Below the pieces are notes generated by a model that did no database searches, was not told the DNA's origin, and worked only from the letters and a program-made list of their open reading frames with translations. A stretch of 51,818 nucleotides of DNA, taken from an uncultured Bacteroidia bacterium. GTDB taxonomy: Bacteria > Bacteroidota > Bacteroidia > Bacteroidales > F082. The DNA lies in the NCBI GenBank assembly GCA_902770835.1, contig CACXUM010000018.1, positions 1-51,818 of the forward strand, read 5' to 3'. Position 1 is the stretch's first letter, and each line of letters begins with the position of its first letter. Of this stretch, positions 1-51,818 are shown in pieces. The translations under genes were made by a program, and so were the position numbers.

Positions 1-117
1 AACGGCATCATCGAAGAGGTGAATGAAGAGAAGAAGAAACTGAAGGTGGCTGTGAAGATTTTTGGTCGCAAGACGCCTTTGGAACTGAGTTTCTTCCAAG
101 TGAAGTTGGAGAGTTGA
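1..117 (+). CDS. nusG: Transcription termination/antitermination protein NusG, C-terminal end (partial)
   Basis: Only the last 38 codons are present, reading from base 1 to the TGA at 115-117. The peptide (starting [20 protein letters not shown], ending QVKLES) has the pattern of the NusG KOW domain: a short basic linker, then a beta strand followed by FGR(K)TPLELSF. NusG couples RNA polymerase to the ribosome and to Rho. Its place directly upstream of rplK is the standard nusG-rplK order, which supports the call despite the short fragment. The gene is cut by the window edge, not broken. Confidence 0.9.
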
Positions 118-172
118 CCAGTATTTGTGAGTTAAAATTGTTGCCTAATTACACTTAATTAAGGATTTAGAA

Positions 173-619
173 ATGGCAAAAGAAGTAAGCGGATTAATCA
201 AACTGCAAATTAAAGGAGGAGCCGCGAATCCTGCTCCGCCCGTCGGTCCTGCTTTGGGTTCGAAGGGTGTGAACATCATGGAATTCTGCAAGCAGTTCAA
301 TGCCCGTACACAGGATCAGGCTGGCAAGGTTTTGCCCGTCATCATCACTGTTTACAAGGACAAGTCTTTCGATTTCATCGTGAAGGCTTCGCCCGTGGCG
401 GTGTCCATCATTGAGGCAGCGAAGATCAAAGGCGGATCCAAGGAACCCAACCGTACGAAAGTCGGTTCGTTGACTTGGGACCAAGTTCGTGAAATCGCCA
501 CCAACAAGATGAAAGACATGAATTGCTTCACCGTCGAGTCGGCCATGTCAATGGTCGCCGGAACGGCTCGCAGCATGGGAGTGAAGGTAACCGGCGAATC
601 ACCTTTAAAGAAAGACTAA
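173..619 (+). CDS. rplK: 50S ribosomal protein L11
   Basis: A 148-residue protein, about the usual length for L11 (~140-147). The N-terminus shows the family signature [14 protein letters not shown] (about residues 22-35), and the C-terminal RNA-binding part contains the GS-rich segment [22 protein letters not shown]11 binds 23S rRNA in the GTPase-associated centre with L10-L12 and supports translation-factor turnover. The gene follows nusG after a 55-base gap with an A-rich leader (aaggatttagaaATG) and precedes rplA by 40 bases, so it is probably transcribed with the ribosomal operon. Nothing unusual is seen. Confidence 0.98.
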
Positions 620-659
620 GTTCTTTCAAGCATTTGTAGAACAAAAAAAAGTTAATTAA

Positions 660-1289
660 ATGTCAAAAGTATCCAAACAGAGGAAAGAAGCTTTGGCTAA
701 GTTCGACAAAAGCAAGAGTTACTCCTTGAGTGAAGCGGTTAATATCGTAAAACAAATCACTTACACCAAATTCGATGCTTCAGTTGACTTGAACATCCGT
801 TTGGGCGTCGACCCGCGTAAGGCCAACCAGATGGTCCGCGGCTCGGTCACGCTGCCCCACGGTACGGGTAAAGTCGTGCGTGTCTTGGTTCTTTGCAACC
901 CTGACAAGGCACAGGAAGCTTTAGACGCTGGTGCTGATTACGTCGGTCTGGATGAGTACATCCAGAAGATTAAAGACGGTTGGACCGATATTGACGTTGT
1001 GATCACCACCCCTAACATCATGCCTAAGGTTGGCGCCCTGGGCCGTATTCTCGGTCCCCGTGGCTTGATGCCTAACCCCAAGACAGGAACTGTTACGATG
1101 GAGGTCGGCAAAGCTGTCCAAGAAGTGAAAGCCGGTAAGATCGACTTCAAGGTCGACAAGTACGGCATCATCAACGCAGGAGTCGCCAAAGTCAGTTTCT
1201 CTCCAGAGAAGATTTTTGATAACGCCAAGGAACTGATCCAAACCGTTATCAAGTTGAAACCAGCAGCTGCTAAAGGTACAAATCAGTAG
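660..1289 (+). CDS. rplA: 50S ribosomal protein L1
   Basis: A 209-residue protein, shorter than the ~230-residue average for bacterial L1 but spanning the whole fold. The conserved core [20 protein letters not shown] (about residues 124-143) is the ribosomal L1 signature, and the N-terminal segment [19 protein letters not shown] is typical of Bacteroidota L1. L1 forms the mobile L1 stalk near the E site and in other bacteria represses its own operon by binding the mRNA; such a site is not demonstrable here. It sits 40 bases after rplK and 28 bases before rplJ, in one apparent operon. Confidence 0.98.
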
Positions 1290-1317
1290 CAAACTAAATT
1301 GAAAGGAAGTTATTGAA

Positions 1318-1839
1318 ATGAGAAAAGAAGATAAACAAGTCCTCATCGACTCCATGCTCAGTGAATTGAAGTCATGCCCCAACTTCTACCTGACGGATGT
1401 GTCTGACCTCAACGCCGAGAAGACCACCCAACTCAGAAGGCAATGCTTCAATAGTGGTGTGAAAATGATCGTTGTGAAGAACGCCCTGTTCCATAAGGCC
1501 ATGCAGCAGATGGACAAGGACTATGAGAGCCTGTACGACGTTCTGAAAGGATCGACCGCCGTCATGTTTTGCGAGACCGGCAATGTTCCCGCCAAACTGA
1601 TAAAGAATTTCCGTAAGACCAGTGACCGTCCCATCCTGAAGGGCGCTTACATTGAGGAATGTTGCTACATTGGCGACGAAATGCTCGACGCTTTGTGCAA
1701 CATCAAGTCGAAGAACGACCTCATTGCCGATGTCATTGCCTTGCTGCAATCGCCGATGAAGAACGTCATCAGCGGCTTGCAATCAGGAGGCCACAAGTTG
1801 AGCGGTATTCTCGAAACTTTGTCTGAAAGACCAGAATAA
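1318..1839 (+). CDS. rplJ: 50S ribosomal protein L10
   Basis: A 173-residue protein matching ribosomal L10. It begins MRKEDKQVLIDSMLSELKS, followed by the NFYLTDVSDLNAEKTTQLRRQC region of the rRNA-binding domain. The C-terminal helix (…PMKNVISGLQSGGHKLSGILETL) is where L7/L12 dimers dock. L10 anchors the L12 stalk on 23S rRNA next to L11. The start ATG follows ggaagttattgaa, an A-rich leader containing a purine stretch. rplL follows after 63 bases, as expected for the rplJL pair. Confidence 0.97.
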   Translation: MRKEDKQVLIDSMLSELKSCPNFYLTDVSDLNAEKTTQLRRQCFNSGVKMIVVKNALFHKAMQQMDKDYESLYDVLKGSTAVMFCETGNVPAKLIKNFRKTSDRPILKGAYIEECCYIGDEMLDALCNIKSKNDLIADVIALLQSPMKNVISGLQSGGHKLSGILETLSERPE

Positions 1840-1902
1840 AAACCGAATGTGAATCATTCAAAACATTAAAAGCAAGTATTAACAATTTAAAATAAAAGTA
1901 AA

Positions 1903-2283
1903 ATGGCAGATCTTAAAGCTTTTGCTGAACAATTAGTCAATCTCACCGTGAAGGAAGTGAACGAACTCGCTAACATCCTGAAGGAAGAATACGGTATTGA
2001 ACCCGCAGCCGCCGCTGTTGCTGTTGCTGCTGCTCCTGGTGCTGGTGGCGCTGCTGCCGCTGCTGAGGAAAAGACTTCATTCGACGTCATTCTGAAATCC
2101 GCTGGTGCTCAGAAGCTGGCCGTCGTGAAGTTGGTGAAGGAACTCACCAGCCTCGGTCTGAAGGAAGCCAAGGAACTCGTTGACGCAGCTCCTAAGGCTC
2201 TGAAGGAAGGCGTGAGCAAAGACGAAGCTAATGCATTGAAGGCTCAACTCGAAGAGGCCGGTGCAGAAGTGGAAGTGAAATAA
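1903..2283 (+). CDS. rplL: 50S ribosomal protein L7/L12
   Basis: A 126-residue acidic protein with the three parts of L7/L12: an N-terminal dimerisation helix region (about residues 1-33), an alanine/glycine-rich hinge with [20 protein letters not shown] (about 35-54), and a C-terminal domain with [22 protein letters not shown] and [14 protein letters not shown] that contacts translation factors. The hinge is longer and more repetitive in Ala/Val than in E. coli. It ends 142 bases before rpoB; a strong hairpin lies in that gap. Confidence 0.98.
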
Positions 2284-2312
2284 AGGATTCATCTCCGTAA
2301 ATAACGGCATTC

Positions 2313-2341
2313 AACCTCAGTCCCAAATAGGGGCTGAGGTT
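2313..2341 (+). terminator. Hairpin between rplL and rpoB (partial terminator/attenuator candidate)
   Basis: AACCTCAGTCCC (2313-2324) pairs with GGGGCTGAGGTT (2330-2341) in a 12-bp stem with one G-U pair and the 5-base loop AAATA. The downstream tract is tgtgccgatttttcgcttt, so the T-run is short and displaced. A second small dyad, TTTCGCTT/AAGCGAAA, follows around 2353-2369. In E. coli a partial attenuator at this junction lowers rpoBC expression relative to the ribosomal genes; the position fits the same role here, but this is inference. Confidence 0.6.
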
Positions 2342-2424
2342 TGTGCCGATTTTTCGCTTTAAGCGAAATTTCCTCTTTTCGTTAGTTCGTCTTTCCCATT
2401 ACATCACCTAAAAACAATAAAACC

Positions 2425-6270
<3,846 letters not shown>

Positions 6271-6298
6271 TGTCAAACGCTTGTAAAAAATCAGAAAT

Positions 6299-9200
6299 AT
6301 GGCAACTACTAATAATATCGTAAATAGCAATTTCGCAAGTATCACAGTGAGTTTGGCTTCGCCGGAATCCATCCTTGCCCGTTCTCACGGCGAGGTGCTG
6401 AAACCCGAAACCATCAACTACCGTACCTACAAGCCTGAACGTGACGGCTTGTTCTGCGAGAGGATTTTCGGCCCCGTGAAGGACTGGGAATGTCACTGCG
6501 GTAAGTACAAGCGCATCCGTTATAAGAACATCATCTGCGACCACTGCGGCGTGGAGGTGACGGAAAAGAAGGTCAGGCGCGAGCGCATGGGCCATATCTC
6601 ATTGGTGGTGCCCGTCGCTCACATTTGGTATTTCCGTTCGCTGCCTAATAAAATAGGCGCTTTGCTGGGCATCCCGACCAAGAAACTTGATGCCATCATA
6701 TACTACGAGCGTTATGTGGTGATTCAAGGCGGTCTTCTCGAAGGCAAGGAGATTCCTGGCGACAATGATGGCCGCAAAGTGACCAGACTCGAATTCTTGA
6801 GCGAGGAAGAATATCTTGACCTGATGGAGATGCTCCCCATTGAGAACCAGTATCTGCCGGAGGACGACCCGAATAAGTTCATCGCCAAGATGGGTGCCGA
6901 GGCCATTTATGACCTGCTGAAAGGCATCAACCTTGACGAGGAAGCCAACCGCCTGCGTGCCGAAGCCAACGAAGTGAAGGCTCAGCAGCGCAAGCAAGAC
7001 CTGCTGAAGCGTCTGCAAGTGTTTGAGGCGTTCCGCGAGGCGAACAACCATATCGAAAACCGTCCCGAGTGGATGATAGTGAAGGTGGTGCCCGTGACTC
7101 CGCCGGAGTTGCGCCCGCTCGTCCCGTTGGATGGCGGTCGTTTTGCCACTTCCGACTTGAATGACCTTTACCGCCGCGTCATTATCCGCAACAACCGTCT
7201 GAAGCGTTTGATGGAAATCAATGCTCCTGACGTGATTATGCGTAACGAAAAGCGCATGTTGCAGGAGGCCGTCGACTCGTTGTTCGACAACTCCCGCAAG
7301 TCGAGCGCGGTGAAGACCGACTCGAACCGCCCGCTGAAGTCGTTGAGCGACAGCCTGAAAGGTAAGCAAGGCCGTTTCCGTCAGAACTTGCTCGGTAAAC
7401 GTGTCGACTACTCAGGTCGTTCCGTTATCGTGGTCGGTCCCGACTTGAACATGAACGAATGTGGTCTGCCCAAGGACATGGCCGCCGAGTTGTTCAAGCC
7501 GTTTGTGATTCGCAAACTCATCGAGCGCGGCATCGTCAAGACCGTGAAATCGGCCAAGAAGATTGTCGACCGCAAAGATCCCGTCGTTTGGGACATCCTC
7601 GAAAACATTTTGAAAGGTCACCCGATTCTGTTGAACCGTGCTCCTACGCTACACCGTTTGGGTATTCAAGCCTTCCAGCCGAAACTCATTGAAGGTAAGG
7701 CAATTCGTTTGCACCCGTTGGTGTGTACGGCTTTCAACGCCGACTTCGACGGTGACCAGATGGCTGTCCACGTACCGTTGGGCAATGCCGCCGTGCTTGA
7801 GGCCCAAATCCTCATGCTGGCTTCGCACAACATCCTGAACCCCTCGAATGGTGCGCCTATCACGCTGCCTTCGCAGGATATGGTTTTGGGTCTGTACTAT
7901 ATCACCAAACCGCGCAAGAGCACGCCCGAGCACCCCGTGAAGGGCGAGAACATGTCGTTCTATTCGCCGGAGGAAGTCATCATCGCCCACAATGAGGGTC
8001 GCGCCGATATGCACGCCATCATTAAGGTGAGGGTGAATGTCCGCGAAGAGGACAAGTTGGTCAAGAAGTTGGTGGAAACCACCGTGGGCCGCGTCCTCTT
8101 CAACCAAGTCGTGCCTGACGATTTCGGCTTCATCAATGAACTGTTGACGAAGAAGTCGTTGCGTAGCATCGTCGGCGACATGGTGCGTAGGGAAGGTACA
8201 GCCGTGACGACCAAGTTCCTTGACGACATCAAGAACATGGGTTACTATCAGGCTTACAAGGGCGGTTTGTCGTTCAACCTCGGCAACGTGCTTGTGCCTC
8301 AAATGAAGGGTAACCTTATCAGCGATGCCAATGCCCAAGCCTCTCAGATTCGTGAATATGAGAAGATGGGCTTCATGGGTCCTAACGAAAGATACAACCA
8401 AATCGTTGACCTTTGGACCGATGTCAATGCCAAACTCACCCAAGAGGTGATGAAGGTGTTGTCGAGCGACGACCAAGGCTTCAACCCTGTGTATATGATG
8501 CTTCACTCTGGTGCTCGTGGTTCGGAGGCTCAGGTGTCGCAGTTGTGCGGCATGAGAGGCTTGATGGCCAAGCCTATGAAGGCTGGTTCGGGCGGCTCCG
8601 AAATCATTGAAAACCCGATTCTTTCCAACTTCCAGGAAGGTCTGTCCGTGTTGGAATACTTCATCTCCACGCACGGTGCCCGTAAGGGTTTGGCCGATAC
8701 CGCTTTGAAGACCGCCGACGCTGGTTATTTGACCCGTCGTTTGGTCGACGTGGCGCACGATGTCATTATCACCGAGAAGGACTGCGGCACATTGCGCGGC
8801 ATGACCATTTCGCGTGGTGAGGAAATCAAGGAACCCGGAAAGCACTCCTTGTTATATGACCGCATTCTCGGTCGTGTGGCCTTGCACGATGTGTTCCATC
8901 CGCAGACGGGTGAACTCATTGCTGCCAGTGGTCAGGAACTCAATGAGACCCTTGCCGAGGCCATCGATGAATCTCCGTTGGAGAGCGTCGAAATCCGTTC
9001 CGTGCTGACTTGCGAGTCGAAGCGTGGCGTGTGCGCCAATTGCTATGGCCGCAACCTGTCGTCGGCTAAACTTGTCCAAAAGGGTGAGGCTGTGGGCGTT
9101 ATCGCTGCACAGTCCATCGGTGAGCCTGGCACCCAGTTGACCCTGCGTACCTTCCACCAAGGAGGTAAGGCTTCGAAGGGTTTGGTGGCCAACAGCACCG

Positions 9201-10606
9201 AAGCCAAGTATGACGGCTACCTTGAAATCGACGAACTTCGTTCTGTTGAGGTCAACAAGGACAACGACAGTTACCAGATTGTCATTGGCCGTTCCGCCGA
9301 ATTGAAGTTGCACGACAATCATACCGACGTCGTTCTGATGACGACCAACATCCCTTACGGTGCCAAGTTGTTCTTCAAGGCTGGCGATCAGGTGAAGAAG
9401 GGCGACAAGATTTGCGAATGGGACCCCTATAACGCAACTATCATCTCCGAGCATAGCGGTAAGGTGCGCTTCCAGAACGTCATCGAAGGCATCACCTATC
9501 GTAACGAAACCATCGCTGAGACGGGCTTCAACGAGCGCGTCATTATCGAAGGTCGTCGTGGTGCCAAGAACCCGCTCATCGAGATTGTCGATGAAAACGG
9601 CGAAGTTTTGGTGTCTTACGACTTGCCTGTGGATGCTCACGTTGTCGTTGAAGAAGGCGACGAGATTGCCGCTGGCGACCAATTGGTGCGTATCCCGCGT
9701 AACGTTTCTGGCGGTGGCGATATCACCGGCGGTCTGCCGCGTGTGCAAGAGTTGTTCGAGGCCCGTAACTCCATCGACCCGGCCATTGTTTCTGAAATCG
9801 ACGGTATCGTCCACCTTGAGAAGAAGCTCAAGCGTGGCAACCGTGAGGTTGTGGTTACGGCCAGAACCGGCGAGGAGAAACGTTACCTCATTCCGACCTC
9901 GAAGCAGATTTTGGCTCAGGAGAACGACTTCGTGAAGGCGGGTCAGCCGCTTTCGGAAGGTGTCATTACGCCGGCCAGCATTTTGGCCATCATGGGCCCG
10001 ATGAAGGTGCAGGAATACATCGTCAACGAGGCGCAAAGCGTTTACCGTCAGCAAGGTGTGGTCATCAACGACAAACACTTTGAGGTCATCGTGCGTCAGA
10101 TGATGCGTAAGGTCGAAATCATCGACCCGGGCGACACCCGCTTCCTCCAAGGCGAACTGGTGAACAAATTGACCTTCCAAGAGGAGAACGACGACATTTA
10201 CGGCAAGTTCTTTGTCGAGGATAAGGGGGCCTCCGACAAGCTGCAGGCGGGCGAAATCGTTTCGGCCATGAAGCTCCGTGAGGAAGAGTCTGCCCTGAAG
10301 CGTAAAGACTTGGCCTTGCCTCAAGTGCGTCCGGCTCGTCCTGCTACGGCCACGCAGGTGCTGCAAGGTATCACCCGCGCTGCCTTGGCCACCGACAGCT
10401 TCATCTCGGCTGCCTCCTTCCAGGAAACGACCAAGGTGTTGACCAACGCCGCCATTGCCGCCAAGAGCGACTTCTTGCTCGGCATGAAGGAAAATGTGAT
10501 TGTTGGTCACAAGATTCCTGCCGGAACGGGCTTGCGCGAATATGAAGACCTGATTGTGGGTTCCCGCGACGAATACGAGGAACTACAAGCCAAGGCCGCT
10601 AACTAA
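6299..10606 (+). CDS. rpoC: DNA-directed RNA polymerase subunit beta'
   Basis: A 1,435-residue beta' subunit. The N-terminal zinc-binding Cys residues are at 65, 67, 80 and 83 (CHCGKYKR…ICDHCG). The catalytic magnesium-binding loop [15 protein letters not shown] has Asp482, Asp484 and Asp486. The bridge-helix/trigger-loop region is recognisable around [20 protein letters not shown] and [21 protein letters not shown]. The C-terminus ends with the expected beta' tail (…[20 protein letters not shown]). It follows rpoB by 28 bases and is closed by a strong intrinsic terminator at 10621-10653. Confidence 0.98.
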
Positions 10607-10620
10607 TTGTTAATCAATCT

Positions 10621-10653
10621 GCGGGGACGGCCAAAAGGTTGTCCCCGCTTTTT
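10621..10653 (+). terminator. Intrinsic terminator after rpoC
   Basis: GCGGGGAC (10621-10628) pairs with GTCCCCGC (10641-10648); the inner bases GGCC/GGTT extend the stem to 12 bp (two G-U pairs) around an AAAA loop, followed by TTTTT (10649-10653). The next gene starts only 9 bases after the T-run, so the structure also lies in its leader. Confidence 0.85.
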
Positions 10654-10661
10654 AAATAAGA

Positions 10662-10976
10662 ATGAAAATGGAAAACAATCAAAAGAATCAATTGAATATC
10701 GAAATCAGTGACGAAGTGGCCGAGGGCAAATATTCCAATTTGGCCATCATCACCCACTCTCCGAATGAGTTCATCGTCGATTTTGCCCAGATGATGCCGG
10801 GCACACCCAAGGCGAAAGTCCGTTCAAGAGTGATTATGAACCCATTGAACGCCAAGCGTTTGTACAAGGCCTTGGCCGACAACATCGCCAAATACGAGCA
10901 GCAGTTTGGCACCATTCAGGACTTGGGCAGCAACGTGGCCCAATTCCCGATAGGAACGCCCACTGCACAGGCTTGA
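10662..10976 (+). CDS. DUF3467 family protein
   Basis: A 104-residue soluble protein with no signal peptide. It fits the DUF3467 family, which is commonly encoded next to rpoC in Bacteroidota; visible family features are EGKYSNLAIITHSPNEFIVDFA (written here as a description of residues ~22-43) and FAQMMPGTPKAKVRSRVIMNP. Its biochemical role is not known. Two in-frame ATGs exist (10662 and 10668); either could start the protein, giving MKMENNQ or MENNQ. It sits right behind the rpoC terminator and ahead of a second terminator at 11005-11033, so it may depend on read-through from rpoC or on its own unseen promoter. Confidence 0.85.
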   Translation: MKMENNQKNQLNIEISDEVAEGKYSNLAIITHSPNEFIVDFAQMMPGTPKAKVRSRVIMNPLNAKRLYKALADNIAKYEQQFGTIQDLGSNVAQFPIGTPTAQA

Positions 10977-11004
10977 TTTTCAGGTTTATACCCGATTAAA
11001 ATGG

Positions 11005-11033
11005 AAAATGCACCAAAAAAGGTGCATTTTTTT
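11005..11033 (+). terminator. Intrinsic terminator after the DUF3467 gene
   Basis: AAAATGCACC (11005-11014) pairs perfectly with GGTGCATTTT (11021-11030) around an A6 loop, followed by more T (TTTTTTT run in total). This ends the nusG-rpoC-DUF3467 block. Confidence 0.85.
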
Positions 11034-11049
11034 GTTCCACAAGTGTGGT

Positions 11050-11105
11050 TTTATCGGAAAAGTGTGTTTTTGAGCGGTGAAATTTATAGGAAAAGTGTAT
11101 TTTTG
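11050..11105 (+). repeat. Two-copy promoter-like direct repeat
   Basis: Two 23-base copies at 11050-11072 and 11083-11105 share GGAAAAGTGTrTTTTTG and differ at only two positions, spaced 33 bases apart. The downstream copy contains TATTTTTG (11098-11105), a perfect match to the Bacteroidota -7 element TAnnTTTG; the upstream copy has TGTTTTTG at the equivalent place, so its -7 element is damaged. The downstream copy is the likely promoter of the two-gene unit starting at 11183. Confidence 0.6.
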
Positions 11106-11182
11106 CAAAATTGGTCAATGATAGAATTGAATGAATAAGATATGATAGTTTATTGTTTTGCTAATGAAAATCATAGAGTTAT

Positions 11183-11698
11183 ATGGAGTTTGAATTAAGT
11201 GAAACATATCGTTTTGACCCTTCGGAATACGATGCGACCGGACGGCGTATAAAAGATGAAGTTAGGTTTCGCGATGTAATTAAAGAGTTTGAGATTGATT
11301 TCCATAGGTTGCATAGTGCGGATTACGCATTGAATCTGTATGCCAATGCAAGAACAATGAGGTTGTTGTCAAAGTCATGTGATGCTGCTCCGTTTTTGAT
11401 TTACGGAATGGAATTAACTCAGGGGGATTCCTTTGACGCATTATTGGATCCAAGTAATAATCATAGAATGGAATCGGATGGGAAGAGCATTTATGTATAT
11501 GGAATTGATTCTGCTTTTATGACAAGTTTTGATGAGAGAGGTTATCCAGTATTGAATGATGAAAACTCAATCTACCCTATGACATTGTTGGTTTCCAATG
11601 ATATGAGAGACGACGAAGTGCGACTTTCTATTCCTTCAAAGGAAGGGGATAGTGAAGAAATAGAGATAATTAATGTACCTCAATTGGAATTGGTATGA
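11183..11698 (+). CDS. Uncharacterised acidic protein, partner of downstream nuclease
   Basis: A 171-residue soluble protein I do not recognise. It has no signal peptide, membrane segment or clear catalytic motif, and is rich in Asp, Glu and Ser (for example IPSKEGDSEEIEII near the C-terminus). Its codon usage is clearly more AT-rich than that of the neighbouring rpoC or pyrB genes. The TGA overlaps the ATG of the next gene (ATGA at 11695-11698), so the two are translationally coupled and probably act together. The fold could be an immunity, specificity or adaptor subunit, but nothing in the sequence decides this. Confidence 0.7.
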   Translation: MEFELSETYRFDPSEYDATGRRIKDEVRFRDVIKEFEIDFHRLHSADYALNLYANARTMRLLSKSCDAAPFLIYGMELTQGDSFDALLDPSNNHRMESDGKSIYVYGIDSAFMTSFDERGYPVLNDENSIYPMTLLVSNDMRDDEVRLSIPSKEGDSEEIEIINVPQLELV

Positions 11699-12879
11699 AA
11701 GATGAATTAAGAGGAAAAGAATGGCATTTAATCCGCAATAACAATGGAGAGTGGATTTGTGATGAATATGCCGTGGAGATGAATAAGGAAACTGCCAACT
11801 TTTATCGTATGAAGGCTTCGCATCTCGGTCTGGACTTGGATGTCCAAAATGGCCCTGAAGGCGAGTTTTGGTGCTACAAGTTTCAGATAGAGGCGATTAA
11901 ATCGGCTGACAATTCTTTCAAACAACGAATAGAAAAACTCAAAACCAGAAAAGTAATGACAGATACAAAAATGAGTATTAGAAAGTTTACGGAGCAATGT
12001 AGGAAACTGCAAAGTCGTTTCCGTGAAAAAAATGGATGGGAAATGGGTGTTGGTCCTTATCGTTCTTCCAAGAAACTTCAAATCAACATGATAGTCGATG
12101 GTGAGAATACGGGACATAATTTTGTAAACGACTTCGCTTTCCAATACGCGAAAGACCGTGTTAATCATAAACAGAATAACGAAACTTTTGACGAATACAG
12201 ACTTTTTAACAATCTCCTTTCCAGTCAACCAATGGCTTTCAACTTGTTTTGTCCATTCATAGAAATGTTGGAAAAAGGTAAGGGGAAGGAAGTGAGTTCC
12301 ATATTTCGGGCGATTTTTTCTGATAAAGGTATCGAAAAAGTGGAGAAAGTAGAACTGGAATACTTGCATACGGATATTGAGAATTATCTCAATGACAAAA
12401 CTGCGATGGATGCAATCATCCGATACATTGACAAAGAGGGAAAGAAATCATTTATTGCGATTGAGACAAAGTATACTGATGTGTTAGGAACCAATAGTGC
12501 GAGCAAAACCATGCTTCATAAGGAGTGGATAAAACGACTGGCTGAGTTTAAGAAAGAATCGGAGGAGGAATTGTTGAATAACAAAAAGCCTATTAGTCAG
12601 GTATATAGAAATTTTTTGCTTGCTGAATGTTATAGAGTTTTGGAAAGAGCCAACAATTGTTATTCTGTTGTTCTTGCTCCAGCCCAACATCCAACGACAA
12701 AAGAAGAGGTAAAGTCATTGAAAGAAGAATTGAAGCCTGAATTTCAGTATAAAATAACATCCGTTACATTGGAAGATTTCATTGAGAAGACTTTGGAGAT
12801 TTGTCCCCAAAATGAAAATGCTCCGTTTGTCTATTTCAAGGATAGGTATCTTGATTTTTCGAATAGCGTCATGCGGTGA
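11695..12879 (+). CDS. Putative PD-(D/E)XK restriction-type endonuclease (PGN_0703-like)
   Basis: A 394-residue protein resembling the PGN_0703 family of putative restriction endonucleases. Supporting features are the segment FNNLLSSQPMAFNLFCPF (about residues 171-188) and a nuclease-like core with Asp239 (MDAIIRYID) followed by IAIETKYTD, giving Glu257-x-Lys259. The spacing D-x17-ExK fits the PD-(D/E)XK fold. Family assignment is from memory of these motifs. The gene is coupled to the upstream 171-residue gene by a 4-base overlap, is AT-rich compared with its neighbours, and has no methyltransferase beside it. It could be a stand-alone defence nuclease or the remains of a restriction system. 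Confidence 0.65.
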   Translation: MKDELRGKEWHLIRNNNGEWICDEYAVEMNKETANFYRMKASHLGLDLDVQNGPEGEFWCYKFQIEAIKSADNSFKQRIEKLKTRKVMTDTKMSIRKFTEQCRKLQSRFREKNGWEMGVGPYRSSKKLQINMIVDGENTGHNFVNDFAFQYAKDRVNHKQNNETFDEYRLFNNLLSSQPMAFNLFCPFIEMLEKGKGKEVSSIFRAIFSDKGIEKVEKVELEYLHTDIENYLNDKTAMDAIIRYIDKEGKKSFIAIETKYTDVLGTNSASKTMLHKEWIKRLAEFKKESEEELLNNKKPISQVYRNFLLAECYRVLERANNCYSVVLAPAQHPTTKEEVKSLKEELKPEFQYKITSVTLEDFIEKTLEICPQNENAPFVYFKDRYLDFSNSVMR

Positions 12880-12895
12880 TAATTTCTCATTTGCG

Positions 12896-13009
12896 CCGCA
12901 AATTTGCGGTGATTTGCCAGAATGTTGCTCAAATTCAGGCTGGTGAAAGGGTTGAAGCCTGTAATTTCATCTTTGTCATGGAATGTTCGTAAAATTATTC
13001 CTATCTTTG
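12896..13009 (+). promoter_or_regulatory. Palindrome and promoter ahead of the AAA-ATPase gene
   Basis: The 149-base gap before 13029 holds a perfect 14-base palindrome, CCGCAAATTTGCGG (12896-12909), just behind the nuclease stop codon, and a perfect -7 element TATCTTTG at 13002-13009. A -33 TTTG at the usual 19-base spacing is not seen. Transcription would start only about 15 bases ahead of the ATG at 13029. Confidence 0.55.
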
Positions 13010-13028
13010 CGCCAAAATCAAGAATGTT

Positions 13029-14600
13029 ATGGGCGCATATATCAATTTGGGAAATTTCGGATTCCAAAGGGTAAGAAACAGTGAATATGTTGACAAGTCG
13101 GGGCTTATCGCTATAGTCAACAGTACGCTTTTCACCGAGCGTAGTTTTAGTTGCGTTTCGCGTAGTCGTCGTTTTGGCAAGTCGGTGGCTGCCAAGATGT
13201 TATGTGCCTATTACGACCAATCGTGCGACTCGCGCCACCTTTTCACCGACCTTGAAATTGCCTCCGACCCTTCGTTTGAGAAACATTTGAACAAGTACCC
13301 CGTCATTTTCCTCGACATGACTAATTTCACCACACGTTTCAAGGACGACAGCATCATGGAACATGTGCAAAAGGAATTGAAGGAGGACATACACGAGGCC
13401 TATCCGGATATTCCTGTCAAGGATGACGATGACTTGATGGCTTACCTTATTCGCGTCACGGATTCCACCCATCAACCGTTCATCTTCATCATCGACGAAT
13501 GGGATGCCATCTGCCGTGAGTTCAAGACGGGCACGCACGCCATGGACGAATATGTCAGTTGGCTGCGCCGTATGTTCAAGGGAAGCAATTCCCCACAGGT
13601 GTTCGCAGGCGTTTATATGACGGGTATTTTGCCCATCAAGAAGTACAAGACCGAATCCGCGCTCAACAATTTCATTGAGTATTCGATGGTGGAGCCTGTT
13701 GATATGGCTCCTTACTTCGGATTTACGAAAGATGAGGTAAAAATCCTTGCAGAAAACCATAAAATGGACTTCGATGAATTAGAGAAGTGGTACGATGGCT
13801 ATCAGATTGGGGATGAGCAGTCCATCTTCAACCCTAACTCGGTGATGCAGGCGCTTCGGAGCCGTCGTTGTCGCAGTTTTTGGGCCACAACGGGTTCATA
13901 CGATGCTGTGGCGCATTACATTCAGATGAATTACGAGGGACTGAAGGACGATGTGGTGCAGATGTTGGCTGGAGAACGTTGTAAAGTAAACCCTACCAAG
14001 TTCCAGAATGACATGTCCATCATCGGGGGTAAAGATGATGTGCTCACGGTACTCATCCATTTGGGCTACCTCAGTTACGACTGGCGTAAGGATGAGTGTT
14101 ACATCCCGAATAAGGAAGTGGCCGGCGAGATTGTTAACGCAGTGCAGTCCAACAACTGGACTCATGTGGTGAAGGCTGTGGAAGCCTCGGAGCAACTCCT
14201 TCAGGCCACCCTCCGTGGAGATGAAGTGGCTGTGGCGCGTGGCGTGGATGCTGCCCATGACGAGAACACCAGCATATTGAGCTACAACGACGAGAACTCG
14301 TTGGCTTGTGTGCTCAGCATTGCCTATTATTACGCTTCCAACGACTATATCATTCACCGCGAGTTGGCCACGGGCAAGGGCTTTGCCGATTTGGTGCTCA
14401 TCCCTCGAAAGAATGTCGATTCGCCCGCCATCGTCATCGAATTGAAATACGACAAGGCCGTTGATACCGCAATCGAGCAAATCAAGCGCAGGCAGTATCC
14501 CGATAAGGTTGCGCAGTATGCCGACCGTTTGCTGCTTGTGGGCATCACTTACGACCGCGAAAGCAAGCAGCATCATTGCCGCATCGAAAGGCTTGCGTGA
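13029..14600 (+). CDS. AAA-ATPase-like protein with C-terminal PD-(D/E)XK nuclease-fold domain (DUF1703 type)
   Basis: A 523-residue protein of the AAA-ATPase_like/PDDEXK_9 architecture. The N-terminus has YINLGNFGFQRVRNSEYVDK, followed by the modified Walker A SRSRRFGKS (residues ~44-52) and a Walker B-like FIFIIDEWD. The C-terminus carries GFADLVLIPR and IVIELKYDK, the D…ExK pattern of a nuclease-fold domain. These proteins are very numerous in gut Bacteroidales; their function is not established. The start at 13029 is set by the promoter just upstream. It is a stand-alone gene, ending at a terminator shared with the converging lemA. A distant paralogue pair lies at 50002-51818. Confidence 0.85.
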   Translation: MGAYINLGNFGFQRVRNSEYVDKSGLIAIVNSTLFTERSFSCVSRSRRFGKSVAAKMLCAYYDQSCDSRHLFTDLEIASDPSFEKHLNKYPVIFLDMTNFTTRFKDDSIMEHVQKELKEDIHEAYPDIPVKDDDDLMAYLIRVTDSTHQPFIFIIDEWDAICREFKTGTHAMDEYVSWLRRMFKGSNSPQVFAGVYMTGILPIKKYKTESALNNFIEYSMVEPVDMAPYFGFTKDEVKILAENHKMDFDELEKWYDGYQIGDEQSIFNPNSVMQALRSRRCRSFWATTGSYDAVAHYIQMNYEGLKDDVVQMLAGERCKVNPTKFQNDMSIIGGKDDVLTVLIHLGYLSYDWRKDECYIPNKEVAGEIVNAVQSNNWTHVVKAVEASEQLLQATLRGDEVAVARGVDAAHDENTSILSYNDENSLACVLSIAYYYASNDYIIHRELATGKGFADLVLIPRKNVDSPAIVIELKYDKAVDTAIEQIKRRQYPDKVAQYADRLLLVGITYDRESKQHHCRIERLA

Positions 14601-14620
14601 TATTGGGCATTTGAACAAAA

Positions 14621-14656
14621 AAATCGGGCAGAAACATCAAGTTCTCTGCCCGATTT
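14621..14656. terminator. Bidirectional terminator between the ATPase gene and lemA
   Basis: AAATCGGGCAGA (14621-14632) pairs perfectly with TCTGCCCGATTT (14645-14656). It is flanked by an A-run (14617-14623) that would be a U-run for the minus-strand transcript, so it can end both the ATPase gene (+) and the pyrI-lemA transcript (-). Confidence 0.8.
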
Positions 14657-14675
14657 TCATTATGTCCAAGGCCAA

Positions 14676-15254
14676 TCAAAATGTTTCTGGCACTTTGTCA
14701 GCCCCGGCATCAGCCTCGAAATAAGGCCGCTTCTCGAAGCCGAACATCTTGGCAATCAAGCTGCTCGGAAACTTGCGTATGCTTTGGTTGTAAACCTTGG
14801 CGGTTTCGTTGAAGCGGTTTCGCTCGGTGAGAATGCGGTTCTCGCAGCCCGCCAATTGCGCCTGCAAGGTGAGATACTCCTCGTTGGCTTTCAAATCGGG
14901 ATAGTTCTCGACTGAAACGATAAGTCGGTTAAGGGAGTTGCCCAACTCGTCTTGTGTGGTTTCAAAATTGGCAAACTCGTTCTCGTCGAAGTTTTCCGTG
15001 TTGACGGCGGCTTTGGCGGCCTTGGCGCGGGCTTCGGTCACGGCCAAAATTGTACCTTGTTCATACTCAGCGTAGTTCTTCACCAAGGCGACGAGGTTAG
15101 GCACAAGGTCGGCGCGGCGTTGGTAGACATTCTCCACCTGACCCCAAGCCGTGGTCATGGCCTCTTGCTTCTTGACGAAACCATTGTAGGTGCCGATGCC
15201 CCAAATGAGGATGACACCCACAATGATGGCGATAATAATGCCTGTTTTTTTCAT
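14676..15254 (-). CDS. lemA: LemA family membrane protein
   Basis: A 192-residue protein. It begins MKKTGIIIAIIVGVILIWGI, a single N-terminal membrane segment, then the LemA core with WGQVENVYQRRADLVPNLV and the coiled-coil helices of the LemA fold. The C-terminus FEKRPYFEADAGADKVPETF is typical of LemA. The role of LemA is unclear; in Listeria it is linked to antigen presentation, and elsewhere to membrane stress. I start at the ATG at 15254 rather than an upstream in-frame codon because the membrane segment begins there and pyrI ends just 2 bases upstream. It is therefore cotranscribed with pyrI. Confidence 0.93.
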   Translation of the reverse strand: MKKTGIIIAIIVGVILIWGIGTYNGFVKKQEAMTTAWGQVENVYQRRADLVPNLVALVKNYAEYEQGTILAVTEARAKAAKAAVNTENFDENEFANFETTQDELGNSLNRLIVSVENYPDLKANEEYLTLQAQLAGCENRILTERNRFNETAKVYNQSIRKFPSSLIAKMFGFEKRPYFEADAGADKVPETF

Positions 15255-15256
15255 AA

Positions 15257-15724
15257 TCAAATGAATTCCAGCTTGTCTTGCGTGGTGTTCTTTTCGCAAT
15301 AGTGGCAGTGCAGCTTGATGTTGCCCTCAGCGTCCTTAATCACGGTGAACTTGGTCGGCACGTCGTGTTCCTTGTTGGTGACGCAGTTCGGGTTGAAGCA
15401 CTTCACGATGTTCTCGATGCGCTCCGGGATGGTCACTGTCTGTTTCCTGATGACCTCGAAGTCCTTGATTTCGATGATGGAAGCGGTGGGGGCGACCAAG
15501 GCAATCTTGTTCACGTCTTCGGGCGCGAAGTATTTGTCGGAGGCTTTGACGAAGCCCTTTGTGCCGTACTTCTTGCTCTCCACGTTGGTGCCGAAATACA
15601 CGGGTGTGGTGACTTTCTCCAAGCCCAGAATCTTGACTACTTGGAACACCTTGTCGGCGGGAATATGGTCGATGACGGTGCCATTCTCAATGGCGCTAAC
15701 GGTCAGTTCTTTCTTTTTTTCCAT
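15257..15724 (-). CDS. pyrI: Aspartate carbamoyltransferase regulatory subunit
   Basis: A 155-residue protein matching PyrI. The allosteric nucleotide-binding domain is N-terminal (LTVSAIENGTVIDHIPADK, close to the family start), and the zinc domain has Cys109, Cys114, Cys140 and Cys143 (CFNPNC … CHYC). PyrI binds CTP/ATP and, with the PyrB trimers, forms the regulated ATCase that makes carbamoyl-aspartate in pyrimidine synthesis. Unlike the usual tight pyrBI pair, it lies 172 bases behind pyrB and has a promoter-like element of its own at 15781-15788. lemA follows after 2 bases. Confidence 0.96.
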   Translation of the reverse strand: MEKKKELTVSAIENGTVIDHIPADKVFQVVKILGLEKVTTPVYFGTNVESKKYGTKGFVKASDKYFAPEDVNKIALVAPTASIIEIKDFEVIRKQTVTIPERIENIVKCFNPNCVTNKEHDVPTKFTVIKDAEGNIKLHCHYCEKNTTQDKLEFI

Positions 15725-15758
15725 AGTGTTGTGTGTTTGTTGTTTGTCTTATGTGGGA

Positions 15759-15788
15759 TACACTTAGTGTAGAAATCGTTCAAAAATA
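15759..15788 (-). promoter_or_regulatory. Candidate pyrI promoter with dyad at the start site
   Basis: On the minus strand TATTTTTG (15788-15781) matches the -7 consensus. About 10 bases downstream, around the expected start of transcription, lies a perfect interrupted dyad TACACT-T-AGTGTA (15759-15771), a possible operator. No -33 TTTG at 19 bases is visible. The rest of the pyrB-pyrI gap is AT-rich, with repeated AAAATCAAT-like words; a small TTTGC/GCAAA hairpin follows the pyrB stop codon but has no T-run. Confidence 0.45.
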
Positions 15789-15896
15789 TATCTCAAAATC
15801 TTCTAAAATCCGATTTCGAATCTTTTTATCATTGTTTTGATTTTTTATTGATTTTATATTGATTTTTGACAGATTTCTTTGCGAAGCAAATACCAA

Positions 15897-16817
15897 TCAT
15901 TTTAATCCTAAAATTGAAGCGATGAGTGCCTGACGGGCATAAACGCCGTTTTGTGCTTGTTGGAAGTAGTATGCCTTCGGGTTGGCATCGACATCCACAT
16001 GGATCTCGTTGACGCGCGGCAGCGGGTGCAGCACACGGCAATTGGGCTTCGATGCGTCGAGCATGGCGTTGCGCAGCACGTATGAGTTCTTCACCTTCTC
16101 GTATTCCTCTGGGTCGGGGAAGCGCTCGCGCTGGATGCGGGTCATGTAGATGATGTCGGAGTGGGGAATGGCGTCCTCCAATTCGGTGTACTGGTGATAT
16201 TCCAGTTTGCGGTCCTTGATGTGCTGCTTGACGACACTCGGCAGCTTTAACTCGACAGGCGAGACCAAGTTGAACTTCGCATTGAAGTGGCACATGGCCT
16301 CCACGAGGCTGTGGACGGTGCGGCCGTATTTCAGGTCGCCGACGAGGGTAATCTCCAGATTTTCAAGTGTTCCCTGTGTCTTGCGGATGCTGTAGAGGTC
16401 GAGCATACATTGGGTGGGATGCTGGTTGGCACCGTCGCCCGCGTTGATGACCGGCACTTTCGACACTTCGGAGGCAAAACGCGCCGAGCCTTCGATGGGG
16501 TTGCGCATGACGATGAGGTCGGCATAGCTGGCCACCATCGTGATAGTGTCGGCAAGGGATTCGCCCTTCTGGATGCTCGTTCCCGCCGTGCTGCTGAATC
16601 CGATGACATTGCCGCCCAAGAGTTGGATGGCCGTCTCGAAACTCAAGCGGGTGCGCGTCGATGGCTCGAAGAACAGCGAGGCGATGATGCGCCCGTTCAG
16701 CAGGTTCTGGTGCGGGTTTTTCTCAAAGTCCTCGGCGATGTCGAGGACGTGGCAGATTTCCTCAGGCGTGTAGTCGCTGATGGAAATCAGGCTGCGGTTT
16801 TTCAGTGAAATTGACAT
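15897..16817 (-). CDS. pyrB: Aspartate carbamoyltransferase catalytic subunit
   Basis: A 306-residue ATCase catalytic chain of standard length. Seen are the carbamoyl-phosphate motif [12 protein letters not shown] with STRTR at 53-57, the [11 protein letters not shown] loop, and HPLPRVNEI near the C-terminus. It catalyses the first committed step of pyrimidine synthesis (carbamoyl phosphate plus aspartate). It is transcribed from 16974-16981 through a ~150-base leader that contains an attenuator-like hairpin and an overlapping short ORF. The partner pyrI is downstream. Divergent argS lies on the other side. Confidence 0.97.
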
Positions 16818-16966
16818 AGGCTTATCGATTTAGTTTGTTGATATTGCAAAAAAAAGACGGCCAACAATGTGACCGCCAAATATGATAAAAAAGGAAAACT
16901 CACGGTGAGGGAACAAGTTGATTCCCAAGTTTCAATCTTTTCCGATGGCTTGATTAAGTACCTCAT
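16802..16966 (-). CDS. Possible leader peptide ORF overlapping the pyrB start
   Basis: A 54-codon ORF starts at ATG 16966 ([12 protein letters not shown]…) and stops with TGA at 16804-16802, 16 bases inside pyrB. It crosses the whole attenuator-like hairpin and its U-run, the same layout as the E. coli pyrL leader ahead of pyrBI. The ATG would be almost at the 5' end of the transcript set by the -7 box, so it might be leaderless; an in-frame GTG within ...CTCACC-GTG-AGT is an alternative start. The peptide itself matches nothing I know, and whether it is translated is unproven. Confidence 0.4.
16848..16877 (-). terminator. Attenuator-like terminator in the pyrB leader
   Basis: On the minus strand GGCGGTC (16877-16871) pairs with GGCCGTC (16862-16856), 7 bp including two G-U pairs, around the loop ACATTGTT. 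Eight U residues follow (16855-16848). It lies ~30 bases upstream of the pyrB ATG. Just before it is a U-rich stretch (TTTTCCTTTTTTATC), as expected for a UTP-sensitive pause region. Confidence 0.65.
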
Positions 16967-16973
16967 CGGACTG

Positions 16974-17002
16974 CAAAGATAGGAAAGTTTTCTTTTTCGC
17001 AA
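16974..17002 (-). promoter_or_regulatory. pyrB promoter
   Basis: On the minus strand TATCTTTG (16981-16974) is a perfect -7 element, with TTG (17002-17000) 18 bases upstream as a -33 element. Downstream the leader contains TCCGAT/ATCGGA (16970-16965 with 16946-16941), GGGAA/TTCCC and CTCA/TGAG stem-loops before the terminator-like hairpin. Confidence 0.65.
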
Positions 17003-17044
17003 GGGAAAAAACGAAAAAATATAAGGGGTTTTGTTGAAGTTTTG

Positions 17045-17052
17045 TACTTTTG
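17045..17052 (+). promoter_or_regulatory. argS promoter -7 element
   Basis: TACTTTTG, a match to TAnnTTTG, lies 22 bases upstream of the argS ATG at 17075. No good -33 element is seen. It is back to back with the pyrB promoter about 65 bases away. Confidence 0.5.
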
Positions 17053-17074
17053 CAATCAGAAAAACCAAGTTAAT

Positions 17075-18886
17075 ATGTTAGAACAAGTACTAAGACAGTT
17101 ATTCATAGAGTCATTCAAAACTTTATATGGACAAGAACCGCCTGTGCAGCAGGTGAATTTCCAAAAAACGCGCCCTGAGTTTGATGGCGACATGACCATT
17201 GTGGTGTTCCCCTTCGGGAAATTGGCAGGCCGCAATCCTGAGCAATTGGCCAACGAAATGGGTGCCGAGATGATCAAGGAATCGGACATGATTGCCAAGT
17301 TCAATGTGGTGAAAGGTTTCCTTAACTTGTTGATTTCCGACAAGTTCTGGATGGATTTCTTCAAGGCGAACCACGAGAATCGCGACTTTGGCCGCAAACC
17401 CACTTCGGGAAAGAACGTGGTCATCGAGTATTCCTCGCCCAACACGAACAAACCTTTGCACTTGGGCCATATCCGCAATAATTTGCTCGGCTGGAGCGTA
17501 TCGGAAATCATGAAGGCCAATGGCAAGAAAGTGGTGCGCGTCAACCTCGTGAACGACAGAGGAATACATATCTGCAAGAGCATGTTGGCTTGGCAGAAGT
17601 GGGGCAACGGCTGCACACCCGAATCGACGGGAAAGAAGGGCGACCACCTCATTGGCGACTTTTATGTGCTGTTCGACAAGAAATATAAAGAGGAGTTGAA
17701 AACCCTTCTGCCTGAGAATTTTGCCGCGTTGAGCGAGAAGGAACAAGAGGAAGCCAAAGCCAAGGCAGAAGCCGAATCCACACTGATGAAGGAAGCCCGT
17801 GAGATGTTAGTGAAATGGGAGGCCAACGACCCCGAGGTGCGACACCTGTGGGAAACGATGAACCAATGGGTGTATGACGGCTTCGATGTGACCTACAAGC
17901 GCATGGGCGTGGCCTTCGAGAAGATTTACTACGAATCGCAGACCTATCTTTTGGGTAAGGCATTGGTGCAGGAAGGCCTTGAAAAAGGCGTGCTCTATCG
18001 CCGCGACGACAACTCCGTGTGGTGCGACCTCCGCGATGAAGGCTTGGACGAAAAACTCCTGCTTCGCCGCGACGGCACCTCGGTCTATATGACCCAAGAC
18101 CTTGGCACTGCCCAGCTTCGCGTCAATGAATACGACCCTGAAAAACTGATTTATGTTGTTGGAAACGAGCAGATTTACCACTTCGATGTGCTGAAGCGCG
18201 TGTTGGTACGTCTCGGTCGTGAGTGGGGCAACGATATTGAGCACCTTTCCTACGGTATGGTTGAATTGCCCAACGGCAAGATGAAGTCTCGCGAGGGAAC
18301 GGTGGTGGATGCTGATGACCTCATGGATGAGATGGTGGCCACAGCCAAGGCTGTTTCCGACGAACTCGGCAAGGCCAAAGACCTCACGCCCGAGGAAGCC
18401 GACAAACTCTATCATACGATTGGTTTGGGTGCTTTGAAATACTTCATCCTCAAGGTCGATCCGAAAAAGACCATGCTCTTCAATCCCGCTGAGTCTATCG
18501 ACTTTAACGGAAACACTGGCCCGTTTGTGCAATACACCCACGCGCGTATCTGTTCAGTTTTGCGCAAGGCTGAAGAACAAGGTATCAAGCTCGAAAGCGA
18601 GGTGAAGGTCAGCGACTTGCAACCCAAAGAGAAGGAAATCATCGTGATGATGTATGGCTGGCCGATAGTGCTGAACCAAGCCGCCGAAAACCGCAGCCCC
18701 GCGATGATTGCCAATTTCATTTTCGACCTCGCCAAAGAATTCAACCAGTTCTATCAAGAATGCAGCATCCTGAAGGAGTCTGACACCGACCGTAGAATGT
18801 TTCGCTTGCAGGTCTGCGACATGGTTGCGGCCTTGCTGAGGAATGCATCGGAATTGCTCGGAATTGGAATGCCAGAGAGAATGTGA
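17075..18886 (+). CDS. argS: Arginyl-tRNA synthetase
   Basis: A 603-residue class I aminoacyl-tRNA synthetase. The N-terminal additional domain recognises the tRNA D-loop, the HIGH motif appears as PLHLGHIRNN (HLGH at 129-132), the KMSKS equivalent is KMKSREGTVVDADD, and the C-terminal anticodon-binding helical domain ends LLGIGMPERM. It charges tRNA-Arg. I start at ATG 17075 because the -7 element lies between that codon and an earlier in-frame TTG. The gene stands alone; an inverted-repeat element follows it. Confidence 0.96.
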   Translation: MLEQVLRQLFIESFKTLYGQEPPVQQVNFQKTRPEFDGDMTIVVFPFGKLAGRNPEQLANEMGAEMIKESDMIAKFNVVKGFLNLLISDKFWMDFFKANHENRDFGRKPTSGKNVVIEYSSPNTNKPLHLGHIRNNLLGWSVSEIMKANGKKVVRVNLVNDRGIHICKSMLAWQKWGNGCTPESTGKKGDHLIGDFYVLFDKKYKEELKTLLPENFAALSEKEQEEAKAKAEAESTLMKEAREMLVKWEANDPEVRHLWETMNQWVYDGFDVTYKRMGVAFEKIYYESQTYLLGKALVQEGLEKGVLYRRDDNSVWCDLRDEGLDEKLLLRRDGTSVYMTQDLGTAQLRVNEYDPEKLIYVVGNEQIYHFDVLKRVLVRLGREWGNDIEHLSYGMVELPNGKMKSREGTVVDADDLMDEMVATAKAVSDELGKAKDLTPEEADKLYHTIGLGALKYFILKVDPKKTMLFNPAESIDFNGNTGPFVQYTHARICSVLRKAEEQGIKLESEVKVSDLQPKEKEIIVMMYGWPIVLNQAAENRSPAMIANFIFDLAKEFNQFYQECSILKESDTDRRMFRLQVCDMVAALLRNASELLGIGMPERM

Positions 18887-18897
18887 TTATGAAATGG

Positions 18898-19058
18898 AAC
18901 TACGAATTTCACGAATGTAACGAATGGTTTTGTAAGAGTTTTGCAGCCAAGGCTGCGGAATTATACGAATTTATTCGGTTCTCCATTCGTATTCATCCGC
19001 AACGAAGTTGCAAATTTTCATTCGTACAAAATTCGCATTATTCGTGTAATTCGTAGTT
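18898..19058. repeat. 161-bp extragenic inverted-repeat element with nested hairpins
   Basis: The ends are imperfect inverted repeats: AACTACGAATTtCACGAAT on the left (from 18898) and its complement on the right (to 19058). Inside are many ACGAAT/ATTCGT words in both directions, plus two perfect small hairpins: GCAGCC-AA-GGCTGC (18943-18956) and GCAAC-GAA-GTTGC (18999-19011). It contains no ORF and fills the argS-rsmE gap. The structure resembles a MITE or REP-like element; I see no target-site duplication I can defend. Confidence 0.65.
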
Positions 19059-19071
19059 AAATTAGCATCCA

Positions 19072-19779
19072 ATGAACGTTTTCTACATACCCAACGCAAA
19101 AGAAGGCCTAACCACCCTCCCCGAGGACGAGTCGAAGCACTGCGTCAAGGTGCTGCGCATGACCGAAGGCGAGCGGTTCTGCGTCACCAATGGAGAAGGC
19201 TATCTCTTTGATGCAGAATTGGTTGAGGCCTTGCCCAAGCGGGCCACCGTCAACCTGACGAACCAGCGCAAAGGGTATGACCATTGGAACTTCAAGCTCG
19301 AAATCGCCATCGCGCCGACCAAACTCAACGAGCGTACGGAGTGGTTCTTGGAGAAGGCCACAGAAATCGGCATTGACAAAGTGAGATTGTTCACCTCGTA
19401 CCATTCCGAGCGTCGCGCCGCCAATGTGGAGCGTTTCCAAAAGGTGATGGTCGCGGCAATGAAGCAGAGCATCAAGTCGCGCCTGCCTAAGGTGGAGGAT
19501 TTGGTGCCGTTTGAGAAATTGGTAAAGCAACCCTTTGAGGGTCAGAAGTTTATCGCGTGGATTGACGACGATGTGAAAGACTGCCTTTGCGACCTATATA
19601 ATAAAGGTGCAAACGCCTTGGTGCTCATCGGGCCCGAAGGCGACTTCAGTCCAGAGGAAGTGACCTTGGCCAAGGAAAATGGCTTCGTGCCGTGCAGCCT
19701 TGGTGAGGCACGTTTGCGTACCGAAACGGCGGCTCTCGTGGCTTGCCATACGATTCAACTCATTAATCAGATGAAATGA
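19072..19779 (+). CDS. rsmE: 16S rRNA (uracil(1498)-N(3))-methyltransferase
   Basis: A 235-residue protein of the RsmE SPOUT methyltransferase family. It has the N-terminal PUA-like part (FYIPNAKEG … HCVKVLRMTEGE) and the SAM-binding knot with LIGPEGDFSPEEV (IGPEGDFS at 186-193) and SLGEARLRTETA (209-220). It methylates U1498 of 16S rRNA in the assembled 30S subunit. The stop codon overlaps the ATG of the DUF4159 gene by four bases (ATGA at 19776), so the two are coupled, though no shared function is known. Confidence 0.95.
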   Translation: MNVFYIPNAKEGLTTLPEDESKHCVKVLRMTEGERFCVTNGEGYLFDAELVEALPKRATVNLTNQRKGYDHWNFKLEIAIAPTKLNERTEWFLEKATEIGIDKVRLFTSYHSERRAANVERFQKVMVAAMKQSIKSRLPKVEDLVPFEKLVKQPFEGQKFIAWIDDDVKDCLCDLYNKGANALVLIGPEGDFSPEEVTLAKENGFVPCSLGEARLRTETAALVACHTIQLINQMK

Positions 19780-20423
19780 AAAAGTTGTTGATACTTATAT
19801 GGTTGTCGTTTTCCTTCGTTGCTTCGGCTCAGCAGCTCAACATCGCCTTGCTGAAATATCGAGGGGGAGGAGATTGGTACGGCAATCCTACCTCACTCCC
19901 CAATTTGGTGCGTTTCTGCAACCAAGAGATTGGCACCGACATCAACCCGAATGTGCCAACCGTGGAACCGTCGAGTCCGGATTTGTTCAATTATCCCTAC
20001 GTCTATATGACGGGTCACGGCAATGTGGTTTTCGATGCAGCTGAGGCACAAAACCTCCGAAACTACATGCTTGCTGGTGGTTTCCTCCACATTGACGACA
20101 ACTACGGCATACGCCAATACATTGAGCCTCAAATGAAAAAGGTGTTTCCCGAATTGGATTTCGTGGAGTTGCCTTATTCGCATGAGATTTTCACGAAGCC
20201 GTATTCCTTCCCGAATGGCTTGCCAAAAATCCACGAACACGACAACAAGCCGCCTCAACTTTTCGCCTTGATTTACGAAGGCCGTATCGTGTGCATCTTC
20301 ACCTACGAATGTGACCTCGGCGACGGTTGGGAAGACCAGCGCGTGCATCACGACTCGCAGGAAACTCGCGAAAAAGCACTAAAAATGGGCGCGAACATCT
20401 TACGGTATGTTTTCACAAAGTAA
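19776..20423 (+). CDS. DUF4159 domain protein, exported
   Basis: A 215-residue protein. An N-terminal signal peptide (MKKLLILIWLSFSFVASAQQ, cleavage probably after SA) is followed by a DUF4159 domain with LLKYRGGGDWYGNPTSLPNL and a YMTGHGNVVF segment, and LHIDDNYG. The domain has a glutamine-amidotransferase-like layout, but no enzymatic activity is established. It is commonly found in Bacteroidota and Planctomycetes, often near MoxR-type clusters, which are absent here. It overlaps rsmE by four bases. Confidence 0.88.
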   Translation: MKKLLILIWLSFSFVASAQQLNIALLKYRGGGDWYGNPTSLPNLVRFCNQEIGTDINPNVPTVEPSSPDLFNYPYVYMTGHGNVVFDAAEAQNLRNYMLAGGFLHIDDNYGIRQYIEPQMKKVFPELDFVELPYSHEIFTKPYSFPNGLPKIHEHDNKPPQLFALIYEGRIVCIFTYECDLGDGWEDQRVHHDSQETREKALKMGANILRYVFTK

Positions 20424-20474
20424 CAAAGTAACAACAATAAAACAGTTCAACAATCAACAAACTCAACAATATAT

Positions 20475-20843
20475 ATGGAAGAACAAAAAAGAAAATGCCT
20501 CTATTGCGGTGAGCCGATTTATGGTCGCATGGACAAGAAATTTTGCTGCGATTCGTGCCGCAACAGTTACAACTACGAAAAGACCCACAAGCAACTCAAT
20601 GTGGTGCGCAAGGTGAACGGCGTTTTAGCCCGCAACCACACGATTTTGGAGGAACTGAACGTTAAGGGGAAAAGTTTTGTGAGCCGTCAGCAGATGATAG
20701 ACAAAGGCTTTGATTTCAAGTATTTTACGCATATCTATACCACCAAAAGTGGCTCGGTCTACCGTTTCGTTTATGACCAAGGCTATGTGCCCAAGGAAAA
20801 CGATGCAGAGCATTTCGTATTGGTGCAAAACGCTGAAGTATAA
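20475..20843 (+). CDS. Small zinc-ribbon protein
   Basis: A 122-residue cytoplasmic protein with an N-terminal zinc-ribbon: CLYCG (Cys8, Cys11) and FCCDSC (Cys24, Cys25, Cys28). The remainder, with NHTILEELNVKGKSFVSRQQ and FKYFTHIYTTKSGSVYRFVY, has no recognisable catalytic motif. I know similar short conserved hypotheticals from Bacteroidales but no function; DNA or RNA binding is only a guess from the zinc-ribbon. It lies 51 bases after the DUF4159 gene, behind a run of CAAC/ACAA words, and 19 bases before the C10 protease gene. Confidence 0.75.
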   Translation: MEEQKRKCLYCGEPIYGRMDKKFCCDSCRNSYNYEKTHKQLNVVRKVNGVLARNHTILEELNVKGKSFVSRQQMIDKGFDFKYFTHIYTTKSGSVYRFVYDQGYVPKENDAEHFVLVQNAEV

Positions 20844-20862
20844 TCATTTAATTCATAACACG

Positions 20863-22830
20863 ATGAAAAAAACTATCATTACCATGTTGCTTGCGCTTGC
20901 CTTTGTGGGCATGCAAGCCAACCCTGTGGATGTCGAGACGGCCAAGTCGTTGGGCATCAAGTTTTTGAATTGCAATACCGAAATCAAGTCGGCTTCGGCT
21001 GACTTGGCCTACACTGCCTTTGCCGACAATGGCACGCCGTGTTTCTATGTCTTTGCGATGCAGCCGAAGGGCTTTGTCATTGTTTCCGCCGACGACCGCT
21101 CGAAACCCATCTTGGGCTATTCCACGGAGAGCGGCTTCAGCGCCAACGAGATTCCTGATGGCCTGCAAAGTTTCTTCAACAACTATCAGGCTGGCTTTAG
21201 CCAAATGTTTGCCAACAATGACGCGCGCACCGATGAGGCCGTCCGCGATTGGAAGCGACTTGCCGAAACGGGCAGAATCAGCGACGAGAGAATCACAAGG
21301 GAAATTGAGCCGCTTTTGACTTGCACTTGGAACCAGTCGGCCTTGTACAACGACCTTTGCCCAGTGGATACGCTTGGCTCCAACTATCATGTCTATGCTG
21401 GCTGCGTTGCCACGGCCATGTCGCAAATCATGTATTATTGGCAATGGCCCAGCACTGGAACGGGTATGCACAGTTATTCCTGTTTCCCTTACGGAGACCT
21501 CATCGCGAATTTTGGTGCGGCAAATTACCGTTATGATTTGATGCCCGATTTCCTTGATTGGACCTCGACTCCCGAGGAAATTCATGCCGTGGCTTTGCTG
21601 CAATACCACGCGGGCGTAAGCGTCGATATGCAATATAGTCCCGAAGGTAGCGGTGCTTCTTCAATGTCGGTGACTGACGCCTTGATTAACCATTTCAGGT
21701 ATGACGATCTGTCGATGTTGTTCGATGGCCTCGACTGGCATCTTGACTCGGAGTGGGAGGAAATGTTGCGTGAAAATCTCGACAATGCAATGCCGCTGTA
21801 TTATTCGGCTTCGGGCTATGACGGCGGACATGCTTTCGTTTGCGACGGTTACGATGACAATGGAATGTTCCATTTCAACTGGGGATGGCAGGGCTTCGAC
21901 AACGGCTATTATCCTATCAATGGCTTCTATCTCACGAACTATTCATTCCCCTATTACCACCAAGCCATTTTCGGAATCTATCCCAATTATGACTATTGCT
22001 ATGTTCCGAAATGCGTTGATAATCTACAAGTTGATGCGATTTATACGGGCACCAACCGAATTTCTTTCAATGCGCCTACGCACAACATGTGCGAGTACAA
22101 CATTTCGCAGTTGGATTCCATTGTCATTGTACGCAACGGCCAAGTCATTCATACTGAATATGGTGTGCAGGCTGGGGCAGAGGTTTCTTTTGAAGATCAT
22201 GATGCGTTGGGAATGAGCCACTACACGGTTTATCCTTGTTCGCACGAGTTGCACGGACAGTTTGAGCGCGATACCATCCTGAACGGCCCGACTTGCGAGG
22301 TGGAATTCCAACTGCATGATTCCATTGGCGACGGCTGGCTTACGAAGGCTATTTCTGTCGTCGATTCGCGTGGCATTGCCATCAAGCGCATTGGCTTGGC
22401 CGATGGCTTCGAGGCTTCGGTGAAGTTGGAAGTGCCGGCTGACGAGGAACTGAGGCTGCATTGGGCTTATACCATCGGCGGCAAGGACAAAGAGAGTTCG
22501 TTTGAATTGTACGATTGGGATGGCAACCTGATTTATGCCACCGAGGGCAAACCGATGGTGGGCGAGTTGTGCCGCTTCACGTCCAATTGTAATGTCGGCA
22601 ACGACGAAACGGAAGAAAGCCATGTGGCCTTGTATCCCAATCCTGCCACAGATTATTTCATGTTGGAAAGTGCGGTGAAGGAAATCAAGGTGTTTAATGC
22701 TCTTGGTCAATTGGTGCATCAAGGAGAAAACGACGTTGTTGATGTGTACACTTGGCCTCAAGGTGTGTATTTCGTCCGCATTTTGGATGAAAACGATGCT
22801 GTTTCGACGGTGAAGTTCGTCAAGCAATGA
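20863..22830 (+). CDS. Secreted C10 family cysteine protease (streptopain-like) with T9SS sorting domain
   Basis: A 655-residue preproprotein. It has a signal peptide (MKKTIITMLLALAFVGMQAN), a propeptide, and a C10 peptidase domain with catalytic Cys181 in AGCVATAMSQIMYYWQWP and His323 in GGHAFVCDGYDDNG; FHFNWGWQG completes the family pattern. It ends with a Por secretion tail: VALYPNPATDYF and GVYFVRILDENDAVSTVKF. Relatives include streptopain, interpain A of Prevotella intermedia and PrtT of Porphyromonas. I use ATG 20863 since the signal peptide begins there, rather than an upstream in-frame start inside the zinc-ribbon gene. It is likely exported by the T9SS encoded at 32756-43106. Confidence 0.93.
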   Translation: MKKTIITMLLALAFVGMQANPVDVETAKSLGIKFLNCNTEIKSASADLAYTAFADNGTPCFYVFAMQPKGFVIVSADDRSKPILGYSTESGFSANEIPDGLQSFFNNYQAGFSQMFANNDARTDEAVRDWKRLAETGRISDERITREIEPLLTCTWNQSALYNDLCPVDTLGSNYHVYAGCVATAMSQIMYYWQWPSTGTGMHSYSCFPYGDLIANFGAANYRYDLMPDFLDWTSTPEEIHAVALLQYHAGVSVDMQYSPEGSGASSMSVTDALINHFRYDDLSMLFDGLDWHLDSEWEEMLRENLDNAMPLYYSASGYDGGHAFVCDGYDDNGMFHFNWGWQGFDNGYYPINGFYLTNYSFPYYHQAIFGIYPNYDYCYVPKCVDNLQVDAIYTGTNRISFNAPTHNMCEYNISQLDSIVIVRNGQVIHTEYGVQAGAEVSFEDHDALGMSHYTVYPCSHELHGQFERDTILNGPTCEVEFQLHDSIGDGWLTKAISVVDSRGIAIKRIGLADGFEASVKLEVPADEELRLHWAYTIGGKDKESSFELYDWDGNLIYATEGKPMVGELCRFTSNCNVGNDETEESHVALYPNPATDYFMLESAVKEIKVFNALGQLVHQGENDVVDVYTWPQGVYFVRILDENDAVSTVKFVKQ

Positions 22831-23964
22831 TTATTCGACGACTTTCTTGAAGACCTCAAATATTTGCAGTCCAATGTTTTGGGCTGCAAATGTTTTTATG
22901 GCATAATCTCGAATGGCCTCGCGGTCGTATTCATGGCAATGGTCAAGCATTTGGTTCATGCCTTGCAGCAAAGCTTCTTCGTCGCCTTGCGGGATAAGGA
23001 TTCCGCGCTCGGGCGAAAGGATTTCTGCGGTGCCGCCGACGGCGGTGGAAAGTACGGGTACGCCGCTCGCAAAAGCCTCCACGATGACGCAGGGCAGGTT
23101 CTCGAAGTTGGAGAACAGCACGAAGAAGTCGGCGTTTTGGTAGGCTTCAGCGACCTCGGCGGAGGTTTTTTTGCCGTGGAAAATGACGCAATCCGAAATG
23201 TTGTGTTCTTTTACAAATGCCTTAAACTCAGTGGCTTCGTAGTCGTGGATGACGTGCAACTCGAAGTCGTTGCGCTGCTGGCGAAGTCGTTCAATGGTCC
23301 GCAAAATGCCGCTGAAGTTCTTGGCCTCGTCGCGCAAGGTGGAGATATGTAGAATGCACTTTTTCTGTTCCGTTCTGGCTTCGCCCAAACGGAACATATC
23401 CGTATTCACCAAATTGTAAATCACCTTGAAGCGGTTCTTTACACCGTGGCCTTCCATGCAACGCTGCAAATCGAGGCTGACGGGCATGATAAGTTCAGCA
23501 TTATTGGCAATCCTGACGATTTTTTTCTTCAGTTTGCCGACTAAAACATCCTTGTTTTGTGGCTGATAGATGGTCCAATGCTCGGTGAGGACATATTTGT
23601 AGCCGAAGCGTTTTTTCCATAGTAAAGCCACTTGCCCAAGCGGATAGGTGACGTGCAAATGAATCAAATCAGGCTCAAAGAAACGCTTTTTGATGTAGTT
23701 GAGGCCGTATTGGTACATCCGCAACATCTTCAGTTTGCGCAAGGCATTGGTTTTTGGCGGACGGATATAAATCTGCACATGGGTGTGGTGTTGCCCTTTT
23801 ATCTCCTTGACTTCGAATGACTTCGTCATGTTCTTGCCGTCGCAGACGGAGAGGATGACCGAATGACATTCTTCGGGCAGCGCGTCAATCATGCGGACGC
23901 AGAAGTTGCCCAAGGTGGGGTCGTCGGGCGTGGGGAACCAACTTAGCAGGTGCAGGATGTTCAT
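22831..23964 (-). CDS. Glycosyltransferase family 4 protein
   Basis: A 377-residue GT-B fold glycosyltransferase. The N-terminus has MNILHLLSWFPTPDDPTLGN; the C-terminal nucleotide-sugar site shows ENLPCVIVEAFASGVPVLST and GGTAEILSPERGILIP, the GT4 E-x7-E pattern. It most likely adds a sugar to a surface polysaccharide or lipid-linked glycan; donor and acceptor cannot be read. It is the last gene of a minus-strand set (regulator, flippase, methyltransferase, glycosyltransferase), and its stop codon abuts that of the C10 protease with no space between. Confidence 0.9.
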   Translation of the reverse strand: MNILHLLSWFPTPDDPTLGNFCVRMIDALPEECHSVILSVCDGKNMTKSFEVKEIKGQHHTHVQIYIRPPKTNALRKLKMLRMYQYGLNYIKKRFFEPDLIHLHVTYPLGQVALLWKKRFGYKYVLTEHWTIYQPQNKDVLVGKLKKKIVRIANNAELIMPVSLDLQRCMEGHGVKNRFKVIYNLVNTDMFRLGEARTEQKKCILHISTLRDEAKNFSGILRTIERLRQQRNDFELHVIHDYEATEFKAFVKEHNISDCVIFHGKKTSAEVAEAYQNADFFVLFSNFENLPCVIVEAFASGVPVLSTAVGGTAEILSPERGILIPQGDEEALLQGMNQMLDHCHEYDREAIRDYAIKTFAAQNIGLQIFEVFKKVVE

Positions 23965-24002
23965 CAGTTGTTTAGTTGTCAGTTATCAGTTGTCAATTGT
24001 AG

Positions 24003-24023
24003 GGCTGTCACACCGTGGCAGCC
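24003..24023. repeat. Hairpin between methyltransferase and glycosyltransferase genes
   Basis: GGCTGTCAC pairs with GTGGCAGCC around the loop ACC: 9 bp, one G-U pair, no T-run. The adjacent 23960-24000 holds AGTTGTCAGTTATCAGTTGTC-type words. It may be an mRNA processing or stability element rather than a terminator. Confidence 0.4.
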
Positions 24024-24026
24024 GAG

Positions 24027-24836
24027 TTATTCAATTCCATGTGTTTTAATGTCAATCTCAAAGTATTTGTGAGGTTTTTCGTAGGGTACGAGTTTGTGAG
24101 TAGGGAAGTCGTCGGGAAGATAGACGGCGCACAAAGTGTTGGAAACGTGGTAGATATGCTTGCGTTTTTCGGCAGGCGCACCGTCCAAGATGGCAGCCAT
24201 CACGTCCCATCGGATGGTTTCTGGGTCGAGGGCGTAATCGTGCCAAACGATGATGCTGCGCTCGTTTTTCAGGAGTTTGAAAGCGGTTTCGGTGTCTTTT
24301 TTTACGCTTTCGTAATGGTGGTCACCGTCAATGAAGACCATATCATACTTGCCGAAATGGGGCGCGAAATCAAAGGTTTGTGAATCGCCGTAAAGTTGCT
24401 CAACATTGTTCAAGTTTTTGCTGAAGAAACTGTGTAGATTGGCGTATAACTGATTGTCGGTCAGCTTGATAATGTCCTCTTTTGGCAGGTTGAAGGTGAC
24501 GCAATGTTCGGCAACATCGGCCAAATTGGCCACACTCTCACCGCGCCAAGTGCCGATTTCAAAGTAGTCTTGCACTTCGTATTTTTTGGCCAAAGCCCGC
24601 AACAAGGCAATGTCGATGGGCATAGTGGCTCCCGAAAGATAAGCGTAAGGCTTGGCAATTTCGTGAAAATCTGGGAACAACTCGTTGATTTCCAGCAAGG
24701 GAAGTCCGTCTTTGAGGCCGTATTTTCGGATGACTTCTTCCTTATTGCTGCCTTCGTCTTGCAAAACGAGGTTGAGCAAATAAGGATGCCTGATGATGCG
24801 CCCGATGGCTTTGGTGAATTTTTGTATCTTATTCAT
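24027..24836 (-). CDS. Class I SAM-dependent methyltransferase (Methyltransf_24-like)
   Basis: A 269-residue protein. The central domain has the SAM-binding loop YFEIGTWRGESVANLADV (E-x-G-x-x-x-G type) and YDMVFIDGDHHYESV, where the acidic DGDH motif is typical of Methyltransf_24. The segment IVWHDYALDPETIRWDV follows. The likely role is methylation of a glycan or nucleotide sugar, inferred only from its place between a flippase and a glycosyltransferase. The 5' end overlaps the flippase gene by eight bases (24829-24836). Confidence 0.8.
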   Translation of the reverse strand: MNKIQKFTKAIGRIIRHPYLLNLVLQDEGSNKEEVIRKYGLKDGLPLLEINELFPDFHEIAKPYAYLSGATMPIDIALLRALAKKYEVQDYFEIGTWRGESVANLADVAEHCVTFNLPKEDIIKLTDNQLYANLHSFFSKNLNNVEQLYGDSQTFDFAPHFGKYDMVFIDGDHHYESVKKDTETAFKLLKNERSIIVWHDYALDPETIRWDVMAAILDGAPAEKRKHIYHVSNTLCAVYLPDDFPTHKLVPYEKPHKYFEIDIKTHGIE

Positions 24837-26124
24837 TTTCTGTGTTTTGTTTCAAGAAATGTTGCTTGAGTTCGCCGATGTAGTTCCGTATCTCGCCCTT
24901 GGTCAAGAGGAAATCGCGCCCCTTGAAACGCGACTCCTTGACGAAGAACACGAACAGGAAAATGGCGTTCACGGTGTATGAAATCGCCGAGGTGATGGCC
25001 GCGCCGGTAACGTTGTATTTTGGTATCAAGGTGAATCCGCATACGAAGGTGGCGACTAATCCGCAAATGGCGGCAAAAGTGTTCATCTGATAACGCCCGA
25101 TGCCCGAATAATAGTGTCCGAGGATGAGGAAAATGCAGTAGAGCAAGATGCCCGGCGCGAGGATGCGGATGAGATGGGCCATCTCGCCGAAATCTTTGCC
25201 GAAGACGAAAACGTAAAACTCGGCGGGCAACAGGCACAGCACCGCAACGCCCACCGTCGAAATGAGCAGGCAGATTTTGCTCAAATCCAAGGTGAGTTTT
25301 TGTGCGTAGGCGCGGTCGTCGGCATTGGCGATGCGGGCGTATTGCACCAAGGCGATGCTGTTGCTGATAACCCAAATGGCTTCGGCTAACGAAACCGAGC
25401 GAGAAAAGACCCCCACCTGACCTCTTCCGATATAACTGTCTAATAAATAATAACTTAAACGAAGGTTGAAAAACTGCACAAAATGCCCCGTCTGGTTGAG
25501 GAAACCGTATTTGAATAGGTCTTTTAGTGCCGATTCGTAATCTTTGTCCTTGTCGTTGGGCAAGTTGGCGTATTCCTCTCGCAACATCCACACACCCAAC
25601 AGGAAAGTGCCTCCGTAGGCGGCGTAAAGCCCGATGATGTAGCCGTAAATGTCGGTCTTTTTCAGCGCAATGTAATACACTACCAATGTGATGGTTAGCA
25701 GGACGGGCTGGAGCAGTGTGTTGTAGTTGGCCTTCTGGATTTCCTCCTTGCCGACCAAGAAGCGGAAATTGATGTTGCTGAGCGATGAGATGAACGACAG
25801 AATAGCCACGTGAACGACCAAATCAGGCTCTAACTTCGGATAGAAAAGCCTGATACTGAAGCCCATAATCACAGCGATTAAAGCGGACCAAACCACCGAC
25901 GCGACCAAAATCTTCTTGAACGAATGGCGAGGGGCAAGGTAGATAATGCTGGCACCGCACACGATTTCTGAGAAGATGAGGATGAACGTGATGGTGGCAG
26001 TCACTAACGACTGCGTCCCCGACCCCGTGTCGCCCAACGTCTGCGAGATGATAATGGCGATGACGAAGTTGAGCGCGGCGGCCAACATCTTCGTTCCGAA
26101 AGTATTTAGGATTTTTTTGAACAT
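24829..26124 (-). CDS. Polysaccharide flippase (Wzx-like, MVF/MOP superfamily)
   Basis: A 431-residue integral membrane protein with about 12 hydrophobic segments, starting MFKKILNTFGTKMLAAALNF and including IAIIISQTLGDTGSGTQSLV, the usual first-helix region of oligosaccharide flippases. It would move lipid-linked glycan across the inner membrane. The TAA is inside the methyltransferase start region, and the AlbA-type gene ends 4 bases upstream, so all four genes form one transcription unit. No polymerase or initiating transferase is in the window. Confidence 0.88.
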   Translation of the reverse strand: MFKKILNTFGTKMLAAALNFVIAIIISQTLGDTGSGTQSLVTATITFILIFSEIVCGASIIYLAPRHSFKKILVASVVWSALIAVIMGFSIRLFYPKLEPDLVVHVAILSFISSLSNINFRFLVGKEEIQKANYNTLLQPVLLTITLVVYYIALKKTDIYGYIIGLYAAYGGTFLLGVWMLREEYANLPNDKDKDYESALKDLFKYGFLNQTGHFVQFFNLRLSYYLLDSYIGRGQVGVFSRSVSLAEAIWVISNSIALVQYARIANADDRAYAQKLTLDLSKICLLISTVGVAVLCLLPAEFYVFVFGKDFGEMAHLIRILAPGILLYCIFLILGHYYSGIGRYQMNTFAAICGLVATFVCGFTLIPKYNVTGAAITSAISYTVNAIFLFVFFVKESRFKGRDFLLTKGEIRNYIGELKQHFLKQNTENE

Positions 26125-26128
26125 GATT

Positions 26129-27889
26129 CTATGCTTCCAATGCTTTTAGCACTTCTTTTCCTTTCTCGGTCAGGTAGTATTTTTGCTTGGGATGATTGGG
26201 CTTGTCGGGGAAGAGCAAGGCAATGAGACCTAACTCAAAGGCGGGGTCAATGTAGTGCTTTTTAAAATACGACCTGCTTTTAGGAGCATCCTTGGTGGCA
26301 AGTTGAAGTTCAAGTGGTGACAAGTTCTTTTTGTCCAAACTGATTATCAGGTTTTTAACTTGCACTGACAAGTTGTGACAAGTTGGTGACAAGTTAGTGA
26401 CAAGTTCGGTTGCAACCTCGCCATTTTCATCATCCGTTTTCTGATTTTCGGAGGCTTTTAAGGTTTCCAGCACTTCTTTGCCTTTTTCGGTTAGATAATA
26501 CTTTTGTTTTGGATGATTTTGATTTTCAGGATATTGCATTCCAACCAAACCTGATTCAACGGATGGATCAATGTAATGCTTCTTGAAATACGACCTGCTT
26601 TTAGGTGCATATTTAGTGACGAGTTGAAGTTCAAGTAATGACAAGCTCCTTTTGTTAAGATTGATTATCAATGTTTTAACTTGAACTGACAAGTTGTGAC
26701 AAGTTGGTGACGAGTTAGTGACAAGTTCGGTTGCAACCTCTCCGTTTTCGTCCATTTTCCGGTCTGTATAACTAATGGTTACCAGCCATGCACTTGGCTT
26801 TTCCTCAAACTCGAATTTCATGGTGGGATAGGAGGCTATTTCCGAACGGATTCTTGTGTACCCCGTCCCGTATTTTTCAATGTCGCCAGTCAAGTAGAAC
26901 GCTTCGGCAATCAATTTGTTCCTTGTATATGCTTGATAATCATCGGTTCTGAGGGCTTCTATGGTCTGCTTTCCATAGAGTTCGCCTGGACTGAAAAAGG
27001 TGATTTTTTGGTCAAAAATCTTGATTTGCACATCCATCGGGCTGGTGTAGTCGCGGTGGATGATGGTGTTCAACACGATTTCGCGCAAGGCGGGCAAAGG
27101 ATACTCGAAAATTTCGGTTCTTTGTGTGGTTTTCCCCGTTATCTCGTATGCTACCTTGATTTGTGAAAGCAGGAATCGCATAGTTTCTTCGACGGTCTGA
27201 AACAAGTTGCCGTTCATCATTCGGTCGTCGATGATCATGGACGGTGTCTTGAACCTGCCCGCATGAACATTATAACCGATGTTGCCCTTGCCAAACAAAA
27301 GGTAGGCGGCATTTGTCGGGGTTTCTCCATTGATGAGTTTCAGTTTCCTGAGTTTGTCGGTCCAAGTCTTTCCGCTGAGGCTCAAGCGCCCGTTGGAACT
27401 CACTCTTTCAATGAAACGGTCAATCGATTCAGTGTCCAAGTCCTCCAATGTTTTTCCCAACGCCGGAAAAGAGTCCCACGACACTTGCAGCGAAAGCATA
27501 CTCAAATTGGCGATTTCGGTGGCAGAAAGCAAATGGTTGGAGTTGCCGATGCGCTTGTAGAACCTGCCTTGCAAAGCAATCGGCTTGACAGGATATTCGG
27601 GGACGGAAAGTACTACAACGTTCTTTCCGTCAATCTCATACCGCTCCGCATCAACCAAAATGGCAGGTTCCGTTTTGCTCTTGATTTCATTGACCCATTG
27701 CTGCACGCTTTCCTCGTTGGTATCGACGCCCACGATTTTGCCCTTGTTTGAAACGCCAACCAGCACGCAGCCGCCCTCGGTATTGGCAAAAGCAGTGATG
27801 CTTTCCATAGACTCCACATTGAAACTGCTTTTGAACTCCGTCCGCTGGCTCTCGCCTTCGGCAATGATTTGTTTGATGTCCTTTTTCAT
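26129..27889 (-). CDS. AlbA_2 domain ATP-binding protein with duplicated C-terminal module
   Basis: A 586-residue cytoplasmic protein. The N-terminal AlbA_2/Schlafen-type domain has ESQRTEFKSSF and ITAFANTEGGCVLVGVSNKG, and the middle has an HATPase_c_4-like section with LPALREIVLNTIIHRDYTS, DQKITFFSPG and GYTRIRSEI. The last ~205 residues are two copies of one ~100-residue winged-helix-like module (about 379-485 and 486-586), sharing PKSRSYFKKHYIDP and KQKYYLTEKGKEVL. Such proteins are usually called transcriptional regulators or RecG-like by homology; none is clearly defined. It leads the polysaccharide genes by 4 bases and has its own promoter at 27909-27916. Confidence 0.85.
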   Translation of the reverse strand: MKKDIKQIIAEGESQRTEFKSSFNVESMESITAFANTEGGCVLVGVSNKGKIVGVDTNEESVQQWVNEIKSKTEPAILVDAERYEIDGKNVVVLSVPEYPVKPIALQGRFYKRIGNSNHLLSATEIANLSMLSLQVSWDSFPALGKTLEDLDTESIDRFIERVSSNGRLSLSGKTWTDKLRKLKLINGETPTNAAYLLFGKGNIGYNVHAGRFKTPSMIIDDRMMNGNLFQTVEETMRFLLSQIKVAYEITGKTTQRTEIFEYPLPALREIVLNTIIHRDYTSPMDVQIKIFDQKITFFSPGELYGKQTIEALRTDDYQAYTRNKLIAEAFYLTGDIEKYGTGYTRIRSEIASYPTMKFEFEEKPSAWLVTISYTDRKMDENGEVATELVTNSSPTCHNLSVQVKTLIINLNKRSLSLLELQLVTKYAPKSRSYFKKHYIDPSVESGLVGMQYPENQNHPKQKYYLTEKGKEVLETLKASENQKTDDENGEVATELVTNLSPTCHNLSVQVKNLIISLDKKNLSPLELQLATKDAPKSRSYFKKHYIDPAFELGLIALLFPDKPNHPKQKYYLTEKGKEVLKALEA

Positions 27890-27908
27890 CCCCTTCTCAA
27901 ATTCGCCT

Positions 27909-27969
27909 CAAAAATACAACAATAATTATTTACGGTTGCCCCTTTGAATGAAATTATTCCTTACTTTTG
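27909..27969. promoter_or_regulatory. Divergent -7 promoter elements
   Basis: TATTTTTG on the minus strand (27916-27909) lies 20 bases ahead of the AlbA-type gene, and TACTTTTG on the plus strand (27962-27969) lies 21 bases ahead of the ATG at 27990. No -33 TTTG sits at the standard spacing for either. The 45 bases between are AT-rich. Confidence 0.5.
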
Positions 27970-27989
27970 CGCCAATAAAACAAAGAACA

Positions 27990-28496
27990 ATGATTCAATA
28001 CCAGTTTTTCCCGCGTTCTCGGGGCATTAGTGATGAAATGTCGAGAGTTGTGGATTGCTTTGTTAGCGCTGATGATGAAATATCGTCTGACAACAATGAT
28101 TTAACGAGTAATGAAGTCCTTGCGGTATTGAGACCATATTTTGAAAGAATTGAGTTTACTGTTGAATGTGGCAAATCAAAGGAATACAAGATAGATGTTC
28201 CCGTTTTGTTTGGAATCAATAATAAAGTTGATAAATCGTTTTATGCCGACGCAATAAGTAAGGATGGGAGAACTGTTATAGAAGTTGAGGCGGGTCAGGC
28301 TACTGAAAACCATCGTTTTTTGAAAGACATTTTTGAGGCTTGTATGATGTTTGATGTCGAGTATCTTGTTTTGGCCGTTAGAAATAAGTATCGTTCGCAT
28401 TATGATTTTGATAGGGTATATACATTCCTTGAAACTCTATATGTTTCTAATAGGTTGCATTTGCCCCTAACTGGGATTTTGCTTATTGGTTATTAG
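27990..28496 (+). CDS. Small AT-rich orphan protein, possible degenerate PD-(D/E)XK fold
   Basis: A 168-residue soluble protein I do not recognise as a family. The second half reads SFYADAISKDGRTVIEVEAG: Asp88 then Glu98-x-Glu100, which resembles a PD-(D/E)XK nuclease core with the last Lys replaced, followed by a helix (NHRFLKDIFEACMM) and a strand YLVLAVRNKY. That similarity is suggestive only. I choose ATG 27990 because the -7 element 27962-27969 lies after the earlier in-frame ATG at 27948. Base composition is more AT-rich than the neighbours, which suggests acquisition. It has no partner gene. Confidence 0.6.
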   Translation: MIQYQFFPRSRGISDEMSRVVDCFVSADDEISSDNNDLTSNEVLAVLRPYFERIEFTVECGKSKEYKIDVPVLFGINNKVDKSFYADAISKDGRTVIEVEAGQATENHRFLKDIFEACMMFDVEYLVLAVRNKYRSHYDFDRVYTFLETLYVSNRLHLPLTGILLIGY

Positions 28497-28719
28497 GATA
28501 AAAACCCTGACATAAAACTAACTGATTATTCTTGCCGAAGGTTGGCAAATCAGTTTCCGAATCCATAGCGCAAGCACTTACATTGAAAACTCTTTAAAAT
28601 TTGATATTCAATTGATTGGAAATCCACCTGTTTTGTTTACGCTGCATTTGTTTTAGGAAAGCAATTTCTTGGAGATGTGTTTTTGGCGGCAACTGTCAGT
28701 TAGAACTATAAAACAGCAT
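28497..28719. other. Intergenic stretch without a gene
   Basis: The 223 bases hold no credible ORF. A weak stem (AACTGAT/ATCAGTT at 28520-28526 and 28549-28555, with TTGCC/GGCAA inside) has no T-run; it may close the 27990-28496 transcript. Nothing else is seen. Confidence 0.4.
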
Positions 28720-30003
28720 TCAATTCTTCAAGCACCCAATAGGCACCACCATCACGCCGTCCTTGCGCTGGTAGGCATATCCGCCAAGGCCTGTCAGCAC
28801 CATGAGGAATGAAGGCTCTCTCATTCGGGTGGTGTCAATCTTTTTGGCCAATTCTTTCAAGGTCTTGGCACCTTCTTCCTCCAACTTGCTTCCACCAAGC
28901 TTGATTTCCACTAACCCGTAGCTGCCGTTGTGCAAATGAATCACGGCGTCACATTCGAGGCCGTTTTTGTCGCGGTAGTGGAACACGTCTCCGTCGAGAG
29001 CTTCCGCATAAACGCGCAAATCGCGCACTGCCATCGTCTCGAACATCAAGCCGAAAGTGTTCAAGTCGTTTTCCAAGTCTTTTGGCCCCATGCCAAGGGC
29101 CGCCGTTGCCACGGAAGAGTCAACGAAATATCGTGTTTCGGAGGTGCGGATGGCCGTTTTGGAGCGCAGGTTGGGGCTCCACGCGGGCATGTCTTCCACG
29201 ACGAAGATTTTCTTCAATGCCGTGATGTATGAGGAGATGGTCTCTTCGCTCATCGAGCCTTCCTTGCTCGAAGCGAGGTCGGCATAAATGGTGCTGATGG
29301 GCACTTGCGCGCCTTGGTGTCGGGCGTATGAGCGAAGCAGGCGACGGGCAAAGGTGGCATCGCGCACGGTATTGTCCACGCGAGAAATGTCGCTTTCGCA
29401 CACGGCGTTCACATAGTTTTGGGCCTGTCGCAACGCCGCTGTGCGTTTCATGTTCAGTGAACTGGGCCATCCGCCACGGCAAACCATGAAGCTCAAGTCG
29501 CTCAAGGAATGGTCGGGCGCAATGGCTACATCACGCTGTCCCGCAAACAGACGGAGCAAGCTGACTTTGCCATTCGACTCCCCCGACTCCCAAAGGCTCA
29601 TGGGGCGCATCGTCAGCCATGCGAAACGCCCCGTCCCTGTATGGTGGATTTTGCTTTTGTCGGCGGGCACGGCAGAACCGGTAAAGATGAATTGTCCGGG
29701 CTTTCCACGGCGGTCGACCGTGAACCGTGCCGCGTCCCACAATTGCGGAGCCAACTGCCATTCGTCAATCAATCGTGGCACATCGCCTTCAAGCAATGCC
29801 TCTGGATTTTCTTCCGCAAGAAAAAGGTTTTTCTCTAATTCCCGTGGCCAGTCCATATACAATACACTTTTGGCGGCTTGGGCTGCTGTTGTGGTCTTTC
29901 CGCACCATTTGGGTCCTTGTATCAGCACTGCGCCGGCGGCTTCCAATTGTTCCAAAAGTAATTGGTCTGCAATCCTCAATTTGTACATCGAATTTTCGTC
30001 CAT
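28720..30003 (-). CDS. AAA_14/DUF4143 ATPase
   Basis: A 427-residue protein of the AAA_14 plus DUF4143 type. Walker A is GPKWCGKTTT (G30-T39 from MDENS), Walker B-like is PRLIDEWQ (D80, E81), sensor segment is FIFTGSAVPADKS, and the C-terminal DUF4143 region ends with ECDAVIHLHNGSYGLVEIKLGG, a D…E-x-K nuclease-fold pattern. Family function is unknown; many copies per genome are usual in Bacteroidales. The start is ATG 30003, because the earlier TTG overlaps the -7 element. The gene is alone, with an eight-copy repeat array just upstream of its promoter. Confidence 0.9.
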   Translation of the reverse strand: MDENSMYKLRIADQLLLEQLEAAGAVLIQGPKWCGKTTTAAQAAKSVLYMDWPRELEKNLFLAEENPEALLEGDVPRLIDEWQLAPQLWDAARFTVDRRGKPGQFIFTGSAVPADKSKIHHTGTGRFAWLTMRPMSLWESGESNGKVSLLRLFAGQRDVAIAPDHSLSDLSFMVCRGGWPSSLNMKRTAALRQAQNYVNAVCESDISRVDNTVRDATFARRLLRSYARHQGAQVPISTIYADLASSKEGSMSEETISSYITALKKIFVVEDMPAWSPNLRSKTAIRTSETRYFVDSSVATAALGMGPKDLENDLNTFGLMFETMAVRDLRVYAEALDGDVFHYRDKNGLECDAVIHLHNGSYGLVEIKLGGSKLEEEGAKTLKELAKKIDTTRMREPSFLMVLTGLGGYAYQRKDGVMVVPIGCLKN

Positions 30004-30027
30004 AATTTGGCTGCTTTTAATCCGCTG

Positions 30028-30058
30028 CAAAAATACTACTTTTTTGTTGATTTACAAA
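30028..30058 (-). promoter_or_regulatory. Promoter of the DUF4143 ATPase gene
   Basis: On the minus strand, TTTG (30058-30055) is followed by exactly 19 bases and TATTTTTG (30035-30028), a full match to the Bacteroidota consensus TTTG-N19-TAnnTTTG. The start of transcription would be near 30021, 18 bases ahead of ATG 30003. Confidence 0.8.
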
Positions 30059-30070
30059 GTTTTTTGTATT

Positions 30071-30258
30071 TTTTCATTCCGTCAGTTGGCCGATTTTCAT
30101 TCCGTCAGTTGGCCGATTTTCATTCCGTCAGTTGGCTTGTTTTCATTCCGTCAGTTGGCGGTTTTTCATTCCGTCAGTTGGCCGATTTTCATTCCGTCAG
30201 TTGGCTTGTTTTCATTCCGTCAGTTGGCGGTTTTTCATTCCGTCAGTTGGCCGATTTT
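30071..30258. repeat. Eight-copy 23-bp tandem repeat array upstream of the ATPase promoter
   Basis: The identical 16-base core CATTCCGTCAGTTGGC starts at 30075, 30098, 30121, 30144, 30167, 30190, 30213 and 30236, with exact 23-base spacing. The 7-base linkers are of three kinds, A (CGATTTT), B (TTGTTTT) and C (GGTTTTT), in the order A-A-B-C-A-B-C-A, giving a 69-bp higher-order repeat. The array begins 13 bases upstream of the -33 element (minus strand) and ends at the anmK stop codon. There are no spacers, so it is not a CRISPR. Confidence 0.9.
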
Positions 30259-31308
30259 TTACCTCCAAATCAGCCCACTGCAACTATCACTCTCAGCCCC
30301 CGTAACCGAGGCCAAGACATTGGTCTTTCCATTCAAACGGAGCAATCCGAGGAAAGCGAAAACCAAGGCTTCCTTGTAATCGATGATTTGTTTTCCGGGG
30401 ATGACGACCTTGTGCGAGATGCGGGCTTGCAGGCGTTCCATCAGGAACTTGTTTCGGGCACCGCCTCCCGTGACGAGAACCTTTCCCTTGGACAAATGGC
30501 TGATTCCCAATGCGATTTGTAGGGCGATATGCTCCGTGAAGGTAGCCAATAGGTCTTCGATGGGCAAATCTTTCAGCAGGTTTTTTTGGTTTTCTTCAAA
30601 AAATTCCCTGCCCAAGGATTTGGGAGGCATTTGCCCGTAAAAAGGATGCCTGTTCAGGCGTTTCAGCAAGTCCATATCGACTTCGCCGCTGCGGGCCAAT
30701 TCGCCGTCGCGGTCGTAGTCGAGGCCTTTCATTTGGGCGAGAAAGTTGAGGGCTTGGTTGGCGATGCAGAGGTCACAGGCGATACGCTTGCCGCCTTCGT
30801 CGTAGGAAACGTTGGCAATGCCGCCGATGTTGAGGCAGATGTCATAGTCGCTGAAAAGGAGCTTGTCGCCGATGGGCACAAGTGGCGCACCTTGTCCGCC
30901 TTTGCCGACATCCTCGCTGCGGAAGTCGTTGATGACGGTGAAACCGCAGGCCTTGGCCAACTCCTGTCCGTCGCCGATTTGCAAGGTGTAATGTTCCTCG
31001 GGACGGTGAAAAATGGTGTGCCCGTGTGAAGCCACGAAATCGGGCCGGGTGTTGTGTTTCTCGGCAAAAGCCAAGACCTGTTCGCCCAAATATTTTCCGT
31101 AATCCTTATCCAATTGCACCAAATCTTCTGGTTTCTTACGGAAGGCCTCGGCGAGTTGTGCTTTCCAAAAGTCGGGATAGGGAAGGGTTTCGGCTTCCAA
31201 AATATGGAAGCGGTATTTGTCGTTTTCCTCTTGGAAGCGCACGAGTGCGATGTCCAAGCCGTCAAGCGAGCTGCCTGACATTAAGCCAATGGCTGTGGTT
31301 TCTTTCAT
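30259..31308 (-). CDS. anmK: Anhydro-N-acetylmuramic acid kinase
   Basis: A 349-residue ASKHA-family kinase that phosphorylates 1,6-anhydroMurNAc during peptidoglycan recycling. It has the N-terminal ATP motif IGLMSGSSLDGLDIALV, the CLNIGGIANVSY motif, and KVLVTGGGARNKFLMERL. I start at ATG 31308 (MKETTAIG), since the signature begins a few residues later. The TAA is directly next to the 23-bp repeat array. It lies 83 bases after murF on the same strand, with a cruciform-forming repeat between them. Confidence 0.94.
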   Translation of the reverse strand: MKETTAIGLMSGSSLDGLDIALVRFQEENDKYRFHILEAETLPYPDFWKAQLAEAFRKKPEDLVQLDKDYGKYLGEQVLAFAEKHNTRPDFVASHGHTIFHRPEEHYTLQIGDGQELAKACGFTVINDFRSEDVGKGGQGAPLVPIGDKLLFSDYDICLNIGGIANVSYDEGGKRIACDLCIANQALNFLAQMKGLDYDRDGELARSGEVDMDLLKRLNRHPFYGQMPPKSLGREFFEENQKNLLKDLPIEDLLATFTEHIALQIALGISHLSKGKVLVTGGGARNKFLMERLQARISHKVVIPGKQIIDYKEALVFAFLGLLRLNGKTNVLASVTGAESDSCSGLIWR

Positions 31309-31332
31309 AAAGGGTTTGTCTTTTTCGGGGCT

Positions 31333-31379
31333 TTGCCGACAGCGGGGCATGCCCCGCTGACCCTATCGGGGGTCGGCAA
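31333..31379. repeat. Nested palindromic element between murF and anmK
   Basis: TTGCCGAC (31333-31340) pairs with GTCGGCAA (31372-31379); within it is the perfect 20-base palindrome CAGCGGGGCATGCCCCGCTG (31340-31359) and a CCC/GGG pair. The result is a branched structure, GC-rich in an otherwise mixed region. No T-run follows on either strand. Confidence 0.6.
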
Positions 31380-31391
31380 TGCTCAGAAGAA

Positions 31392-32675
31392 TTATAATAA
31401 AGGTAACACTTTTTCCAATTGTATGCCTCTCGAACCTTTCACCAAGATATGCTTTCCTTCAATTGGATGGCTTTCAATATATTGGCACAAATCCTCAACT
31501 TTGGCAAAGGTTTTCCAATTCGGATTGTCATTGTATGTGCAGAAATTCTGCCCGACCAAGAAGGCTTCTTTAAATCCTAATTCTTTCATCAGCGCAAGGA
31601 TGTTGCGGTGCTCTTCTTCGGAGGCCGAACCCAATTCGCGCATGTCGCCTAATATTAATAGGTGTTGCTCTCCGCGAATGTTTGCGAAATTGATTAAAGC
31701 GGCTCGCATGGAGGTCGGATTGGCGTTGTAGGCGTCCATAAGGATGCGATTCTTTTGGGTTTCAATCACTTGCGAACGGCTGTTGGTGGGTGTATAGTTT
31801 TCCAAAGCCTCCACAATCTTATCGTCCTCGACTTTGAAATGCTGTCCCACGCCAATGGCGGCGGCCACATTCTCAAAATTGTAACTACCCACCAAATGGG
31901 TCTGGATGAGGCATTTTTTCCAAAAGACACCCAAATACGGGTCGCATTTCGCGGGCGCAACAGGCGTGTCAGCAGCGCAATGCCTTCCGTAGGAAATGCG
32001 CTCTATCCCTTCCGACTGTTCCCAAAGCAGCGGATTGCCTTGATTGACAAACACAGCCTTCCCGTGTGCCTTGATGTGTCTGTAAAGCTCCGTCTTAGTT
32101 TTGATAACCCCCTCAAAGCTGCCAAAACCTTCCAAATGCGCCTTCCCGATGTTGGTAATCAAGCCAAAATCGGGGTCGGCGATGCGGCAGAGGAAGTCGA
32201 TTTCGCCGGGATGGTTGGCACCCATTTCCACAACGGCAATCTCGGTTTCAGGCTTGATGCTCAATAAGGTGAGCGGCACGCCGATGTGGTTGTTAAGGTT
32301 GCCCATCGTGTGGATGATGTTGTATTTCTTGGCCAACACTGCTGAGATAAGTTCCTTTGTGGTCGTTTTGCCGTTGGTGCCGGTGATGCTGAGTACGGTG
32401 GCCTTCATTTGCTGACGATGATATGCCGCCAAATCCTGTAGGGTTTTCAGCGTGTCGTCCACGACCAAAATGCGCTCGTGTTTTGGTAAGTCTTTGCGGT
32501 CGGCGACAACGAGGCTTGCCGTGCCTTGCTTCGCCACTTGCAAGGCGAAGTCGTTGGCATCGAAGTTCTCACCTTTCAGGGCAAAAAAGACGGCATCTTG
32601 CTCAATCTTGCGGCTGTCGGTCGAAACCTTGTAGGTTTTTTGGTAATGCTGGTATATCGTTTCAATAGGGTTCAT
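31392..32675 (-). CDS. murF: UDP-N-acetylmuramoyl-tripeptide--D-alanyl-D-alanine ligase
   Basis: A 427-residue Mur ligase. It has the N-terminal substrate domain (VSTDSRKIEQDAVFFALKG), the ATP loop SITGTNGKTTTKEL (96-109), IAVVEMGANHPGEIDFL, DAYNANPTSMRAAL typical of MurF, and the C-terminal FVLVGQNF/KGSRGIQLEKVL-type end. It adds D-Ala-D-Ala to the UDP-MurNAc tripeptide. I start at ATG 32675 (MNPIETIYQ). It follows gldJ by 80 bases on the same strand; this gldJ-murF neighbourhood is known from other Bacteroidota. Confidence 0.95.
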   Translation of the reverse strand: MNPIETIYQHYQKTYKVSTDSRKIEQDAVFFALKGENFDANDFALQVAKQGTASLVVADRKDLPKHERILVVDDTLKTLQDLAAYHRQQMKATVLSITGTNGKTTTKELISAVLAKKYNIIHTMGNLNNHIGVPLTLLSIKPETEIAVVEMGANHPGEIDFLCRIADPDFGLITNIGKAHLEGFGSFEGVIKTKTELYRHIKAHGKAVFVNQGNPLLWEQSEGIERISYGRHCAADTPVAPAKCDPYLGVFWKKCLIQTHLVGSYNFENVAAAIGVGQHFKVEDDKIVEALENYTPTNSRSQVIETQKNRILMDAYNANPTSMRAALINFANIRGEQHLLILGDMRELGSASEEEHRNILALMKELGFKEAFLVGQNFCTYNDNPNWKTFAKVEDLCQYIESHPIEGKHILVKGSRGIQLEKVLPLL

Positions 32676-32755
32676 GGCTTTAATTTGAATGGAAAAAAAG
32701 CCGCCTGAACGGGTCAAACGGCTTCAAAACTATCATGAAAAAGAATCTACTTCAA

Positions 32756-34246
32756 TTACTTGGCGAAAGAACTGCCCACCTTGTTCATCGCGCAGCGGAA
32801 GCCGATGGTGGAGGCGGATTGGTTCTGGTTGAGGTAGCGGCGCGTGCCGGGACTCAGGTAGTAAGGACCATCGGCCCATGAGCCACCTTTATACACTCTC
32901 GATTCGTCGCTGATGAGGGTGGTACCTGGGGTGTCATTCGTGGCGGCTTCGTACATTTCCTTGGTGAACACGCTTTGGTCATCTTGCGAGTCGCTCCAAC
33001 GGTTGCGGATGGCCGACATGTAGTCACCGTCGTCATAGTTGGCGTTGAAGCTCGTGCGGTAGTTCTGGCGCTTGGCTGCTTCTTCCTGTGGGATAGGCTC
33101 TCTGCGGATGCGACCGAGGGAGTCTTTCTGGAGCAGGAAGCCTTCATCGTCGACGGCCTTGCGGGTGAACACGTTACCACGGAAGGGGCTGTAGTCGGCC
33201 ACATCTTCGAAGGTCAAAGGACGATAGACGTCTTGGCACCATTCGGAAACATTGCCAGCCATGTTATATAAGCCATAGTCGTTGGGCCAGTAGGAACCCA
33301 CAGGGGCGGGCAGGGCGGCACCGTCGTTCAGGTTGCCTGCAACACCCATGTAGTCGCCAGGGCCTCTCTTGAAGTTGGCCATGAAACTGCCCATATACCT
33401 CTTGTTGTCGGTGCGGAGACCATCGCCGCTCCAAGGATACACCTTGCGCTCGGCAACGAGTTCATTGGAGGTGTTACCAATCAAGCCGACAGCGGCATAT
33501 TCCCATTCGGCTTCGGTAGGAAGGCGGTAGGAGGGCAGCAAAATGCCGTCGTCCATTCTGACGTTGCGCACGCCGTCGCCACCTTTCGAAAGGTCTTTCT
33601 TGCCGTTCTTCACCTTGCCGGTGTATTGGCCTGCAAGGTAAGCGTCGGTGTTGAAGTTTTCTTCATCCTGCTGGGTCGGGTCCCAATCGAGGATGCCAGC
33701 CTGAACGAGCATCAACTCGTTGACGCGGTCGGTACGCCATGCGCAATAGTCGCTGGCCTGCACCCAAGTCACGCCCACCACGGGATAATCGTTGTAGGAG
33801 GGATGGCGGAAGTAGATTTCCACCATAGGCTCGTTGTACGACAAGCGGTCGCGCCAAACCAAGGTATCGGGGGCGGCATTACGCACGACTTGCGGATAGT
33901 TCTGGCCGAAAACGCGATTCAGCCAATAGATGTATTCGCGGTAGTCCACATTGCTGACCTCGGTGCGGTCCATCAGGAAAGATGGCACCGTTACCTTGCG
34001 CGGTGAGTTGTCCCACGAGTAGGTCAAGTTGTCGGTAGTGGCACCCATGACGAAGGTTCCGCCTTCGATGGCGATGAGGCCGGGGCCGATTTCTTGGTCA
34101 TTGATTTCGGTGACTTCAAAGCCTCCGTTGTTGGCATCGTTGTAAGCCCAACCCGTTGTGCGTGAGGACTTTTTGGAGCAGGAAGCGGTGAGAAGTCCTG
34201 CCAAAACGATGATGGCTAATGTCTTGAATCCTTGTTTTCTATACAT
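32756..34246 (-). CDS. gldJ: GldJ-type lipoprotein with formylglycine-generating-enzyme-like fold (T9SS)
   Basis: A 496-residue lipoprotein. The signal peptide ends in the lipobox LLTASC (Cys23). The body is an FGE-sulfatase-like domain: GTFVMGATTDNLTYSWDNSPRKVTVPSF, RLPTEAEWEYAA, MAGNVSEWCQDVYRP and YKGGSWADGPYYLSPGTRR. GldJ is required for gliding and T9SS function in Flavobacterium. PorK/GldK is a paralogue of the same fold; I prefer GldJ because of the neighbours (porU and porV divergent, murF next), the order known in F. johnsoniae. A promoter TAAATTTG lies at 34325-34332. Confidence 0.82.
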   Translation of the reverse strand: MYRKQGFKTLAIIVLAGLLTASCSKKSSRTTGWAYNDANNGGFEVTEINDQEIGPGLIAIEGGTFVMGATTDNLTYSWDNSPRKVTVPSFLMDRTEVSNVDYREYIYWLNRVFGQNYPQVVRNAAPDTLVWRDRLSYNEPMVEIYFRHPSYNDYPVVGVTWVQASDYCAWRTDRVNELMLVQAGILDWDPTQQDEENFNTDAYLAGQYTGKVKNGKKDLSKGGDGVRNVRMDDGILLPSYRLPTEAEWEYAAVGLIGNTSNELVAERKVYPWSGDGLRTDNKRYMGSFMANFKRGPGDYMGVAGNLNDGAALPAPVGSYWPNDYGLYNMAGNVSEWCQDVYRPLTFEDVADYSPFRGNVFTRKAVDDEGFLLQKDSLGRIRREPIPQEEAAKRQNYRTSFNANYDDGDYMSAIRNRWSDSQDDQSVFTKEMYEAATNDTPGTTLISDESRVYKGGSWADGPYYLSPGTRRYLNQNQSASTIGFRCAMNKVGSSFAK

Positions 34247-34324
34247 TGTCGTTAAATTTGTATCAATAACTCAGTTATTTCGCTTTTATTGTATCCGTGT
34301 GTGGATTTTTTCAAAAAAATCAGG

Positions 34325-34434
34325 CAAATTTACGGTCTTTTTTTGAATTATCCGTCATTTTCTCTTCATTTTCGGAAAAAAATCTTTTTTAGGGCGAAAA
34401 AATAGCGCGTTGCAATAAAAAAGCTGTATTTTCG
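34325..34434. promoter_or_regulatory. Divergent gldJ/porU promoter region
   Basis: The 266-base gap has no gene. TAAATTTG on the minus strand (34332-34325) is a perfect -7 element for gldJ, giving a ~70-base leader. TATTTTCG on the plus strand (34427-34434) is a one-mismatch -7 candidate for porU. No -33 elements at standard spacing. The region is rich in A and T runs. Confidence 0.45.
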
Positions 34435-34512
34435 TTTTTCAAAACACAAGTATTGCCCTTTTTGGGGCTTCCTTGTCCAATGAATTGATTGTTAAACGAA
34501 TAAGTTACAGAT

Positions 34513-37500
34513 ATGCGCAATAGGATGTTTTCGGTTTCGGCATTTGCCGCGCTGTTTTTCATGTTTTGGCCTTTTTGCCTTCGCGGGCAAATCAATAGCC
34601 AATATCCGATGGAGTTGAAATGGCTGGGCGTGGAAAAGGAGGTTTTTTCTGGCGACACCTTGTCTTATATTAATTTGGAGTCGGGGGCGTATGAAGGCGT
34701 GATGCCAGTGTATTGCAAGGTGTTCCCGATTTTCGACGACGCGGTGAAGGTCAAGGTGGAACTGCAAAAGGTGAGGGCAACAACGCTTCCAGAAGAGGAA
34801 ATGCAAATAGCCCAATCGTATTCGTTCCATACTGATTTTGAGGTTGAAGCAGTTCCGCTTCGCTCGCGCGACGAGGCCTTGCTTTCGGTGCGCATCGTGC
34901 CTTTCCGCCAAAAAGGGGAGGGGTATGAAAAACTGGTTTCGGCAACGCTTTCCGTGACTATGACCCCTGATTTTGAGGCGCAAAAGTCCAGCCCAAGATA
35001 TGCAAACCGCTCGGCAATGGCCAGTGGCGATTGGTACAAAATCGGGCTGCCTGAGACGGGCGTCTACAAGTTGACCTATTCCGATTTGACGGAGTTGGGC
35101 ATTAATCTCGCCAACATCGACCCGCGCCAAATCCGCATCTATCACAACGGCGGCGGCGTGTTGCCCGAATTGAACTTGAAGCCTCGCCCCGACGATTTGA
35201 TAGAGGTTCCCATCTTTGTTTCGGGAGAAGCCGATGGCAGGTTCGATAATGGCGACTACATTCTCTTCTATGGGCGCGGCCCTGTGTGCTGGAAGCGCGA
35301 CGCGGACAAGGTGGCCTATGTGCATGAGCAGAATCCATACGATGATTACGCCTACGCCTTTGTCGTCACAGGATTGGGCAATGGCAAGCGCATCAGCGAG
35401 GCGGAAGTGCCTGCCGGTGCAGCGGAAGTTGTTGTCAACCAGTTTCTTGACTATAAAGTTTATGAAAAGGACGAGTTCAACTTGTACCGCGTGGGACGCA
35501 CCTATTACGGCGACAAGATGAACGGAACGGAAACCAAGACTTTCGATTTCGATTTCCCCAATGTGATTTCGACGAAAAACTGTTGGGTAAAGACTGCTTT
35601 GGCCGGACGCAATTTCGCCCCCGCAGCTTTCGAGGTGACGGTCGACAATGTGAAGTTGGCCACCTACACCATCCAAACCACCACTTCCTCCACCGAAAAG
35701 CCCTATGGCTATGACGTGGGCGGCTGGGTGAATGCCGTGCCCACGGGCGAAACGGTGCGTGTTTCTTTGAGGCACAATGCGATGGGCTCCACTTCCACTT
35801 CGGAGGGCTATGTGGACTACATCATCGTCAATGCGTGGCGCAATCTGAAAATGACGGGCGGCCAAATGGGTTTCCGCAATCCTGATGCCGCCATTAATAA
35901 TAAGGTGTACGAATTCCAACTGTCGGGCGCGACGCAGCAGGTGCAGGTGTGGAACGTCACCGACCCAACCGCGCCAACCAAGATGAAAAGCCAATTGAAC
36001 GGCTCGGTGCTGAGTTTCAAGGCCAACGGGACTGACGACAATGCTTTTGTGGCTTTCAACGGCAATGCCTTTTGCACGGCCAAGGCTTTTGGGAAGATTG
36101 AAAACCAGAACCTTCACGGCATACGCGATGTGGATTTCGTCATTCTGACCTACGGTGATTTCATTTCGCAGGCCGAGCGGCTGAAGGCCATCCACAATCG
36201 CATCGACCCCGACCTGAACGTGTTCATCACCACGCCCGAAATGGTTTACAACGAGTTTTCGTGCGGCGCCAAGGACATCACTGCCATCCGCGACTTCTGC
36301 CGGATGCTCTATCTCGACAGCAGCGCGGGCCGCAAAATCAAGTATTTGCTTCTCTTGGGCGATTGTTCCTACGATTACAAGAACCGCAACGGCGTGGTCG
36401 ATTTCGTTCCGGCCTACGAAACGGTGAAGTCGTTGGAAATGTCGACTACTTTTGTCACCGACGACTATTTCGGCTTCATGGACGAAACCGAGGGCAACAT
36501 CGGCTCTTCGTTGGCCGACATTGGCATTGGGCGTTTCCCCGTGCAGACCTTGGAGCAGGCTTCGCAGATGGTAGACAAAATTGAGCGTTACATCGTGAAA
36601 GACCAAAACACCATGCAGTCGTGGCGCAATACGATTACCTTCTTCACCGACGACGAGGGCGGCTTCGTGAACAATGCCGACACCTTGGAAAACTGCATCA
36701 GGCGTTTTGGTGGCGATGGAGTTGTGATTGACAAGATTTATCTCGATGCCTATCCGCAAATCAGTGCGCCGGGTGGCGAGGTGGCCCCCGAGGTGAACGC
36801 CGCCATCAACAGCCGCATGGAGAAAGGCACGTTGGTGCTCAACTACATCGGGCACGGCGGCGAGGTGCAGTTGGCAGGGGAGAAAATCATGCAAAGGAAG
36901 GATGTCGATTCGTGGCGTAACGCCCCAAGGTATCCGCTGATGATAACCGGCACCTGCGAGTTTAGCCGCTACGACGACCACCTGCGCACCAGTTTGGGCG
37001 AATACGCCTTCCTTAACCAATATGGCGGCATGATTGCCATGTTCACCACTTCGAGGGTGACACACGGCCCTAACAACTTGGATTTCTGCTCGGGCATCTA
37101 CAGAAACCTTTTCCGCATTGTGGGCGAGGAGCATTACCGCTTGGGCGACGTGTACCGCATGGCGAAAACCTCGGGCAAGGAATACGAGAAACGCTATGTG
37201 TTTTTCGGCGACCCGGCCTTGCGTTTGGCCTATCCGAAGTGGACGGTGGAAACGGTGAGCATCAACGGGAAATATCCGGGCTACGACTTGGATTCCATTA
37301 AGATTGACGACCACACTTGGAAGACTTTCCCCGTTTATCATGACACCATCAGCGCATTGCAGCCGGTGGAGATTGAAGGCGTGGTGAAAGACCTGAGCGG
37401 CAATGTCGCGACGAGCTTCAACGGCGTAGTGAGCGTGATTGTGTACGACAAGGCAGCCGAACTTTCCACTTTGGGTACGCACGACGCCAACGGCCATGTG

Positions 37501-38373
37501 TATCGTTTCAAGGTGCGCAACAGTATGATTTTCAATGGAAAAACTGATGTTACGAATGGCAGGTTCAAGATGAGTTTCATCGTGCCACGCGACATTTCCT
37601 ATCGCTTTGGCCAAGGCCTGATCAATTATTACGCAACGGATTATAATGAGGAGGCCAATGGCAATTGCGACTCTTTCATCATCGGAGGTTTCTACGACGA
37701 GGCTTTCGAAGACCACGAACCGCCCGAAGTACGCCTGTTCATCGACGACACACTCTTCGTGAGCGGCGGCTTGACGGGCGAAAACCCCACTTTGCTGGCC
37801 TTTGTGGAGGACGAAAGCGGCATCAACACGACGGGTGCGGGCATCGGCCACGACATCATGGCTACGCTGACGGGCAACGCCAGAAACTCCTATTGCCTCA
37901 ACGACTATTTCGTGTCGGAAATCGACCAGCCGGGCAAGGGCGTCATCACCTACAAGTTGCAGGACCTTCCCGACGGCGACTACACCCTCACCCTCAAGGT
38001 GTGGGACATCTATAACAACTCCGGCACCGCCTCCATCGACTTCACCGTGGCCAACAGCAGCGGGATGCAAATCGAGAATGTGTGCAACGCGCCCAATCCT
38101 ATGGCGGACGAAACCTGCTTCGTGTTCGACCACAACCAAGTAGGCAACAACATGAAAGTGGATATTCGCATCTTCGACATCATGGGCCGTTGGGTGAACA
38201 CTCTTTCGGAGCAAGTTTCAGGCACCTCGACGCGCGTCGCACCCATCCGTTGGGACGGGCGCGCCGCCAACGGACAGGCTTTGCGCAACGGGGTTTACGT
38301 CTACCACATCACCGCCACCAACGACCAAGGCGAAACGGCCACCTCGGTAGCGAAACTAATAATCAGCAAATGA
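34513..38373 (+). CDS. porU: T9SS sortase PorU-like C25 peptidase (copy 1)
   Basis: A 1,286-residue protein with an N-terminal signal (MRNRMFSVSAFAALFFMFWP). The gingipain-like C25 peptidase domain has the catalytic pair His781 (NYIGHGGEVQ) and Cys815 (GTCEFSRYDD), followed by Ig-like regions. It ends in a CTD with NAPNPMADETCF and ALRNGVYVYHITATNDQ. PorU removes C-terminal signals of T9SS cargo and attaches A-LPS at the outer membrane surface. The second C25 gene overlaps its stop codon by four bases. Which of the two copies is the true sortase cannot be told here; this one is nearest to gldJ, as in F. johnsoniae. Confidence 0.88.
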   Translation: MRNRMFSVSAFAALFFMFWPFCLRGQINSQYPMELKWLGVEKEVFSGDTLSYINLESGAYEGVMPVYCKVFPIFDDAVKVKVELQKVRATTLPEEEMQIAQSYSFHTDFEVEAVPLRSRDEALLSVRIVPFRQKGEGYEKLVSATLSVTMTPDFEAQKSSPRYANRSAMASGDWYKIGLPETGVYKLTYSDLTELGINLANIDPRQIRIYHNGGGVLPELNLKPRPDDLIEVPIFVSGEADGRFDNGDYILFYGRGPVCWKRDADKVAYVHEQNPYDDYAYAFVVTGLGNGKRISEAEVPAGAAEVVVNQFLDYKVYEKDEFNLYRVGRTYYGDKMNGTETKTFDFDFPNVISTKNCWVKTALAGRNFAPAAFEVTVDNVKLATYTIQTTTSSTEKPYGYDVGGWVNAVPTGETVRVSLRHNAMGSTSTSEGYVDYIIVNAWRNLKMTGGQMGFRNPDAAINNKVYEFQLSGATQQVQVWNVTDPTAPTKMKSQLNGSVLSFKANGTDDNAFVAFNGNAFCTAKAFGKIENQNLHGIRDVDFVILTYGDFISQAERLKAIHNRIDPDLNVFITTPEMVYNEFSCGAKDITAIRDFCRMLYLDSSAGRKIKYLLLLGDCSYDYKNRNGVVDFVPAYETVKSLEMSTTFVTDDYFGFMDETEGNIGSSLADIGIGRFPVQTLEQASQMVDKIERYIVKDQNTMQSWRNTITFFTDDEGGFVNNADTLENCIRRFGGDGVVIDKIYLDAYPQISAPGGEVAPEVNAAINSRMEKGTLVLNYIGHGGEVQLAGEKIMQRKDVDSWRNAPRYPLMITGTCEFSRYDDHLRTSLGEYAFLNQYGGMIAMFTTSRVTHGPNNLDFCSGIYRNLFRIVGEEHYRLGDVYRMAKTSGKEYEKRYVFFGDPALRLAYPKWTVETVSINGKYPGYDLDSIKIDDHTWKTFPVYHDTISALQPVEIEGVVKDLSGNVATSFNGVVSVIVYDKAAELSTLGTHDANGHVYRFKVRNSMIFNGKTDVTNGRFKMSFIVPRDISYRFGQGLINYYATDYNEEANGNCDSFIIGGFYDEAFEDHEPPEVRLFIDDTLFVSGGLTGENPTLLAFVEDESGINTTGAGIGHDIMATLTGNARNSYCLNDYFVSEIDQPGKGVITYKLQDLPDGDYTLTLKVWDIYNNSGTASIDFTVANSSGMQIENVCNAPNPMADETCFVFDHNQVGNNMKVDIRIFDIMGRWVNTLSEQVSGTSTRVAPIRWDGRAANGQALRNGVYVYHITATNDQGETATSVAKLIISK

Positions 38374-41300
38374 ACGGAACCATGAGAAAATACAACATAC
38401 TGAAGACGGCCCTTGGGCTTCTGGCCTTGCTGCTGGCACATCAAGGTATGGCGCAGCAAAACACCTACCAGTCGGTGTTGGGGCAGCACACTTGGTATCG
38501 CCTTTCCATCGCACGCGAGGGTGTCTATAAGTTGGATTACGCCACCTTTCAGGCTATGGGTGTCGACATGGATGCGCTGAAACCCAATCAGATTCGGCTT
38601 TTCGGGAATCCCTCGGGAGCCTTGCCGGAGAAGAACTCAGAAGCGCATTACGACGACCTGACGGAAATGGCCCTCTATGTGGAGGGTGCCGATGACGGCG
38701 TTTTCGATGCCGAAGATGCGGTGCTTTTCTACGGTCAGGAGCCGACGCGCTGGACCATGCTCAACGCGAACAACAACACCTACAAGCGTGAGCCGAATCC
38801 CTATTCCGACACCACCTATTATTATCTCTGCGTCGATAGCGGCGTGGAGGGCCAAAGGGTGGGAGAGAAGGCCTCGCTGTCCGTCGACGAAGCCACGGCG
38901 GTCATTGCCGACTTCCCCGATTTCTTTTGGCACGAAGTGGATTTGATTTCGCCCTATTCTTCGGGCTTGAACTGGTTGGACGCGGGTATCACCTTGGCCG
39001 ATTCTGCCCTTTCCATCCCATTCCACTTCCCGAATCTGGTGGCCAACAAGCCTGCCAAGGTGAAAGGGCAGGTGCTGAGCCATATCACCAAGAACGGCTC
39101 GATGAAATATACCGTCAGGGTGGGCGACAATATTTTGGTGAACAATGTGACCTTGCCCACCCAAGGGCGTTACGAATACGGGAAATTGGTTGATTTCGAC
39201 AAACAATGCTACCTGAGCACCGATTCGGCCCGCATTGATATTAGCATCGATGCCAACCCGCAGTCGACTTTCCACCTTGATTATGTGGAGGTTTACGCAT
39301 GGCGGCAGTTGAAGCGGGTGGGCGACATCTTCCCCTTCCGCCTGATGCCGTCGCAGTTTGGCAGCGGCGTGAGTGCCGTTTGGGTGCAAAACACCAACGC
39401 CGACTACTGGCTTTGGGAGGTCACCTCGCCGCTTTGCCCCGTGAGGCAAACGGGCGTGCTGAGTTCGAGCAATCTGGTGTTTGCCACCGACGAGGTTGCC
39501 GAGAAGCGGTATGTGCTGTTCAAGCCTTCTGCCGCGCTCAAGGTGGACTCGTGGAAGCCGATTCCCAACCAAAACCTTCATGCCATCGCCAATGCTGAGA
39601 TGCTGATTGTCAGTTCGCCGCTCTTTTTGGAGCAGGCGCAGGCCTTGGCTGACTATCACGCCCGAAAAGACGCAATGCAGTGCATGGTGGTGAACGTGGA
39701 GGAAATCTACAACGAGTTTGCAACCGGCACCCCCGACCCGTCGGGCATCCGCAATTTCGTCCGCATGGTGTATCAACGCAGCGAAGGCAACCTCAAGTAT
39801 CTGACCCTTTTCGGCAGGGCTTCTTTCGACTTTAGGGATCTTTTGGGCTACGGGAAGAACTTCGTGCCCACCTATCAGACGGCCTCTAACCCCTCGGTAA
39901 CTGACTTCTGCACCGACGATTTCTTTGGCCTGATGGACGACAACGAAGGCATCAAAAGCCGTGGCTATCTCGATTTGGGCATTGGCCGCCTGCCGGTTTC
40001 TACCGTGGCCGAGGCCCAAAACGTTGTGGAGAAGATTATCCGTTACGACGACCTCGCCGCAATGCACGGCGACTGGAAGGCCGACTTCCTTCTCGTTTCC
40101 GACGACGAGCAGGGCGACTATGTCGCACATAATGAGGAGTATGAACAGATGATGGAATCGTCGCACGTGTCGCTGACCTCGAAAAAAATCTATTCCGGGG
40201 TCTACGAACACGTCAATACCAATTCAGGCGTGGAAATCCCGGGGGCCAACGAAGACTTGATGCGCACCTTCCACAAAGGTATGTTGGGCATGGTTTACAC
40301 CGGACACGGCGGCGTCAGGGGCTTGACGGGCGAGAATGTTTTCACCAATGCCGACATCGCTGCCTTGGACAACAGCGACAGGCTGCCTTTCGTTTTCACG
40401 GCCACTTGCGAATTCTCGAAATACGACGACCCGCTGACGGTTTCGGCGGGCGAACACCTGTTCCTCAACCCCAACGGCGGCTCGGCGAATATGCTCACCA
40501 CGTGCAGGTCGACTGTCGGGAACCACAATGTCAGACTGGGCAAGGCCTTGATGAGCGTGCTATATCGCCGCGACCGCGAGGGCAAGCCCATGCGCTTCGG
40601 CGACATCGTGAGGATGGCCAAGGCCGACTCGAGCAACTATTCTTTCGATGAGAACCTGAACATCCGCTTTCTCTTCTTTGGCGACCCAGCCGTGCGCTTC
40701 GCCTTGCCTTATGAGCAGGTCGTGGCGCAGCGAATCAACGGCAAGGAAGTGGAAAACGAGGAAATCGCGCTCCACGCGATGAGCATGGTCACCCTTGAGG
40801 GCGAAATCCGTGGCATCGATGGCCGCCTCGATAGCGGGTTCAACGGCGAGGTGTGGGTGAGGCTCTTCGACAAGAAAACGAAAATGGTGGTGCCATGCAC
40901 CGGCACGACCAAGACGGTGTATTATCACAAGGATATGCTTTTCCGTGGGCAGGCCACCGTGAGGGATGGCAAATTCACCGTGTCGTTCCAAGTGCCAAAA
41001 GACATCATGACGGATAACGGCAAGGCGCGTTTCAGTTTCTATGCCTACGACGCCAACCGTGTCGTTGACGCGGTGGGCAAGTTCGACGGCTTCACCTTGG
41101 GCGGCACCGACCCCGCAGTTGTGGCCGACGACGAAGGCCCCACCATCAAGTTCTATTGGAACACGCCGGAGTTTGAAAACGGACAAACCGTGGAGCATCA
41201 GGGCGTGCTTTGCGCCGACCTTTACGACGCGCAAGGCATCTACCATTACGACTACAGCCTTGGGCGCGACATCATGCTCAATAGCAACCTCGCGGCCTAC

Positions 41301-41783
41301 AACAGTCTGGTGCTGAACGACCGCTACGAGCCGATACCCAACGACTTCAGGCGCGGCAAAATCAGCATCCCACTCAGCAACCTCGAGCCCGGCACCTACG
41401 AGTTCAGCCTGCGAGCATGGGACACGCAAGACAACGCCTCCGAAGCCTCGCTGTGGTTCGTCGTGGCCGACGACCTCTTCCTCTCGCAGGTGCGCAACTT
41501 CCCCAATCCCTTCTCCGACGAAACCCACATCACCCTCACCCACATTGGCGACGACGGCAATTTTGATGTCGACATCGAGATTTTCGATGTGCTGGGAAGG
41601 CCCGTGCAGCACCTCCAAAAACGGGTGACCTCCTCGAATGGCATCATCGAGCCTATCCTGTGGAACGGTTGCGGCTTTTCGGGAAGCCCCTTGCGCTCAG
41701 GCATTTACCTCTATCGCCTGACCTTGACTGACGAACAAGGCTACTTCCGCACCGTCAGCCAGCGCATGGTCATCCAACGCTGA
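38370..41783 (+). CDS. PorU-like C25 peptidase (copy 2, tandem paralogue)
   Basis: A 1,137-residue protein starting at ATG 38370 (MNGTMRKYNI; ATG 38382 is an alternative), overlapping the first copy by ATGA. It has a signal peptide ending near HQGMAQQ, and the C25 core has His646 (VYTGHGGVRG) and Cys680 (ATCEFSKYDD), so both catalytic residues are kept. The CTD (NFPNPFSDETHI, LRSGIYLYRLTLTDEQG) resembles that of copy 1. It shares the domain plan with copy 1 but differs in sequence throughout, so the duplication is old. It could be a second sortase with other cargo, or a surface protease. Confidence 0.85.
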   Translation: MNGTMRKYNILKTALGLLALLLAHQGMAQQNTYQSVLGQHTWYRLSIAREGVYKLDYATFQAMGVDMDALKPNQIRLFGNPSGALPEKNSEAHYDDLTEMALYVEGADDGVFDAEDAVLFYGQEPTRWTMLNANNNTYKREPNPYSDTTYYYLCVDSGVEGQRVGEKASLSVDEATAVIADFPDFFWHEVDLISPYSSGLNWLDAGITLADSALSIPFHFPNLVANKPAKVKGQVLSHITKNGSMKYTVRVGDNILVNNVTLPTQGRYEYGKLVDFDKQCYLSTDSARIDISIDANPQSTFHLDYVEVYAWRQLKRVGDIFPFRLMPSQFGSGVSAVWVQNTNADYWLWEVTSPLCPVRQTGVLSSSNLVFATDEVAEKRYVLFKPSAALKVDSWKPIPNQNLHAIANAEMLIVSSPLFLEQAQALADYHARKDAMQCMVVNVEEIYNEFATGTPDPSGIRNFVRMVYQRSEGNLKYLTLFGRASFDFRDLLGYGKNFVPTYQTASNPSVTDFCTDDFFGLMDDNEGIKSRGYLDLGIGRLPVSTVAEAQNVVEKIIRYDDLAAMHGDWKADFLLVSDDEQGDYVAHNEEYEQMMESSHVSLTSKKIYSGVYEHVNTNSGVEIPGANEDLMRTFHKGMLGMVYTGHGGVRGLTGENVFTNADIAALDNSDRLPFVFTATCEFSKYDDPLTVSAGEHLFLNPNGGSANMLTTCRSTVGNHNVRLGKALMSVLYRRDREGKPMRFGDIVRMAKADSSNYSFDENLNIRFLFFGDPAVRFALPYEQVVAQRINGKEVENEEIALHAMSMVTLEGEIRGIDGRLDSGFNGEVWVRLFDKKTKMVVPCTGTTKTVYYHKDMLFRGQATVRDGKFTVSFQVPKDIMTDNGKARFSFYAYDANRVVDAVGKFDGFTLGGTDPAVVADDEGPTIKFYWNTPEFENGQTVEHQGVLCADLYDAQGIYHYDYSLGRDIMLNSNLAAYNSLVLNDRYEPIPNDFRRGKISIPLSNLEPGTYEFSLRAWDTQDNASEASLWFVVADDLFLSQVRNFPNPFSDETHITLTHIGDDGNFDVDIEIFDVLGRPVQHLQKRVTSSNGIIEPILWNGCGFSGSPLRSGIYLYRLTLTDEQGYFRTVSQRMVIQR

Positions 41784-41830
41784 CAAAAAAAATTTTTCCA
41801 AACTATGCAATATGCCTTTTGAATCATCGT

Positions 41831-41838
41831 TATCTTTA
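41831..41838 (+). promoter_or_regulatory. Possible porV promoter
   Basis: TATCTTTA, one mismatch to TAnnTTTG, lies 24 bases ahead of the porV ATG in a 78-base AT-rich gap. porV may also be read from porU. Confidence 0.3.
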
Positions 41839-41861
41839 CAATTTTAAATACGAAAAAGGAT

Positions 41862-43106
41862 ATGAAAGTCAAAAAAATGTTACTTGCCGCATTGATTCTG
41901 TTTGCGGTCAATTCATTCGGACAAGGCTACATGGGCCAAGACTACAGCATCTCGCCCAATGTGATTACCACGGCAGTGCCGTTTGTTTCCATTGCTCCCG
42001 ATGCCCGTGGCGGCTCCATGGGCGACTGCGGCGTGGCTTCGGCGCCGGACGTGTATTCCATGCACTACAACCCGGCCAAGTATGTTTATCTTCAGGACAA
42101 ATTTGCCGCCGGCTTGGGCTATAGCCCTTGGCTGCGCAAGCTGACACCCGACATGAACCTTGCCTATCTCGCCCTCGCCTACAAGATTAACGACCGCTCG
42201 TCGGTGGCCGGTACGCTGCGCTATTTCAGTTGCGGCGAGATCGACTTCAGGGATGCCAACAACCAAGAGTTGCGCAAAGGCAGACCCAACGAGTGGGCCA
42301 TCGACGCCACCTATTCGCGTATGCTCGGCGATTACCTCTCCGGCGCCGTGGCAGGTCGCTTCATCTATTCCGACCTCACCCAAGGCGTGACCGACTATTC
42401 CCGTCCGGGCTGGTCGGTGGCGGCTGACGTCGGCGTCTACTACAAGCGCCAGGTGGAATGGTTCAGCAGCATGGATGCCGACTTCTCATGGGGCGTGGCC
42501 ATCAACAACATCGGCAGCAAGGTCAGTTACAACCAATCGTCAGACCGTCGCGACTTCATCCCGACCACGCTGCGTGCGGGTGCCGGACTGAAACTCGAAC
42601 TCGACGAGTACAACTCGTTGGCCTTCAATGTTGACTTCACCAAACTGCTGGTGCCCTCTCCTCCGGTCATTGCGGTCGACTCGATGGGCAATCCCTTGCA
42701 CAACGACGACGGCTCCTATAAGATTGCCTATGGTTACGACAACAACGTCTCCGTCGTTCAAGGCATGATCCAGTCGTTCTACGATGCTCCGGGATACGGT
42801 TGGAGCGAAACCCAGCAAAACTATGTCCACTATGGCACATTCCGCGAGGAACTCAGCGAGATTAATTTTGGCGTGGGTATCGAGTATTGGTACAACAACG
42901 TGTTTGCCGTGCGTGCCGGCTATTTCAACGAGTCGGCTTTGAAGGGCAACCGCAAGTATGTCACCGTTGGTGCAGCCTTGAAATACAACGTGTTTGGCCT
43001 CGATGTGTCGTACCTGATTCCCGTCAACGCCGTTGAGGGCAGCAATCCTTTGGAGAAGACCCTGCGCTTCAACCTGACCTACAGCATGGGCGGGAAGAAA
43101 GGCTAA
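41862..43106 (+). CDS. porV: T9SS outer-membrane shuttle protein PorV
   Basis: A 414-residue outer-membrane beta-barrel of the FadL-like family. After the signal peptide (MKVKKMLLAALILFAVNSFGQG) come SIAPDARGGSMGDCGVASAPD and SMHYNPAKY, hallmarks of PorV/LptO. The C-terminus ends in strands (ALKYNVFGLDVSYLIPVNA, RFNLTYSMGGKKG). PorV receives T9SS cargo through its CTD and delivers it to PorU. It is 78 bases downstream of the second porU copy and is followed by a terminator. Confidence 0.93.
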   Translation: MKVKKMLLAALILFAVNSFGQGYMGQDYSISPNVITTAVPFVSIAPDARGGSMGDCGVASAPDVYSMHYNPAKYVYLQDKFAAGLGYSPWLRKLTPDMNLAYLALAYKINDRSSVAGTLRYFSCGEIDFRDANNQELRKGRPNEWAIDATYSRMLGDYLSGAVAGRFIYSDLTQGVTDYSRPGWSVAADVGVYYKRQVEWFSSMDADFSWGVAINNIGSKVSYNQSSDRRDFIPTTLRAGAGLKLELDEYNSLAFNVDFTKLLVPSPPVIAVDSMGNPLHNDDGSYKIAYGYDNNVSVVQGMIQSFYDAPGYGWSETQQNYVHYGTFREELSEINFGVGIEYWYNNVFAVRAGYFNESALKGNRKYVTVGAALKYNVFGLDVSYLIPVNAVEGSNPLEKTLRFNLTYSMGGKKG

Positions 43107-43159
43107 GAAAAAAGAAAGAATTTGTATTCATTTGATGTTCATTATTATTTTGATGGAGG

Positions 43160-43180
43160 AGCGGCTTTCGGGCCGCTTTT
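43160..43180 (+). terminator. Terminator after porV
   Basis: AGCGGC (43160-43165) pairs with GCCGCT (43172-43177) around TTTCGG, followed by TTTTC. It closes the porU-porU2-porV unit. The remaining 100 bases to the next ATG (43283) are AT-rich; no certain promoter. Confidence 0.7.
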
Positions 43181-43282
43181 CTTGTTTTTGTGCCTTGGTG
43201 GTTTCCGTTATCCTAAATATACATTTATTTTATCCCGATAAGGTAATGTATTGGTTTTATTGGTAATCAAATTTGAAAAATC

Positions 43283-46200
43283 ATGTTCAAAAAATCTTTA
43301 CTCATCATGCTGCTGATGGCGATTTTCGCGCCTTGGGCGGCTGTGCAAAAAACATTGCCGTACAATTACGGGTTCGAGAACAACAATTTGGCTGGAGAAG
43401 GCTGGACTTTACAAAACTGCAAAGCAGGCACAGGCATCGTAAGTTCAACAAGTTATGGCTCGCCCCATACTGGTACTTATTATTTCCAGTTCCAGTATCA
43501 GGCCAATAGCAACCAATGGCTTGTTTCCCCTGAATTGCAAACCAGCACGAAAAACATTGTTCTTGAGTTCTATTATAGGAAATATTCAAGTGGTACCGAA
43601 TCATTCAAGGTCGGATATTCAACAACAACAGATGCCGATCAATTTATTTTTGGTGATGTGATAACATGTACTAACACTACATACCCAACTGAACCTAATT
43701 ATTCTAACACATTTCCTAATGGCACAAAATATATTGCCATAGCCTATGTCGCAGATGATCAATGGTATTTTAACATTGATGACATTTACATTGAAGAAGA
43801 ATCTGATTGCCCTAAACCCACAGATTTAACCGCCACCAACGTGACCAACAACTCCGCCACATTGGGCTGGACTTCAAATGCCGACAGTTGGAACCTCCAA
43901 TACAAGGCAGCAAGTGACGCTGATTGGACTTTGGTAAGCGGTGTAACCAATCCTTACACATTAAATGGTGTCCTTTCCGAAAAGACAACTTACTCTTTCC
44001 AAGTGCAACCTGTTTGTAGCGGCACTCCCGGCAACTACAGCAATACTGCCTCTTTCACCACCACCTGCAACCCGAAGAACCTGACCTACACGATGGGATT
44101 TGAGGCTTCCGAACAGACGGAATACAATGACTGGACAGTAGTTAGCAGTTCTTCTTCTACGGGAAGGAACACCTCAGCTAGAAAAACTGGTAATTATGGA
44201 TTTCAATTTATGTACCACACTTCCTCTCAATATCTGATTACACCTCCACTTAATGCAACAACGGGAGTACATATTGAGTTTTATTATATGAACAATACTA
44301 GTTCGTACACAGCTACATCTTTTAAAGTAGGGTATTCAACTACCACAAACGAAACTTCCGCTTTCACTTGGGAAGAATCAACAACTGCATCTGCTTCTTG
44401 GGAACTTTACAGCAAAACCTTCAATGCTGATGCAAAGTATATTGCCATCCAATACGAGCCTGTAGCAAGCGGCAATTACAGATACCTCTACATAGACGAC
44501 ATCATCCTCGAAGCCCCTGCAGCCTGCGAAAAGCCTTCAGGAATGACTGCCACAGCAAATGCCGAAGACCCCGTTCATAAAGCCGACTTGACTTGGACTG
44601 CTGGCGGTGAAGAAACCTCATGGGACATCATTTACAACGCCAATGCCGATTTCGACCCTTCAACAGAAGGCATGCTCGTCGCCAATGTTTCTAATAATCC
44701 TTATACCCTCGAAGGCTTGACTGGCGGCATCACTTACTATGCCTATGTGCGCGGACATTGCCCTAATGGTTCAAATGTAAGCAATTGGAGCACAGTGGCT
44801 TGCCAATTCAATACACAAAACGGTTGCGTTACGCCTACTGGCTTAACAGCAACTGCCATCCCTGGCGGTTTCAATTTGACTTGGGAGGATGGTGGCAATA
44901 CATCTGGCTCATGGCAGGTTGCATATAACACGAGTTATGGCCAAACACCACCCGCCAACAGCACCATAGTTGACGTTACAATCAATCCTTATACTTTAAC
45001 CGGACTTGGTTACGGCACATACTATTATATTTGGGTCCGCACCATTTGCGAAAACAACGACGGAACAAGTTCATGGTCTTCTTATCAGTATAAACAAACT
45101 TTAGTTCAATTCCCTGCCCCGACAATTGCCAGCACTTCAGCCACTCCCGATGGTGCCGTGGTGACATGGAACAAGGGCTACGAAGAGACCCAATGGCAGA
45201 TCCAATTAGGTGTATATGAGAATTACAGTTGGACTTATACTTTGGTTGACGGAATATTAGATGCCCAAACCTACACTTTCACTGAACTTGCAGAGCAAAC
45301 ATCCTACAGAGTTCAAGTAAGAGCCTACATCGATGCCGAACATCAAAGCGCATGGAGCAATTATGGCAACTTCACCACCTTGGCTTCTTGCCCGAAACCC
45401 ACCAATCTGACCTACTCCGACCTCACCGCTAATTCGGTTGTTCTTGATTGGACGATTGGCTACGATGAGACCGCTTGGAACATCCAATACAAGGCCAACG
45501 GCGCTGCCGATTGGACGCTGATTAATGGCATTACCGACAAGCCTTACACCATGACCGTGGAGGATGCCACTACCTATCAAGTGCAGATTCAAAACGCCTG
45601 TGGAAGCGATTGGAGCAACACCATCACCTTCACAACACCTTGCTTGCCGAATAGCACATTCCCGTTTGAAGAAGACTTTAACGATCTTACAGTGGCCAAT
45701 TCAATCCCAAGTTGCTGGGATAACGCCACTGGCAACACTTCAGATAGTTATAAATGGGGATATAAAACTGGGTCAGGAAATGGATCTACTGTTACGAATG
45801 GTCATAACGGAACCAAATGTATACGTTTTGAATCATATTACAATTCGGCTGGAAATTACAATGACTTGAAGACTCCCGTAATGAATTTCCCCGCAGGGAA
45901 AATAATGGTTTTGGGTTTCTGGTGGAAGAATCCTGCTGGTGGCGATTTCTCTGTCTACATCTCTACTGATGGCGGCGCAACCTATACTACAGCTTTGAAG
46001 TCCGGCATGACTGGTCAATCAGAATGGAAAGAGGAAGAAATTGAACTTACAGATTATGTTGGTGCAGAGAACGTGGTTGTCGTATTCAAAGGAACATCAA
46101 ATTGCGGCAATGGCAATGCCTTCATCTACCTTGACGATGTCACCATTAGCGAGAAGAGCGACTGCGCCAAGCCGAAAGACCTTGCCGTCAGTTCATTCGA

Positions 46201-48091
46201 CAATCACAGCGCGACCTTGAGTTGGGATGCCAACGGTAGCGAAAGTCCTTGGCAAGTGGCTTACAGCACCACCGAGAACTTCGATCTCACCGATGCGACT
46301 GCTTACAGCGTTGCAGAAGCTACCACCAATCCTTTCACTTTGAGTGGCTTGACCAACTTCACCACCTACTATGTGCGCGTCCGTACCAAGTGTGGCGAAA
46401 TCTCATACAGCGACTGGAACAACAACGGTTACCAGACTTTCACAACAACGGCAACCTATACCGCTCCTACCAATGTCGCATACAGCAACGTGGGCGATAC
46501 CGAAGCCACCATTTCGTGGACCAAGGGCGACAACGAAGAGGACAACGATGATTACACCGTGTGGTACAAGACGGGCGACACCGAACTCACACAAGATGTT
46601 GAGAACGCCACTTCGGTAACTCTGACCGGCCTCACCGCTGGCAGCAACTATGAAGTGAAAGTGCGTGCCAAGAAGGGTGACGACTTTAGCGCATGGTCAA
46701 GCAGCGTGGAATTCCAGACGGCTTTCTGCGCTTCTGCAGACCAATGCAATATCCACTTTGAATTAACAGATTCCGCCAATGATGGATGGAATGGTGCTTA
46801 TATCAAGGTTGTTTACAAAACCACAAACATTGATATTGCTCATTTGACATTTACAAGTGGTTCAAGTTATTCTGGCGATTTAGCCCTTTGCAATGAATCA
46901 GAATACGATTTTGTATGGGTCAAAGGTGGCTATTTCGATTATGAATGTGGATTCACCATTCGTGATGTCAACAACGAAATTATTCTTGAGCACGCATCAG
47001 GTACTGCTCCTACAGACGGTGCTACATTGTTAAACTACACCATGGACTGCACCGTTGAGACCTGCACCAGACCTTCAGACCTCACTGCCACTGCCGTTCA
47101 TCCCAATTCGGTTGAATTGAGCTGGACCGAAAACGGTACAGCCGAAGCATGGCAGATTGCCTACAGCACCGAATCATTCGATCCTAATGCTGCCAATTTC
47201 GACCTCGCAACAGTTTCAGTTGAAGAAGCCAACAGCAATCCGTTTGAACTGGAAGGCCTCGACAACAGCCAAACCTACTATGCATACGTCCGTGCCGTTT
47301 GCGGTGCTAATGACAATAGCAAATGGAGCACTACAGCTTGCGAATTCACCACACAATCTGCTTGCCCTGCTCCTACCGATGTGCATCTCGTCAGCCGTCC
47401 GGCCAGCAACCAACTTGCCATAGGTTGGACCGCAGGCTACGAAGAAACCAATTGGAACTTCTATTATAGAGTGGCTGGTGCTGAAGAATGGAGCGAACCC
47501 GTTGCTGTTGCTACTACAGCTACTTACACAATCACAGGCGAACTTTCAACCGCTTACGAAGTGAAGGTGGCAGCCGTCTGCGGCGAAAATGAAGGTGAAG
47601 CATCGGAGGTTGTCACCTTTAGCACACCTACTAATGTCACGGTAGCTGTTCCGTTTAATGAGGGCTTCAATAGCACTTCATGCCCAGAAGGCTGGACAAT
47701 TATCAAAAATCTCTCAACCAATACTACATGGGATTTTGCCGATAACGAAGCCAAAACTACTTGGCGTGCAGATGACGGTATTTATTTGATTACTCCTTTG
47801 CTTTATCTTGATGACAAGATGCCTCAACTATCATTCAGCCAAAGAAAGTACAAGTATGGTAGTTATACAGGTGATGCAGCCATTTCTGTGATGATTTCTA
47901 CAACTGGAACTGCGGCAGAAGATTTTACAGAAGTATGGACTGGATCTACAAGTGAACTTTCTACAACGGCATCCAATAAGACCGTGTTCTTGTCAAATTA
48001 TGTCAATAATAGCGTTTATATCGCTTTCAAATACAAGACAAATAACTTGGCAAGTTACAGATGGTATCAGCAATGTTGCTATTACCATTGA
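43283..48091 (+). CDS. Large FN3/jelly-roll surface adhesin, 5' part (frameshifted)
   Basis: A 1,602-codon ORF. It has a signal peptide (MFKKSLLIMLLMAIFAPWAA) then alternating domains: four choice-of-anchor-J-like jelly rolls (beginning GFENNNLAGEGW, GFEASEQTEYNDW, FEEDFNDLTVANSIPSCW and FNEGFNSTSCPEGW) and about nine fibronectin type III repeats (starts such as CPKPTDLTATNV, CTRPSDLTATAV). The reading frame is lost in the last jelly roll at 48065-48068: it ends with the foreign tail QQCCYYH, while the next frame continues the domain. The intact gene would run to 49478 and carry a T9SS tail. It is likely a cell-surface adhesin or glycan-binding protein; ligand unknown. Confidence 0.85.
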   Translation: MFKKSLLIMLLMAIFAPWAAVQKTLPYNYGFENNNLAGEGWTLQNCKAGTGIVSSTSYGSPHTGTYYFQFQYQANSNQWLVSPELQTSTKNIVLEFYYRKYSSGTESFKVGYSTTTDADQFIFGDVITCTNTTYPTEPNYSNTFPNGTKYIAIAYVADDQWYFNIDDIYIEEESDCPKPTDLTATNVTNNSATLGWTSNADSWNLQYKAASDADWTLVSGVTNPYTLNGVLSEKTTYSFQVQPVCSGTPGNYSNTASFTTTCNPKNLTYTMGFEASEQTEYNDWTVVSSSSSTGRNTSARKTGNYGFQFMYHTSSQYLITPPLNATTGVHIEFYYMNNTSSYTATSFKVGYSTTTNETSAFTWEESTTASASWELYSKTFNADAKYIAIQYEPVASGNYRYLYIDDIILEAPAACEKPSGMTATANAEDPVHKADLTWTAGGEETSWDIIYNANADFDPSTEGMLVANVSNNPYTLEGLTGGITYYAYVRGHCPNGSNVSNWSTVACQFNTQNGCVTPTGLTATAIPGGFNLTWEDGGNTSGSWQVAYNTSYGQTPPANSTIVDVTINPYTLTGLGYGTYYYIWVRTICENNDGTSSWSSYQYKQTLVQFPAPTIASTSATPDGAVVTWNKGYEETQWQIQLGVYENYSWTYTLVDGILDAQTYTFTELAEQTSYRVQVRAYIDAEHQSAWSNYGNFTTLASCPKPTNLTYSDLTANSVVLDWTIGYDETAWNIQYKANGAADWTLINGITDKPYTMTVEDATTYQVQIQNACGSDWSNTITFTTPCLPNSTFPFEEDFNDLTVANSIPSCWDNATGNTSDSYKWGYKTGSGNGSTVTNGHNGTKCIRFESYYNSAGNYNDLKTPVMNFPAGKIMVLGFWWKNPAGGDFSVYISTDGGATYTTALKSGMTGQSEWKEEEIELTDYVGAENVVVVFKGTSNCGNGNAFIYLDDVTISEKSDCAKPKDLAVSSFDNHSATLSWDANGSESPWQVAYSTTENFDLTDATAYSVAEATTNPFTLSGLTNFTTYYVRVRTKCGEISYSDWNNNGYQTFTTTATYTAPTNVAYSNVGDTEATISWTKGDNEEDNDDYTVWYKTGDTELTQDVENATSVTLTGLTAGSNYEVKVRAKKGDDFSAWSSSVEFQTAFCASADQCNIHFELTDSANDGWNGAYIKVVYKTTNIDIAHLTFTSGSSYSGDLALCNESEYDFVWVKGGYFDYECGFTIRDVNNEIILEHASGTAPTDGATLLNYTMDCTVETCTRPSDLTATAVHPNSVELSWTENGTAEAWQIAYSTESFDPNAANFDLATVSVEEANSNPFELEGLDNSQTYYAYVRAVCGANDNSKWSTTACEFTTQSACPAPTDVHLVSRPASNQLAIGWTAGYEETNWNFYYRVAGAEEWSEPVAVATTATYTITGELSTAYEVKVAAVCGENEGEASEVVTFSTPTNVTVAVPFNEGFNSTSCPEGWTIIKNLSTNTTWDFADNEAKTTWRADDGIYLITPLLYLDDKMPQLSFSQRKYKYGSYTGDAAISVMISTTGTAAEDFTEVWTGSTSELSTTASNKTVFLSNYVNNSVYIAFKYKTNNLASYRWYQQCCYYH

Positions 48092-49478
48092 AAATGCCTT
48101 CCGTACCGCTGGTAACTGGGACGTTGCCGAGAACTGGTCGGAAAAGGTGCCTACTTCTGAAGACGATGCCATTATCGCTGCTGCCGCCACCGTTCCGAGC
48201 GGCGTGGTTGCCACTGCCAACAACATCACCGTTGCCGAAGGCGGCTCCCTCACCATCGCCGACGGCGGACAACTTGTCCACAACAATGCTGGCGTGCAGG
48301 CCACGGTGCAGAAGCATATTGAAAAGCACGGTGAAAATGATGGTTGGTACTTCATTTCTTCCTCTGTTGCAACGGATGTCGCTCCCTCCTTGGAAAACGG
48401 TATTATTGCTCCGACAGCGAAGAATTACGACCTCTATTATTATGACGAACCTGCCCATTATTGGAGAAACTACAAAGAAGGCGGTATGTATTCTGGCTTC
48501 AACATTGCTCCTAAGAAAGGTTATCTCTATGCCAACGGAGAGGAAAATGGCACTGTTTTGTCATTTACAGGAACACTGCAACCCGGAAATGTGAATGTGG
48601 AAAAAACACTTGAGTTTAATACGGCAGAAGATGCTGTTTTGGCCGGTTGGAACCTCGTGGGCAACCCGTTCACCTACAATGTTACTCTCGACAAGCCTTG
48701 CTACACCATCTCGGGAAATGCTATTAATACGGAACCCCATGCTGAAGGTTCTTATACAGTTGCTCCTTGCGAGGGTGTGATGGTGATGGCCACAGGAGAA
48801 AATCAAAGTGTCACTTTCACCAAGGCCAGCCAGCAAGCCCCGCAGCCCAACCAACTGCAAATGACCGTGGCCCAGCAAGTGATGACCCGTGGCATTGCCA
48901 CAAGCACGGTGAACGACAAGGCCATCGTCAACTTCAATGCGGGCAGCCCATTGGAGAAGTTCGTCTTCAACGCCGATGCCGCCAAGCTCTACATTCCGCA
49001 GAACGGTAAGGACTACGCCATTGTGAGTACACAAGGCCAAGGCGAAATCCCTGTCAACTTCAAGGCTGCAAGCGATGGCCAATACACCCTTACGGTCAAC
49101 CCCGAAGGTGTGGAAATGAACTATCTCCACCTCATCGACAACATGACTGGCGCGAATGTGGACTTGTTGGCCTCACCGAGCTACACCTTCACCGCCACCA
49201 CCCACGACTATGAGAGCCGCTTCCGCTTGGTGTTTGCTTCCATCAACGGAGATGCTGATGGCGACAATGAAACCTTCGCCTTCTTCTCCAACGACTTGCT
49301 CATCGTCACCAACGAGGGCGAAGCCACCCTACAAGTGGTTGACATGTCGGGTCACATCTTGAGCAGCCAGACCCTCCACGGCACCGAAAGCGTGAACGTG
49401 AAAGCCTCCGCTGGCGTGTATGTGATTCGCCTCATCAACGGCAACTATGTGAAAACGCAGAAGATTGTGGTGAGATGA
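47952..49478 (+). CDS. Large adhesin, 3' part with T9SS sorting domain (after the frameshift)
   Basis: The ORF opens at 47952 but its first ~36 codons are out of frame with the jelly roll; the true continuation begins at about 48068 (SNVAITIENA…). It encodes a segment NWDVAENWSEKVPTSEDDA, a short repetitive glycan-type region GSLTIADGGQLVHNNAG, then a beta-rich domain, and a type A T9SS CTD: FSNDLLIVTNEGEATLQVVD, SGHILSSQTLHG and GVYVIRLINGNYVKTQ. On its own it has no signal peptide and would not be exported. It should be joined to 43283-48091 as one gene; see the finding on the AT loss. Confidence 0.8.
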   Translation: MNFLQRHPIRPCSCQIMSIIAFISLSNTRQITWQVTDGISNVAITIENAFRTAGNWDVAENWSEKVPTSEDDAIIAAAATVPSGVVATANNITVAEGGSLTIADGGQLVHNNAGVQATVQKHIEKHGENDGWYFISSSVATDVAPSLENGIIAPTAKNYDLYYYDEPAHYWRNYKEGGMYSGFNIAPKKGYLYANGEENGTVLSFTGTLQPGNVNVEKTLEFNTAEDAVLAGWNLVGNPFTYNVTLDKPCYTISGNAINTEPHAEGSYTVAPCEGVMVMATGENQSVTFTKASQQAPQPNQLQMTVAQQVMTRGIATSTVNDKAIVNFNAGSPLEKFVFNADAAKLYIPQNGKDYAIVSTQGQGEIPVNFKAASDGQYTLTVNPEGVEMNYLHLIDNMTGANVDLLASPSYTFTATTHDYESRFRLVFASINGDADGDNETFAFFSNDLLIVTNEGEATLQVVDMSGHILSSQTLHGTESVNVKASAGVYVIRLINGNYVKTQKIVVR

Positions 49479-49499
49479 TTTTAAAGCTGTAAGCCATAA

Positions 49500-49620
49500 G
49501 CTGTAAGCTATAAGCTATAAGCCTGGCAACAACCTAACTTATAGCTTACAGCCAAAAGCTAAAAGCCAACAATTAAACAATTAAACAATTAAACAATTAA
49601 ACGATCAACAATTAAACAAC
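49500..49620. repeat. Inverted repeat and (CAATTAAA)n run before the small anchored gene
   Basis: GCTGTAAGCTATAAG (49500-49514) is perfectly complementary to CTTATAGCTTACAGC (49538-49552); AAGCTRTAAG words repeat within it. Next comes CAATTAAA in four consecutive copies (about 49570-49601), then a degenerate copy and one more. No promoter with confidence and no T-run after the hairpin. Confidence 0.55.
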
Positions 49621-49629
49621 CATAAAACG

Positions 49630-49926
49630 ATGAAAAAACTTATAATGACACTCGCAATCGCCCTGATGATGGGGACGACCGTATTCGCCCAGCAAGGCGG
49701 CGGCGCATTGAGAAGAAGCAAGGAGTATCGCGAATACATGAACGCCGGCAAGATGAACAACCAAGCCGGTGGTTTGCGCACCAACAACAACACACCCTTG
49801 TTGCCCAACAGCTTCGGCAATCCTGGTGACTTTGACGGCACCGATGCGCCCTTGGGCAGCGGCATAGCCGTTCTCATTGGCTTGGGCGCAGCCTACGCCA
49901 TTGGCAAGAAACGCAAGGAGGAATAA
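49630..49926 (+). CDS. Small exported protein with C-terminal membrane anchor tail
   Basis: A 98-residue protein. It has a signal peptide MKKLIMTLAIALMMGTTVFA (cleavage before QQGGG), a short polar region rich in Asn and Gly, then APLGSG, a hydrophobic segment IAVLIGLGAAYAIG, and the basic end KKRKEE. This motif-helix-basic layout resembles small C-terminal sorting tails (PEP-CTERM type in general plan; in Bacteroidota often PIDGG- or PLGSG-type). No catalytic domain is present. It lies after the adhesin, but with its own repeat-rich leader, and before a strong terminator. Confidence 0.75.
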   Translation: MKKLIMTLAIALMMGTTVFAQQGGGALRRSKEYREYMNAGKMNNQAGGLRTNNNTPLLPNSFGNPGDFDGTDAPLGSGIAVLIGLGAAYAIGKKRKEE

Positions 49927-49946
49927 TCCCCTTCGCGCTTGAAACG

Positions 49947-49982
49947 AAAAGCGGCATCCCGTTTTGGGGTGCCGCTTTTTTT
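49947..49982 (+). terminator. Intrinsic terminator
   Basis: GCGGCATCCC (49951-49960) pairs with GGGGTGCCGC (49966-49975), 10 bp with one G-U pair, flanked by AAAA on the left and T7 on the right (49976-49982). The A-run also makes it usable by the minus-strand gene that ends at 50002. Confidence 0.85.
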
Positions 49983-50001
49983 GGCTTGGTTTGGATGGAA
50001 G

Positions 50002-51585
50002 TCACTGCTCGATGATCCAATCCGAAACCGTCTTGGTCTCCTGCGAGAAAGCAATGCCTATCTTGACGACAGGCTTGCCCTCGGCTTGGTAAGGAATGGC
50101 GTAGTCCTTCGAGTTGATTTGGTCGAGGGCCTCTTGCGCCGTGCCGCGCATCTTCAGTTCCATCACATAGACCGCGTCGCGCATGAACACTACGAGGTCA
50201 GTGCGCCCACGCGCCACCTTCACCTGCGTGAACGTGCGGCAGTTGAACATCGAGAAGACCACGTATGTCAGCACCTCGTAGTAGGCCTCGTACTTGGCGA
50301 TGTCGTCCAATTCCTTTGCCCCGAAGTCGAGGTAGGGAATCGAGGCGAAGAACGATTGCATCGACTTCAAAGCCTCTTCAATGTCATGGTGCTTCAGCGA
50401 AGCATAGAAGTCGTCGGCGAAGCCTCGCGAATCGGTGTTGCCGAGGTTCATCATGCGTGCCATGAAGTTTTCCATGAAACCCACTTTCACTTCCGCATTG
50501 GGGAAGTCGAGGGTGTATTTGTTGCGGTCGAAGTCGTAGCCCTTGATGGTGAGGTAGCCCGCCTGATAGAGCAAAGGCAAGGCAGAGGTCATCGCCTCGG
50601 TGGGCACGTCGAACTGGGTGGAAGGCACCTGAAGATTTTCCAACTCCAAGATGTTGGTGTTGAAACGCTTCATCGCCTCGAAAAGGAAAGTGGGCGTGCC
50701 GCTGGAAAACCAATAGTAGTCCAACTTCTTGGATTTAAACGCATTGACAAGGCTATAAGGATTGAAGATGTCTTGTGAATCCTCTCCGAAGTGATACCCG
50801 TCATATTGTTGCTTCAGCATGTCGATCATTTCCTCCTTGGGGCAATGGTAACGGTCGGCAAGTGTTTGGATGTCGGGGTCGAAGACGGTGAGCATCTCGT
50901 CCTTGGTGATGCCGCAGAGGGCGGTATATTCTCCGTCCATTGAGATATTGGTCAGGTTATTGAGCGTTGAGAAGATGCTCAGTTGGCTGAACTTGGTTAT
51001 GCCCGTGATGAAGACGAACTGCTCGTCCTTGTCGCACACCTTCACCATCTGGTAAAACTCCTGCATGATGCGTCGCACCTGCTCCAACTCGACGGGCTTG
51101 TTCAGATAATCCAACAAGGGTGCATCGTATTCGTCCAAAATGACCACGGTCTTCAGACCCATATCTTCATGCAGGCCTTGGATGAGTTCCTTGAACCTTG
51201 TGCCGGGCGAGCCTTCCGATTTCTGCCTCTTGTATTTCCTTTCGTGGTAGTCCAATTGGCTGTGCAGTTCCTCAATGATTTGTCCGATTTCGTATTTGTT
51301 CTTGCACGCGCTCATGTCGAAATGCAACACGGGATACTGCTTCCAGTCCTTCTCCAACTCGCCGATGGCCAAGCCTTCAAACAAACCCTTGCGGCCTTGG
51401 AAATAGTATTCCAATGTGCTGCAAAGCAGGCTCTTCCCGAACCTTCGCGGGCGGCTGAGGAATACGAATTGCGATTCTCTCGTCAGTTTGTAGATAAGGT
51501 CTGTCTTGTCAATGTAGATGCGTCCATCCTGGCGGATGCGTTCAAAATCGGCGATGCCGGCGGTGTAGAGTCTCATGGGTAGCAT
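50002..51585 (-). CDS. AAA-ATPase-like protein with PD-(D/E)XK domain (DUF1703 type)
   Basis: A 527-residue protein from ATG 51585 (MLPMRLYTAG; ATG 51576 is equally possible, and an in-frame TTG at 51624 overlaps the upstream stop codon). It has LYTAGIADFERIRQDGRIYIDKT, Walker A-like SRPRRFGKS (about 44-52), TVVILDEYDAPLLDYL, DGYHFGEDSQDIFNPYSLV, and the C-terminal RTDLVVFM … YVMELKMRG, a D…E-x-K nuclease-fold pattern. Role unknown; these genes are abundant in gut Bacteroidales. Directly upstream is a second, partial copy that ends 25 bases before this start. Confidence 0.85.
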   Translation of the reverse strand: MLPMRLYTAGIADFERIRQDGRIYIDKTDLIYKLTRESQFVFLSRPRRFGKSLLCSTLEYYFQGRKGLFEGLAIGELEKDWKQYPVLHFDMSACKNKYEIGQIIEELHSQLDYHERKYKRQKSEGSPGTRFKELIQGLHEDMGLKTVVILDEYDAPLLDYLNKPVELEQVRRIMQEFYQMVKVCDKDEQFVFITGITKFSQLSIFSTLNNLTNISMDGEYTALCGITKDEMLTVFDPDIQTLADRYHCPKEEMIDMLKQQYDGYHFGEDSQDIFNPYSLVNAFKSKKLDYYWFSSGTPTFLFEAMKRFNTNILELENLQVPSTQFDVPTEAMTSALPLLYQAGYLTIKGYDFDRNKYTLDFPNAEVKVGFMENFMARMMNLGNTDSRGFADDFYASLKHHDIEEALKSMQSFFASIPYLDFGAKELDDIAKYEAYYEVLTYVVFSMFNCRTFTQVKVARGRTDLVVFMRDAVYVMELKMRGTAQEALDQINSKDYAIPYQAEGKPVVKIGIAFSQETKTVSDWIIEQ

Positions 51586-51610
51586 GGCGAAATGGGTTTT
51601 TATGGTAAAG

Positions 51611-51818
51611 TCATCGTTGTTCAATTATCCAATCCGAAACTGTCTTGGTCTCTTGCGAGAAAGCGATACCTATCTTGACGACAGGCTTGCCCTCGGCTTG
51701 GTAAGGAATCGCGTAGTCCTTCGAGTTGATTTGGTCGAGGGCCTCTTGCGCCGTGCCGCGCATCTTCAGTTCCATCACATAGACGGCATCGGGCATGAAA
51801 ACGACTACATCCGTGCGG
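51611..51818 (-). CDS. Second AAA-ATPase/PD-(D/E)XK gene, 3' end only (partial)
   Basis: The reading frame enters from the window edge and stops at TGA 51613-51611. The 69 codons (RTDVVVFMPDAVYVMELKMR… ending WIIEQR) are nearly identical to the last 68 codons of the gene at 50002-51585; a few bases differ, mostly silent. It is therefore a tandem paralogue; the rest lies outside the window. Confidence 0.85.
   Translation of the reverse strand, partial: RTDVVVFMPDAVYVMELKMRGTAQEALDQINSKDYAIPYQAEGKPVVKIGIAFSQETKTVSDWIIEQR

Follow-up and report, generated by a model that had tools for sequence, protein, structure and literature searches.

What kind of element lies between the pyrB promoter and pyrB in this genome, and what signal might it read? 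The window, that is, the whole 51,818-nt stretch analyzed here (contig CACXUM010000018.1 of an uncultured Bacteroidia bacterium), belongs to a 3.26-Mb genome (G000) that is 86% complete. It contains a pyrBI operon on the minus strand (Table 1), with pyrB starting at ATG 16817 and argS upstream in divergent orientation; argS is transcribed away, indicating that the terminator in this interval is not the end of argS. An earlier note, made from the sequence alone, had described the interval as a pyrL-type attenuator. By sequence and comparison, the region carries a promoter, a terminator, an open leader ORF, U-rich RNA, a covarying 5' hairpin and a special start region, and we propose that it is probably a protein-free, translation-coupled transcription attenuator in which the 5' hairpin would gate the leader AUG. 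The earlier note was correct in outline, as the geometry is pyrL-like: the promoter, the terminator with U8 (by sequence and fold), the U-rich stretch, and the ORF, which runs through the terminator hairpin and overlaps the pyrB start by 16 bases, all lie where it had placed them. It missed, however, the AUG-hiding hairpin and the YYGR start region.

Table 1. Features of the pyrBI locus (window coordinates)
Feature	Position	Strand	Basis
Promoter: TTG (-33 type) 17002-17000 and TATCTTTG 16981-16974	16974..17002	-	sequence
Start region Y-YYGR, here T-CCGA	16966..16970	-	+1 placed by the box spacing in excerpts of PMC9723704
5'-terminal hairpin P1: CCGAUG 16969-16964 with CAUCGG 16947-16942; leader AUG in the 5' arm	16942..16969	-	fold; covariation in 43 leaders
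Leader ORF, 54 codons: ATG (+4) 16966, stop TGA inside pyrB	16802..16966	-	ORF list; frame conservation
Middle hairpin(s): GGGAA 16926-16922 with UUCCC 16913-16909, or CUCAC 16909-16905 with GUGAG 16903-16899	16899..16926	-	sequence, fold
U-rich stretch immediately before the terminator	16878..16898	-	sequence
Intrinsic terminator: stem 16877-16856, U8 16855-16848	16848..16877	-	sequence, fold, alignment
pyrB, aspartate carbamoyltransferase catalytic chain	15897..16817	-	TIGR00670, 367.7 bits, cut-off 236.95 (NCBIfam)
pyrI, aspartate carbamoyltransferase regulatory chain	15257..15724	-	TIGR00240, 153.1 bits, cut-off 148.55; PF01948 and PF02748

To place the leader among its relatives, we drew pyrB upstream regions from the family and the order; the close relatives listed in the named collection are MAGs of Bacteroidales from the rumen and gut, some of them under the labels Lentimicrobiaceae or Candidatus Limimorpha. 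An automatic promoter and terminator caller that ignored ORFs called 145 of 237 loci, representing 119 distinct leaders. We removed L120, in which the wrong terminator had been called, and L214, which falls outside the pattern; the remaining 143 loci form 48 clusters at 75% identity, three of which (L101, L102 and L110) derive from loci lacking a family handle. The 92 uncalled loci include a paralogue (L002), contig ends, loci with pyrB behind another gene and the 20 G231-genus loci. Viral contigs were scanned for pyrB as well, yielding one locus, which was excluded from the analysis. The two collections overlap, and some loci are the same genome. Having a TAnnTTTG box in the corresponding position was one of the selection criteria for the 143 relatives, and the presence of box and terminator in the aligned leaders, which were preselected for both, is no evidence in itself.

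In the window's genus, the leader with its hairpin and U-run was called in 60 of 68 genomes, bearing out its conservation in close relatives. Of the eight misses, two are contig ends, four have lost the leader (L016, L275, L279 and L280) and two have lost the terminator (L283 and L296). In the remaining genera of the family, 52 of 57 loci were called; L163, L183 and L185 were missed because their box ends in TTTA, and they fit the pattern with hand-set anchors. The terminator of L166 is degenerate by eye, and one further uncalled locus from these genera has no upstream sequence. A leader was called at least once in each of the 15 family genera covered, out of 16 (g9 was left out). Another family of the order, f80, has the leader in L196, L197 and L292, as well as in L120 when set by hand. 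The G231 genus (20 loci) has no leader: its box lies only 20–31 nt before the aligned pyrB start (17 distinct promoters) and was not found in two loci. Among 40 further loci, 34 were called and 6 were not, with L293 repeating the mis-call of L120. A model of the leader found a match in 17 of the 24 genomes of the genus and in none of 16 others, with one match per genome apart from two in G075, in a search that initially scores only part of the candidates and missed some genus leaders. Sixteen of the 18 matches adjoin pyrB, the pyrB positions of the other two not being listed, and among the matches whose place could be checked none lay at another gene. By eye, no ATG–ORF–terminator leader was seen upstream of pyrE in this genome, and no carA scored above its cut-off in the 86%-complete assembly.

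The terminator has the most pairs among 8 terminator-like sites in positions 14000–20000. Since the shuffled region averages 7.1 such sites, the site alone proves nothing, and it is conservation that lifts it above chance. In 40 of 48 clusters, the 25 nt leading up to the stem are richer in U than the remainder of the leader, and in the other 8 they are not; the U fraction is 41–49% in the last 18 nt, as against mostly 23–34% farther up. One subgroup (L062–L076) has no U-rich stretch. The several alternative stems of the earlier note fared unevenly: the 5' hairpin and the terminator stood, whereas the rest are weak. The middle hairpin of the window, a candidate pause hairpin, was dropped as a family-wide part, as the middle stems have a mean z of -0.78 across the family and z < -1 in only 16 of 46 cases, and the whole window leader folds no better than its shuffles (z -0.71). 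A conserved antiterminator was likewise rejected, because sequence complementary to the left arm of the terminator is not enriched in the 48 clusters (3.27 vs 3.28 nt) and reaches at least 5 nt in only 2 of them.

We then focused on the leader ORF. The frame of the first ATG ended no more than 16 nt short of the stem in all 48 clusters (dinucleotide shuffles, 14.8, sd 3.0), a limit that was chosen post hoc with the data already seen, and ran past the stem in 37 (shuffles, 10.0, sd 2.6); the 48 clusters share descent and hence are not independent. The remaining two frames were open equally far in 3 and 17 clusters. In the 11 clusters that stop short of full passage, the stop lies 5–16 nt before the stem (6 clusters) or inside it (5 clusters), and a ribosome at these stops would still cover part of the stem. 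All 7 held-out leaders with less than 90% identity reached the limit, as did all 12 that differ from every earlier leader. L120 and three uncalled loci did so too once their anchors were set by hand, with stops at -6, +7, +53 and +25 from the stem. The stop codon of the leader ORF and the start of pyrB overlap in 20 of the 48 clusters, with an overlap of exactly 4 nt (ATGA) in 8 of these, an arrangement like that in translational coupling. Codon positions changed 447, 685 and 567 times (135 non-independent pairs in the largest cluster), without third-position excess, indicating that the openness of the frame has been kept and the peptide has not. This result and the lack of any Pfam match for the leader peptide rule out a conserved peptide. 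Thus, from the comparison, it seems that translation of the leader matters, whereas its peptide does not. No Shine-Dalgarno site precedes the ORF in the window, only 3 nt separating the inferred start from the AUG.

The position of the ORF also bears on the class of attenuator. According to excerpts of PMC4824070, the pyrBI terminator sits within the leader gene, whereas the terminators of amino-acid attenuators lie more than 20 bp beyond it; by this criterion, an ORF that runs into or through the terminator is of the pyrBI kind and not of the amino-acid kind. In Flavobacterium psychrophilum, leader-peptide attenuators are considered likely to precede amino-acid operons (PMC9723704), and these share with the window leader an ORF and a terminator. 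Amino-acid attenuators use competing structures, however, whereas leaders of the window type have an ORF that ends no more than 16 nt before the stem or runs past it, and no conserved antiterminator. A trp-type attenuator was ruled out accordingly: the ORF does not end well before the terminator, and there is no antiterminator for the left arm.

The 5' end of the leader RNA was placed by comparison. In Flavobacterium, the TAnnTTTG box lies at -12 to -5 (excerpts of PMC9723704), and by this spacing +1 would be the fifth base after the box. The start region then reads T 16970 (-1), C 16969 (+1), C 16968 (+2), G 16967 (+3) and A 16966 (+4), the last being the A of the leader AUG. Such an AUG at +4 fits the possibly leaderless initiation raised by the earlier note, insofar as the box spacing in the excerpts of PMC9723704 applies. 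YYGR occupies +1 to +4 in 40 of 48 leader clusters, compared with 8 of 125 intergenic TAnnTTTG boxes in 452 kb of the same genome, and 1 of 57 among those control boxes with a -33 TTG; this 452-kb control was used because the window alone offers only 2 promoters. CCGA is kept in five loci that have lost hairpin and terminator (L016, L056, L275, L279 and L280, of which L056 and L280 are apparently the same contig); these losses are recent, so the motif there may be a remnant. In the leader-less G231 genus, 9 of the 17 distinct promoters have YYG at +1 to +3, and 12 of 17 satisfy a looser rule (pyrimidines from -1, G at +3 or +4), compared with 4 of the 131 other boxes in the flanking sequence, the majority of which are unlikely to be promoters. 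The pyrimidine-then-G start of pyrB in this leader-less genus (L219–L238) suggests that the start region predates the leader or is independent of it.

Just downstream, the leader AUG is embedded in hairpin P1. The 43 distinct genus leaders in the covariation alignment, every one selected for possessing a terminator, mostly retain the CCGAUG/CAUCGG stem or equivalents, with the first two pairs varying from CG to UG or UA; mismatches occur at the fourth pair in 5 leaders and at the first pair in 4. Across hairpin and terminator, pairing holds in 97.9% of cells, compared with no more than 63.4% when the alignment is slid. Two-sided changes are seen in 9 cells, against 2.5 in shuffles, with none of the 500 scoring as high; they fall in 3 pairs, a number reached by 40 of 500 shuffles. 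Eight of the nine cells lie in the 5' hairpin. In other genera, the arms differ (CCGGUAACAU with AUGUUAACGG; CCUGAA with UUCAGG) and the position is constant. The first pair of P1 is CG in 34, UA in 3 and GC in 1, and the second CG in 26, UA in 11 and GC in 1, in tallies that take partners from predicted folds and are therefore biased toward pairing. Relative to the predicted hairpin, the leader AUG lies inside in 37 of 48 clusters, at most 6 nt after it in 5 and farther away in none, 6 clusters having no hairpin; the hairpin does not beat controls in 9.

In folding calculations, removing the two 5' bases lowered hairpin stability (mean ddG -2.64 kcal/mol, versus -0.64 in controls), with the stronger effect in 39 of 48 clusters. 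In the window leader, the trim replaced a fold of -7.4 with a different one of -4.6, and the predicted pairing probability of the AUG fell from 0.93 to 0.28; the mean over all clusters fell from 0.62 to 0.50, indicating a strong effect in the window's subgroup and a mixed one in the other leaders. L061 and L063, which recur as L283 and L296, have lost the terminator and retain the start region, the hairpin and the leader AUG. In these genus members, the leader AUG lies about 37 nt before the pyrB AUG, and the hairpin thus close to pyrB; this may possibly be bare pyrC-like control.

Two E. coli systems resemble different parts of this leader. E. coli K-12 pyrL-pyrBI (NC_000913.3) involves the same operon and a leader ORF (135 bp) through the terminator, and the order of hairpin, U-rich RNA, terminator with U8 and ORF end at the pyrB start is common to both. 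In the window, as in the pyrL type, a terminator stands between the promoter and pyrB followed by pyrI. The ORF, the U-rich RNA, the unconserved peptide, the lack of an antiterminator and the pyrBI operon strongly support the pyrL-type layout that the earlier note had recognized. By contrast, the pyrL AUG is preceded by the Shine-Dalgarno sequence GGAGG, whereas in the window's genus the AUG lies 3 nt from the inferred start, within the 5' hairpin. As for kinship with enterobacterial pyrL, the comparison was made with family models: the leader peptide has no Pfam match and the leader no Rfam match. The leader would be a variant of pyrL-like attenuation, with a hairpin over the start codon of the leader ORF.

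The 5' end itself resembles E. coli pyrC (L271). TCCG defines the start region of the pyrC/pyrD-type switch, and the E. coli pyrC start reportedly shifts between C and G with CTP/GTP. Here, too, pyrimidines followed by G are found at the start (YYGR, 40 of 48 clusters), and in folding the hairpin needs the first two bases and covers a translation start. In pyrC, TCCG(G) lies inside the 5'-terminal hairpin (UCCGG...CCGGA, compared with UCCGAUG...CAUCGGA in the window), which is weakened by loss of the two 5' bases (-8.7 to -5.8), as is the window hairpin. The pyrC hairpin adjoins the ribosome site of the enzyme gene, however, whereas that of the window, some 150 nt upstream of pyrB, covers the AUG of the leader and would not act directly on the ribosome site of the enzyme gene. 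The YYGR start region and the AUG-hiding hairpin suggest a sensor that acts when transcription initiates, either a second one or a different one.

These parts suggest the following mechanism. RNA polymerase would start at 16969 or nearby; a ribosome would load at once on the leader AUG, trail the polymerase and cover the left arm of the terminator, and pyrBI would be transcribed. With no ribosome on the leader, the terminator would form and transcription would end at U8. The hairpin holding the AUG would gate ribosome entry. The core of this proposal, that translation of the leader ORF would prevent termination, is well supported by comparison; the ORF is probably translated, and its translation would set read-through. 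The signal is presumably pyrimidine nucleotides, acting through the choice of start base, slow transcription of the U-rich stretch, or both, and UTP or CTP may be what is sensed. There is somewhat under an even chance, in our estimate, that the two E. coli mechanisms, a pyrC-like start switch and pyrL-type attenuation, operate here in series. At high pyrimidine levels, transcription would then start at the pyrimidine at +1, the full hairpin would close over the AUG, no ribosome would enter and pyrBI transcription would be terminated. At low levels, it would start at G +3, giving in this genus a near-leaderless 5'-G-AUG on which the hairpin fails; the ribosome would load, trail the polymerase and block the terminator, with slow transcription of the U-rich stretch sharpening the response. 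Nucleotide sensing at initiation would thus be converted into control of elongation via transcription–translation coupling. In excerpts of PMC7366714 on Bacteroides thetaiotaomicron, about 3.7% of 5' UTRs are shorter than 10 nt, and some long 5' UTRs contain short ORFs likened to attenuators, making both a near-leaderless leader ORF and attenuation plausible in the phylum.

The alternatives differ in the sensor or in the role of the leader itself. A plain pyrL-type attenuator shares the attenuator core with the gated attenuator that we favor; in it, the U-rich stretch would be the sole sensor: an RNA polymerase short of UTP would stall there, letting the ribosome close in and block the terminator, and the 5' hairpin would only protect the mRNA end. 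Although the part order is that of pyrL and U is enriched before the stem in 40 of 48 clusters, such an attenuator leaves unexplained the YYGR start region (40 of 48), the AUG in or next to the hairpin (42 of 48) and the L062–L076 leaders that lack a U-rich stretch, and we consider it doubtful. As the sensor, start choice is nearly a coin toss in our judgment and U-rich pausing alone a weaker candidate that we rate as unlikely. It is improbable that attenuation through leader translation answers to general translation capacity, growth rate or an amino acid rather than to pyrimidines: any change in leader translation would work through the same geometry, but no run of a single amino acid common to the leader peptides was found by eye in the peptide list, the element was found at pyrB only, as far as searched, and the unusual start region involves pyrimidines.

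A regulator protein, PyrR-like or other, might bind the leader RNA and switch the terminator, the conserved 5' hairpin being a structure that a protein could bind. PyrR, however, exceeded the NF003549 cut-off in 0 of 60 family genomes, with weak matches below it in 47, and nothing in the window passed an Rfam gathering score (best E in the leader, 0.44), so that both a PyrR-controlled attenuator and a known RNA family were rejected. As the antiterminator is absent and the open frame would stay unexplained, we regard any such protein as very improbable. Least credible, and hardly to be expected, is a terminator that plays no part in controlling pyrBI, whether as a leftover or as the 3' end of a gene for a small RNA or small protein. 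The poor fold of the whole leader relative to shuffles and its loss in some relatives would fit a leftover, but its presence across the genus and in every family genus covered, and the maintained open frame, would not; nor does the unconserved peptide fit a small-protein gene.

If the gated attenuator is real, Bacteroidota, in which Shine-Dalgarno sites are scarce, would have an element that controls pyrimidine synthesis without a protein; the pyrL layout would have been reached there independently, with control of initiation and attenuation linked serially. Such a layout joins two E. coli control tricks and could allow nucleotide sensing without a regulatory protein. If read-through depends on leader translation, the leader would be a natural reporter, and ribosome–polymerase coupling would exist in Bacteroidota. 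A literature search, judged by titles and the openings of abstracts, found no paper on a pyrB leader in Bacteroidota.

Several features of the pyrB loci were noted in passing. G069 and G075 each have two equally good full-length pyrB matches on separate contigs, from duplication or assembly redundancy, and in G075 the leader is found at both copies. At the second pyrB copy of G018 (L154), a tandem pair of terminator-like hairpins with T-runs is seen by eye in the promoter–pyrB interval. In the window, the AT-rich gap between pyrB and pyrI (15725–15896) is 172 nt long, compared with 12 nt in E. coli. A LemA family protein (PF04011) is encoded directly downstream of pyrI on the same strand (14676–15299, minus), and a predicted AAA-ATPase with a PD-(D/E)XK nuclease domain (PF09820, PF08011) at 13029–14600 on the plus strand.
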